64,000 nucleotides of DNA from Hydrangea macrophylla (taxonomy: Eukaryota > Streptophyta > Magnoliopsida > Cornales > Hydrangeaceae), in contig CM066988.1 of NCBI GenBank assembly GCA_033977485.1, positions 29,244,501-29,308,500 on the forward strand, in the 5' to 3' direction. The notes under the pieces are model-generated. The model was not told where the DNA came from, searched no databases, and saw only the letters and a program-made list of their open reading frames with translations. The position numbers were made by a program, and so were the translations under genes. Shown here piece by piece: positions 1-64,000 of this stretch. The first letter of the stretch is position 1; each line of letters begins with the position of its first letter.

Positions 1-1405
1 GATTTTCAGAGAGAGAGATTAAGAGACATGCTTTGAAAATATCTCAAAATTTTCCAGATTCAGAGATATTGTATGAGCCGTACAATTCGAGTTTTACTTT
101 TTCAGAATTTCATATCCAATATTGAGTCTTGTTTTGAATGAAATTGAACTTTTGATTCCGAATCTACAAATTTTATTGAAAAGTCGTCACAGGTACATTC
201 GACCAGTCGAAAGGTACGCTGCCAGACTTTTTATGTTGGTTTTTAATAACTTTCAGCTTGACCAAAGGGTACCTCAAGGGATTCCAAATCCCACAAAAAA
301 TAGTACTTTTGTAATCTGAACTTGAAAGGTTTCTTTTAAAGAGATTTATTCCAAATATTGAAATGATGGTATTAACTTGGGGTAGCTTCGCAAGTGAGTT
401 TAATCTCGTTTTTGGAACGTTAATTAAATGGAGTCAAGTCTTGGTGGTGTTGTTGCATGGCTTAATCCGCCCGTGGTGGGTTGGGATGTGACAATTTTAG
501 AAGATACTACATTTTGAAGTTTGAACAAAAAAGAAAAAAGGGAAAAAGAAAAGATGTTTGCACGCTGACAGGCTGATAGCAGTGCGCTGACACGCATGTG
601 ATGATAAAAGGGGCTTTTTTGTCCAAAAAAAAAAAGTGAGGGACCTAAGGAGTAATTGGAAAACTTTATGGACCTATTTGGTCAAATTTTAGTGCCCAGG
701 AATCTTAGACCAAGCGCCCCTTGATTTTTGGATTCGCCACTGATAATTGATAAGTATTAACCATCAATTTCCAACTACCACAAATTCCTGGAAAACTGTT
801 TTTACCCCTAAAAGTATATCTTTAGTTTCATTTGCTTTTATGTTTTTCGTTCTATTCCTATACACTGTCTAGAATCAGCCATTCTTGTCCCTATTTTTAT
901 TTCTTGTTTTTCTCTAGAGTTTAAAAAGACGCTAGAAAGCGCCGGTGAGTGTGCACCACGTACACAAGATGCATATAGATACCATTAATCTTTCCAAAAC
1001 AAAAAGAAGCCCGTATAAATAGACAAGTTCCTCTATTCCAACAAAAAAAAAAACCTTGAGTCTTCATACTTCACACTTGAAATTGGAATGTTCTATCCCA
1101 TCAATAAACCTCCTATTCAGCTCGGGTGGTGTTTACAAAGGCCCCTTCCAAGTATCCCAGCCATCCACTCCATCTAAAGCCACACCAAGTAGCTAAGACA
1201 TGCTCTGCTGGTCTCTAGACCTATGCCACATGGAAATGGATAGAGGTATACCGTATAGATGACAGGTATGGGTATGTGTTTAAGCCTCGGCCTCCACAAA
1301 TTCATGAATCTAAAGGACACGGAGTCACTTGAATCTATATTGTTCTCATAAATCTAAAGAGAAAAAAGTATTTTTACATTATAAGAAGAAAACCCTGAGT
1401 ATTTC
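1..1405. other. Intergenic or HEN1 intron 4 sequence, no gene seen
   Basis: No conserved ORF or HEN1 exon was found on either strand. The stretch ending near 493 (gggatgtgaca followed by attttag) resembles the 3' end of a Ty3/gypsy LTR, but no partner LTR was found. If HEN1 continues beyond base 1, this is part of its intron 4. Confidence 0.3.
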
Positions 1406-1497
1406 GTATAATAGTATATTAAAGTCTTCGATTGTATTTGCAACGAAGTTGTAACTTCGTTGCAAATACAATCGAAGACTTTAATATACAATTATAC
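1406..1497. repeat. 92-bp near-perfect palindrome (hairpin or MITE)
   Basis: The arms 1406-1450 and 1453-1497 are reverse complements with a single mismatched pair (1413/1490), separated by only two bases (gt). Each arm also holds a short inner inverted repeat (cttcg...cgaag). It could be a very small palindromic MITE or a recent inverted duplication. No target duplication is clear. Confidence 0.85.
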
Positions 1498-1620
1498 AAG
1501 TAGCTAACATGCTTCTTGATGTGTGTCCAACTACAAGTGTCAGACACAGATCCCATCCCCTTGTCCGAGGGTCGAGGGTCCGACATGGGTACTTCAACCT
1601 ATTAATAAGGTCCATGTAAC

Positions 1621-1772
1621 TGTTGGAGTTTTTATTTCTATTAGTAGTTGGATAGAGTTATTTTATTTTTGAGGGACCATCTTGCAATTAGTCATTATTG
1701 TATTTTACCATCTAATAAAATAACTAAGGGGAACTATTGCTCTCTCTAAGCTTGCAAAATAAGTGTTCAACA
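1621..1772 (+). repeat. Copia-1 5' LTR
   Basis: 152 bp with TG...CA ends, matching 8418-8569 along its whole length. It directly precedes the primer-binding site. Confidence 0.95.
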
Positions 1773-1785
1773 TGGTATCAGAACC
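1773..1785 (+). other. Copia-1 primer-binding site
   Basis: TGGTATCAGAACC directly follows the 5' LTR and is complementary to the 3' end of initiator methionine tRNA, the usual copia primer, with one change from TGGTATCAGAGCC. Confidence 0.9.
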
Positions 1786-2360
1786 ACCCTAAGCTAGGGT
1801 TCTTACCAAGCCATCACCACCACCACCACCTGCGCTACCACCAAACACCACCATACTCATCGCCGCCACCTTCAACAGTCAAACACCACCTGCGCCCCCT
1901 TCCACAAGCCCTAACAGACTGGGCCGAAACCCCAAAGACCAGCCGAGTGCAACCTTGGCCTACCCAGCCTGAACCGAGCCCTACCTAACTCCTCAACCTT
2001 GCGCCGAACCCCACTGACCTAGCCAAGAGCCACTTTGGTCTACTAGCTTGAACCAAACCCCACATAACCCTTTTCTCTTCCTTTGGCGAGCCCCTTTGCT
2101 CGGTACTCTCATCGCAGCCCTCCTGGAGTGATCCACAGCAATCATTTTTTCCCTTTCTTGTTTTCTTAACCCTAGATCAGTGGGTATTCTACAGATACTT
2201 GATCTGATCACAAGTTTCATCCCTCCGACATCTTAGGTCCGTGTATGGACACATGATTTATCCATAAATTGGATAATTGCACCAGCACGGTGCCTGTGAC
2301 GACTAGGCCTGCCTTATTTGCCGTATAAATCGATTTTGTGACAATTGTTTTTCCTTCATA

Positions 2361-3228
2361 ATGTCGAAAAAAGGGGTGATTGGTGACAAATCCAATGTTG
2401 TGAGTTCTCCTATAAGTCATGAGAAGCATTCCTTCATTACTGAGAACCCTGGATCCAAAATTACCACAAAATTGTTCAATGGAGAGAACTATATTACTTG
2501 GTTTCAATCGCCTACTTTTTGGCTACGCAGTAGATCGAAGTTTGGTTATGTTGATGGCACTCTTAAGGCACCTAGTCGTGAGGATCCCACCTATGCGAAG
2601 TGGGAAGTAGACAATTATCTCGTTATGAGTTGGCTTGTGCATTCGATGGAGCCTAGTATTGCTGCATTTTTCCTGGAGATGGAGACAGCACTCGATATAT
2701 GGGATACATTAGCACAGACTTATGCTAGGAAAGGGAATATAGCTGAAGTTTTATGAGCTTCACCGGCGTATTGAGGCAGATGAACAAGGTGAGCGTTCGA
2801 TTCTTCAGTTTTACACCTCCTTGAGTACTATGTGGAAGCGTCTGGATCACTTGAAGAATTTTCGTCCTGTTTGTTCTACGGATGCCACTAGTTTCAAGGA
2901 GTATATTGAGTGTGAAAGAATCTTTAAGTTTCTAGCTGGCCTCGATTCAAAATTCGATCAGGTGAGGAGTCGAATTCTTGGGATGGAGCCATTACCGTCA
3001 CTTCGAGAGGCATTTGCCTATGTTCAGAACGAAGAGAGTCGTCGTTCTGCTATGCTGTGATCTGCTTTGGTATCTTCTGGTCAAAAAGGGGGTAAGGCTC
3101 CCAACTATAATTCACGGAAGGATCACACAATTTCGGAGGGTTCTGAGGCTAAAGATAAGTGGTGTGATTACTATAATAAGACATGCCATATTCGTGCTAC
3201 CTGCTGGAAGCTTCATGGTCGTCCATCT
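2361..3228 (+). pseudogene. Copia-1 gag remnant
   Basis: An ATG at 2361 opens a copia gag frame with the typical NGENYITWFQS and ...WLVHSMEP... blocks. A frameshift near 2756 moves the reading frame to 2821-3060, which ends in a stop. The zinc knuckle is still readable at about 3160-3220 (CDYY...CHIRATCW), but the second cysteine of the CX2C pair reads as tyrosine. The knuckle is then cut by the solo LTR at 3229. Copia-3 gag is clearly homologous. Confidence 0.85.
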
Positions 3229-4855
3229 TGTTAGGGATGTATACTAAAAGCCATGCTTTTAGTATGAGAATCTGTGTGAATCAGTTAATCCATTTTTTTA
3301 TGAGAATCTGTGTGGGCAATGTTTGTATTATATTATTTATTTAATATTATGCATGTGTGTCTCTCATTCTATATAGTAGGTGGTTTGGTGTGTAGAGTTC
3401 GGCTTACACACGGAAGATCAGGCCATTAGATATTATAGAATGTAAGATTTTGGTTTACAGTCTTTGATGGGATTGGACACACCATCGGTAGGACTGCAGC
3501 ATGGTGTTGTAGTAGGTTTGTCTTGACTGCGGGAAACGGTACAGTTTCAACTCACTATGTTGGTACACTTTGTGTATTAAACAGGACCGACTTGGGGTAA
3601 TTATCTTTATACTGACTTATAAGATAATTAATACCTCATGGCTATTATGAGTGCTTATGCTCTAAATCCTTATTTAATTTATAGACACGTACATTTGATA
3701 TTTATACTTTGATCCCTAAAAGGGTGAGATCCTTAAATGGGTCAATATCTCATTGGATTGGGTGGCAATATTAATTGTGTGGTGGATATTAATTAATGAT
3801 GGAATCCATGTCTCAATTTTGGGATTGGTGATATCCCCTTGAGAAAGCTTAATAGTTTTGATTATGTCAAACCCTGCAGGTGGATTTTGTATCCGACATA
3901 TCAGATAAGTTAAGCAGAGGATCTCAAGGAATTTTAAGAAATTAATTAAATATGATTGTCAGTAATAATATTTAATTAATGGATATCTGTAATCTTAACG
4001 TGGGGAGATAATAAGCATTTAATAACATGGAGCTCGAAATATATTTTTGAGATAAGGGTAGGAGTGCAATTATAATTCTTTAGTGGTATGAATTATAATT
4101 TATGGAAATAGGAATCTGATTCAGTTCGAATTAGGGTTTCCTAATTCCATAAGGAAGCCTATTCCTTATTGACTTCTTATGGTCCCTATCGTAGCCTATA
4201 TATATGCTGCCTTGGCTCTTCTCTCAGGTTACATGATTTCATATTCTAAGCTTCCCTTGACCTCCTAGCTTTCTTCTAGAAGGGTTTCCACCAAACCCTA
4301 GTCTCTGTGAGCATTCAAGAGACATAGGAGTGAAGATCGCTAGCGTCGGACAACGCTCACTAAAAGAGCTTCGGACTGCTCGATACTGATCGAAAGTTGC
4401 TGAATTTTTTACACAACGTTCCTGACGTCGAGACGGAGCTGCTGTAAAAAATTCAAGTAAATCGGAGATCGTTTAGTCCTCCTGACGAACACATCTTTGT
4501 CGGATCAATGTGATCAGGATTGAATCGTCACAGCAATCAAAGAGAGTGTTATAACTGGGAATAGAAAACAGAACGTAAAGAGGGAAGAGCAGAAAACTAA
4601 AAGGATTTCGAAAGAGCCCACACTCAGTTCGATATTCTGGCAGTTCGATATTCTGGCAGCAGAGGAATACGGTAGAAGATCGTGAGCTGTTATCGAGCCC
4701 GTGTTCTTGATTCGTCTACTACAGCAATCCATTTTTGCAGTTCAAGGTAACCCTAGTTCCGCCCTTGTAGGGTTATTGTAGTTTTCACGTAATTTTTTTT
4801 GCAGTACCAACTTATACGCGCTGTCAATGGATTCTGGGAACGCAGTTTCCTCACA
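3229..4855 (+). mobile_element. Solo LTR (about 1.63 kb) inserted in Copia-1 gag
   Basis: The insert starts TGTTAGGGATG and ends TCCTCACA, and is flanked by CATCT at 3224-3228 and 4856-4860. Removing it with one CATCT copy rejoins the gag sequence in the way seen in Copia-3 (cgtccacc/tttcccaggg). Near its start is a perfect 11-bp hairpin (3241-3251 with 3255-3265, loop cat). A TATA-like ctatatatatgc lies near 4196, and a 17-bp tandem duplication near 4625. No internal coding region is present. Orientation is assumed from the TATA motif. Confidence 0.85.
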
Positions 4856-4860
4856 CATCT

Positions 4861-7800
4861 TTCCCTAGGGGAAGAGGTGGAGGCCGCACTGGTGGTCGAG
4901 GTAATGGACCCAGAGCCCACTTATCCACGGGTCCTGAAGCTCATTAGTCCGATGAGATTTCCTCTGCTTTACCTGCTACTGATAGTATTAGTAGTACTGA
5001 TTTGGAGACCCTGAGGCGCATTATGGCACAGTTGGACACCTCTACGTACTTCGTTTGCCCAAGCAGGTAATGTTGCTAATTTTGCTTGTGCTTTAAATGC
5101 TTGTTCTCCACAACCATGGATCATTGAGTCTGGGGCCTCCGATCATACGACTGGTCTGTCCACTATTTTTTCTACTTACAATCCTTGTTCTGGTAAAGAT
5201 AAGGTTAAAACTGTCGATGAGTCTTTCTTCCATTTCTGGTAAAGGTGTTATTCATGCTTCTAAGTCTCTATCTTTATCTTCGGTTCTTCGTGTACCAAAT
5301 TTTTCGACTGACCTTCTTTCGATTAGTCGCAGTGACCTTAATTGTTGTATTACCTTTTTTCCCTCTCACTGTGTATTTCAGGATCTCTCAACCAAGAAGG
5401 TGATTGGCAATGGTAGGGAAAAGAATGGACTTTATTTTCTGCTGCCTAGTGAAATGGATACTGCAGGTGGAAGTTTGACTCAAAGAGCTCATCATTCTTT
5501 GAGAGAGACACTGCCTAGAGAGGCTTGGCTGTGGCACTAGAGACTAGGACATCCTTCGTTTTCTCTTCTTCGTCATTTATTTCCGTCATTAATAAATAAT
5601 AATAATGTTAATAATGCTATGTGTGAAGCATGTGAACTTGGCAAACATCACCGTGCCTCTATTAATTTGAGTTTGAATAAAGTACTATTCCTTTTCAGAT
5701 TGTTCATACTGATGTTTGGGGTCCATCCCACATTTCTTCTTTGCATAGGTATAAGTGGTTTGTTACGTGTATTGATGATTTTTCTCGTACTACTTGGGTA
5801 TATCTGATGCGAGAGAAGAGTGATGTGCTTTCTATTTTCAAAAACTTCCACAGTATGATTTGCACTCAATTTAACATTATTATCAAAGTTGTGCGTTCTG
5901 ACAAAAGGGGGGAATATATTTATGGTGGTCTCGAGAATTTTTTCCTTGAACATGGCATAATACACCAAACCTCCTGCATTAATACTCCCCAACAAAATAG
6001 AGTTGCCGAGCGAAAACATCGTCATTTACTAGAAAGTGCTCGGTCTATGATGTTTTCCATGCAGGTTCCCAAGTCTTATTGGGGGGAAGTCGTTTTAACT
6101 ACTGCCTACCTCATTAAACGATTGCCCACCCGTGTCCTTAAGAAAAAGTCTCCGGTTGAAGTTCTTCTCAATCCATCTTCTGTGTTCACTATTCCTCCTA
6201 AAGTGTTTGGTTGCATCTGCTTTGTTCACAACCATTCCCCTTCCAGAAAAAAAACTTGACCCTCGTTCTCTTAAGTGTGTCTTTGTTCGTTACTCACCGA
6301 CACAAAAGTGGTACAAGTGTGATCATCCTCCTTCTCGTCGGTGGTATGTCTCCATGGATGTCATATTCTATGAGGCCCAGTCCTACGTTCAGTCTCCACA
6401 GTCACCTCTTCAGGGGGAGAAAATGAGTGTGGCAGAGATTCCTGCTCCTAGTTAGGAGACAATAATGAGGAGGGAGTAGAGAAAGGGGAAGTAGAACATG
6501 AAGAGGAGTTTGTGAGAGAGAGAAAAAGATGGTGGGAAAAAAAAGAAAGAGAAAAAGTGGAGAATGTTGAAGAGAGGGAAGGAATTGTAACAAGAGGGAA
6601 AGAGTTACTTACCTACTCAAAGAACAAGGAGAGAAGAAGATTTGGGGAAGTAGAAATAGAAGTTGTTCCTTTCCCTTCACTCCAGCCAATCTCTTCTAGT
6701 GATGATGATCCAGGTATCTCCCCATCGCTTACTCCTTCATCTGGTAATGATTTAGACATACCTATTGCTCATCATAAAGGTACTAGGACATGTACTAAAC
6801 ATCCCCTTTCAAATTTTGTTTCATACTCTCGTTTGTCACCATCCATAAAGCTTTTGTTTCTAGTCTTTCTTCTGTGTCTACTCCCAATCATGTCCAGGAA
6901 CCCTTGTCTGATCCTAAGTGGAAGTCTGCCATGGTTGAGGAGATGAAAGCACTCTCTAAAAATGGCACATGGGAATTAACATAATTACCTTAAAGGGAAG
7001 AAGACAGTAGGGTGCAAGTGAGTGTTCACTGTGAAATACAAGGTTGATGGGACAATTGAGAGGTATCAAGCCCGACTAGTAGCTAAGGGTTTTACTCAGA
7101 CTTATGGAGTAGATTATCAGGAGACATTTGCTCCAGTGGCCAAGATGAAGTCTGTTAGAATTCTGTTATCTCTTGCTGCAAATTTGGAGTGGCCGCTACA
7201 TCAATTTGATGTAAAGAATGCCTTTCTCCTTGGTGATTTAGAGGAGGAAGTGTACATGGATGTCCCTCCAGGTTTTGAGGATACCAAAACAAAAGGGAAA
7301 GTTTGTCGTCTTCGGAAGTCATTGTATGGGCTCAAGCAGTCACCGAGGGTGTGGTTTGATCGATTTTCTCAGGCTATGCTCAGGTATGGGTTCAAACAAA
7401 GCCAAGGTGATCATACTCTCTTTGTTAAACACTCTTCAAGTGGTAAATTGACAGCTTTAATTGTCTATGTTGATGATATCATTCTCACTGGAGATGATGT
7501 AGAAGAGATGGGAAAGTTGAAAAATTACCTGGCCAAGGAATTTGAAATCAAGGACTTGGGAAACTTAAAATATTTCTTGGGAATTGAAGTGGCCAGATCC
7601 AAAGATAGGATATTTTTATCCCAGAGACTATGTGCTGGATTTACTAAAGGAAACAGGAATGCTTGGTAGCAAGGCAGCAGATACTCCAATGGATCCTAAT
7701 CTGAAGCTTTGTGATGATTCAGGAGGAAAACCAGTAGGAAAGGGAAGATATCAGAGAATGGTGGGTAAACTGATTTATCTCTCACATACCAGACCTGACA

Positions 7801-8410
7801 TCGCCTTTGTAGTGAGCATAGTAAGTCAGTATAGGACCTCTCCTAGACAGGTTCATCTTGAGGCTGTTTTCCGAATTGTGAGGAATCTCAAGTCTACGCT
7901 TGGGAAAGGTTTATTCTTTGCGAAGCATGGTCACACTCAAGTGGTACCGTATACAGATGCCGATTGGTTACCGATAGAAGATCGACAACCGGGTATTGTT
8001 CCTTTGTTGGAGGGAACTTGGTAACTTGGAGAAGCAAAAAAAAGCCCGTGGTGGCTAGATCCAGCGTCGAAGCAGAGTTTAGAGCCATGGCTCAAGGGGT
8101 GTGTGAGTTGTTGTGGATCTAGATTATCCTGTCTGATCTTGGTTTTAATCCTGAAGACTCAATGAAGCTATACTATGATAACAAAGCAGCCATTGACATT
8201 GCCCATAATCCTGTTCAGCACGACAAGAATAAGCATGTGGAAATTGATCGTGATTTTATTAAGGAAAAACTAAATAGTGGGAAGATTTGTACTCCATATG
8301 TGAAGTCCGGAGATCAGCTAGCTGACATTCTTACCAAGAGCCTTGCGAGTAGGGCGTTTCACTTCATTCTTAGCAAGCTGGGTATGAGAGATATCTTTGC
8401 ACCAGCTTGA
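4861..8410 (+). pseudogene. Copia-1 pol remnant (PR-INT-RT-RNase H)
   Basis: The protease motif at 5117-5150 reads WIIESGASDH: the catalytic aspartate of DSGA is glutamate (codon 5126-5128). The integrase core spans about 5700-6259, with the second acidic motif reading RSDKRGEY in place of the usual RSDNGGEY, and GVAERKH holding the glutamate. Reverse transcriptase occupies about 7022-7580, with DVKNAF and YVDD (7466-7477) intact. RNase H is split between 7584-8024 and 8162-8410. Several frameshifts and stops separate these blocks, so no polyprotein can be made. Confidence 0.9.
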
Positions 8411-8417
8411 GGGGGAG
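8408..8417 (+). other. Copia-1 polypurine tract
   Basis: TGAGGGGGAG lies immediately upstream of the TGTTGG start of the 3' LTR, the position and composition expected for plus-strand priming. Confidence 0.9.
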
Positions 8418-8569
8418 TGTTGGAGTTTTTATTTCTATTAGTAGTTGGATAGAGTTATTTTATTTTTGAGTGACCATCTTGTAATTAGTCATTATTGTAT
8501 TTTACCATCTAATAAAATAACTGAGAGGAGCTTTTGTTCTCTCTAAGCTTGGAAAATAATTGTTCAACA
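8418..8569 (+). repeat. Copia-1 3' LTR
   Basis: 152 bp, matching the 5' LTR with about nine differences, followed by target duplication GTAAC at 8570-8574. Confidence 0.95.
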
Positions 8570-8574
8570 GTAAC

Positions 8575-9252
8575 ATAGGTCTAGACATCAACCAATAAAC
8601 TCTACAAGGTTAAAGGGAAGATCCCACAAGCCTTAAGCAATCGGATGATGGAATGAAACACAATTAACCTTCTTGCCCCTGTTACTTTATCTTAAAAGCA
8701 TATTTCTTCATTTTTAACATTCAATTATTTTTTATCCCTCTGATCAAACACTTAGAAAAACAGGTTGGTGTGCTGTCCAGTAAGGAAGCCTTTCACTTTG
8801 TAATTTGACAGGAGCACTGTTGCCACATCCTTCACTCAGAAACTTATATTTCCATCAACTTACTTTCCACTATCTCTCGAATTTAACAGCTTTAAGAAGC
8901 TAGTAAAAATTAATTATGTGAATATTATTAGTCCATTTCTTCAAATTCTCGTATAGAAGTCTCAAAAAGCAAGAGATAACATATTGGAACATTTTTTAGA
9001 CAAAGATGGTATGTGATACACACAAAATAGGGTGCACCAACAGATACACTTGTTTTCAAAATAACCTAGACCACATTATCCTAAATCTACATCAGTGTCT
9101 GAAAACGTGTTTCAGCATAGTGCTGAACACACCTAATTCCAAAGGATTTTAACGAATTTGTACCGCATTTATAGATGTTTTGGAGAGAAATCAATAGAAT
9201 GGTGCACATGGTGGAATAAGCATTTAACAGACAAAATAAAGTAGAAAGAGAC
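8575..9252 (-). other. HEN1 intron 4 (proximal part)
   Basis: This follows the donor site ag|gtctct at 9252-9251 on the minus strand. No further HEN1 exon was found here or in 1-1620, so intron 4 probably exceeds 9 kb and contains Copia-1. No other feature is evident. Confidence 0.5.
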
Positions 9253-9483
9253 CTGTAAAATGTACGTAAAGGAACATCTTCGTGGAAGAAGTCTGTAGAC
9301 CTCCACGTATAACCCATGGATGCCAAAATTGCGTCACCATATATAATTTGACCAGAGAAGTAACTTGCCCTTATATTCTCATATCCTTCTTTTGCATGCA
9401 GAAGTCCTGACGATAGATCCAATGGACACAACTTGGGAGCACAATAGTACAATCTTGTTTCAGAAGAAGCTTTTCCAATAGTC
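9253..9483 (-). CDS. HEN1: HEN1 exon 4
   Basis: The acceptor cttacag is followed by G, completing the arginine codon split with exon 3. The frame contains [33 protein letters not shown] and FY, then ends in a split codon at donor ag|gtctct. The GDAILAS block is strongly conserved in plant HEN1. Confidence 0.88.
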
Positions 9484-12400
9484 CTGTAAGAGATATGTAG
9501 TCCTTTATATGAAAAGACTAACAAGGTTATGCTAGTTCCAAGGGAACAAGGACCATCCTCCTTGCTCGTCATGCATGATAAGTTAACCTTCACTGGAGTG
9601 TAAGAGTTGCCACATGAGTTCACTCTATATCAGGCATTCACACTATCTACGTATTAGAAGATATGTGATGGAAGATTGGATAGCAACCATATTTGACCAA
9701 ACTTGGCATGCATGACAAGCAGGGAAAGTGTATCTAACACAACAGTGGGAATAACAAGATATGAGTTCTACAAAAAAGTTATTAGTCAGATTTGTGCTTT
9801 CCCGTACCTGGAAATCAGAACCTCAAGGCTCTGTTTGGTTTGCGGATTGTGAGGGCAAAGAAATAAGAAGGAAAACTAGTTCCCTTGTGTTTCTCTCGTG
9901 CTTTTCACCATGCTTAAATAACAATAAAAATGGAGAATTTTCAAATATAATTGCAACATAAGAAAATGGGAGGGAAGTGATACAAAATTCAAAATCTTTA
10001 AATTATTTCACATTTCATGTTTTTTCCTTCCTAAATTCCTCACCATTTGCCTTAGGCTCTACTTGGTTTGCGGATTAGTAAGCGAAAAGAAAAAGGAAAG
10101 GAAAAGTAAAGGGAAAACTACTTCCTTAGGCTCTGTTTGGGTGATGAGTTTAGTAAGGGAAAAGATAGGACAACGTTTTCCTCTGTTTGGTTACCAAGGA
10201 AAATAATGTGGAAAATAAGGAGGAAAAGAAAATATAGTGGGACCTAAATTAAAAATTTTGAATTTGGTGAGTCTCCTTCCTCTCTTCTTTCATAGGTTAC
10301 AATAATATTTTGAAAACTTTTAACTTTTAATGTTGTTTAAACATGGAGGAAAACACGAGGGAAAGAGTTTTCCTTCTTGTTTATCCTTCCCCTTTCCTTT
10401 TCCCTCAATGACTCCACAAACAAACAAAGCCTTAGTGTTTTCCATGGAATATTTCTCCAGGCTTAAATAACATTAGGAATTTTAATTTCCAAAGTACAAT
10501 AGTAAATCAAGAAAAGAGGTAGGAAACAAACTCTGTAAATTCAAAAAATTTAATTTAACTTTGACAATATTTTCTTTTCCTTCCTTTTTTTCTCACTATT
10601 ATCCTTCCTGACAGTACAGGGAAAAGTGTTTTCCCTTGTGTTCTCTTTTCTTTTCCCTCACGAAATCCATGAACCAAAAACATAGCCTTAACAACCAAAC
10701 AAAAGAAAATATTGTTCCTTGGTGTTTTTCTTTCATTTACCTCAAAATCCATGAACCAAACAAAACTACAACAGAAGAGTACATATAAAGATTCAGGTAA
10801 TGGGGCGATTTAAAAATGATAGATGTAAGGAAAAATATTCTTTTTTCCAATTTATGCTCTCTTTACCTGGAAATGTGAACCTTAGAAGCATCTGCTACAC
10901 CAAGTTCTTTTGCAATGACGTCCAAGTAATAACCATTTAAACAAACATTAATAGTCAAGGGTTCAACAGTCTTCTCAACTGATAATGGAATTCGTATGGC
11001 TTCGATCCAAATGCTTTCTGGCAAGCTAGATTGTTGGTTAACGAAAGACTCTGTACACTCAGTGGGGTATGGGTCCTTCCTCTTCATTGAAAGCTGTTCT
11101 TCACAAGCAGACACAAAACCAGGTATTCTTGCAGCAGCCCTCAAAATAAGAGACATACCCAACAATGGATTTGACTCAACATCCGAATTTATATATCTAC
11201 ACAGGTTGCTGAGCTTTGCATCATATACAGCAATGACAGAAACAGGAACTAAACCATTGAGATGGCCCTCTCTCCGCAAAGCTGCTCTAAAGTGACCACT
11301 CAGCGGATGAAGAGACGAAAGGAACTTCACCAAGAGGCAAAGACACAACAATAAACAACGAAAGGTTAGAGTCACCCAATCCAAGAATAGATAACTACTG
11401 TCAATTAAAAGATTCAATTGATGAATTTGACCAAAAATGTATTAAACTTCCTTATCTTTCTCTCTTTTTATTTTTTTTAATTCCCAAAATTAATTTCCTG
11501 CATTTCCTAGGACCAAACTAGTTGAGAGGGGGAAAAAAATAAGGAACTGTTTCTGTGTATGCCTCCGCCTCATAAATGAGAAAACATAGTCGAATAATCC
11601 ATACACTATGCAATTGTACAGGAGAAACAGTCCATTTGCCACTTCATATTCATAGTGTAACAAACTTCCCAGGAAACATGGGAATGTTAGTATCTCCCAT
11701 ATATCCAACTGAACATTCTAATTAAGAGAACACAAGATTGTTTCACAACAGTGATGCAGGGAAAGTGTGAACAAAATCAACGAACTGAATAACTGCAACC
11801 TTCCTCGAATCCGTTGATTCTTCACCAAGAATTCAAGAAATAACTCAGAATTCCAAGAACGATTGGAAAAGGGAGGGAACCTTCTTGGTAAATTTTATTC
11901 AATCAAAACTAAGCTTCCTAAACTATTACAATACCTGGAACATAGAAAATAAGAGCCCCAAAACGAATTAGGTTCTTTTTTCTGCTTTTTTCAATTTAAT
12001 ATTCTCTGCATTTTCTTTACTACTCTGCATTTTTATTTTTATTTTTTATACATTTTCCTGTTTTAGGGCTTTTTGTCTTTTTTCAGCTCCCTGTGTTAAT
12101 TTTCTTTTCATCTTTCGTAGTTGGTCTCCTATTTTTTTGGTTTATTTTATTTACATCAATTTATTTAATAGTTAATTAAAAATTGAAAGACTTTCACCTC
12201 ACGCCTAAAAGGCTTAAGCCTCGCCTCGAGAGTGGTGAAACACCACGCCCAGCGCTTTTGCCTTTTAAAACATTGCTCCAAATCCTCGTCCCCGTCATCC
12301 TTCTCCAATGGGTGACTCCGATGCAACTCCCGGCAAGATTGTCTAGTCTTCACCAGATCACTGCCACTTTATAGTTCGTATTTGCCCCAATCCTCACCTC

Positions 12401-13345
12401 ATAATACACTATTTTCCTCTTGGTCTCTACCTTTTCCTTTTGTGTGTGTTTTACTTTCTTACGGGAAAATGAGGAGAAAGTGTTGCTTTTTGCTCTACAT
12501 GTCTCTTTGTGTTTGATAGGGCAAATAATATCTATCTCAGTCTCTCTCTTCAAACTGTTTCTTTCGGTATTTTTTGATCTCTTTCTGATTGATATGGTTG
12601 TTCTCAAGCAATTTGTACAGGTTGATTGCATATAACCAATATTTTCCACCTCCGTTTTGTGTTTGATTCTCAGGAAAAGTTCAGTATTAATTTAGTGTAA
12701 TTCCTATTCTTTATCTCTGTTTTTTATGATAGGTTGAGACTTGAGACCAGTAGTACCTAGGAAGCACCGACACTTCAAATGGAGTGATGTATTTGTGTCC
12801 GACACACCTCCCGCACCGACAAGTGGGCGGCACACCTCTAACACGTGTTGGACACACCAAAAATGTGTGGAAGTTGGCTACACTGTTGCAGGGCACTGTT
12901 GACTAATGGCGACAGATAGTAATGGGGCTTAGACATATGAGCCAATAGTCTAGGGTTTCATCCTTATTTGATGAATGTAGAAAGCAACTACAACAAGCTG
13001 GTGAATCGATTAATTTTCCTTAATTTCCTTAATCTTTTGTTGTAGATGATATACATGCTTTCCAACACTTTATTTGCCTTCATTTTTTCTCTCAGTGGAT
13101 CAACTTTTAGCTTCAAAATTTTCTAAGGAACAATTAAGAAGTAAAAGTTCCTTTTAAATTCAGAAAATTATCTTTAGAGCGACTCATATTATGGTTTGTT
13201 ATTAGTTTTTTTCTACCTAATAATGTAGTTTTGTCATGATCGGAGTTAAAAAAATAATAATAATACAAATCTTTCTGCACAATTGAAGCTTAGGCAAACC
13301 TCTTCCTTTTTTTTTTTTTTTTTTTTTTTTTTTGGGTGGGTGGGT

Positions 13346-13381
<36 letters not shown>

Positions 13382-16300
13382 GTAGTACCCACGAGCACAG
13401 GCAATTCCTTGTATATATTAAATATATATACACATATGCATGAATGAAGAAGAGCACCAAGTGACATGTCAGTCAATGCTCTACTGATGAATCTACAAAA
13501 CATTATCACATTGGGAGAATAGGTTTGATCATAAAATTGCAAATTTGAAATAGAAGAAAGATGGAAAAATAATTGTTATTTTATCCATCCATAATGTGTG
13601 TATATATATACAAGCTAGGAAAAACAGAAAAAGGAAATAAAGTAAAGAAAAGAAAAGAAAAGAAAAGAAAAGAAAGGAAATAGATAACTATAATCAATTA
13701 CAATCAATCTATTCCTAATCAGTCCGTGAATAAGTTTGACTATAATAAATATATATTCCAACACTCCCCCTCGAGCTGGAGATGGAGCAAAGATATCAAT
13801 GAGACCCAACTTGATCAGAGACGACTTCAGGAGAGTGGGACCAATAGACTTTGTAAACATATCAGCAGCTTGACTGGAAGAGGGACTCTGGGACAATGAT
13901 TCCAGAACGAACTTTATCTCTAATGAAATGAACACCCACTTCAATATGCTTAGTACGTTCATGGAGAACTAAGTAAGAAGCAAGCATAGGGGTAGACTTG
14001 TTGTCACAGAACAACATAGATGAGCCATTAACCGGATAACCCAACTCGTTCAGAATAGAACGCACCCATAGAAGCTCACATGTTCGCTGTGCCATGGCCG
14101 GATACTCTGCCTCAACAGAAGAACGAGAAACTAAAGCTTGTTTCTTGCTTTTCCATGAGAGAAGATGATTCCCATACAAAGTGCAGAATCCAGATGTAGA
14201 CCGACGATCACTCTTAGACCCAGCATAATCAGCATCAGTGAAGCAGGACACCCCAGATTGTGTACCTGTAGAATAAAATATTGCAAGACCAGGACAAGTC
14301 TTGAGATACCGGAGTATATGATGAACAGCATCAAGATGAGATGATCGTGGAGCATGCATAAATTGACTCACAGCACTGACTGCAAATGTAATGTCAGGTC
14401 GAGTGTTGGTCAAGTAAATAAGACGGCCAACAAGGCGCTGATATACTGAAGCATCAGGAAGAAGTTCACCAGATTCATTAGACAGCTTATGATTGGGATC
14501 CATAGGAGTGGAGGCAGAACGACATCCCATCATACCTATATCTTGCAAAAGATCCAGAATATATTTTCGTCGAGACAGTGATATACCTTGACAAAAGCGA
14601 GCAACTTCTATCCCGAGAAAGTACCGAAGAGGCCCCAAGTCCTTAACATCAAAAGATTAACTAAGAGCCTTCTTGACTTTGGTAATGCCTGGAGCATCAT
14701 CCCCTGTAATAATGATAACATCAACATATACCAGAATAATAACTGACCGGCCATCAGGTCGATGATGGGTGAAACAAGTGTGATCAGAGCGACATCGAGT
14801 GAAGCCCAAAGATAAAATAACCTCACTAAAGCGGTTGAACCAAGCTCAGGGAGATTGCTTAAGTCCGTATAAAAGTTTTCGAAGACGACATACCTTCCCT
14901 AAATACTCCCCCACAGCCCGAAAACCCGGAGGAGGATCCATATAAATAGTCTCATCCAAATCCCCATTTAGAAAGGCATTTTTAACATCCAGTTGATGCA
15001 GGGGCCAGTTGTGAGATGTAGCTAAAGAGATTATAAGCCGAACAGATATCAATTTGGCTACAGGAGCAAAGGTAGCACTAAAATCCTTGCCCGGGATTTG
15101 AGTAAAGCCCTTGGCCACTAGGCGTGCCTTATATCGCTCGATAGTACCATCAGCCTGATACTTGATAGTGAAGACCCACTTACACCCAACAGTTTCTCAC
15201 CCGGGGGGAGAGGCACAAGTTCCGAAGTCTGATTACGTTGAAAGGCATCCATTTCCAAGGTCATGGCAGCCACCCACCGTGGATCCTAGAGGGCTTCAGA
15301 GACAGACTGAGGGATGGATGTGGAGTCAACCTAACTAAGAAAAGAGCAATAGGAATCTGAAAGTCCCTGATAAGAAACACTTTGATCAATGGGGTGATTA
15401 GTACTTACAGAAAAACCATAACGATTAGGAGGACGACGAAGTCTAAAGGGATATCTAGAGGAAACAGAAGGTGAAGGTGGAGAAACATTACCAGATTCCG
15501 GTGAAGATGTTGGAAGTGGAGTCTGAGCAGGAGGCCGGCGAGAGTACACCTGAGTAGGAGCAGTAGTGATGACTGGAGGAAGGTTGGAAGAAGTCACAGA
15601 GGTTGTTTCAAACAGAGGAACAGGACGTGGAGGAGAGTTTGAATCCTCGGAGACTTCGGTAGAAGGAGGATCAGAAACAGACTGAGGACCTGCAAAAAAC
15701 GGAGTATCTTCCAAAAAAGTGACATCCAAAGAATGATACATATGACGAGTGGTAGGATCATAACACCTGTAACCTTTTGACATAGGTGAATAACCTAAGA
15801 AGATGCAGCGGACAGCCTTGTTATCTAATTTTGTTCGAGTTGGACTACGATCTTGGACAAAGCATGTACAACCAAAGACCCGAGGTAGGATAGGACAGAG
15901 GGTTTTATCGGGCTGAAGAAGTTGCAGAGGTGCCTTTCCTTGTAAAACACGACTTGGAGTCCGGTTAAGAAGAAAAGTGGAAGTAAGAACGGCCAGATGC
16001 CAGTAGTATTTGGGTACATTCATTCCGCACAGAAGACACCTAACAACAGACATGATGGAGCGGTTCTTTCGTTCTGCCACAGAATTCTGTTCTGGAGTGT
16101 AGGGACAAGTGAGTTGCTGGAGAATACCCTGTTTAGTAAGCTCAGCCCGAAACTCATTAGTAATGTATTCACGACCATTATCCGAACGTAGATTACGAAC
16201 AACAGTACTAAATTGGGTCTTAACCATTTGTAAGAAGTTAGAAAAACAAGGAGAAAACTTCTGACTTCTTTTTAAGTAAATAAACCCATGTACACCTAGT

Positions 16301-19300
16301 GTAATCATCAATGAACGTAACATAATAACGGTAACCAGAAATAGCAGTAATTGGGGAAGGGCCCCACACATCAGTATGAATAATATCAAAAGCAGACGGT
16401 GCACGATTCATGCGAGGTATATAATGAGAACGAGTATGCTTAGATAATTCACACACCACACAATTGAATTTAAATTTCTGGCAGGCTTTATTTAATAATG
16501 GAAAAAGTTGACAAAGATAATGAAGTTTACATGGCCCAAGCGGGCGTGCCACAATTTTATTGACTCTAAAGAAAAACTAGAAGACTTAGAAGATTCAGGT
16601 AAAACAGACGCCTGAAGACTCAACGACGACAAACTTAAATTCCCGCCAGGTGGATCACCAAAATAATAAAGGCCATCCCGCTCATATCCCCTGCCAAAAA
16701 TCTTCTTCGAAATCCGGTCCTGCAAATGACAACAATCTGGTAAGCACACAATTTCACAATTTCACAATTAAGAGATTTTGCAAGACGACTAACTGAAAGA
16801 AGATTATAAGGAAAACTAGGAACATGAAGAACAGAAGATAAAGAAATACTAGGAGAGAGGCAAACATCGCCTTTACTTTTGACATAAATAGTAGACCCGT
16901 CGACAATACGCACAGATTGGGAGATGGGAACCAAAGAGGATGAAAACAAGGACAACTTACCAGTCATATGATCACTGGCACCAGAATCCACAAGGGGTTG
17001 CTATACCCAACATGAAGTGCAGTAGGAGTACCGAAAGTCAAAGTAGCAGTGGGAGTGGTGCCAGAACGAGAACCTTGCTGAAGTAATGCCCCTAGTTGAG
17101 ATTGAAGATGGCCCATCTGAGTCTAGAGTTGAAGAAGATCCGGAGTAGGAGTAGTCTCAACCATAGCAGCAGTGCAAGATGGACCCTTTCCTTTATTTCG
17201 GGCACCTTTCTCAAGAAGTTCAAGATGGAGTTTGAAGCAGCGATCTTTAACGTGACCAAGATTACCACAGTGAGTGCAGAAAGGACGGTTACCAGATCCA
17301 GGAGGACGAGTGAATGGGCCCGACGGGGCAGCAAAAGCCATCTAATCAAGCACTTGAGTTGGCTCAGGTAAAGCCAGAGGTTGAAGCAAGTGACGACGTC
17401 TCTCAGCTCCATCAATAGTAGCAAAAGCCTCAAATAAAGAGGGTCTAGGGGATGTGTTTAAAATCTAAGTCCGGAGAGTTTTGAACTCAGGTTTTAGACC
17501 CATCAAAAACTGGTAGGTGTGATGGCGATTGAGACGTCGGAGAGCAATAGTAACTGCTTCAGGCGGAAATTCACTGCTGCAGGCGGAAATTCACTAAGAG
17601 GCTCATACTGAGCCAGTTCTTCCCAACGGGACTGAAGGTAGCCAAAATAATCAGCAACTAAAAGACCGAATGTAGCCTGAGAAGCCTGTGCAACATCCCG
17701 ATAAAGTTCAAAGATTCGAGAATCATTACACTCATGAGCATACATTTGAGTTAGAGAGGTCCATAGGCTGGAAACAGTATCATAAAACATGAACATATGA
17801 TAAATCCGATCTTCCATAGAGTTAAATAACCACCCCAAAATGGTGCAGTAATCAATATCCCACTATGCAAATGTAGGATCAGAGAGCGCTGGTTTGGGTA
17901 CGGTACCTAGAATCCATCCAGATTTGCCTTTGCCTCCAAGATAGAGACGGAAAGAACGGGACCATGCAGCAAAGTTCCTTCCACTCAACAACACACTAGT
18001 AACCTGTTGAGCAGGGGTGTGTTGAGAAAGAGACAGATCTGGACGAGCAGGAGTAATAGCTGGAACAGGATCAGTATTTTTTCCATCGTGAGCCATACCG
18101 GAGTGTCTGAACCCAAGAGAAAACCAACACAATTTCGGAAAATCAAGAAGATGGAGGGCTGCCCAGAACAGGTGGAGCACAGATAGGACAACCGGAGACT
18201 AAATAATGGTCTGAAAGAGAGATGAGAAGGAGCACTAAGGCTCCAATGCATCACAGGGATGCAGGAGAGGCCCACAGAGGGGCGGAGGACAGCGCAGAGG
18301 CAGTCGGAGAGGCACAAAGGCCTCGGTGGGGAACTGGGAGGTGCGCCGGAGCCCTGGGGGGCTTGTGGGACCCTCGGCTGGAAGTGGGGGGGCTGCGCCG
18401 AGGTGGGCTGGGGGTGGGAGGTAGTGCGGCGAGCCTAGGAGAGGCTGTGGGTGGCGGCCGCGGCTGGTGGTGGGGAGCTAGGATTTAGTGTTTTGTTGTG
18501 GCTCTGATACCAAGAAGAAAGATGGAAGAATAACTGTTATTTTATTCATCCGTAATGTGTATGTATGTATATACAAGCTAGGAAAAACAGAAATAGGAAA
18601 TAAAGAAAAGAAAAGGAAATAGACAACTATAATCAATTACAATCAATCTATTCCTAATCAGTCCGTGAATAAGTTTGACTATAATAAATATATATATATA
18701 TAGATATTCCAACAGAAATAAATAAAAGCAACCAAGAAGTATACTCTTACTAGACAAGACGGGAGCTACTTACAAATAAACTATTTCAGTATAAGCCACC
18801 TACCTCATTGGAAAACGAATATGAGAGACGAGCAACCAAATCATCCCACGCTTCCTGTACAGTGGGAGGATTACTTGATGTAGGATGGATTCCTAACTGC
18901 AACAGAAGATTAAAAAAATATGTACATATTAATAGTTAAATAAATAAACAAATAGATAAATACTAAAAAAAAATAAAAGACATTAAAAAACAAGAAAAAT
19001 TAACATAAATAGACAGTTTTCTCTTCTCTTTTTTTTTTTGTCTTTCTTCTTCAAGCAAGAATTGCATGCTTATGAAAGGTAATTATAACCATAAATCCTA
19101 CATAAATGAGTAATTGCCTAAACAGCGTACTGAGGAAAAAATATCACAACCCACTATAATTTATTTATATTCTTCAACCCAATTAAGGAAATCCAGTTCT
19201 GTCTCTCACCGTATGAGGGACCGGGGGCGGATGAACTTATTGATTTATCCCATGGTTAAGTCCCAATTCCACCCGCTCTTCTTGCTTTCAACCACTTTCC

Positions 19301-22300
19301 GATAATCCCCTCTGATGAGGAGGAAGAGGACAAGGAGGGAGATGACATTGGGCTGGCGGATGAAGAACTGTGGCAGCTATGGAACATTAACGACCTCCAC
19401 AATGTCGTAGTTGGGAACCACCGTGCTTTAAATATGTTCTCTAATGACTTTATTGTTATTGAGTTGGCTCCTTATTGTTGAGTTTTATTAGTTATTATTG
19501 TTTATATATTTTATGGTTAGTATAGGGTCTTGCGTGTAATTACTTGTTCATTTGTTATTATAAATAAAGAGGTCTCACAGTTATAGATTAAGCCTTCAAT
19601 AATATCTTGTTATACAATTCAACATGGTATCATAGCCTCCCTAAATTAGGGTTCTGTACCATCACCACCACCCACCACCACCCTAACCCTAACCAAAACA
19701 CCCACACATCTAGCCGCAACCCCTATCCACCTCCATCAAACTACCGTAGCCCAAGAACACACCCAAAACCTAAGCCGCAGCCAACCCCACCTGTGCCCAG
19801 ACCAGGTGCATCTCCTAGGCTCCTCACTGTCCAAAGAAGTTTTTTCTTAGCCACCATACTTTGCAAGAGCACTATCTTCTCCTAGTTTATTTGTTTTTCG
19901 ATCCATAAGCGGATCTATGTCCTTTAACTAAATCGGATCATCTTAGGCTTCCCTTTATCACCACCTTTTCTCTCATTCTCGGTTACACCCTTCATCATGT
20001 CACAAGACGATTTGACACCTGAGAAATCTATTGCCGCTTCTTCAGGTTCTCCTACTGGTAATGATAGACAGTCATACGTTACTGAGAACACGGGTTCCAA
20101 AATCACCACCGTTTTGTTCAATGGTGCAAATTATCTCTCATGGTCCCAGTCGGCAACTTTATGGCTCTGTAGTCGATTCAAATTCGGATATGTGGATGGT
20201 TCAGTCAAGGCCCCTAAACGTGATGATCCGACGTATCTCGAGTGGGAAGGTGATAATTCTCTCGTTATGAGTTGGCTCGTTCATTCTATGGGACCCGAAC
20301 TCGCAGATCCATTCTTATCTATGGGCACGGCCAAAAATATTTGGGATACATTAGCAGAGACATTCCCGTCAAGGGAATGTTGCTCAAGTATATGAGCATT
20401 GAAGAACGATTCAGGAGGATGTTCAAGGGGACTGCATGACTATCTAGTATTTCACCACTCTAGGCTCTCTTTGGAAACGCCTTGATCATTCAATCACATC
20501 TCACCCTTCTAATCCAACTGATGCTGCGGGTTTTCAAAAGTATATTGAAGGGGAGAGACTCTTCAAGTTTCTAGCCGGTCTAAAGCCCGAGTATGATCCA
20601 ATTCGTGACCGTATTTTGGGTATTGTTCCTCTTCCATCTCTTCGAGAAGCTTTTTCTATTGTACAAGATGAAGAAAGTCGTCGCTCTGTTATGTTGCCTC
20701 CTTCATCGACTGATAGGTCAGCCTTGGTATCCCCTAATCAAAGGGGCGGCAAGTCCTTTACTCCTCAGAGAGATCCCTAGTATATGGGACGTGACACCAC
20801 CAATAATAGGCCCTTGGGTGATCATTGCAATCGTCTCATGCACACTTGCGAGACGTGTTGGAGGCTCTACGGACGTCCACCCTTTCCCAGGGGATAGGGT
20901 TGTGGCCGTCATGGTGGGCGTGGCCTTCCACGAGCTCATTTGACTACCGAGTCATCTCCTTCCGAAGATATAGACACTCTTGCCTCATCTTCTTCTCCAG
21001 CAGCTGGAAGCATCAGTAGTGCCGATATCGAAACACTTCCGTCGTATTATGACTCAGTCGAACACTCCATCTGCCTCTACTTCTTTTGCCCAGACATGTA
21101 TTTTTGCTAATTTTTCACATGTTTTACATGTTGAATCTAGTCAACCATAGATTATTGACTCTGGAGCTTCCGATCACATGACCGGTCTTTCCTATGTATT
21201 CTCTACTTATACCCCAAGTTCTGGTAAAGAGAAAGTTAGAACTGCCGATGGTTCTCTTTCATCTATTTCTAGTAAAGGTGTCATTGAAATTTCTAATTCC
21301 TTACCTTTATCTTCGGTACTTCATGTTCCTAATTTCTATACTAATCTTTTATCCATTGCTCGTATTACTCATGATCTTAACTGTAGTGTCACATTTTTCC
21401 CGTCTCATTGTGTCTTTTAGGATCTCTCCACGAAGAAGGTGATTGGCAGTGGTAGAGAGGAGAATGGCCTAAATTTTTTGTTGCCAGGGGGAGACACACA
21501 GGGAAGTTCGACACAAGCAGTTCATCATATACAGAGAGAGGCTATTCCTAGGGAATCTTGGTTATGGCATCAGAGATTAGGCCACCCTTCGTTTTATTTG
21601 CTTTATTTTTTTATTTCCTTCTCTTGTCAGTAATAAAAGTGTTTCCAACATTTCATGTGAGGCTTGTGAGTTTGGTAACCACCATTGTGCAACTTATAAT
21701 TCCACTTTTAATAAAAGTACTATTCCATTTGCTATTATTCACACTGATATTTGAGGTCCTTCCCCTATTACCACTCTAAATGGCTATAAATGGTTTGTTA
21801 CCTTTATTGATGACTGTACTCGCACTACTTGGGTTTATTTGATGAAGGATAAGAATGATGTTTTTTCCATTTTTAAATCCTTTCATAAAATGATATGTAC
21901 ACAATTTAGCACAGTTGTCAAAGTTGTTCGGTCAGACAAAGGAGGGAATACATCCATGGTGGTCTTACCCAATATTTTTCAGAGCATGGGATAATTCATC
22001 AAACTTCTTGCATGAATACCCCTTAGCAAATTGGTGTTGCAGAGAGAAAAAACCATCATTTGTTAGAATCAGCTAGGTCTATGCTCTTCTCAATGCATCT
22101 TCCCAAGCATTATTGGGGGGAAGCAGTTCTTACAGCAACCTACCTCATCAATCGTCTTCCTTCTCGTGTCCTTGGTAAGAAATCTCCTATTGAACTTCTT
22201 ACTAATCCATCCTCCATTTTTCCCATTCCTCCTAAAATGATTGGTTGTGTACGCTTTGTCCATAATCATTCTCCTTCTCGTCGAAAAGTTAGATCCTTGT

Positions 22301-24508
22301 TCTATCAAATGTGTCTTTGTTGGTTATTCTCCAACTCAGAAAGAGTACAAAGGTTATCATCCTTCTACTCGTCGATGATATGTATCTATGGATGTCACCT
22401 TTAATGAGACACTTTCCCACTTCCAGCCCTCTCTTACTCCTCTTCAAGGGAACATAGAGCGCCAAGAAGAGCAGCCCACTTTAATTGTTCCCTTTCCTAT
22501 ATCTAGAGAAGAAGAGAAAAAAACAGGAGAGGATAAGCAAAGTGAGGATGAAAGAGAAATGAGTGAGGAAGAGGGAGAAAAAAGAGGGGATAAGCAAAGA
22601 GAGGATGAGAGAGAAAAGAGTGAGGAAGTGGGAGAAAAAAGAGAGTAAGAGAGAGAAGGTAAGGAGTTGTTAATGTATACCAAGGATGAGAGGAGACAGA
22701 TTTTGGGGCAGCAGAAAAAAGGCACATCTCTCCAATCCCGCTCCAGTTACCTTCTTCTAGTGAAGATGATTTAGGTATTTTCTCTCCCTCTATTGCTATT
22801 TTTCCGATACCCATTATTGTTGATCCATCTGATGATGATGATGATTTAGACATGCCTATTGCCTTGCGAAAGGGAACTAAAGCATGTACTAAACATCCTC
22901 TTTCAAAGTTTGTTTCATACTCTCATCTGTCTCCATCATATAGGGCTTTTGTGTCAAAAATCGATTTTGTGTCTATTCCTAACCATGTTCAAGAAGCTTT
23001 GTCTAATCCTAATTGGAAGAATGCCATGGTTGAAGAGATGAAAGCTCTCCACAAAAATGGGACGTGGAAATTAGCAGAGTTACGTCAAGGTAAAAGGACG
23101 GTAGAATGCAAGCGGGTATTCATCGTAAAACATAATGCGGATGGGAATGTTGAGAGATACAAAGCCAGGCTAGTTGCTAAGGGCTTTACTCAGACATATG
23201 GAGTTGATTACCAAGAGACATTTGCCCCAGTTGCAAAAATGAACTCTATCACGATCCCTTTGTCGCTAGCAGCAAATCTGGAATGCCCTTGCATCAGTTT
23301 GATGTCAAGATGCATTTCTACATGGTGACTTGGAAGAAGAAGTATATATGGATATTCCTCCCGGGTTTGAGGACAACAAGACACAAGGAAAGGTATGTCG
23401 TCTCCAAAAGTCCTTATATGGCCTCAAGCAATCTCCCAGAGCCTGGTTCAATAGATTTTCTCAGGGTATGATAAGGTATGGTTTCAGACAAAGCCAAGGC
23501 GGTCTACTCTATTTATAAAGCATTCATCACAAGGGAAATTGACAGCTTTGACAGTCTATGTAGATGATATAGTTCTCACAGGTGATGACTTAGTAGAAAT
23601 GAAGCAATTGAAGACCTATCTCACTAAGGAGTTCGAAATTAAGGACTTGGGAGATTTGAAATATTTTCTGGCAATAGAAGAGGCACGTTGCAAGGGCGGG
23701 CTTTTTATATCCCAACGTAAGTATGTCCAAGATCTCCTAAAGGAAACAAGTTTGCTTGGTTGTAAATCAATTGATACTCCCATGGATCCGAATATGAAGC
23801 TTAGCGATGATACCAGTGGAGCCGGTTGAAAAGGGGGAGATATCAGAGATTAGTAGGCAAACTTATCTATTTGGCTCATACCAGACCTGATAATGCTTTC
23901 GCTGTTAGTGTGGTAAGTCAATTTATGTGTGCTCCTAGACAACTTCATTTTGATGCTGTGTTTAGAATTATGAGATATCTTAAGTCAGCCCCGGGGAAAG
24001 GACTGTCCTTTGCCAAGAATGGTCATACGCTAGTTGAGGCCTACACCGACGCAGATTGGGCATGTTCAGTGATGAATAGGAGATCAACTACAGGGTATTG
24101 CACCTTTGTGGGAGGTAATTTGGTCACCTGGAGAAGCAAGAAGCAAGCAATGGTAGCAAGATCAAGTACAGAGACCGAGTTTAGAGCTATGGCACAAGGA
24201 GTGTGAGTTATTATGGATTCAAATAGTTTTGATTGATTTGGGGTTTGGGCCAAAGGACTCTATAAAACTGTACAGTGATAGTAAATCAGCCATTAGCTTT
24301 GCTCATAATCCGGTCCAACATGATAGGACAAAGCACAAGGAGATTGACAGACATTTTATAAAGGAGAAGCTAAATTGTGGAAGCATTTGTACTCCATTTG
24401 CCAAGACTGGAGAGCAGCTAGCAGATGTTCTTACAAAAAGTTTAGCAAAAGTCGTTCGTTTCACTTTATCCTTATCAAGTTGGGAATGAGAGATATCGTC
24501 GCACCAAC

Positions 24509-24544
<36 letters not shown>

Positions 24545-27500
24545 GTTGAGTTTTATTAGATATTGTTGTTTTTTCCTGAATATATATTTTATGGTTAGTA
24601 ACTTAGTATAGGGTCTTGCCTGTAATTACTTGTTCATTTGTTATTATAAATGAAGAGGTCTCACAGTTGTGAGATAAAGCCTTCAATAATATCTTGTTAT
24701 ACAATTCAAGACTTATGTGTATGTGCATTTGAGCTATTTGTTGTATAGGATCCAATACCCCTTGCCAGCTAGTGCACGTTGTTCGTTCATGTCTATAGTG
24801 AGGTTGGATCTATGTCACAACTTTTTCTTAGCTCAGTTTTCTTTTTCTTATTCTTTTTCTCTACTTTTGTTTTATTCTTTTTTGGTCTCTTTTTAATATT
24901 TTCTAATTTTTCGTATTTTCTTCTCTTAGTTTTTCTCTTGTCTAGGGCCTTCAGTATGAATCCGAATTTCCGACTTGGGTTCCTTCGGCATCTTCTGTTT
25001 CATGGACCACCCACATGGTCCCCTAGCACTCCGCCAAGAGAGGGAGAACGGTTGAGGAGTTATACTCCTCTATCAATGTCTCCATCGGGATAGCCAAGGC
25101 CCCCTCTTACTTGCACATTCAACTCATGGGAGAATCCAGACCCACTTGACGATGTTCTCGACGCTTTCCGACTTTTCTGGGATAGTGAACTATCAATTTT
25201 GGATTCCAATGATGAAGATTTGGCGGAGTCCTTCAATGATTCAACTGCGAAAGATGAAGTTATCAATTAAGTGGAATAGAGGCCCATTTCAGCTCTCTCG
25301 CGTTTTGATCATTCTTTTTATGGAGTTGAAATTGTAATCCAAGACAAAACGTTCTTGATTACTTTAAGTTTTATTTTTAGTTGTAATAAGGTCTAAGTAC
25401 CACGTTGGGGATGATTTTTGCAATTGGATGCTATAAAAATTTATATTAATGCATTTTGCAAACTTTATATTTTAATGGTGAGTTTTGTTTATCCTTGCAT
25501 ACTGTGAGCAGTTTGTTATTTGTTTTTCTATATGTAATGGATATGCTAGTTGAGGGTGAACAGGCATGTTAATACAGGGATTCTGGAATTTGTGTTTTCA
25601 ATCGATCGAACAATTCTTGATCGATTGAACTTTTGTTTTCTCAAGCGCTTTTTGTTTTCTCAAGCGCTTGGCAACATTTTGATCGCTTGCACATTCAATC
25701 AATCGAACTTTTTCGATCGTTTGACACTTGTTTTTAAACGACGCGTCCTTCAGAAGCTCCCTCACTTCTAAACCATTTCAAGCGATGGAGAGAGAGAGCG
25801 CTTGGGGCGATTTCTTCCATTTCCCTCGTCCAGACGTTCCCCAACATTCATTTCGGGTTATCATCCACAACTCATCATCATCACCATCCTCATCTCAGCC
25901 TCCTCCTGCACTCAAACCGAGGTAAGGTTCTCAAAGAACCCCTTATGCTTAGAATTTAGATAACGCGACAGTGCCCCCCATTGGTCTTAAGACCATTTAA
26001 TCCACGTCTGGGTTCTAATTTTTGAACCCTTTTCTCTCTCTTCTATGATTTTTTCTATCGATTCACAAATTTTCTGTGTTCGAGCGATCGAAAGGGTCTC
26101 AAGCGATAGAACTTGACCCAATTTCAATCGATCGAAAAAAGCAGAGTATGTTTTTGGCTTTCCTTTACTGTTTTTGCCTAGTCTCTTTCTTAGTTTCTTT
26201 TGTATTTCATTCTTCCAACTATCACAATGAATCCAATAACGGGCTATCACAAGGAAAAGCCCTTTGACCTCCTTGTCCCGGTCCCGGACCACAGCTTTCG
26301 GAATCCTCTTGATCAACAGTGGTACACCCGCTACTTCCAGAATCGTAAAGTCATGTTCGAGCGCCCTTTGGAGTCCGTCTGGCTCGCATCTCCATAGTTC
26401 CTAGCACACATAAGGCCATGCCGGCGATGCCGTATTGGTTCGATGTCCTCACTCAAGCCAAGAGGGTGAAAGTGTCATGGATTCGAGAGGCGTGTGCAAC
26501 AATGATCAAGGATCCCGCCACACCATTCACATATAGATCATTTTTCCGCGGTCGAGTGTTCGTCTTTAGCCCGGTCACGGTCGCTACTGCCTTGGGTGTG
26601 ACCGAGGTTCCCGACCGTGTTTATCCTCCGCAGCCTGGAGTTCTTGAGGTTTCTTTCTCGACGATTGCTACCAAGATCACTGGCGGAGCTATCACTGCAC
26701 GGACAGGATCTGCAGCCCTTGAGGACCAGTACCTCACGGACAACTATCATATGCTCCACTTGACCTTATGGAATTGCGTCCTGATGACACCTTACTACAA
26801 CACCTTGGCGCCATGGTACGCACAAGTTCTACAAGATCACTGGCGGAGCTATCACTGCATGGACAGGATCTGCAGCCCTTGAGGACCAGTACCTCACGGA
26901 CAACTATCATATGCTCCACTTGACCTTATGGAATTGCGCCCTGATGACATCTTACTACAACACCTTGGCGCCATGGTACGCACAAGTTCTATATGTTGTA
27001 GGGACGAGACAGAAAGTCTGCATGCTTCGTCTTTATATTGATTTCATAGTCCAACCCACGCGTCATGCTGCTACAAAGCGCCATGTGAAGGGCGCTAGGG
27101 CTATTTATCAGGTCATTGCCCAGACGATCAGGTCATTACCCAAACGGACCGTCTGGCAATGACCTAATGAATAGTGTCAGACGAACCGTCTGGGCAATGA
27201 CCTGATGAATAGTGTCTGTCTAGGCAATGACCTAATGAATAGCCAGCCAAAGTGCCCTTTAGATGGCGCTTCGCAGCAGCATGATATATGGGCTGGACCA
27301 TGAAATCAATATAAAGACGAGTCAGGCAGACATTCTGTCTCGTCCCTACAACATATAGAACTTGTGCGTACCATGGCGCCAGGGTGTTGTGGTAAGATGC
27401 CATCAGGACGCAATTACATAAGGTTAAGTGGAGCATATGATAATTGTTCGTGAGGTACTGGTCCTCAAGGGCTGCAGATCCTGTTCATGCAATGATAGCT

Positions 27501-30428
27501 CCGCTAGTGATCTCAGTAGCAATCGTCGAGAAAGAAACCTCAGGAGCTCCTGGCTGCGGAGGATAAACACGGTCAGGAACCTCAGCCACACCCAAGGCAG
27601 TAACGACGGTGGCCGGGCTAAAGACGAACTCTCGACCGCGGAAAAATGATCTGTATGTGAATGGTGTGGCAGGATCCTTGATCATTGTTGCACACGCCTC
27701 TCGAATCCATGACACGTTCACCTCCTTGGCTTGAGTGTGAACGTCGAACCAATGCGGCATGGCCTTCATGCGTGCTAGGAACCATGGAGATGAGAGCCAG
27801 ACAGACTCCAAAGGGCACTCGATCATGACTTTACAGTTCCGGAAGTAGCGGGTGTACCACTGTTGATCAAGAGGATTCCGAAAGACGTGGTCCGGGACCG
27901 GGTCCGAGACAAGGAGGTCAAAGGGCTTTTCCTTGTGATAGCCCGTTATCGGATTCATTGTGATAGTTGGAAGAAAGAAAAACAAAAAAATCTAAGAAAG
28001 AAACTAAGCAAAAACAATAAAGGAAAGCCAAAAACCGATTGAGAATTTTCGATCGATTGAAACTGGGTCAAGTTCAATCGCTTGAAACCCTTTCGATCGA
28101 CCGAACACAGAAAATTTGCGAACTGACAGAAAAAATCACTGAAGAGAGAAAAAGGATCATAAATAAGAACCCAAACGTGGATTAAATGGTCACAAGACCA
28201 TAGGGGGGTCCACCAGTGTTTGTCTTCCATTCATTTTTTCTAAGTCTCTTTTTTTCTTTTGTGCATGTTGACCAAAACCCATCTCTTTGTCCCCCCCTCC
28301 ACTAGCTTTAAAAACGAGGGATCACTTTTAGAATTTTTTTTTGGGTTTTCAATTGCACCCCAAAAGCTTTCCTATTTTTTTAGTAAGACCCCAATCTTCT
28401 GTGAAATTCAGATATGTCGCCATATTTTTTAAAATGACCTTTTTGTCCCAAATATTTTCAGAAATTACAAAATTGCCCTCAATATTTTTTCTGAAATTCC
28501 AAATCTGCCCCAAAAGTTTCTGATTTTACAAATTAGTCCCAGTTCTTTTTAAAATTTCAGATTTTTTTTAAAGCCATGTTTGGATTTGAGCTTTATTGGG
28601 GTTTGTTTCTTATGTTTTCCAAACATCGATCTTCGTGTTCACTCTCACCTTCAATTTGATGGGAGAATATAAGGAGACAGGACCGGGTGACGAGACCCAA
28701 GGAGGGGGGCCGCTATATCACACGAGCGACGAGACCACCCGAACAGGGACTCGCTACACCACACGGATTGGTGAGTTTGAACACACAACCCCTCTTCAAT
28801 TTGAGGGGGAGTGCTAAGACAACTACCTCTATTTATGTGACAAGCGATGGATTATTCAGTGGGTACATCTCACCTAGAGCTTTGGATGTTTGTATGACGA
28901 GACCACCTAAGAGGAGCCGCACGTGGACCACCCAAGAAGGGCTTGCACGTGGACGAGAGACTACCTAAGAGGGGCCGCTACAACAGTCTACAAGGTGGAG
29001 TTTTAGAGAGGATAGTTCGATATAAGATTGTCTTCCATATTCGTGTGCAAGTTGGACACTTCAACAAATATCTGTGTGCCAACTTGAGGGGGAGTGTTGG
29101 AAAAATATAAGTAAATATAAATAAATCCAAAAGATATTCCAAAGAGAGAAATCCCAGAATATTCTAGAAATCTCCAGATTTATTTGATTTAAATTGATAT
29201 GATTGTAATCATAGGAGATTTGATCTTATCTCTAGGTTTCCTATTTTATATCTCATTCTCACCCTATATAAAGGGTTGGAAGCATTGTAAAATAATTATC
29301 CCAGTAAAATACAATTTCTCTCTTCTATCTTCTTCTCCATTTTCCCTTTTTCTCTCTCTCTAAACTTCCCTCTACAAAACAGAGGACCCTCTTTTCTCTT
29401 CAAAGCACAGACAAAACCAAGGAGCGACCACCTCTAGCCGGCACCAAACAAATCTGCACAGATCCGGCAACCCCCTTATTGCCATGAGAGACCACCAGAA
29501 GTCAAGCTGCTGTCTCCCGTGTTGCGTCGACAACACCCATGCCTTGCCGAAACTCGCCAGAAACCAGGATCCCACCAGAGCGCCTTCTACTTCTAAGAGG
29601 CCATGAACTAGATCAGAATCATTCTCAAAAATCCATAAGAAGTGATCCCATTTTTTTCATCGGGAATGTTGCACCAAGTCAGGCCACCACGGCAGAACAA
29701 AGGCGGCAAATAGGGTTTCTTCAACCCCCTCCCCCCTCCCCCCCCCCCCCCCCCCCCCCCTTTTTTTTGGTTTAAAAACTCTCAACCTCAGATTTGGGTT
29801 GACTGAAAAATCTAGAAGATGAAAAGGTTCTAGTAACACGGAAGTCCCGGCGGGTAGCGGGCTGCCACCCGCCGATGGTGGTGGTGGTGGTGGCTGTTTT
29901 GTAAACCCTTACTAGGGTGGCTCTGATACCATGTAGAATTTTAGAGAGAGAGAAATTGTATTTCACTGGCATAATTATTTTACAATGCTTCAACCCTTTA
30001 TTTAGGGTGAGAATGAGAGATAAAATAGGAAACCTAAAGATAAGATCAAATGTCCTATGATTACAATCACATCAATTTAAATCAAATAAACCTGGAGATT
30101 TATAGAATATTCCTTGAAATCATCAACCGATTGGGGCCTCAGGGAATAGAACCACTGCGTAGCTGGGCCCTTTAGAGTGCTAGGTCTGGGATTTCTCTCT
30201 TTGGAATATCTTTTGGATTTATTCATATTTACTTCTATATTTTCCAACAGGAGGCACCCCCTCTCGTTATCGAAATCCTAAGCATAGGGGGTTCTCTGAG
30301 AACCTTACCTCAGTATGAGTGCAGGAGGAGGCTGAGATGAGGATGGTGATGATGATGAGTTGTGGTGGATGATAACCCGAAATGAACGATGGGGGAATGT
30401 CTAGAAGAGGGAAATGGAAGAAATTGCC

Positions 30429-30488
<60 letters not shown>

Positions 30489-33400
30489 GCTTGAAGTGGT
30501 TTAGAAGTGAGGGAGCTTCTGAAGGACGCCTCGTTTAAAACAAGTGTCAAGGGATTGAAAAAGTTCGATCAATTGAATGTGCAAGCGATCAAAATGTTCT
30601 CAAGCGCTTGAGAAAACAAAAGTTCAATCAATCGAACAGTGGTCGTGGGTGAAATGATGGAGTAGGGGCTGTTCGGGAATGTTGATAACAGTGGGTTTAA
30701 TGTTCATGCTACGATTGCTGCTTATGGTGATGATCTGTGATGGTGAGTTTGGGATCTAGAAAGTGACCGAAACAGGGAAAAAGTAGGGGCTGTTTGGTGA
30801 AGAAAATAGTGGATTAGGGCTTATTTAGATAGTGATGAATCGCACTTGAGCTTTGATACCAAATTAGATGCCGAACACGCAGATCAATGCAAAAACTAAC
30901 GAACTCTTGGAGTCCTCCAAGATCTCTTGGAGTGAGTCCACCAAGACCAAAATTAATAAAAAGCAAATAATAATTTTATTTCATCATCAAAAGTTGTGGA
31001 ACGCAATTATGTACCATCTTATTTATAGCTAAGTAAAAGTTTTCTAATTTATGGAAACTTCCTAAAAGATATAGCAAAATTAAAATCTCCTAATTTGAGA
31101 AATATGATAAGATTTCCTAGAGATATAGTTCCTAAAGATAAAATTTCTTAATATATATTATTCCTTAAATATACAAATCACAAAATTGCCCTTTTGTTCC
31201 CTATCAATCAGAGAACAAACTCAAACTGTCTAGTTTCACGGTAAGCACTGCAACATTTTTCGGTCTCCAACACACTTGTTGGAACTTGGAACCAAAATAA
31301 TCGGTAGAATGAAGAGTTCGGATCTTTCAATAGTAAAGGCAAGCAGAAAATACACAGGTTCTATTTGTAATATTATATCCAAGCACGCTTTAGAAGAGGC
31401 ATATAACCAACACAAGTGAACTTTCAATCACATTGATTTTGCGTTCTGTACTTTTCATTCTCCTCATTTGTTTTAAACCAATCAGACAATCCTTTTTTAA
31501 AATAAGTAAATCCATTACGCAATCTGCAGATCTGAATTTTTTTCATGCATACTCTGGTTCACTTACAAAGGGCTATTGTTTGGTGCAACAATAAAACGCT
31601 TGGTTTATCAAGCATGAGAAAATATTTTCAAGTGCAATCGAAGCTAACTTGTTAAAAATAATACCAAAGGTTAGGTCTCACCAGTTCATCCCTCCTATAG
31701 TCTAGTTATCTTATTTGCCCATCTTTCTAAATATGAGTGAAGTTGAAAAATCTTTGAAGAAGACTCTGATTTTTACCTGAGAAAATAAAAGTGCGAAAAA
31801 GAATATAGTAATGCTAAACCTTCTCGATATACAAGACAACTTAATGATATGATGTAAATTAAACTAACAATCTCTTCCAATGTTCTATAATACAAATCTA
31901 AACCTATTGACATTGTGTTTTCAATCTACATCTATGGCTTCAATTAGACTCTGACTTTCTCTCAAATATGTTACCCCCAGAGCCATATAATAGAGTATTT
32001 CCTGGAACAGTTCTAGAAGAAAGACCAATTTGTTTCTTTTGTTTAAGTCATTTACATTGGTAAAAGCATGGTTGCTAGAATCCGTAGATTCACGAGTCGA
32101 TTAGAGTTTCATACAATCCGACTTCGCCGCAATTCATGATTTTGAACTTTGAAGTTTTAAGTTGAAAACTTTCAACATTTGGAGCCTTAACATTGTCCGA
32201 AACTTATGTTAATTTTTTTCATTTTGTTCATGTCAAGCATTGGGCTGTGTTTCTCTTTGTTTATAGGGTCAATTAAACTCACCTCCCCTGAGTTTTGCCT
32301 TAATTACACGGACCTCCCTCGCATTTTGGAAAATTACACGAACCACCCTTAAAATTAGTATTCTATAAAACTTTCCCCCCTTAAAATTAATATTCTGTAA
32401 CACTTTCCCCCCTTAAAGAGTAAAAAAAAATACTAGGCATAAGGGAGGTCCGTGTAATTTCCCAAAATGCGAGGGAAGTCTGTGTAATTCAGGTAAAACA
32501 CAGGGGAGATGAGCATAATTAACCCTTGTTTATGTAGTATATACATACACATCATTAATAATTTACAATCTTATGATTCATGTTTTGATACGATTCATGA
32601 CAAAAAAAATTCGCAAACTGATTAATGTTAGATTCATAATTTGACAACAATGGGTGAAAGAAACAAGATCATATTCATGCAGTAAAAGTCTAGCAGAAGG
32701 GACTTTAGTCACACCCGAAAGCACGAACTTGCTGTTATTTAGTTGGCCTACATGAAGGATAGAACAAGTAGGCGCTTGGTTTCTCCGTCAACTAGGCTTT
32801 TGGGAAAAAGAATCTTATGTGAGGCCACCAAGGACTAAAAGGACTAAAAAATGTCAATATGATAAATTAGGTACACAGATACTGTGGCGGATTCTATTTT
32901 TAAAAATAGAGTAATGCCTTCTCACACACACACACAAACATACATACACCGTGCATACATCCTTGGACCAGTGCAATGGAGCTAAAAAAAATTGTTAGAA
33001 AAACCTTAAAGCTGATTAGAAACTTCCAACAAGGATTGATTGCTTCCATATTTGCTATATATAAACTGCCTAGACAGTTGTAAGTAGTGCTAGGGAAATC
33101 CACAAATTATGAGTTTTAACTCCAACCACAATTTGCTAACACCAAGGATCAAGATTAAGCACCACAACACTTAGTCACGCACTACTAATAAATGGACATG
33201 CTACAAACTGATGGGGTCCCATTTTAAACATACACAGGTGCATACATCCTTGGACCAGTACAACGGAGCTAAAAATAATTGTTAGAAAAACCTTAAAGCT
33301 GATCAGCGAACTTCCAACAAGGATTGATTGCTTCCTTATATGCTATATATAAACTGCCTGGATAGTTGTAAGTAGTGCTAGGGAAATCAACAAATTATGA

Positions 33401-34251
33401 GTTTAACTCCCAACCACAATTTGCTAAAATCAAGATTAAGCACCACGACACTTTGTCAAGGACTAATAATAAATGGACATGCTACAAACTGATGGGGTCC
33501 TATTTTCTTAGTTACCAATTCCTGGAACCATCTTAAACATACAGAAAGTAAAGGAAAAAGATGAAGGGATCTTTTCAATGTTATACTGAAACAAGGAAAG
33601 TGGAAAGGTACTCACTGTGAATGCTTCCCACTGTTTAATTCATGAATAACATTTATTAAGAATGCCTGTTTAAAATTGTAAGTATATTCAACTAGTCAAC
33701 TTAGAGCAGGAAAAAAATTAAAAAATTGAGCAAAATGATGCCCAACGCACATAACTCCCAAGAAACAGGAAAGAGAAGCATATGAAACTGATACAAACAT
33801 CTGAACATAACATATTTTCCAGCGACATTTCCAACTATTTCCATTCCTAAAGCAATTCATGCAATTTGAGAACATTATTTCCATTACATCCCAGACGTTA
33901 AGGCAATTTCAGCACAGATAATGTGGCAAGTCAAAAAAAAAAAAAGAAATACCAAGGTCAGTAATTTAAAAAATTATAAAATAAAAATAATTAAAGTACC
34001 TTTTCTAAAGCCTTCTCTGCAGCAGATTGTTCAGCATCCTTCTTTTTTCGAAAGGTTTCTGAAACAACAGAAAATTCAGGGAGTATTAAACAGCAGCGGT
34101 AAAGGGAGGGCCCCTTCTGTGAAATGGCTAGACCTGGGCATCCATTTTGAGTAGACTCCTGTACTTCCTCGACCTCATAGCATGCCTTGGTGCCAAACTT
34201 CTGGTGTATAATAGCCTTGGGTGTAAGTGCTGTCTTCTTCCCCAACTCCAT
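9253..34251 (-). CDS. HEN1: HEN1 small-RNA 2'-O-methyltransferase, N-terminal exons 1-4 (partial)
   Basis: Four exons, join(34251..34000, 18896..18804, 11324..10867, 9483..9253), give 344 codons plus two bases with consistent phases (0, 0, 2, 2). HEN1 methylates the 2'-OH of the 3'-terminal nucleotide of plant miRNA and siRNA duplexes, protecting them from uridylation and decay. The translation was recognised from remembered Arabidopsis HEN1: [22 protein letters not shown] and [14 protein letters not shown] in exon 1; a LGIHP start in exon 2; FRAALRREG and VPVSVIA in exon 3; [10 protein letters not shown] in exon 4. These cover the first dsRNA-binding domain and most of the La-like region. 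The second dsRNA-binding region, PPIase-like and methyltransferase domains are not in the window. No stop or frameshift was seen in these exons. Introns 1 and 2 (15.1 and 7.5 kb) are unusually long because of transposons. Confidence 0.9.
9484..10866 (-). other. HEN1 intron 3 with Tourist-like MITE copies
   Basis: The donor is ag|gtaaag (exon side 10867) and the acceptor is cttacag|g. The intron has no coding content. Much of it (9827-10766) is made of fragments related to GGCTCTGTTTGG-type MITEs. Confidence 0.8.
10129..10431. mobile_element. Tourist-like (PIF/Harbinger-type) MITE
   Basis: Inverted termini GGCTCTGTTTGG and ACAAACAAAGCC bound about 303 bp, flanked by TTA on both sides, the target typical of PIF/Harbinger elements. 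Related partial ends occur at 9827 (ggctctgtttggtttgcgg), 10055 (ggctctacttggtttgcgg, also after TTA) and 10752-10766 (atgaaccaaacaaaa). The cluster looks like nested or repeated insertions of one family. Confidence 0.65.
10867..11324 (-). CDS. HEN1: HEN1 exon 3
   Basis: After the acceptor ttggtgaag the frame opens [20 protein letters not shown], matching the HEN1 segment where Arabidopsis has HPLGAHLRAALRRDG. It continues through [17 protein letters not shown], a variable stretch, and [13 protein letters not shown] to KVHIS before donor ag|gtaaag. It encodes 152 codons plus two bases, in the La-like domain region. Confidence 0.9.
11325..13306 (-). other. HEN1 intron 2, distal part
   Basis: No coding region is supported. 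It is AT-rich, with repeat-like stretches near 12180-12290 and 12760-12890 (gtgtccgacacac motif, also hinted at near 1515-1590). No MITE or LTR boundaries could be fixed. Confidence 0.5.
13307..13379. repeat. Poly-T / GGGT / poly-G low-complexity tract
   Basis: About 27 T are followed by three GGGT units and then 34 consecutive G, a strong G-quadruplex-forming composition on the plus strand. Exact lengths may be unreliable in an assembly. Confidence 0.9.
13552..13763 (-). repeat. Copia-2 3' LTR
   Basis: 212 bp, homologous to 18513-18714, and preceded on the minus strand by a GAGGGGGAG-type polypurine tract. It contains six aaaag units where the 5' LTR has two. Confidence 0.93.
13862..16991 (-). 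pseudogene. Copia-2 pol remnant (PR-INT-RT-RNase H)
   Basis: The protease motif [11 protein letters not shown] is at the start (16991). It is followed by a GAG-pre-integrase LWHARLGHV block (about 16560), an integrase core with [17 protein letters not shown] and SVAERKNRS (16450-16020), and reverse transcriptase from 15118, with [13 protein letters not shown] and the YVDD position at 14728-14717. That site reads YVDV, losing the second catalytic aspartate (codon 14719-14717, GAT to GTT). RNase H (14638-13862) is long and well preserved ([19 protein letters not shown]). Frames are interrupted between blocks. Confidence 0.9.
17123..18096 (-). pseudogene. Copia-2 gag remnant
   Basis: A frame from the ATG at 18096 ([11 protein letters not shown]) carries the gag entry block [20 protein letters not shown]. 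After shifts it continues through YMGLLFN-like helices (17838-17503) to a complete CCHC knuckle [14 protein letters not shown] (about 17275). Stops and frame changes separate the three parts. Confidence 0.82.
18500..18512 (-). other. Copia-2 primer-binding site
   Basis: Minus-strand TGGTATCAGAGCC, a perfect match to the usual initiator-tRNA primer site, directly after the 5' LTR. Confidence 0.93.
18513..18714 (-). repeat. Copia-2 5' LTR
   Basis: 202 bp, minus-strand TGTTGGAATATC...CTTTCTTCT. It is bounded by GAAAT on the outside and the primer site on the inside. Confidence 0.93.
18804..18896 (-). CDS. HEN1: HEN1 exon 2
   Basis: This 93-bp, phase-0 exon was too short for simple ORF detection. 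The acceptor ctgttgcag precedes TTAGGAATCC, encoding [11 protein letters not shown]...[15 protein letters not shown], then donor gag|gtaggt. It joins exon 1 (...ALEK) and exon 3 (FLSS...) exactly as in plant HEN1 (DKLGIRP ... FSDE-FLS). Confidence 0.9.
19262..19475 (+). pseudogene. Coding-like fragment interrupted by Copia-3
   Basis: From about 19278 an open frame reads [19 protein letters not shown], then [15 protein letters not shown] and [17 protein letters not shown]. If Copia-3 and one TSD are removed, the frame continues from 24712 ([17 protein letters not shown]) for more than 40 codons. The codon pattern looks protein-like, but the family is not recognised. It may be a host gene fragment or the ORF of another transposon. 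Confidence 0.35.
19476..19624 (+). repeat. Copia-3 5' LTR
   Basis: 149 bp, TG...CA, matching 24544-24711. The 3' copy carries two small insertions. Confidence 0.93.
19625..19637 (+). other. Copia-3 primer-binding site
   Basis: TGGTATCATAGCC follows the LTR and differs at one base from the usual initiator-tRNA complement. Confidence 0.88.
19997..20940 (+). pseudogene. Copia-3 gag remnant
   Basis: The ATG at 19997 opens [10 protein letters not shown] and the conserved [16 protein letters not shown] block, homologous to Copia-1 gag. The frame shifts near 20375 and continues in others to the zinc-knuckle region at about 20815-20870, where the first knuckle cysteine reads glycine (GDHC...[13 protein letters not shown]). 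An RG-rich tail follows. Confidence 0.85.
21140..24490 (+). pseudogene. Copia-3 pol remnant (PR-INT-RT-RNase H)
   Basis: Protease [12 protein letters not shown] is intact (aspartate codon 21157-21159), although a TAG stands just upstream in place of tryptophan. The integrase entry block (HTDIWGP in relatives) has its tryptophan changed to TGA near 21751. VAERK and SYWGEAV-like blocks follow at 22030-22130. Reverse transcriptase has a readable YVDD at 23557-23568 ([14 protein letters not shown]). RNase H covers 23826-24206 and 24229-24480 ([25 protein letters not shown]). Several indels break the frame. Confidence 0.9.
24511..24542 (+). repeat. Copia-3 polypurine tract expanded to G32
   Basis: The sequence caactt is followed by 32 consecutive G, then TTGTTGAG at the 3' LTR. 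In Copia-1 the corresponding site is ttgagggggag. The exact length may reflect assembly of a homopolymer. Confidence 0.85.
24544..24711 (+). repeat. Copia-3 3' LTR
   Basis: 168 bp, homologous to the 5' LTR, with terminal CAAGA in place of CAACA, followed by target duplication CTTAT. Confidence 0.92.
24717..25607 (+). other. Unassigned intronic sequence with coding-like fragments
   Basis: After Copia-3 there is an AT-rich stretch. A short frame from 24957 ([17 protein letters not shown]) and another at about 25091-25270 ([18 protein letters not shown], then [14 protein letters not shown], stop) look like broken pieces of a protein. Neither family is recognised. Confidence 0.35.
25785..25921 (+). 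pseudogene. Exon-like ORF start in the left arm
   Basis: The ATG at 25785 gives [20 protein letters not shown] and a Ser/Pro-rich tail ending KP before a gtaagg sequence that looks like a splice donor. The mirror copy in the right arm lost its ATG and carries a 50-bp GA expansion at the same position (30434-30484). Function is not recognised. Confidence 0.4.
26227..27162 (+). pseudogene. Retroelement-type ORF (putative plant transposon protein), left arm
   Basis: The ATG at 26227 opens [17 protein letters not shown] and runs to a stop at 26395-26397. A shifted frame continues from 26418 with [40 protein letters not shown] and LTLWNCVLM. The WIREA...RG..F.FSP...ALG pattern resembles a domain found in ORFs of plant gypsy-type elements (putative plant transposon protein); this family link is an inference. 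A 160-bp tandem duplication (26673-26832, 26833-26992) shifts the frame. Confidence 0.6.
27485..27958 (-). pseudogene. Retroelement-type ORF, right arm copy
   Basis: The ATG at 27958 opens the same [17 protein letters not shown] protein. It stays open through [18 protein letters not shown] and [20 protein letters not shown] to a TGA at 27487-27485, where the left arm reads CGG. Downstream homology continues to about 27165, so this copy is truncated by a nonsense change and lacks the 160-bp duplication of the left arm. Confidence 0.65.
29095..29376 (+). repeat. LTR, plus orientation (3' LTR with polypurine tract)
   Basis: 282 bp, TGTTGGAAAAATATAAG...TCTACA, directly after ttgagggggag. It is homologous to the inverted LTR at 29932-30249, which has an extra segment of about 70 bp. 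No primer site follows it. Confidence 0.8.
29738..29760. repeat. Poly-C tract (23) followed by T8
   Basis: Homopolymer C run preceded by a CCCCCCT-type stretch, within the region between the inverted LTRs. Confidence 0.85.
29932..30249 (-). repeat. LTR, minus orientation (5' LTR with primer site)
   Basis: 318 bp on the minus strand, TGTTGGAAAATATAGAAG...TTCTACA, followed by primer-binding site TGGTATCAGAGCC (29931-29919). Confidence 0.85.
30434..30484. repeat. (CT)n microsatellite
   Basis: About 25 CT units. The left arm of the inverted repeat has only a short gagagagag at the same position, so the expansion happened in this arm after duplication. Confidence 0.95.
30872..31210 (-). mobile_element. 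LTR with primer site, minus strand
   Basis: On the minus strand an LTR-like region with a TATA-like ctataaataag (about 31025) ends near 30884 (gttcggcatctaat). It is followed by TTGGTATCAAAGC (about 30882-30870), a primer-site-like sequence, and then a leader that runs into the right arm of the inverted repeat. It is probably the 5' LTR of the element whose body forms that arm. The outer boundary is uncertain. Confidence 0.55.
31211..32256. other. Intronic sequence, nothing recognised
   Basis: AT-rich, with no conserved ORF, LTR or MITE boundary visible on either strand. Confidence 0.4.
32266..32525. mobile_element. Mutator-type MITE (260 bp)
   Basis: Long imperfect inverted termini start gggtcaattaaactcacctc and end with its counterpart ...catgagcataattaaccc-like sequence. 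Internal blocks such as attacacggacctccct recur in inverse. Flanks are ttgtttata (32257-32265) and ttgtttatg (32526-32534), 8 of 9 identical, fitting the 9-bp duplication of Mutator-like elements. Confidence 0.75.
32951..33510. repeat. 287-bp tandem duplication
   Basis: Units start at 32951 and 33238 (both gtgcatacatccttggacca) and match almost throughout, to gatggggtcc. No coding content. It lies in HEN1 intron 1 about 0.5 kb from exon 1. Confidence 0.88.
34000..34251 (-). CDS. HEN1: HEN1 exon 1 (start codon, first dsRNA-binding domain)
   Basis: The ATG at 34251-34249 (context ggaggaaaATGG) opens [20 protein letters not shown]. It runs through the dsRNA-binding block [18 protein letters not shown] and [18 protein letters not shown] to donor ag|gtactt. 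Its 84 codons end in phase 0. The HEN1 N-terminus in other plants starts about the same distance before [10 protein letters not shown], which supports this start. Confidence 0.92.
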
Positions 34252-34261
34252 TTTCCTCCAG

Positions 34262-35679
34262 GTGATTAGTAACTAGTTTGACAAGAAAATTGTTACTAAA
34301 TCAGAATAAGTGACATAGGACAAGTGTGGGAGGGTTCTGACTTCTGAGTTTTATGGATGAAAGAACTGAGCGAAAATATATGAATCTAGAGAATAGAAAA
34401 CTAGGTTTGTTTGTGGGTTAAAAAAAGGGCTAGGGTTTGGGGTTATGATTAAGAAACGTGGGCTGTTCTGAGAACTATTTCAGCACTATGAACAGTAGCT
34501 GTGACCAGTAACTATGGGTTTTGTATTCTTTTGGTATTGCTGTTGTTTAAAGCCTTGTTTGGCTGCAGTTTTTTTTATTTTTTTCGGTTGTTTTCACCGT
34601 CCTGTAATCTACAGGGGTTCTATAGTCTGTAGATAGCACTGTAGGGAAAAAGTAGTATATCGTTCATGTTCGACCGGTGGTGACGGAAAAATGCAAGTCA
34701 TCAAGGGCCTTTTGGTGATAATCTACATCCGGTGTACTTCCATCAAATTGGATGGAACTACTTCTCTTGCCTGGTCACTATCCATTTCATGGCCGGTCCA
34801 AGTTCAAGGACCGAATGTGTATTTGACAAGTGATGCTCAAAAGCATACAAGGGTTTCTGAAACTGTTATTTAATCAATCTCATATTAAAAATTATTTTAG
34901 TTCCAAAACTGTTACAGGCATATCAATGGATATGTAACTAATGGATCATTTACACTGCTGCAAGGCCAAACATTGATAAAAGACTCCACTAGGATTAAAT
35001 CAAAGGCGAAACAAAATGGTCGGATAATCCTAAGTGATCCCACATATGATGTTCAATTTGAACTTTTAAAATCATAGAACACTTGAGGTTTGGTCCAAAA
35101 ATTTTGATGCACAATTTTCCAATGCACCTTGTAATTACCACTTGTTGTATCAAAAGCAAATATTATTTCCAACGACAAAAAAGGCAAAATAAAAATTCCA
35201 TTAACTGCAAATTAAAAAGCCATCCATAAACCACAAGATTACAATTAAAAGATGATCTGAAAATCTACAACTAAAATAAAACATAGAACGAAAAATTGGA
35301 AGCAATGAAAATTAGCGGGAAAAAAAATTATCAAAAGTCATCATCAGTACGAATTTAATCAACCAGTAAACTGATCAAATTGAATTCAAGAAAAACATAT
35401 ACAATCACATTACTTCCAATGTTACCTACCACTTTGACAATGATGGGTTTACGGGAGAGCTGTTTGTCTAAATTTTCAACTTACACCAACTAAAACTTTT
35501 AAGAAAAATGTAGAAATAGACATCGAAAATAGAATTTGAAGCAATAGTGCAGACAAGAAGGAAAAGGAGAGAAAATGCGATTAGTCACGACAGATGATCA
35601 AACTTTTGATAAAATAAAAAGGTTAAAAATTACAGAGCTCTAAAAAAACGGTTCAATGGTAAGAGGATGAAGACCGTAC
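34262..35679 (-). other. Probable intron in the HEN1 5' UTR
   Basis: A good donor (tgtagag|gtacggtc at 35679) follows a CT-rich leader. The 3' side near the ATG has actag/ttactaatcac and tggag candidate acceptors, so the exact acceptor is unsure. There is no coding content in the interval. Confidence 0.5.
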
Positions 35680-35870
35680 CTCTACATTTACAGTTGTTAA
35701 TGCGCAGAAACACAGGGCCCTTTGCCGATATAACAATGCAGCGAGAGAGAGAGAGAGAAATGGGTCTCCCACTGGAATTAAAGGGTTTCTGCCTCTTGGT
35801 CTTCGGTGGTCTGCTTTTGGGTTTTGGGTTTTAGAGAGAGAGAGAGAGTGAAAGCGTGTGTCAGAGAAAT
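35680..35870 (-). promoter_or_regulatory. HEN1: Probable HEN1 non-coding first exon and start region
   Basis: On the minus strand the region has two CT-dinucleotide tracts typical of plant 5' leaders, ends in an AG|GTACGG donor, and lies 1.4 kb upstream of the HEN1 ATG with no ORF. The transcription start and TATA box could not be fixed. Confidence 0.5.
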
Positions 35871-36250
35871 GCTTTTTAATGCCGCAGTTGGGGAAGTTTG
35901 CCCAAGGGATTGCTTGTTTGGGTTTTAAGGAATAAAGCCTAATAGGATAGAAAGTTATGGAATTTTTTAACCGAAGGCATATGATACATATTGGAATCGC
36001 AAGAAAAATTTTCTATCATAGTCGTATTTCTAATAGAAATATACGATTTGGTCTCTAATTATGGCAAGTAACAGGAATTGTTCTTGATTTGATTTGGCGT
36101 ATAGAAATTAATTTTTAACTGGTAAGTTAGTCAATAATTAATCCCTATTCTTAAATGGTTAGTATAAATTTGGACCACTATATCATTATCGTACATTTAT
36201 CCATAACTGTATATATACACATATATATATCTATATAAAACATGTGAAAT

Positions 36251-36444
36251 TAGGGGTGGCAATTCGGGTTAGACGTGTCATAATCGGGTCATAAACGGGT
36301 TGTGTGGTTTTAGGTTGATTTTTAGTTTTGAGTAATACTAGTATTAAATAAAAAATATGAACTTTTTAAATATAATCGTGTCGTGTCATGTCATAATCGG
36401 GTTGTCTCAGTAAACGAGTTGTCGTGTCAAAATTTGTCACCCCT
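36251..36444. mobile_element. MITE (194 bp) with perfect 9-bp target duplication
   Basis: The termini taggggtggcaa and ttgtcacccct are inverted. Both sides carry atgtgaaat (36242-36250 and 36445-36453). A 9-bp duplication points to a Mutator-like family; an 8-bp hAT-type reading is possible if the outer base is shared. Confidence 0.82.
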
Positions 36445-36629
36445 ATGTGAAATACAAATAAAGTTAAATTAGGTAGTTAATATAAAAACATGGAACGGAT
36501 TTTTAGGAGATCATGGATAATGGGATTTTCCCAAAAATCATGCTAATTGTAGTTCAAAATAATGTATTTTAAATCTGTATATAGAAATAACATATAATTT
36601 TGTATGAAAGATTAAAGGTTGTTGATTAA

Positions 36630-37830
36630 AAAGGTGAGAAATTCTCACTATATAGTGCAAAATTCATAACTGTAATTCACAATATAGTGTGAAATCATGC
36701 TGAAATTCATAATCTGAGAATTTGGTGATAAGCTTGTTGAAAGAAGTGACTTAGTTGTGAGAAATTTCGTATTATATCCATCTAAAAAGTGAGAAATTTC
36801 ACATTTTGTCCATTCAAAAAGTGAGAAATTTATATTACTAAGTGAGAAATTTGTTATTAGAGTATTCGAAATTGTCCATATGATTAGATGTACATATGTA
36901 TATATGTACCACCAGCATAAATAAAGCATGTGAATGACGGGTATGGCATGTGTAATCCATGGAGATCATGGATAGAGAATAAATATTGATAAAATCAAGA
37001 AGTTTCCTTATTTTACTCAACTTTCAAATTTGTTTGCTAAAATCAAGAAGTTTCCTCATTTTGGTAAATAATGAAGTAGAATTGAAAGTGAGAATTTCTC
37101 ACTATTAAGTGTAGTAAGTGAGAAAGGTAGTGAACTTACGGTCAGATGTTTTCTATATATGATTCAATCATTAAGTCAGAATTTCTCGCTATGGTAATAA
37201 TTAGTGAGAATTTCTCAATATTAGGTGAGATTTTCTCACTTTAACATACTGAACATGTACAATTTCTCACTTAAATTAGAAGTAAAAAAAACTTTACACC
37301 ACACAAAAATAGAAAATTTTCGCTTCAACATATTGATCATGTAAAATTTCTCAGTTAAAATAGAAGTGAGGAAAAAGAAAATTTTTTTACCAAACAAAAA
37401 TAGAAGTGAGAAATACCCACTTTTTTATGCAAACTCAACCATTCACACAGTTATTAGATCAAAGGTTTCCCACTTCGAATATTTGATGAGAAATTTCTCA
37501 CTTCGACATGTTTATTATGTACAATTTCTCAGTTAAATTGGAAATGATAAATACACAAATTTGTATACCTAATAAAAATAGAAGTGAGAAATACTCAATT
37601 TTAATACAAACTCAACCATTCACACATAGAGTAGATTCGAAATTTCTCACTTCGACATACAAATACGAACCATCAAATTGATGAGAAATTCATATTTTCT
37701 TGCCATTGTCGTCTTCGTCGAAGCCCAAAAAATGAGAAAATTATGATAAAAATCTAACATAAAACGAACAACGAATCTTGAGTTTCTACCAAATTGTGAG
37801 AAATTTTGCAACCAAATTTGTGAGAAATAT
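36630..37830. repeat. Array of GTGAGAAAT / ATTTCTCAC motifs with about 178-bp tandem units
   Basis: About twenty copies of gtgagaaat or its inverse occur in 1.2 kb, several as the full palindrome (e.g. 36631, 37087, 37488). Part is a tandem repeat: the blocks starting near 37321 and 37499 align over about 178 bp (cttcRacatRtt...atgta, tagaagtgagaaatac, aactcaaccattcacac), and a shorter unit precedes them near 37235. It lies about 1 kb upstream of the HEN1 leader. Confidence 0.8.
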
Positions 37831-38529
37831 GCGAATCGCTTGATCTCCTTCCGTCCGCTTTGATCTCTGCGAATTGCCTAACTGTTGATGATCTTCTCCA
37901 GCCGCATTCGTCCGTCGTCGCTCACCTTCAATCACCTCCAAATCGTTGGAGCTCTATGGATTTAGAATTTTTCTAATTTTTTTTTCCAAATATCTTATTG
38001 AATAGCATGATTTTAGAAGGAACGTGATTTATGAGATTTTAATTTCCATTTTTGAAAATGCTATAATGTAGGAAAGTTAACAATATGCATGGATGTGGGA
38101 TATTTTGATCCTCAAAATAAATTAGGGACCTATTTCTAGTTTCATTTTAAAAAAGAACCTATTTCTAGTTAGGTGTCTATGTTAGGACTAAATATTAAGT
38201 TACTCTATTTCTAAAACACGACTAGGCTTTATACAAACTGAGCCGCTCGACACACCCTCGCAAACATGTTCGATAAAGGTTCAACTCGGTCATTTAATAA
38301 ACTAGTCAAGCTCAAGCAACATATGAGCTCAACTAAATAAGCCTCGTGAACATGTTTGACAAAGACTTGTTAGTAGGCTCATGAAAAAACTCATTAATAG
38401 ACATGAAAAATGGTGTATATATAACATGTACTATGTCTATGCTACATAAACTAATTGCTAAGCAGTACAATCACTCTTGGCTTAATAGAAAATTTGCTAC
38501 TTGTTTTTATAGAGACTATTAGCCTTGAA
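37831..38529. other. Intergenic, nothing firmly recognised
   Basis: No ORF. The stretch 38210-38400 (gagccgctcgacac, gctcaagcaacatatgagctc) looks like a dispersed repeat fragment, without visible ends. Confidence 0.35.
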
Positions 38530-39540
38530 TTTCTTTAAGGCATTATTTATGTTTGTTTTGATGATGACAAATCTATTGATAATAGCATGTTTGTAATTGT
38601 TCTATTCTAAACTATTATCAAGTCATTTTCATTGTGCTAATCTCTGGATTTATGCATTTAAATGTTCTAACCTTGTTTGATTTTATAAGATAGCATATGG
38701 TGAAGCCTTAGAGTGATTGAACTCAACAAGGATCAAGCTTGAAGACTTAAAGATTTTTTATCCTTGGTTGAAGACTAGGATTTTTCTTGTAAGCATTTTG
38801 ATCAATCACTCATAGGGGCTCAAGTAACATTAGTTGCACTTTAGGATCCTGGCTCTCACACTTTAAAATATTTTCAAGGACCTAAACATACTTAGACCAT
38901 TCAATTAAATTCATTTCACAAAAGTTTTCAAGTGATTAAGTCAAAATCAAGTACCCTTTGCAGATGGGTCATCTTTAAATACAAATCTGATCTAATTGGT
39001 AAGGAACTAGATGTTAAGTTTTATATGGTTGGAAAGGTATTTGAATTTAGTTTCCAAATCTTCAAACGGATTGCAAAAACGAGTTTTGTAGAAGGAGTTA
39101 TGGCCGTTTTAGTAAAGAGGTGTCAGTCTGCGAAACACAGGTAAAACCAGTCAATTAAAAAATTTCATGTCCAGTCGACCGGAGGTGCTGTTCAGTCGAC
39201 CGGAGGTAATGTCCAGTCAACTGGATTTCACACAGAATGTCTATTCTCTGGTACAAACTTTACAGTCAACCGAACCTTCGATACAGTTGACTGGATCGCG
39301 CAGAACTGCATAACGGCTAGTTTTCTAAACTCTCCAAAAATTGCTTTTACACAATCTATTCACTCACAATGGCTATAATCTTTCAAAAGCTATATATAGG
39401 GATATTTTTAAGGGTTATAAACAATAAGGAAAATCAAGGAAAATCATTCAAACATCTTGTTTAATCATCATTTATATTTGAGCCCTAGTTCGAGTAAAAA
39501 ATCAATTTGCTCTAGATTTCAATTGTAATTCTTGAGATAG
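38530..39540 (+). repeat. LTR-like repeat A, left copy
   Basis: It begins with ttgttttgatgatgacaaa, typical of some plant LTRs, and has a tatataggga box near 39392. From about 38687 it matches 45097-45804 and 48934-48965 at high identity. It contains repeated agtcgaccgg / cagtcaactgg palindromic motifs (39170-39300). Confidence 0.7.
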
Positions 39541-41711
39541 CAAATTGTAGTGAGCTTTCATTTGTATTATGTCATGGCCTATCCCGCTACGGGCGTAAAT
39601 AGGGCACGTGGTACGCCACCAAAGCTTATCCAGTTCCATTAAAGTAAATAGCAGCAGAAAACATAAGTAAAATCCATTAAAATGATAGTTATAAAAAGTT
39701 TTGCTCCTTTGAAACACTTAGAGAAAACCAGCAAGACATAGTCGACTGATCAGCAATCCAGCAATCCAGAGACCTTGAAATGCAAGATAAGTCCAGAGAC
39801 TTTGAAAACCAGCAATCCAGCAATCCAGAGACTTTGAAAACCAGCAATCCAATTGACTGATCATTGGTCAAATCAACTGAAAATGCAAGATACAGAGACC
39901 TTGAAAATTTTAGAAGTCGTCCAGTTGACTGCGTCGGGAACCCAGTCGACTGTGGTGCAAATTTCTCAGTCGACTGGAATCTTCCCGTCGACTGAACCAA
40001 CATTTTCCACTTTTAAAATAAAATCCAGTCGATTGTTTCTTTCACAGAAACAAAAACAACAGTCCAAGGGTCCGGTCGACTACGATCTAGTCGACTGTTT
40101 TACATCAGTTTACTAAGCTTTCTGCAGATTTCAAACCGTACTTATACCAACTCAAATCCAACACATCCACCACCATGATTCAACAATTCCAAACATAAAA
40201 TAAGAGTTTGAATACATATAACAATACTACGAATCCACCCCAAGATTTCCAAGTTAAGAACATAGTTTTAACTCTTAAAAATCTTATTACAACAATTGAG
40301 ATGGAACCAAAAACATATACAATGGATGTCCCTAGCGTCTTGCCAACCTCACTCGTCTTGCTTCTTCTTGTTCTTCCCCTTATCCCCTACAATGGAGTAA
40401 GTCTCCACTACTTAGCTATATGTTGAGTATACAATTCTAAACAAATGCATATGAGACAATTCATGTTTTAAACATCTAAATCCCATAAGTTAGTCTCTAG
40501 GAATAGAGATACGCATTCATCCGGTATATCGGCAAGTCTTAAATCTTAAACCGCGATGCCAATGGCTAGCCAAAGATCACTCAACCATTGCATCCATCTG
40601 CTTTGGTTGGGCCGGTTCCTACACCAAGCAAGTAGTCATCACTATTGAAACTCTCCAACTTTCAGAGGCATACTCCAGCATAAAATTATACCAAACTCCC
40701 CTTTGACCCACGTAATCATTTAGCATACTCACGTAATCATATCACTATGCTTTTCTATATGTACTCGCTAAAATTACGGGCCTAATTTAACACATGAATT
40801 TTGCCCGGATCACAATTTCATACATAATATTCAAAACATTCAAAATTGTCTATATTATATAAGTTCGGAATTCATACCTTAAGCTACAACTCTATAACTT
40901 TAGGAGAAGTACCAGTAGCCTAATTAATCGTCGGATCTCCGATCTTAAAGGATTCCTACAAGTATACCCATGTTTTTCCCAAATTCTTAAAATTAGCTTT
41001 TTAGAAACGTAGCCTAAGAGACATCAAAACGAAGCTCTTACCTCGAGGAGTCCAAATATGAAATCTGAAAGAAAACTGACGATCGGAAGTTCGTCGTATA
41101 TCGTTGGCAATGTCGTAGGAATAAAACCCCCCTTTCTCTCTCTCTAAATATTTTGTTTTGAGATATTTATGAAAATATCTCATCCACCACTATTTATAGG
41201 CATAACTCTCGAGAATTACATTTAACTCCCCACGAGTTCTCAAAACTTTTAATTAACTCCTGAAACGTCGCATACGTCCATTTTATTACTTCACGAGTGA
41301 AAACTAGAATTTGTAAAAGTTTTTGTCTAAGTCTCATTTGGGTCCGTAATTACACCCGAAAACTAAATTACGTGGAATTTCTAGATAACCTACCTTTTAT
41401 GTAACGTATCACTCACGTTCTCACCACAGTATTCAAAACAATCTAAAACAAGATCAAAATTACCAGAAATTATACTACACAGGTATGATTACTATTCATG
41501 AAATTCGAGTATAGTTAAATAACATTTAAAATCACATTAATGTCATTTACTCCAATCAATCCCTCATTGATTATCAAATCTCTGTGTCCTCGATTGACAC
41601 TCACCGTTGACCCACGTCAACCACATCCACAATTATTAATCAACATTAATAATCCACAATAAATCAATTTTGTATTTTAAAATAAATAGATTTCCCAGGA
41701 CAGGTGTGACA
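39541..41711 (-). mobile_element. Ty3/gypsy 3' LTR, minus strand (outer limit approximate)
   Basis: The minus-strand LTR starts TGTCACACCTG at 41711, directly after a purine tract ttttggaggggagag. The preceding internal sequence tttggggacaaactt resembles the 3' end of chromovirus-type gypsy elements. Near 39570-39610 the motif ggcctatcccgctacggg is also seen in such LTRs. A cluster of GTCGAC-centred motifs lies at 39740-40100. The other end could not be placed exactly. Confidence 0.6.
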
Positions 41712-44700
41712 ACTCTCCCCTCCAAAACGGAAGTTTGTCCCCAAACTTAAACCATCTTCTCAAGTCAGCAAGACTCCACACAAGTACTTCCAACATTTGC
41801 CTCATACATAACCCAATCACTTTACTGAGAAGTCACAGTCTCATGAGGAAAGTAAATCCTTAGGCTCTTAAGGAAAATAAACCCTCAAAGCCCCCATCTC
41901 AATCCTATAGAAGATTCAACCAAATCCTAGCAATACCCCGAAGCATCCCGATAAATAAGAACATCAATACTTGAGTAGAACTTACTCAAAAGTCAAATCT
42001 GACATTAAATCACTTCACGACGTCACTACGTACACTCAAATATCCTTTCATCATAGTTATCACATATACTTTTCGAAACCCAAAGGTTATATCCCAATCA
42101 CCAAAATGAAGGAAGTAACTCATCTCGCATTCACCTATCTTTCTTTTCGACTAAAAGTCGTTGACATCACGTCTCAACTGGTTAACATCTATACACGATT
42201 CTTCATCTCGAAGTGAACCACAACTGAGTACTATCATACATATATACCCCGTCGATAAGTCAATGCTTCAATCAATATTGTCATATACTATAGATTCAAT
42301 CTTTTACTCTGCTAATCACCAACGCATTTCAAATGACTCCCAAGTTCGTATCAAATTCTAGTCCTTCTTTACTAATAAATCCATATCATGGCAACATTAG
42401 TTGAAATGACTATCACATAGTCGGTAGTGCGTCACACCAGTACTCTCCCTCTAGCTCTACTCATTCTTATCATTCCATTCACGTTTTACCAACCTCGTAC
42501 TATATTCCCATCATTCGTGCCTCGTAAGGTATTAGATTCTCTATTGAAAATTTCACACCATTCTACTCGTTTAAGTCTACACATGTCCCAAATCACCTAC
42601 GGTGAGGTCAAACACATTCGTCGTTCATCTCTCCCAAGTTCGTACTCAAACTACCACCGATTGAAATAAAGGATTCCTACCTCACACTTTTTGTTTTAAA
42701 GCATTTCAACAAAGTCAAATACAATTATCATTTATGTTTTAAAACAAACTAATTTAAAATCTTACATACCACTTCAGCTCTTTTCGTAACATAGTTGCCC
42801 CAATATCCATAGTAACAAATAACATTGTTCACCAAAATCAACTTTATCAATCATCCACGTCTCACATAATTCATTACAACGTATCCCTACGTCCAACACA
42901 TACTTCATCACTCTCTCTATCCTTTAACTATTCATAGTCCATCCGATTCTCATAGGGTACATATACCCTGAGTCAATTACCTTTCTGTCGGCGATCACAA
43001 CCCCACTATAGTTCATTCCCATCTCATATCCTACTCGTCTACCATTCTTTACATTCTTCGGTCCACGTAGATCCGTTATCATTGACATAGTTATACAACT
43101 CCATAAATATCGGTTATTTCACTTTTACCTTTACACAAGCCCCTATCCCTCACACTCCTATATTTTAACTCTTGCTGGTTTCCTAACAATCCTTTACACT
43201 AAGCGTATATTCTTCATATAACATCTCAAGGCACTATACCTCATTCAACAGTTTCACATTTCCTGACTCTAGTTAACCTAACTCAACTCCAATCCAAATT
43301 ATCTAATCCCTTCTCTTTGCCATTCAAAACTTAAAGCCACTGTTCTCGAATATTCTATTACTCAAGCATTTCATACTATCCCCGTAACCATCTGAAGATA
43401 ATCTAGTAATTAAATATTCCCATGAAGTACTATAGTCTCATTGTGCTTGATAACTTCTTCATCGACTTCCAATTCACACACCTCTCGTGACCATACCCAA
43501 GGTTGGCCTATTCTCACTCCAGTCCCCAATCCCAACCGATCCCAAACTGTCATCTTTCAAGTGCTTTACTCTTTGCGGATCTCATCAAGTTCCTGATTTA
43601 TCAAAGCCTCAAACCATTCATTACTTCAGATTATTTCAATACTTAAACAAGATTAAGCTCCCTTTGGCACGATACTCAAACTTACCAAATTCAGGTGCAT
43701 GAAACCTCATCATCTCCTTTAGAATTTCTAAGTTCACAACTTGTTCATGTGGCACTCAATCATTCGACCACCACTGTTGTATCCCCAGCACTAAGCATAC
43801 TTTATCCTTCCACAATACCTAGCTTCCAAAGTCTACTCGATACCTAATTGCAAGTATTCCATACCACTTTCCTCATTTAAACAAAAGTTAGGTTTTAAAA
43901 TATTTTAAACATTTTAAATTTTCTTAGGGATGGAATTCGACATTCTTAAAATCCTTCAACCTTGTTGGAATCCAGGACAGGTAAGATAGCATTCCATCGC
44001 ATCCATCATTGTCCTCTATCTGCCTCACATTCCTACTATCATATCCGATAACGTACTTAACGTACTACCAAGTCTTCATTCCACTCTTACTGTCCCTATT
44101 CATTTACTCATCAAAGCTTCATCTTCTTGATTTATATTTTCACTTCTTTACATTGACTTACCCAAAGTCTCTCTACTCATCTATCATTCCCACAACTGCT
44201 CTTGTTCAGTATTGTAATACTTGTCGTACTCTAGCGTCCTATTGATAGCAACTCGCGTTAAATACCCAATGATATTTTAAAAGCATTAAAAGAAAAATGT
44301 TTTCATTTTATTTTGTAAATACGTTCAAAATCCAGGTTTGAGGTCGCTCGCACTACAACTCTCTGTGATAACAACCTTCGCTACAAGTTCCCTATCAAGG
44401 TCCTCTCATCTCCATGATATCTAAATATCCACTTAATTCCTCTTAATTTCTTATCACATTCCATATTTCATACTTATCTTTTTATTCCAGTCTCCTACTC
44501 TTACTACCTTTATTCTATCTCTTCTGACAAACCACTGTAAAACACCAGGGACTCTTATTACTCTTCATTTCTGTCCATATACTCTCCATCAAGAAGTTCT
44601 ACAATTTTTCCTCCAACCCATATCATCCTTATTGTTACATTCATACGCACATAATTATCACGTCCACACAACAACTCCAGAAGTCTGTCTCCGACTAAGC

Positions 44701-45096
44701 CTCTACCAACTGTAGTTTTAACTATCCACGCATACTCTATCATTTCCATTCCTAACTTCTTTGTCTCCGATCAATTCTCAAATACGCTCCCCACTTACAC
44801 AATCAATCTGGTAGCTCTAGTTACTAATCCTTATACTACATTTGAATCCACTATAGTATCACGACCATTCGAAACCAAGTTCAGTTGAGAGATTCCTCAG
44901 CAACCATAATACTTATAACCGGTGGAAAAATTTCTCAATTCCAAATGCACACCGTAAGATAGGTTGAGAGATTCCTGAACTGTCCAATACATACCGTAAG
45001 ATAGGTTGAGAGATTCCTTAACCATCCAATCATTCTAATACTGTGTGATAAGTTGAAAGATTCTTTAACTACCCGACATACTCCATATATTCCGTA
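41712..45096 (-). mobile_element. Gypsy internal remnant, strikingly G-poor on the plus strand
   Basis: It begins at the polypurine tract and runs away from the LTR. The plus strand is very poor in G and rich in C and T across 3.3 kb. No protease, reverse transcriptase or integrase motif survives. Near 44885-45090 a degenerate tandem repeat (accgtaagataggttgagag) occurs. Assignment to the gypsy element rests only on adjacency. Confidence 0.4.
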
Positions 45097-45804
45097 AGAT
45101 ATCATGTGGTGAAGCCCAAGATTGATTGAACTCAACAAGGATCAAGCTTGAAGACTTTAAGATTTTTTATCCTTGGTTGAAGACTAGGATTTTCTTGTAA
45201 GCATTTTGGTCAATCACTCATAGGGGCTCAAGTAACATTAGTTGCACTTTAGGATCCTTGCTCTCACACTTTAAAGTACTTTCAATGACCTAAACATACT
45301 TAGACCACTCAATTAAATTCATTTCACAAAAATTTTCAAGTGATTAAGTCAAAATCAAATAATCTAATTGGTAAGGAACTAGATGTTGGGTTTTATTTGT
45401 TGGAAAGGTATTTGAATCTAGTTTTCGAATCTTCAAACAGATCGCAAAACAAGTTTTGTAGAAAGAGTTATGGCCGTTTTAGTAAAGAGGTGTCAGTCTG
45501 CAAAAAAATAGGTAAAACCAGTCGACTAAAAATTTCCATGTCCAGTTGCCCGGAGGTACTGTTCAGTCGACCAAAGGTACTATTCAGTGGATTGGATTTC
45601 ACACAGAATGTCTATTCTCTGGCATAAACTTTCCAGTCAAACGAACCTTTGATACAGTCGACTGGATCGCGCAGAACTGCATAACGGCTAGTTTTCTAAA
45701 CTCTCCAAAAATTCCTTTTACACCATCCATTCACTCCCAATGGCTATAATCTTTCAAAAGCTATACATAGGGATGTTTTTAAGGGCAATAAACAAGAAGT
45801 TAAA
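45097..45804 (+). repeat. LTR-like repeat A, right copy (5' truncated)
   Basis: Aligns with 38687-39420 (aactcaacaaggatcaagct, ggcgcagaactgcataacgg-like blocks). It is interrupted at 45805 by a solo LTR and continues for about 30 bp at 48934-48965. Confidence 0.8.
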
Positions 45805-46361
45805 TGTAACAACCCTAAAATTTCTAAGTATGTAAATAATTATGTTAACATTTATTTTAGTTAGCAATATTATATGGGTATGCCTAGGTAAGACATGTGT
45901 CTAAAAATTTTAAGTTTGGAGAACCCGTGAATTAAATTTGCTAATAAGCATATTTAAATTATTAGTAATACCAGTAATATTTCCCCGTTTGTTTTTGTAT
46001 TAAAATTTCTAATGTTTCATTATTATTATGACATGACATTTTGAGCTTTAATTAAATTGTATGATAGATTATTGTCTGACCGAGTTACAATTTTTGTAGA
46101 ATGACGAGTTTAGTGTCGGGTAGTGTTTCGGGGCCCACTAGTAAGTTAAGTAGTGAATTTAACATGAAAACTAAGTGCCCGGGGTATGGGTACCCTTTGG
46201 ACTAGTTGTTTAAGTATTTTGAAATGCATTTCGGGGGTCATATGTGTGTCTTTTGAGAGCCCACAAGCCTAAACTCGGGAATTACTTTAATTATATCATT
46301 AAGAGTTATATGTATCCACCTTTAGAAGAAAAAAAAACCCTAGCCCCCAATACACTTCTAA

Positions 46362-46439
<78 letters not shown>

Positions 46440-48933
46440 AGAAGAAGAAGAAGAAGAAGAAGGAGAAGAAGAAGAAGAAGAAGAAGGAAGAAAGAATGAG
46501 AAGAAGAAGAGAACAAGAGAGGACAATAGGGACTCCAAACCTTTAGCTTGCTTAATCATCATCAACCTTGCAGCCATAAATTGGTGAGTTAACTTGTTAT
46601 TTTCTTTCAATCTCGTTTGATTGAAAATTTAAATGTATAGAATATTAAATTAGTATGGTTATGGATTATGAGATTTAGTATTTTTTTTTTACAATGATTG
46701 AAGTTGTGATTTGAGATTTATAGATGAGCATTGAATATACATTTGAGCAATTATTCAATTTTTGGATTTGGGATTTTCACGGATCAGATTTTAGTACAAA
46801 ATTCATAATAAATCATACGTTAGAGTTTTTGTGATTCTATTTGCGTAGACCTGTAGGAAACGCAATTCTGCACAACCTTTGTCTAATAGCATTTTTCCCA
46901 ATTCTGTACCGTGTGGGCAGAAAATTTATATTACAGTAGCAGTGAATGTTAACTCCAAATTTCGAATTTATGTTTCTGAATATTGTTAGAGATGTTTCTT
47001 TGTGCGGAATTATTATGAGGAATAATTTCAGTCCATGTTGGTTTTGGGACTGTTTAATGTAAGGGTATGTTTGGGACTGTTTTAAATAGTATTGTTGAGT
47101 GTCGATTTTATATGCTATGTGTTAAGAAACCCCAACTTATTCTATGTGTGGTATTAAATAATTATTATGAAAATACTACGCCAGAGACTTGAATAGAATT
47201 TTGGCAAAAAAAAAAAAAAGGCCTTATCGTGAATAATTGGATAATGGTATTCCATGGAATAAATGATAAATTCCCGAAGTGGTTAATGACGTGATTAAAC
47301 CCTCATGAATGGGTACCTATGAGAATTAACGTAGATGGTAAGAAATTGGGAAAAGACCTTAGTGTTCACTACTCCTCGTTGTTATGTTATTGTTTTTGGT
47401 AGCTCGCACTCTTTTGCTAGTGGCTTCGTGATCAAGCTGGCTTAAGACTTGTTGAGTGTACTTTTTGCCAGTGGCTGTGTGATCAAGCTGGCCTAAGCCT
47501 TATGCTTGGCTTATATTTTATAAACGTCTTGACATATTGACCAGCCGTCCGTTGTGTATACCTGGTTTGGTTGATACCCCAACCAAACTAGCACCGGAGT
47601 GGGTGTTGGTAGTATGCCCGGGCACACATGGGATATATGTCTGGGCTGTACCATGGAGGGTGGCCAAGTGGTGAACCTAGGGAACACAAAGATAATTAAA
47701 GGCTAATAAATAATGACAATGGAGTATTTCGTAAGACTGATAAGTTTGGAATAATGAATGCGACGTTTAAGTTAGTATGCCCGGGCACACATGGGATATA
47801 TGTGTGGGCTGTACCATGGAGGGTGGCCAAGTGGTGAACCTAGGGAACACAAAGATAATTAAAGGCTAATAAATAATGACAATGGAGTATTTCGTAAGAC
47901 TGATAAGTTTGGAATAATGAATGCGACGTTTAAGTTAGAATGTGGAAATGTTGTTTACTGACTTATTTGCTTGGTTTATGATAACTATATATTACAGGAT
48001 GGTGGGTCCACTAACTTTTATGTAGGGCTGACTCACCATAGATATCCGACCGGTAAGTATTCAATTGTGTTTATTCAGGGTTGGAGCCACTGCCACCACA
48101 TTGAAGGAAACTACCGTTCTGTCCTGAAATGTGCGTGGAACTACTGTTCTAACCTGATATGAATTATGTGTGATGACATTGTTTATTTTCTGTGCAACGA
48201 TATTGTATGATATGAGGTGGTCATGTTTTTTCTTTGTGAGTACTTTTGGGAGTCTATGGGACACCGTTGTTCCCTAAGACTCGTTTTATATTTTTTTGTT
48301 AACTCACACCAGTATTTTATATACTGATCCGGGTGCGTAATGCATTCGGGGCGTTTCTATATGAAACGTAGTCGAATGTATGTGCAGGTTTAGTATTTGG
48401 AGATTTTCTTTGGAGCTTCTGTTTGGGTGAAGAGATTGTCGTAGTGTTGTTTATTATTAGAGTTGTACTTATATTTTTTTTTGTACTTTATTTTATTTCT
48501 GGCAGTGTGGGCCACAAGTGTATAATTGTAATAAGGATTATATTGGGTATTGGGAATGTTGTAGTTGCTCTGACCTATGGATGTATATAATTTTATGCTT
48601 ATTTGTTTTCTTTCCGCTGAACTATGTAAAAAGGGTTTTATTGAATGAACATAATATTTCTTTGGTAAATCGAAAGGATATAATATGTGTAATGGAGTTT
48701 AATTTCTTTCATAATGAAAATGAATGTTTGGGAATACAAATTTAATAATAAAGAGTTTTTTTTTCAACACAAAATCATATGTACTTATTTAATGAGTATA
48801 AAATACTGTTTTCAATAATTATCTATTAGTCTGTGTGAGGTCGGTGTCACTCTCGGTGTTTTGGAAATTGAATATTAGTCTGGGTACATGCTCTGGATTA
48901 AATATTTGGTTGTCCAAAAATCGGGGTGTGACA
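45805..48933 (+). mobile_element. Solo LTR B1 (3129 bp), gypsy-type
   Basis: It starts TGTAACAACCC and ends GGTGTGACA, flanked by TTAAA at 45800-45804 and 48934-48938. Removal restores continuity of repeat A (ttaaatcattcaaac). No coding domain is present. It contains a compound microsatellite (46365-46490) and a 163-bp tandem duplication (47611-47773, 47774-47936). LTR B2 at 50375 is a related copy. Confidence 0.88.
46364..46490. repeat. Compound (CA)n(GA)n(GAA)n microsatellite
   Basis: Successive CA, GA and GAA tracts. LTR B2 has a GT/GA/GAA tract at the same relative place (50782-50905), so the microsatellite is a family character. Confidence 0.95.
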
Positions 48934-48965
48934 TTAAATCATTCAAACATCTTGTTTAATCATTG

Positions 48966-50374
48966 ATGATGCCAAAAGTTGGGTAAGAACAAGAAGAATG
49001 AGACAAAAGAAATTTGTATGTGGTTCGGCCCTATTGACGAAGGAACCTACATCCACGTGGTGTGTCAGAGCACTCGCACTATGATGCAAACATCACTGGG
49101 GGACTTTGGTGGACCAACAGGCTTGGAGCTACTAGTGACCGGGAGGGCAGAGAGTGTGTATGCTGTATAGAAATAGCAATTCTATTTAGTAAGAATGTGA
49201 TCTCCTTCAATGGGGATGAATGGTCCTTTTTATAGATTGAAGAGACCACCCGTCCAAGGCAACCAGGCTGAATAGGAAACATAATCTAATTATAATTGCC
49301 TAACATAAATCATAGGAGTTTCCTAAGTGGATTAGGAAACAACTTGCACTTTCCCTTAGTCTTCTAGCTGAGATAGAAAACTATTTGGAATCTTGTGGAG
49401 CAAGTTAGGAGACGCGCCCGGGCTATATTTACTGGTCGATGAACCCGTACCGTACTCCCGAGCTATGAGCCTAGATTGGACGATCTTGATAAGATGGCCC
49501 ATGATGGCTGAATAACAGGCGCCTTCTCCGGATGACTCGGCATTTCCTTGCTGAGGTAGCGGTTTGACTTTGAGCTGATATTTTTGTACCTATTAGCTAT
49601 TCCCCATTTTTATGACTGATGTGATGCTCTATCAGATAAAGTTTGAAAATCTGTGCCACTCGGTAGACTGCTCGGGAAACCTTCCTGGGATATTACTCGA
49701 GATCGGGCTTACCGCCTTGGTCAGTCGGGGGTAGGACCGGTTGGCATCCACGAGAACCTAGGGCCGGTAGCTGCCATGTGTCAGGGAGTGATTGGTTTGG
49801 TTAGGAAACGTTCAAAGATAATACTCGACTTGGAAACATAACTGACATCATCCGACTGATCTCTTTGGACTATTGGTCCAATCTATACTGACTTGACAAT
49901 CCTCTATGAACCACCAGTTCAATCTTCATAACTCGACTTGACTTTGGACCATAGGCACAATCTTTACTTTACTTGACACTTTGCATGCAAATCCAACACA
50001 AATGCCGTTGGCCTGGAATATCGTAGCCTTCTAGCCGATAGGTTACTATCTTGTCATCTCTATAGCTCAAATGGCCAGTTACTTGATAGCTTATCATCTT
50101 TAGCCCAAATAGCCACTTATTTGACATCTTAGCCCAATTGGCCTCATTACTTGGTAACCCCCATCTTATTCCATTCAGCCTTAGTTAACTTGTCATCATA
50201 GCCCCAAATGGCTTACTTACTTGACATTTAAGCCTAAATGGCCTATTAACCATCTCATCAACTAACCGAGACAGTACCAACAAGGTACTACTTCTACACT
50301 TGCCACTTAGCATCCACAATGAACTATACTAATGAGATATGAGTACTCTCATCACCATTGTCCACCTGGCCACG
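48966..50374. other. Repeat-derived intergenic sequence with a degenerate tandem array
   Basis: No ORF is supported. At 49010-49070 the phrase tggttcggccctattgacga is of a kind common in plant retroelement flanks. Between about 49990 and 50250 a degenerate repeat of roughly 35-40 bp (agcccaaatggcc ... acttgacatc) occurs six or more times. Confidence 0.5.
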
Positions 50375-50780
50375 TGTAACAACCCAAATTTTCTACGTGC
50401 TTTTAGTAATTTTTATATTATTATTTTGAAGTATTAGACATTAACTATGTGTATGTATCTTAGTGACACCAAAAAAAAATGTTGAAGTAGCGTGTACGGG
50501 TCGTTAGTATGTTAAGTAGTGTGCTTTTTAGAAATTTAGTGCCCGGGGTCATGGGTATCCATTGGGTTAATCATTTTGTCACTTTAGAATGCATTTTCGG
50601 GTCCATATAAAGCCTTTTTGTGAGACCCTTAGACAAAAAAAGGGATTTATATATTTGTGTGTATTTTATTGACATGTGTTGTGTGTGTAGTATACATATA
50701 CACATATTGAAACCCTAGCCCCTATAATAACCAAAAAAAAAAAGGAAGAGGAGAAAAGAGAGAAGAAGAGAGAACAGACA

Positions 50781-50863
<83 letters not shown>

Positions 50864-53349
50864 AGTCGAGAGAGAGAAGAAGAAGAAGAAGAAGAAGAAG
50901 AAGAGAATAAGAGAAAAAAAACGAGGAACTTCAACCTTTGGTTTGTGTAATCATCATCAACCTTGAAGTCCTAAATTGGTGAGTTAACTTATGATTTTCT
51001 TTCAATCTCATTTGATTGAAATTTAAATGGATAGAATATTGAATTAGTATGGTCATGAATTTATGAGATTTAGGTTTTCTTTTTTAATGATTGAAGTTGT
51101 GATTTGAGATTTATAGATGAGTCTTGAATATACATTTGAGCAAATATTCAATTTTTGGGTTTGAGGTTTTCACGGATTAGATATGAGTAGAAAATTCATA
51201 ATAAATCATATGTTATAGTTTTCGTGATTCTGTTCACGTAGGCCTGTAGGAAACGCAATTCTGGACAACTTTTGTTTAATGGTGTTTTTCCCAATTCTGC
51301 ACCATTTGGGCAGAAAATGCATATTACAGTAGCAGTTTTATGAAAGTTAAAATAAGCGTATTTGCTACATCATATTTTTGTGTGATTTCGTGCTCGTTAA
51401 TATAAATTAATTTGTTTGTACTTAGAGAGATATGAGTTCTCATGTATAGTTGAGCTTTGTGACATTGTGACTGTGTGATTTTGTGTGGGTTATGAATCTG
51501 TGTGAACATGTAGCTGTTAATATGATTTTTAACGGATATTTGATTTGAGATACATGAATCTCTTACAAAATTGAGTTTTGTGAAAAATGTGGATGTATGA
51601 ACGTTAGAAAAGTCCTTAGAGTTCACCACTGCTCCTTATGATTTTAGGCGGTGACTTCGTAGATGACCCGTCCTTGTGTGATTAGACGGCGACTACGTGG
51701 ATGACCCGTCTCTTCATTTTTAAGCCTTATGCCCGGCTTGTTGGTCTATTTCATGTGTATTTAGATATTGTTTATCGACGTCAAGAACCTAAGGACTAAC
51801 CTTTCGGTGTATACTCAAATCCCAGTCATACCCCATGGGAGTTGGGACTGGAGTGGGAGTTAGTATTACGTTAGGAGACACATGGGATATATGTGTAGGC
51901 TGGACCATGGATGGGTGGCCGAGGTGGTGAACATAAGGTGTAATAAAAGAAAATAATTTGTGGTGTTTTATTCTTGCGTTTAGAAGTTTGAATAATTAAT
52001 TACCTATTGATGTAGTAGTATCGTAGAAAGTTGTGGATGCTTAGTAATCGACTTTTCTAATAATTTTTCGTGTTGTAATCATAGTGTGTGAGCGTGAATG
52101 TGATAACCATAGACTGTGTTAAGTTTTGGATTATGTTTGGAGGATTTGATGCGAGTATTTTATGAATTTATTCTGTTACTGAACTATGGGTTTGATGGTA
52201 GTTTGACTGACTCTTGAATTGTAACGGACATTAATTCATAAAGTAATTGTGGGTGTATTTAGAACTGTGATAATTAAATTTTACAGGATGGTGGGCCCAC
52301 TAACTTTTATGCAGGACTGGCTCACCATAGATATTCGATGGGTAAGTATTCTATTGGTATTATTCGGGTTGGGAACCACTGCCACCACATTGAAGGAAAC
52401 TACCATTCTGTCCTAAATGTGCGAGGAACTACTGTTCTAACCCGACATGAATTATGTGTGATGACATTGTTTATTTTCTGTGCAATGATATTGTATGATA
52501 TGAGGTGGTTATGTTTTTCTTTGTGAGTACTTTTGGGAATCTGTGGGACACCGTCGTTCCCTAAGACTCGTTTTATATTTTTTTGTTAACTCATACCAGT
52601 ATTTTATATACTGACCCGGATGCGTAATGCATTCGGGGCGTTTCTATATAAAACGTAGTCGAATGTATGTGCAGGTTTAGTATTTGGAGATTTTCTTTGG
52701 AGCTTCTATTTGGTAAAGAGATTGTCGCAGTGTTGTTTATTATTAGAGTTGTACTTATTTTTTTTGGTACTTTATTTTATTTCTGGCAGTGTGGGCCACA
52801 AGTGTATAATTGTAATAAGGATTATATATTGGGTATTGGGAACATTGTAGTTGCTTTGACCAATGGATGTATAGATTTTATGCTTATTTATTTTCTTTCC
52901 GCTGAACTCTGTAAAGAGGGCTTTATTGAATGAACATAATTTTTCTTTTGTAAATCGAAAGGATATAATATGTGGAATGAAGTTTAATTTCTTTTATAAT
53001 GAAAATGAATGTTTGGGAATTCAAGTTTAATAATAAAGAGTTTTTTTTTTAAACACAAAATCACATGTCCTTATTTAATGAGTATAAAATACTGTTTTCA
53101 ATAATTATCTATTAGTCTGTGTGAGGGTGTCACTCTCGGAGTTTTGGAAATTGAATATTAGTCTGGATACATGCTCTGGATTAAATATTTGGTTGTCCAA
53201 AAATCGGAGTATGACAGTTTAATACTATTTTTAATAATTATCTATTAGTCTGTGTGAGGGTGTCACTCTCGAAGTTTTGGAAATTAAATATTAGTCTGGA
53301 TACATGCTCTGGATTAAATATTTGGTTATCTAAAAATCGAGGTGTGACA
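50375..53349 (+). mobile_element. LTR B2 (gypsy-type), followed by a primer-binding-site-like sequence
   Basis: TGTAACAACCC at 50375 to GGTGTGACA at 53349. It matches solo LTR B1 over most of its length (e.g. 52287-53216 with 47995-48933). The last 133 bp are duplicated in tandem (ends at 53216 and 53349). It is followed by gtttgggatcagagcgg (53350), close to the TTTGGTATCAGAGC primer site of many plant retroelements. Confidence 0.8.
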
Positions 53350-53734
53350 GTTTGGGATCAGAGCGGAAACCCAGCCGGAAGTGTAGGGCGAGTCCCACAC
53401 AAGGACGTGTGGCCCTTAAGGAGGGTGGATTGTGATGACCAAGAGCCAATACTCCTGAGGCAGGATGACCAAGACGGATGAGGTGAGGTCTGGTGTGGGG
53501 ACTTGTCCCACATCGCCTGGGGTGAAGTTCCTGGACTAGTTTATAAGGATTAATAGCCCCTCTATATGCAACAAGGCCTTTTAAAAACGTGAGGGAGCTA
53601 AACATGAAAGAACTTCACAGTTAAGCGTGCTGCTGCCAGAGCAGTATCAGGGATGGGTGACCCCCTGGGAAGTTCTTTGTGTTTAGGCCCAAAGCGGACA
53701 ATATTGTTGCTAGATGGGGAGGTAGGTCGTTACA
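53350..53734 (+). mobile_element. Cassandra-like TRIM: internal domain and 3' LTR
   Basis: After the primer-site-like sequence come only about 80 bp of internal sequence, then a purine tract (aaggagggtgga, about 53416-53427) and an LTR-like stretch (from about 53428) with tcccacatcgcctgggg, a tttataagg box and a 5S rRNA-like block, ending ggtcgttaca. Cassandra TRIMs are non-coding plant elements known for 5S sequences in their LTRs. The 5' LTR is missing; LTR B2 stands in its place. Confidence 0.7.
53612..53686 (+). ncRNA. 5S rRNA-like segment within the Cassandra-like LTR
   Basis: Matches the 3' two-thirds of plant 5S rRNA: gaacttcacagttaagcgtg (5S has GAACTCCGCAGTTAAGCGTG), then agcagtatcagggatgggtg and accccctgggaagttct. 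Box A (AGTTAAGCGTGC) and the box C core (GGATGGGTGACC) of the internal polymerase III promoter are intact. The region between them has small changes. It is a retroelement-borne copy, not a ribosomal gene. Confidence 0.82.
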
Positions 53735-53975
53735 CTACGGTGGCATCTCAGCATCATCATAGAACTCAATACTCTTTTTTGAATGAAACACGAGACCCGA
53801 CCGACATATATGAATATATGATCATTTCATCGTTAATGTTATTACGACTATTGCATCATCTACTGACGCGCGTGGTACTAGTCGTTGATGCGCATTAACA
53901 TCCAATTACCATTCTTGTACTTATTATATAATTATCCCTAAAGTTTACGTATCTCACATGTATACAACTTACAGG

Positions 53976-56900
53976 TGTGGACCGTCGCGAATGGAGGAGG
54001 AGGTCCTGACGCTCTCCCTCGATAGTGTCCCGGGACGGATCCCAAGGAGCACACTTCAGGGAAAACTAGGACTTCCTCACGCGATCCTAGAGACAAAGAG
54101 TCGCCACCTAATTTTTATCGGGAATTAGGAAACCCAAGTTTGACTCGCCCAAAATTGAATAAGGTTACTCGCCCTTCATTACCAGAAACAAGGTTCGGGG
54201 GTCTTGGTACGAGAGGGGAAGGAGCCCAAGCAGGACTAAAGCACCCCCTCCTCGCCCTACCGAATGGTAGGCCTTGATTCAAATATCCTTGTTATTAATT
54301 CATAATAGATGTTGTTTCCTCAAACATACTAGATAGGTATATACATGGCAAAAAGAAACATCTAATGAAAATCATTTCAAGAGACTAAATCAAGTAGAAA
54401 GCGGATGCTCATGCAACACAAGGGAGAAGTATACTCACAGTGGCTAGTCCCGCCCGGGACCGATGCAAAGAAAGTAAACATGTCATGATATGCAAAGGGA
54501 ACGAGAAGACTTACATTGGTTGACTCAAGCGGAGTCGCGAAAGCAAAAAGAATGTAAACGTGCAATGCAATCATGCAACAATCCTAGATAAGATGTCTCT
54601 AACAAATAATCATATAAACGGAGACTTATCCTAAAGGAAATGTGTCGTTGAAATCAAAGTTGTAAACCTAGAAAAATTCTAAGAGAAAGGATAGAGATAG
54701 TACATGATACATGGGCACTAAGCCACATGTAGACGAGGCAAACCACAAATCGAAGTCCGGGTCCGAGGCACTTAATTCTCTGCACTAATACACCAAAGAA
54801 TACCCAAGCATTGCAAAAATACAAGCAAACAAATGATATGCATGATAAACAAAGAAAACATGTCATCAATCAAATTTCCAGATTCAGCAACCTCTAATGA
54901 ATCCTATCAAAAGTGGTCTTAAACATGAGCTGGGTAAAAACCCTTTTACAGAAAGTTAGATACATGTCTTAGGGAACTTCTCCAAAAAGTGGGACCTCAA
55001 TATCAATTTTATTGTTTGAGAAATAAATGTTTTGGGAACAGTGGATCAGGACTGTCCACTGTTCTTGTAAAAATCATAATTAAATCTACAAAAATCATAT
55101 GAAGCTCTATTTGGTGTCAAAAGAAAGCTATTTCATTGTAGTATATGATAAAAATAAACCCATGGACATTCTGTAATCACAAGGTTTCTGAAAAAGTGTT
55201 TTAAACAGACTCTGTTATTCTGGAAATTTGGTATCATTTGACAAATGAATGCAAAACATAATAGAAGTATAATAGAAGTTCATGAATCATGTTAACCAAG
55301 TTGATTTAAGCTTTTGATCTCTCATCCATTTATCCTAGGTGATTTCTAAACCAAGTTTTATTCATCAATTGTTGTTGAGTGATCAAGGTATGACCATTTT
55401 GTATACATAATCATATTTGTAATTAAACTTAGAAAATTCCAGAATAGTTGTATCAACTTTAAACGCTTAGAAAACGATCCTAACTCGATCGTATGCTCAC
55501 GATTTTACATCGGCATATAGATATATGAGTTAGGAATCATCCCCAAAAAGCGGAACGTCGATAACTATTATAGATTTTCTGAAATTCAAGCACAAAGAGA
55601 CGATGTTCAAATCTGTCAACCGATTTCTCAACAATTTCTAAAAATAGTATATGAATCCTAAAAGCTCTCAAAACGGACCGGATGAAAGCTAATTCATCAA
55701 AGTTTACCCAGAAAATTTGAAATCCATCAAACTATGGGTTTTGATGGACCAAATCTAATGGACAAAACCAATCTGCTTTGCTGAATTTTTATCTAGTTCA
55801 TTTTAAAGTGTGAGGAAAACATTTTAGTGATAGTTGAAGCTTATTAGAGAGATCAAACTCATAGATCAACTTAATTATCATGATTCCCAATCAATTTAGC
55901 CCTCAAGTTCTATGAAGAACTTTTAGATCAAGGATCAAAGGGACTTATAAATATCATGTTGGAGATGAAATTCAATAGGAATTCTAGGTAATAGGAATAA
56001 TCAAGAGATAGGTATGAACATAGAAATCATCCTTCTCATAGATCATATTTCCAAACCATCATGGAATTCAAAATAAATATATGTATATATATATAATCAT
56101 GTATGCATGAATCTAAACTAAAATTGAAGAATGAAACCAAAATTGAAAATCAAAGTGAAAAACAATCTCTAATTGTAAATTATCAATAAAAATCAAAGAG
56201 ATTTGGATCTAACTATGTGAGTGTGTGAAGAACATGAGAGGAAGAAGATGAGTGTTCTAATAAGTAGAAATAGAACTAAGTTAGATCCAAATCTTATAGA
56301 TCTATATATACAAAGTAGGAATTAGAGATGAACTATAGTGTTTACCTCTTGGAGGATTCTCAATTACAAGACCAAAATTGATTTGAAGATCTTCTTCTTC
56401 AAGTGTTATTCAAGTGTTCTTCAAGCACTCATCCATGGAAGTTGAGGGAGGCAATTGATGTTCAAATTGTGGTCTAATTAGCCTAAGTTAATCTAAATTC
56501 AATTCATAATTTTCTCTCTCTAGAATTCACCTAAATTGAAAGTATATTCAAAGTATACTCATCTCTCTTGTATGTGCTTCTATGTGTGTTTGTATCTCCA
56601 AGTATATTCAAGTGTATCTCTTCCAAGTGTCTAGTGTGTTAAGATGTGATCTCATATGAGATGTATGAGATCTTATATAGAGTTTTGAAGACTTAGCTCT
56701 TAAGTTTCAGGGTTAAAACAGGATTTTTAGAGCTTAAAAGAGGGTTAAAATGGCCATTTCGGAGCCTAAACGCAATTTCCAGGCAATTTCCTCGCAGTGG
56801 GAAGCTTCTAGAAGGGTCTGGAACTCAAAAAGCTCCGTGGAGGACACAAATGGAAGTGGCGGTTATGGTGGGACCCGCCACCCCCATACCCAAAACCGCC

Positions 56901-57465
56901 ATTTACTATTTGGGTCCCTCTGGTCACCCACAAGCTCTGTTTCAAATTTCATGCGCACTGCTTTTCCAGATTTTTGTAAAAATGCTTTTTGGTGTCCGAA
57001 ATCGTCCGTTTACGTACCGTTGGAAAGCTGTCAGGTTGAATTTCAGTATAAAAATATTTCCAGAGGTTTTATAATGAGAATTGAAGTCCAATTGAAGTCC
57101 GGAAGTCCTCCGGAACTTTCGTCGTCTTTTTGAAATCAAATGACGTCTTTTCCAAAATTGCTTTCAAATGTGCGTCGATTTCGAACTTTTCTTTAAAATT
57201 GAATCTCTGGATACCTAGAATACTGCGTTTAGAACACTTAATGTTCATATAACCCTGAGAGAATATGAATTCTGAGAGATGATTTTGACAAAACCGGGAT
57301 TTATCCATGGAAAAGGGCTTTTCTGAGCTTGAAGTCACTTTCCGAAGTCCGATCTTCTGATTGTGTGGAATCCAGTACCTTCCACGGGGTACTTTTCATC
57401 ATCGAATCCTCCAAGACGTTGTCCACCCTAAATCCTATCAGTGTGGTCAAAATTGGGTGTCTACA
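53976..57465 (-). mobile_element. Tat/Ogre-type Ty3/gypsy 3' LTR (about 3.5 kb)
   Basis: On the minus strand it begins TGTAGACACCCAATTTTGAC at 57465, the start typical of Tat/Ogre LTRs, preceded by purine tract aaagaggggcaaac. Near 54090-54120 the minus strand reads ttaggtggcgactctttg, also characteristic of this lineage. A TG at 53976 (plus) is the likely outer end, not proven, since the other LTR is outside the window. No ORF of note. A GC-rich hairpin region lies at 56855-56910. Confidence 0.7.
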
Positions 57466-57481
57466 GTTTGCCCCTCTTTGG
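57466..57481 (-). other. Tat/Ogre element polypurine tract
   Basis: Minus-strand ccaaagaggggcaaac abuts the TGTAGACACC start of the LTR. The junction 12-mer ggggcaaactgt recurs elsewhere in the element (see 62952). Confidence 0.75.
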
Positions 57482-58063
57482 CAGAGCTTGTTGTGAACAA
57501 CGTGAACTGCAAGTGAGTGCCAAAGCCTTGAAGGCACCCAAATAACCATACTGAGAGGTTTTAGGAAAAACAAAAAATTCGCAAAATCAAGAAATTCAAA
57601 ATCTGAAAAAAAATCAAGAAATTACAAATGCAAGAATGCAATGCAATGCTGGGTAGAGGCGGCTAAGTTGAAGCTGATGCTGGTCGTGCTCCGCTGGAGC
57701 TGCCTACGTATCCTTTCCAGGAATCAGACCAGGGCGTAGTTCAAGCGCGCGGGAAAACGGAAAACAAACAACAACAATGCGGATGAAATGCTCCTATCCT
57801 AGGATGCTGGTGCAGTATGAAAACATGAAATGTGAAAGTGCTGGAGGAATCATCCTCAAGGGTTCCCTAGATGCAAAATCTAATGCAAAGGATGCAACGA
57901 CTCTCTCTCACAGTCGAATATGCTAAAGGTATCTTGGATGATTCTCGAGGTTTTTGTCAAAGTTATTCTTCTGATCTTAAGGCTCGTAGGCGTCATCTGT
58001 ATCCTGGACGACTCTTGAAATAGCGAAGTATCTTGGATGAATTCTGAGTCATGTCAAACAACT
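57482..58063 (-). other. Tat/Ogre 3' untranslated region, LTR-proximal
   Basis: Non-coding. It contains gctgcctacgtatcctttcc with aatcagaccagggcgtagtt (57695-57740), a motif type repeated near 63100 and 63210 in the same element. Confidence 0.55.
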
Positions 58064-58672
58064 GGACGATTGCTGGTGTAGAGTCCTTCTGCTGGGGACG
58101 ATTACTGATGTAGAGTCCTTCTGCTGGGGACGATTGTTGATGTAGAGTCCTTCTGCTGGGGACGATTGCTGAAATAGGTCCTTCTTCTGTGGACGATTGC
58201 TGATGTAGAGTCCTTCTGCTGGGGACGATTTGCTGATGTAGAGTCCTTTTGCTGGGGACGATTGCTGGTGTAGAGTCCTTCTGCTGGGGACGATTGCTGA
58301 TGTAGAGTCCTTCTGCTGGGGACGATTGCTGAAACAGGTCCTTCTTCTGTGGACGATTGCTGATGTAGAGTCCTTTTGCTGGGGACGATTGCTGATGTAG
58401 AGTCCTTCTGCTGGGGACGATTTGCTGATGTAGAGTCCTTTTGCTGGGGACGATTGCTGGTGTAGAGTCCTTCTGCTGGGGACGATTGCTGATGTAGAGT
58501 CCTTCTGCTGGGGACGATTGCTGAAATAGGTCCTTCTTCTGTGGACGATTGCTGATGTAGAGTCCTTTTGCTGGGGACGATTGCTGATGTAGAGTCCTTC
58601 TGCTGGGGACGATTGCTGATGTAGAGTCCTTTTGCTGGGGACGATTGCTGATGTAGAGTCCTTTTGCTGGGG
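58064..58672. repeat. Tandem array, 32-bp unit, about 19 copies, with higher-order structure
   Basis: The unit reads ggggacgattgctgatgtag then agtccttctgct. Variant monomers (gctgaaataggtccttcttc, tgtggacg) recur at about 58171, 58331 and 58523, i.e. every five or six units (160 and 192 bp), showing amplification of blocks. Long ORFs across it arise because the unit lacks stops in several frames. Confidence 0.92.
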
Positions 58673-58870
58673 ACAAATCTTCTGAAACAGGTCTCTCTGC
58701 CGGAGACAAATCTTCTGCTCTTCTGAAACAGGTCTTTCTTCTAGACAAATCTTCTGTAACAGGTCTGGAAACAAGTCTTCTGAAACAGGTCTCTCTGCCG
58801 GAGACAAATCTTCTGTTCTTCTAAAACAGGCCCTTCTTCTGAGGACAAATCTTCTGTTCTGATGCACGGA
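58673..58870. repeat. Short tandem array (acaaatcttctg units)
   Basis: Irregular repeats of acaaatcttctgaaacaggt and tctctctgccggag between the two larger arrays. Confidence 0.7.
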
Positions 58871-59410
58871 TTCTGAGAGATACACAAATTCTGAGAGATG
58901 ACCCTTCTTCTGAGAGCAACCCACGGATACACGATTCTGATTTTGAGAGAAACCCTACATTCTGGAGGCAACCCTGATATGCGATGCTGAGAAATACATG
59001 ATTCTGAGAGAAACCCTACATTCTGGAGGCAACCCTGGATACACGATTCTGATTCTGAGAGAAACCCTACATTCTGGAGGCAACCCACGATTCTGAGAGA
59101 AACCCTACATTCTGAGAGCAACCCACGGATACACGATTCTTGGCATAAACCTTGTATTCTGGAGGCGACCCACGATTCTGATTCTGAGAGAAACCCTACA
59201 TTCTGGAGGCAACCCACGATTCTGAGAGAAACCCTACATTCTGGAGGCAACCCACGATTCTGAGAGAAACCCTACATTCTGGAGGCAACCCTGGATACAT
59301 GATGCTTGGCATAAACCTTGTATTCTGGAGGCGATTTTGATGCTCAAATTCTGAGAGATACCCTTTATCTGGAGGCAACCCGTGGATACATGATGCTTGC
59401 GAGAAACTTA
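58871..59410. repeat. Tandem array, about 38-bp unit
   Basis: The unit gattctgagagaaaccctac then attctggaggcaacccac repeats about ten times, with some variant or truncated units carrying ggatacacgattct or ttggcataaaccttg. Confidence 0.88.
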
Positions 59411-60294
59411 ATTCTGAAAGTTCTCTACTGGGGAGATCCTATGATTCTAAGAGATGCACGAATTCTGTTATACCTTGACAATATCTGGAAATTCTCTGCT
59501 TGAGGAGATATCTGAGGTTTCTGGGACGCGAGCACATATTCTGGAGGCCCTGCTGATTCTTTCTGAGACTCATATTGGTGCTTCGACCAACGCAATCATT
59601 CTTGCAACACGTCAGGCTTACTCTAACCCTTTCTGAACATCTCGCATTCTGACCCATCTTCTGAAAGTCCTTTCTGGATGTAATTCTCAAGCGACAGTAG
59701 ACTCAAATGTCCATTTTCTAAGACAACTCATAATCAATCCCAAAACGACGGGAGTTTGCCGTTTCTCGGCCACTTTCAGGCTGCGGTGCCTTTGATTCTT
59801 CTCATCTGGGGGACTTTTTTCAATTCTTGAATGGATTTTTACCAAGATTCAAATCTCCAGAGGTCCTCTAGACCAATTCCAACAAGTTTTAAGCACTCTC
59901 AAGGCTTATATATCAAAAATGGACCAATCCGGGATCAAATCAAGAGTTCCGGGGGTCAAAACGCGAATATAGAGCAAAATGGGGAAATGGCAGGAAGTGA
60001 ATAGTAAATGGCGGTTCCCCACACCCCCTTGGGAACCGCCAGCCGCAACTTTGGGGTTTTAAACCCATTTTCTTCTTTGTTCTTCATTCATTTCTTCTTC
60101 AATGCATCACCTCTTCCTTCTAAGGTGCTCAAATCTTGCAATTTCTTGATGTTTTGAGTGATTTCTTGCATTAAAACCTCCAAAAACTTTGTTGATTTCA
60201 TCAACTCCTCCCTATTCTAGGGGATTCAAGTACCAAGGTTTTTACTATTCATCATCTTCAACCTCTTATCTTCAAGCTTCAAGCATCAACAACC
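59411..60294 (+). promoter_or_regulatory. Upstream region of the PMD gene
   Basis: Contains a hairpin at 60010-60041 (ggcggttccc ... gggaaccgcc) and the 17-mer aatagtaaatggcggtt (60000-60016), which is also present inverted in the LTR at 56894-56910. Downstream is an unspliced-looking, CT-rich leader to the ATG at 60295. No clear TATA box. Confidence 0.45.
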
Positions 60295-62422
60295 ATGAGT
60301 TCCCATGGACAAGGTGAAAGTTCTAGAACACGTAGAAGCCAATTTCAAGCTAGTGGAGCTTCATCAACTCAAACCATGGAGTATGCAACCATGAAAAATC
60401 CACTAAATCATATCTCTAGGAGGGCCTTTCGTCAAGAGGTAACCCATTCTTTAATTACTCCTTTGTTTCACATCTTCATACGTGTCTCTTTATTCTTGCG
60501 ATTCCTTAGAAATCATCCTTTTTCTTTTTAGAATGTGGTTGGTCATCTTAGAGGTCATGGTAGCCATGGAAAATGCCTTGAATGGTTTAATGAATTGTCG
60601 GAGTCGCGTCCCCAAGTAGTAGCCAATATCAAGCAAGCGGGCTTTGGGTCGTTTGTAACCTTATTGGAGAGATCGACTAATGATTTGGCCATGATTCAAG
60701 CTCTTGCTGAAAGGTGGTGGGATTCCACAAATACTTTTCACATGCCTTTTGGGGAGATAACCATGACCCCTCTTGATTTTGCAATGATAACCGGCATCTC
60801 ATTTGGCGGGCATCGTCTTGCCTTTGCAAAGAACATCCATAGACATCCTACTATCATTGAGCGTCTCCTAGGCATCATCCCATCCCAGAGAGATCTTCAC
60901 GGATCGAGCGTAGGCATCACATGGTTCATCAACAACTTCAGGCCTTCTGAAAGAGCGGCTCAATTTACCGATATGCAGCTTACCCGTGCTTTCATCTTGT
61001 ATTTGCTTGGTTGCTCTCTTCTTTCTACTCGAGCTGAGCGGATTACATTGAATATGCTTGATAGTCTTCGAAATCTTGAGGAGATTGCAGATTTTGATTG
61101 GGGCTCTGCTGGTTTAGCCATTCTGTATAGTCATATGGGGGAGCATTCTCGAGGCAAATCCCCTGGATTCGGCGGATTCTGGAGAGCTTGGGAGGTACTG
61201 AAAATATTTTCATTTCCAGTTTTTATCATTTGATGTTCTGCTGTTTTGACCACTGCTTTATTTTCTCTTGTAGGTGTGGGCCTTTGAGTATTTCTCCATG
61301 ACGGCTCCATCATTCCGGGAGGAAGAGATTCATATTTTTCCACGGGCTTTGAAGTGGCGTCGCCAAGCCGTAGGTACCAAGAATGATGCTCATAATGTTA
61401 TTTCTTGCCGGGATTTTCTTACCCGTCTCAGATTCAACCAAGTTAACTGGCATCCTTGGGCTACAAATGGAGATGTGACTGAGATTGGCTTAGCTAGACA
61501 GATGACTGGAGAGAGGATTCTTCTTGAGGGTCCCTCTGTTCTTGAGTGGTATCTTGGAGAGAGAGTAGCTCCTCAGACTGATTTGGAGGATCGTCTCTTA
61601 GTGCCACAGGATCCGCCTTCTTGTATGAGGTCGGCGCAGAATTTGGAAGATGAAGATCTTATTAATGCTTTGAACGGAATTCCTTCAGCCTCTTTTACTC
61701 TGTTTGAGGATAACTATGACGTCTTCAGGGTTACTCATCTGATGCCTAATTTCCCGCTCTCGGATGACCCGCAGGTATTTCACGACTTCTTCATTTCTGA
61801 TCGAATGCTTGCTTTATCTTATTTCTCATCATCATTTGCAGGGGAGTTCTTTTGTGGATGGCCCTGGTCGACCTCTACCTCTCATTCCTCCTTGTGATTG
61901 GCGAGCCTCGACCATGCTGCGCGGAGTTATATCTTCTGTAGAGATCCCCCGTGATCTTGTAGAGCCTCAGCTAGTTTCAGAACAACATGAGTCCGTTCCC
62001 CGAGCCGTTTTCAATGAAGAGCGAGCTTATGCACAGAATCTGAGGGCTTGGAGCCTTGCTCGTGAGGGACATGTAAGTAATTTCTGAACTCATTACCTCT
62101 GATTCTTCTGATCTTTCTGACCATATCTTTCTTCTCTTTGCAGTGGGATGGCATGTGCCAGACTTACATAGACCGTGATGCGGCCCTGGTAAATTTCTTG
62201 ACCTTTTCTTCTTATCTCATTGCTTTTTCAAACCCCTATACTGATTCTTTTCTTCCACAGGTGGCTCAAGTTAGGCAGCTTCAATCACAGTTGGAGCGGA
62301 TGAATGCAGGCCCTTCTGGTGGGGCTGGTGGGTCTAGGCGAAGGCGCCAAATTGAAGATGATGATAGCTCTACGGCCTCAGATATGCCTGCTCGGTACCC
62401 ACGGGCTACTCGTCGTCGCTGA
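60295..62422 (+). CDS. Plant mobile domain (PMD) protein, six exons, antisense within a Tat/Ogre element
   Basis: Exons are 60295-60438, 60532-61194, 61274-61774, 61842-62072, 62144-62188 and 62261-62422. Each is a multiple of three and bounded by GT-AG, so all five introns are phase 0. The join gives 581 codons plus TGA with no internal stop. The protein has a Ser/Gln-rich start (MSSHGQGESSRTRRS) and a PMD core with FHMPFGEITMTPLDFAMITG at about residues 117-136, then TRAFILYLLGCSLL and WGSAGLAILYSHMG. A second region opens WAFEYFSMTAP, and a basic tail ends RYPRATRRR. PMD proteins (aminotransferase-like, PP7-long-form relatives) act in silencing in some host copies and also ride in transposons. 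Here the gene lies between integrase and 3' LTR on the opposite strand, like the antisense extra ORFs known in Tat lineages. Expression cannot be judged. Confidence 0.85.
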
Positions 62423-62940
62423 TGATGATCATATGCACCCATGACTATCTTTCTGTTTTTCTTGCTTTCTGTGCTGAGACTGATGTTGATGTATTCTGTC
62501 TGAGACTTGATGGGCTTGTACTCTTGACTTTGCTTGATGCTGCTTTATGCTATCCTTCTGTTTCGCTTTGCATCCCTTGTCACGAGACTGATTTGATTGA
62601 CACTTTGCACACTGACACACAGGACTCGATTTTACAGGGAAAGGAAATTTCTGACGATTCCTCTTTCTCGACAATGTCTTTTGACTTGGATATTTGAATT
62701 TTCTAAGGATTTGCATGTTTTGAAAATGAGATTTTATCTTGTAGCAGGATATTGTGTTGGCTTTGCATGTAATCTTGAAGCTTTTGAAAATTTTCCACAT
62801 AATGTTTCAGTCTTGACATTAGATTCACATCTTTAGATTGCTAAAAAACTTTTCAACTTAATATCAAGAATTACCAGATTTTTCACTTAGGTGCTTTAAT
62901 TCTGATAGCCAAGTGATCCAGAGAGGACAGGTAGCGAGGT
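62423..62940. other. 3' flank of the PMD gene, non-coding
   Basis: Probable 3' UTR of the PMD gene and untranslated sequence of the retroelement. No supported ORF on either strand. A distinct polyadenylation signal was not identified. Confidence 0.45.
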
Positions 62941-62942
62941 AT

Positions 62943-63062
62943 GGGCAAACGACAGTTTGCCCCTAGTTGATAGAGATAAATGGAAGTTTGGGCAAACGCA
63001 GTTTGCCCCTAGTGTGGCAGTGATATCTTGAGGCTTTGGGCAAACTTGAAAGTTTGCCCCTA
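62943..63062. repeat. Three GGGCAAAC...GTTTGCCCCTAG hairpins
   Basis: Three inverted pairs of gggcaaac and gtttgcccctag occur near 62943-62966, 62990-63012 and 63038-63062. In element-sense orientation each contains ggggcaaact, matching the polypurine tract/LTR junction at 57463-57474 (12 of 12 bases in the first copy). Confidence 0.85.
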
Positions 63063-63292
63063 GTTTGAAAGGTTCAGGGATCGAGAGCCAGGAAAGCTCG
63101 CCTACTTATCCCCAAGTGGGAATCAGATCCAAAGTAGTTCGGCCAGGTCTTGAAAGAAAGTATGGTTGAGGGTTTCAGGAGCAGTGACCGAACCGAGCAG
63201 GTTGCCTACATATCCCCAAGTGGGAATCAGGTCAAGTGTAGTTCCTCAAATGCTGGAGGTTTTGAAAGAACAGGTTTTGAAAGAAAAGGCTT

Positions 63293-64000
63293 TTAAGCAT
63301 AGTATCTCTTGAGACGGTCAATGTTGATTGGCTGATTGAACTCAACTCCATCTAGATCCATCAGGTATGCCGCTCCTCCAGAGAGAAGCTTCTTGATGAC
63401 GTATGGGCCAACCCAATTTGGCTTGAATTTCCCTCTAGGATCGAAAACGGGTGCTTTTAAGGCTTTAAGCACAAGGTCGCCTTCCTCAAGTTTTCTTGGA
63501 CGGACCTTCTTGTTGAATGCTCGAGCTATTCTTCTCTGATACACATGCACATGATCAATTGCGGCCAACCTTTTCTCATCAAGTAACATTAGCTCCTCAT
63601 ATCTATCTCTTAGCCAATCAAATTCTGGAATCTCGGATTCTGCCACAACTCTCAAAGATGGTAGTTCTATTTCAACTGGGAGTACTGCTTCCATTCCGTA
63701 AGCCAATGAATAAGGAGTGGCTCCTGTAGATGTTCGGATAGATGTTCTGTATCCCCACAGTGCATACGGTAACTTCTCATGCCAATCTCGGTATGTATCA
63801 GTCATCTTTCTTAGGATCGTCTTCAAATTCTTATTAGCTGCTTCAACTGCCCCATTTGTTTGTGGCCTATACGGCGCTGACATGTGGTGCATGATCTTGT
63901 ATTCTTCTAGTAGATCCAAAACCTCTTTCTGGAAGTGACTGCCGTGATCGGATATCAACTCATGAGGGACCCCGTATCGGCAGATTATATTTCTTCTGAT
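63293..64000 (-). CDS. Tat/Ogre-type gypsy integrase, C-terminal part (runs off the window)
   Basis: The frame is open from the window edge to TAA at 63295-63293 (235 codons visible). It starts CRYGVPHELISDHGSHFQKE, with the second catalytic aspartate of the DDE core in SDHGSHF and the glutamate in TNGAVEAANKNLK. The RTSTGATPYSLAYGMEAVLP block is diagnostic of plant Ty3/gypsy elements of the Tat/Ogre branch. A C-terminal DNA-binding part (DLVLKALKAP ... PNWVGPYVIKK) ends RLKRYYA. There is no frameshift or stop, so this element is better preserved than the copia copies. The first catalytic aspartate, RNase H and reverse transcriptase lie beyond 64000. Confidence 0.92.
   Translation of the reverse strand: MRRNIICRYGVPHELISDHGSHFQKEVLDLLEEYKIMHHMSAPYRPQTNGAVEAANKNLKTILRKMTDTYRDWHEKLPYALWGYRTSIRTSTGATPYSLAYGMEAVLPVEIELPSLRVVAESEIPEFDWLRDRYEELMLLDEKRLAAIDHVHVYQRRIARAFNKKVRPRKLEEGDLVLKALKAPVFDPRGKFKPNWVGPYVIKKLLSGGAAYLMDLDGVEFNQPINIDRLKRYYA

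What the first reader, a model, noticed from the sequence alone, without database searches (positions are those of the whole stretch)
60295..62422. Intact six-exon PMD gene carried antisense in a Tat/Ogre retrotransposon
Seen: six exons, all introns phase 0, 581 open codons, on the strand opposite to the integrase at 63293-64000 and between it and the 3' LTR. Known: Tat-lineage elements can carry extra antisense ORFs, and PMD domains occur in transposons. Inference: because the gene is antisense, its introns are invisible to splicing of the element's sense RNA, so an intron-containing host gene can pass through reverse transcription unchanged and stay intact. Symmetrical phase-0 exons would also make it robust to exon gain or loss. 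A captured silencing-related gene could influence host control of the element.
Basis: partly seen in the sequence, partly recalled or inferred. Interest (0 to 1): 0.88.

Follow-up and report, generated by a model that had tools for sequence, protein, structure and literature searches.

The report
Five-intron antisense gene in a retrotransposon
A young, high-copy plant retrotransposon carries, on the strand opposite to its own proteins, a plant-mobile-domain gene predicted to have five introns; lying backwards likely lets those introns escape splicing when the element copies itself through RNA, and the protein shows purifying selection between two related families.

Summary
DNA beyond the window shows a complete 21.07-kb element: 5-bp target duplication, 3.49-kb LTRs with 7 substitutions, one open gag-to-integrase frame, and the Tat-type second RNase H. 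A 30-base PMD stretch occurs 354 times in the genome. In 12 of 12 copies read (all chosen for holding that stretch) the gene has the same place and orientation and all ten splice dinucleotides; 7 of them lost the start codon through one shared 428-bp deletion. Four diverged PMD families keep the donors of introns 2 and 3 in phase 0 (4 of 4); one pair of them gives dN/dS 0.05. A tree places the gene in a repeat-associated PMD clade, so recent host-gene capture is not supported. PMD in Ogre elements and antisense ORFs in Retand elements are published; the conserved multi-intron antisense structure, and three hairpins resembling the 3' polypurine tract at the pol-PMD border, I did not find in ten searches of open-licence papers. 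Splicing, expression and function are untested, orientation in the diverged families is inferred for one and unknown for three, and whether PMD-free copies exist did not complete.

The parts
60295..60438 (+). PMD gene exon 1 (predicted), start codon at 60295
   Evidence: missing its start in 7 of 12 copies read
60532..61194 (+). PMD gene exon 2, first half of the PMD domain
   Evidence: identical protein in 150 of 150 scored places
61274..61774 (+). PMD gene exon 3, second half of the PMD domain
61842..62072 (+). PMD gene exon 4
62144..62188 (+). PMD gene exon 5
62261..62422 (+). PMD gene exon 6 with stop codon
60439..62260 (+). Five phase-0 introns (60439-60531, 61195-61273, 61775-61841, 62073-62143, 62189-62260)
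   Evidence: all ten splice dinucleotides kept in 12 of 12 copies
59907..59912 (+). Candidate TATA box of the antisense gene (consensus match only; five ATGs lie between 59935 and the start codon)
63293..64000 (-). Integrase end of the gag-pol frame, which continues beyond the window
53976..57465 (-). 3' LTR, 7 mismatches and 5 gaps against the 5' LTR
57466..57481 (-). 3' polypurine tract next to the LTR
   Evidence: position and sequence; function inferred
62943..63063 (-). Three hairpin units whose arm repeats the core of the 3' polypurine tract
   Evidence: three units in 12 of 12 copies and in the diverged locus L043
63100..63244 (.). Two copies of a short module also found at 57702 next to the 3' tract
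58064..59292 (.). Tandem-repeat arrays between the PMD gene and the 3' LTR

Best explanation
This is an antisense accessory gene of a young Tat-lineage LTR retrotransposon: a PMD gene, predicted to be spliced from five introns, whose introns likely survive each round of reverse transcription because they are unreadable on the element's own RNA, and whose protein likely acts in the nucleus on expression or silencing of the element. Shown: the gene, its place and strand, the complete element, 354 copies of a PMD stretch, donor positions of two introns conserved in four families of 42-52% identity, and purifying selection between two of them. Inferred: transcription from a promoter of its own on the opposite strand, splicing, and protection of the introns by orientation. 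Least certain: what the protein does; I favour action in trans on element expression, because the host PMD proteins MAIN and MAIL1 act in silencing and because a subfamily without the start codon has multiplied.
For: Six exons, 581 codons; PF10536 E=7.4e-41. Complete element with target duplication and near-identical LTRs and open gag-to-integrase frame. Same place, orientation and splice dinucleotides in 12 of 12 copies. 354 exact 30-mers, control 0. Phase-0 donors of introns 2 and 3 in 4 of 4 diverged loci (the intron 3 donors were read by eye from that output); insertions at the intron 2 position in two annotated homologues, P0014 and P0021. dN/dS 0.05, bootstrap 0.03-0.07, for L044/L045 over 340 codons. 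TE-type PMD clade. MAIN/MAIL1 act in silencing (PMC5418596, abstract passage).
Against: No RNA evidence. Only a single consensus TATA match and five upstream ATGs before the start codon. Seven of 12 copies share a deletion of the start codon, yet that subfamily multiplied. Among recent copies substitutions look neutral: 30 nonsynonymous, 2 stop and 4 synonymous singletons against 3.3 to 1 sites, in a sample biased towards changed proteins. Only one pair of families gives an unsaturated dN/dS. Orientation relative to pol is inferred for L043 and unknown for L044-L046. Acceptors of the diverged families were checked only for intron 2 of L043. No function was tested.
Confidence: 0.55

Rival explanations
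1. The antisense transcript itself is what matters: it would pair with the element's RNA and feed silencing or damp copying, and the protein is secondary.
For: Antisense position next to the 3' LTR; reviews propose dsRNA effects of antisense ORFs (PMC7264820, passages; PMC12786077, passages). A subfamily without the start codon multiplied.
Against: Purifying selection on the amino-acid sequence between two families and a kept 581-codon frame across five introns point to a protein.
Confidence: 0.15
2. A host gene captured recently by this one family, carried as passive cargo.
For: Host-type PMD genes and spliced introns exist; introns are typical of a host gene.
Against: The clade of the window PMD holds the other repeated families of the genome and multi-copy proteins of three other genera, apart from the other PMD types tested; intron positions and selection reach into diverged families.
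Confidence: 0.06
3. The PMD block is a separate mobile element nested in the retrotransposon.
For: Short modules repeated on both sides of the block could be an insertion scar; MULE elements with PMD genes occur in this genome.
Against: 12 of 12 copies share the arrangement; the PMD does not group with the MULE PMD rows; the repeated modules lie in direct order beside a polypurine tract. At most this describes an ancient origin.
Confidence: 0.08
4. The hairpin array at the pol-PMD border is a regulatory or termination structure, or an old duplication scar, and not an internal primer site.
For: Strong fold of the sense RNA, z -4.46, 0 of 200 shuffles; modules duplicated at both ends of the block.
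Against: The arm that repeats the 3' tract is the same in the window and L043 while loops differ.
Confidence: 0.5

Closest known systems
PMD-carrying Ogre elements (PMC6317226, section 13 read)
   Same: Tat element; PMD (pfam10536) extra gene, reported in 57% of Ogre elements
   Different: That survey predicted single ORFs of at least 250 codons with getorf; here the gene has five introns, lies antisense 3' of pol, and gag-pol is one frame instead of two
Retand elements with antisense ORFs (PMC11963269, abstract, passages and Discussion read)
   Same: Antisense gene and tandem repeats between pol and 3' LTR; single gag-pol frame is common there
   Different: Their domain is mostly TRP28; 'intron' and 'PMD' do not occur in that text
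PMD-A1/A2 clades of Gypsy PMD proteins (PMC5418596, section 11 read)
   Same: PMD encoded by Gypsy elements across angiosperms, distinct from genic PMD
   Different: Reference sequences were not in hand, so placement in A1 or A2 was not tested
HTLV HBZ and the lentiviral central polypurine tract (HBZ named in PMC11963269; splicing of HBZ and the central tract recalled)
   Same: Works like: antisense gene in a retroelement; internal copy of the 3' polypurine tract
   Different: No sequence relation; here three hairpin units share about 9-13 nt with the 3' tract, downstream of integrase, and priming is untested

Membership tests
Tat lineage of Ty3/gypsy | Second RNase H; between RH and INT in angiosperm elements | tested here: met
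   RVT_3 at 350-468, between RT_RNaseH and rve, in the third pol piece; criterion from PMC6317226 section 13
Tat lineage of Ty3/gypsy | RT phylogeny with reference elements | not tested
   no reference RT set in hand
Ogre | gag-pro and RT-RH-INT in two ORFs separated by an intron-like stretch | tested here: not met
   one open frame from gag to integrase
Ogre | Primer binding site complementary to tRNA-Arg | tested here: inconclusive
   site starting TGGCGACTC three bases after the LTR; its assignment to tRNA-Arg is recalled and was not compared with tRNAs
Retand | Antisense ORF with TRP28 (PF04195) between pol and 3' LTR | tested here: inconclusive
   PMD found instead; the other small ORFs of the region were not scanned
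PMD-A (Gypsy-encoded) | PF10536 above the curated cut-off | tested here: met
   140.9 bits against 34.9
PMD-A (Gypsy-encoded) | Groups with Gypsy PMDs, apart from genic and MULE PMDs | tested here: inconclusive
   13-row clade 100/100 with the repeated families, but no reference PMD-A row, and the window row has a long branch
Central polypurine tract | Internal copy of the 3' tract that primes plus-strand DNA | not testable with these tools
   sequence copy shown; priming needs a biochemical test

The most novel reading that the evidence does not exclude
A long-lived clade of plant retrotransposons keeps a true multi-intron gene by carrying it backwards: orientation alone shields five introns from splicing through countless reverse-transcription cycles, and an array of three hairpin copies of the polypurine tract starts extra plus strands at its border, so that the gene for a silencing-related PMD protein is copied as a protected module.
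Probability: 0.2. Interest if true: 0.82.

Novelty: new variant of a known kind. Interest (0 to 1): 0.62.

Why it matters
Retrotransposons normally lose introns when they copy themselves. An antisense gene whose intron positions hold in families of 42-52% protein identity would show how they can keep split genes. Surveys based on long single ORFs would undercount such genes. A PMD protein under purifying selection inside a recently multiplied element makes the idea of element-encoded interference with PMD-based silencing testable.

Tried and rejected
Led nowhere: viral contigs held no relative (3 stretches matched a pattern, none confirmed). The profile search returned 16 proteins, all already found. 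AlphaFold of P0001 was poor (mean pLDDT 43.0), so no fold search was run. PDB sequence matches were weak (best E 0.078). Of the genome's best PMD matches I fetched 20 loci of 10 kb (L011-L030): none of the 20 matched this element's pol or integrase at E 1e-5. I scanned ORFs of six of them with Pfam: MULE domains in L011, L022, L024 and, below its cut-off, L030; L016 was labelled MULE in the tree only because it resembled these, without a MULE match of its own. Selection among recent copies was uninformative. Rfam had no match at gathering threshold in 53000-64000. The second module in L043 is seen only as 9 letters cut by the end of the locus. The window pieces for the module tests were picked after seeing the matches.

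Rows left out: P0023 from alignment A1 (22 of 23 used); P0009, P0014, P0015, P0020, P0021, P0022 from A2 (17 of 23 used); the tree used 12 of the 33 proteins found and 14 segments of the genome, none dropped by the script. In one search exon 3 of L046 was not found and not used.

Never answered: the count and pairing of an integrase 30-mer, which would show whether PMD-free copies exist; the machine was busy each time (first, last).

Full report
Observation. The product is a PMD protein (PF10536, E=7.4e-41). Twenty-three homologues, in Rhododendron, Prunus and Camellia, have 25-38% identity. In two of them, P0014 and P0021, the annotated protein has an insertion exactly at our intron 2, as if the intron had stayed in the gene model. 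No RNA was examined.

The element. DNA beyond the window holds the second LTR. The element runs from window 53976 to the position equivalent to 75047 (21,072 bp), with ACAGG on both sides, LTRs of 3490 bp, and 7 mismatches plus 5 gaps between them. With two commonly used rates (recalled) this is about 77,000-143,000 years. One open frame carries gag, a G-patch domain, RT, RNase H, a second RNase H-like domain and integrase. This fits an angiosperm Tat element; the single frame speaks against a typical Ogre, so Ogre or Retand is left open.

Copies. An exact 30-mer of exon 2 occurs 354 times (control 0). All 150 places scored, of 11,278 candidates, encode an identical exon 2 (only the best are scored, so this is a capped list). 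I read 12 further copies on contig 1 that carry the 30-mer but were not among those 150. In 12 of 12 the gene lies in the same place and orientation beside the integrase end, with all ten splice dinucleotides. Four of 12 keep the whole frame without stop, gap or insertion (L038, L039, L041, L042). Seven of 12 (L031-L037) share one 428-bp deletion, 59977-60404 at a 4-nt repeat, which removes the start codon but keeps the TATA-like site. Among these copies the singletons in the gene are 30 nonsynonymous, 2 stop and 4 synonymous against 3.3 to 1 sites: no sign of selection after insertion, in a sample biased towards changed proteins. Since all were chosen for holding PMD, they cannot show whether PMD-free copies exist.

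Deeper families. A degenerate pattern for ALAERWWD[ST]T, with one of the window's codons excluded, matched 2,080 places (control 0; 100 listed). I read four (L043-L046). Their best PMD matches have 42-52% identity to the window, their later parts 32-41%. A phase-0 donor follows exon 2 in 4 of 4 and exon 3 in 4 of 4 (the latter by eye); an acceptor was located only for intron 2 of L043. L045 (stop codon, LTR end just upstream) and L046 (long insert before the end of exon 3) are damaged copies. L044 and L045 differ by dN 0.074 and dS 1.51 (ratio 0.05, bootstrap 0.03-0.07, 340 codons). The other six pairs have pN 0.27-0.39 and pS 0.75-0.89; dS is infinite in five and 4.4 in one, so they give no usable ratio. 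L043 and L044 have a second ORF with DUF7745 matches after the PMD gene. No integrase was found in the 4 kb read of any of the four.

Phylogeny. In a tree of 26 exon-2 segments the window falls in a 13-row clade (100/100) with the four genome families, seven proteins of Rhododendron, Prunus and Camellia, and P0024, apart from MULE-type, 'phosphatase 7 long form' and single-frame PMDs. Inside the clade its place is unsure (81/73) and its branch is long. This agrees with Gypsy-specific PMD-A clades (PMC5418596 section 11) and argues against recent capture of a host gene.

An unexpected feature. Between integrase and PMD lie three hairpin units whose arm repeats the core of the 3' polypurine tract; GTTTGCCCC occurs four times in 64 kb, once at the 3' tract and three times here. 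A second module occurs only at 57702, 63100 and 63204. The scores of the 3'-end pieces in this spacer were reached by 1 of 1000 (module) and 0 of 1000 (tract) shuffles; the best of 244 other tiles scored 23 and 21 against 28 and 28. All 12 copies keep three units. L043 has three units in the same orientation to PMD with different loops; the composite was absent from 507,800 other strand-bases. L043 ends in nine letters of the second module. L044-L046 end before that place. I infer that PMD is antisense in L043 too. The sense RNA folds well (z -4.46, 0 of 200 shuffles). Two readings remain: extra plus-strand primers, or a scar from the acquisition of the block. Conservation in a diverged family favours a function.

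Known or new. PMD in 57% of Ogre elements (PMC6317226, section 13) and antisense ORFs in all surveyed Retand clusters (PMC11963269, abstract and passages) are published. The review PMC7264820 (passages) asks that antisense spliced transcripts be looked for. I call it a new variant of a known kind.

Noticed in passing
L031-L037 (window equivalent 59977-60404): A shared 428-bp deletion with 4-nt microhomology removes the PMD start codon in 7 of 12 copies read: a subfamily that multiplied without it.
   Followed up: partly
L043:2274-3329, L044:2749-3888: Other PMD families carry a second ORF on the same strand with DUF7745 matches (and weak PMD matches) right after the PMD gene.
   Followed up: partly
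L011, L022, L024, L030: Other PMD genes of this genome lie near MULE transposase domains (L030 below cut-off).
   Followed up: partly
L009:2256-4355 (minus strand): A G-patch domain (PF01585) lies inside gag-pol between gag and RT; such domains are reported in Gypsy elements (PMC9289625, passages).
   Followed up: no
window 53360-53740: By eye a stretch resembling a 5S-rRNA-like terminal-repeat element (Cassandra type, recalled); Rfam gave no match at gathering threshold.
   Followed up: partly
window 26150-28153: Large imperfect palindrome with arms about 90% complementary; ORFs on both strands match Transposase_32 below its cut-off.
   Followed up: no
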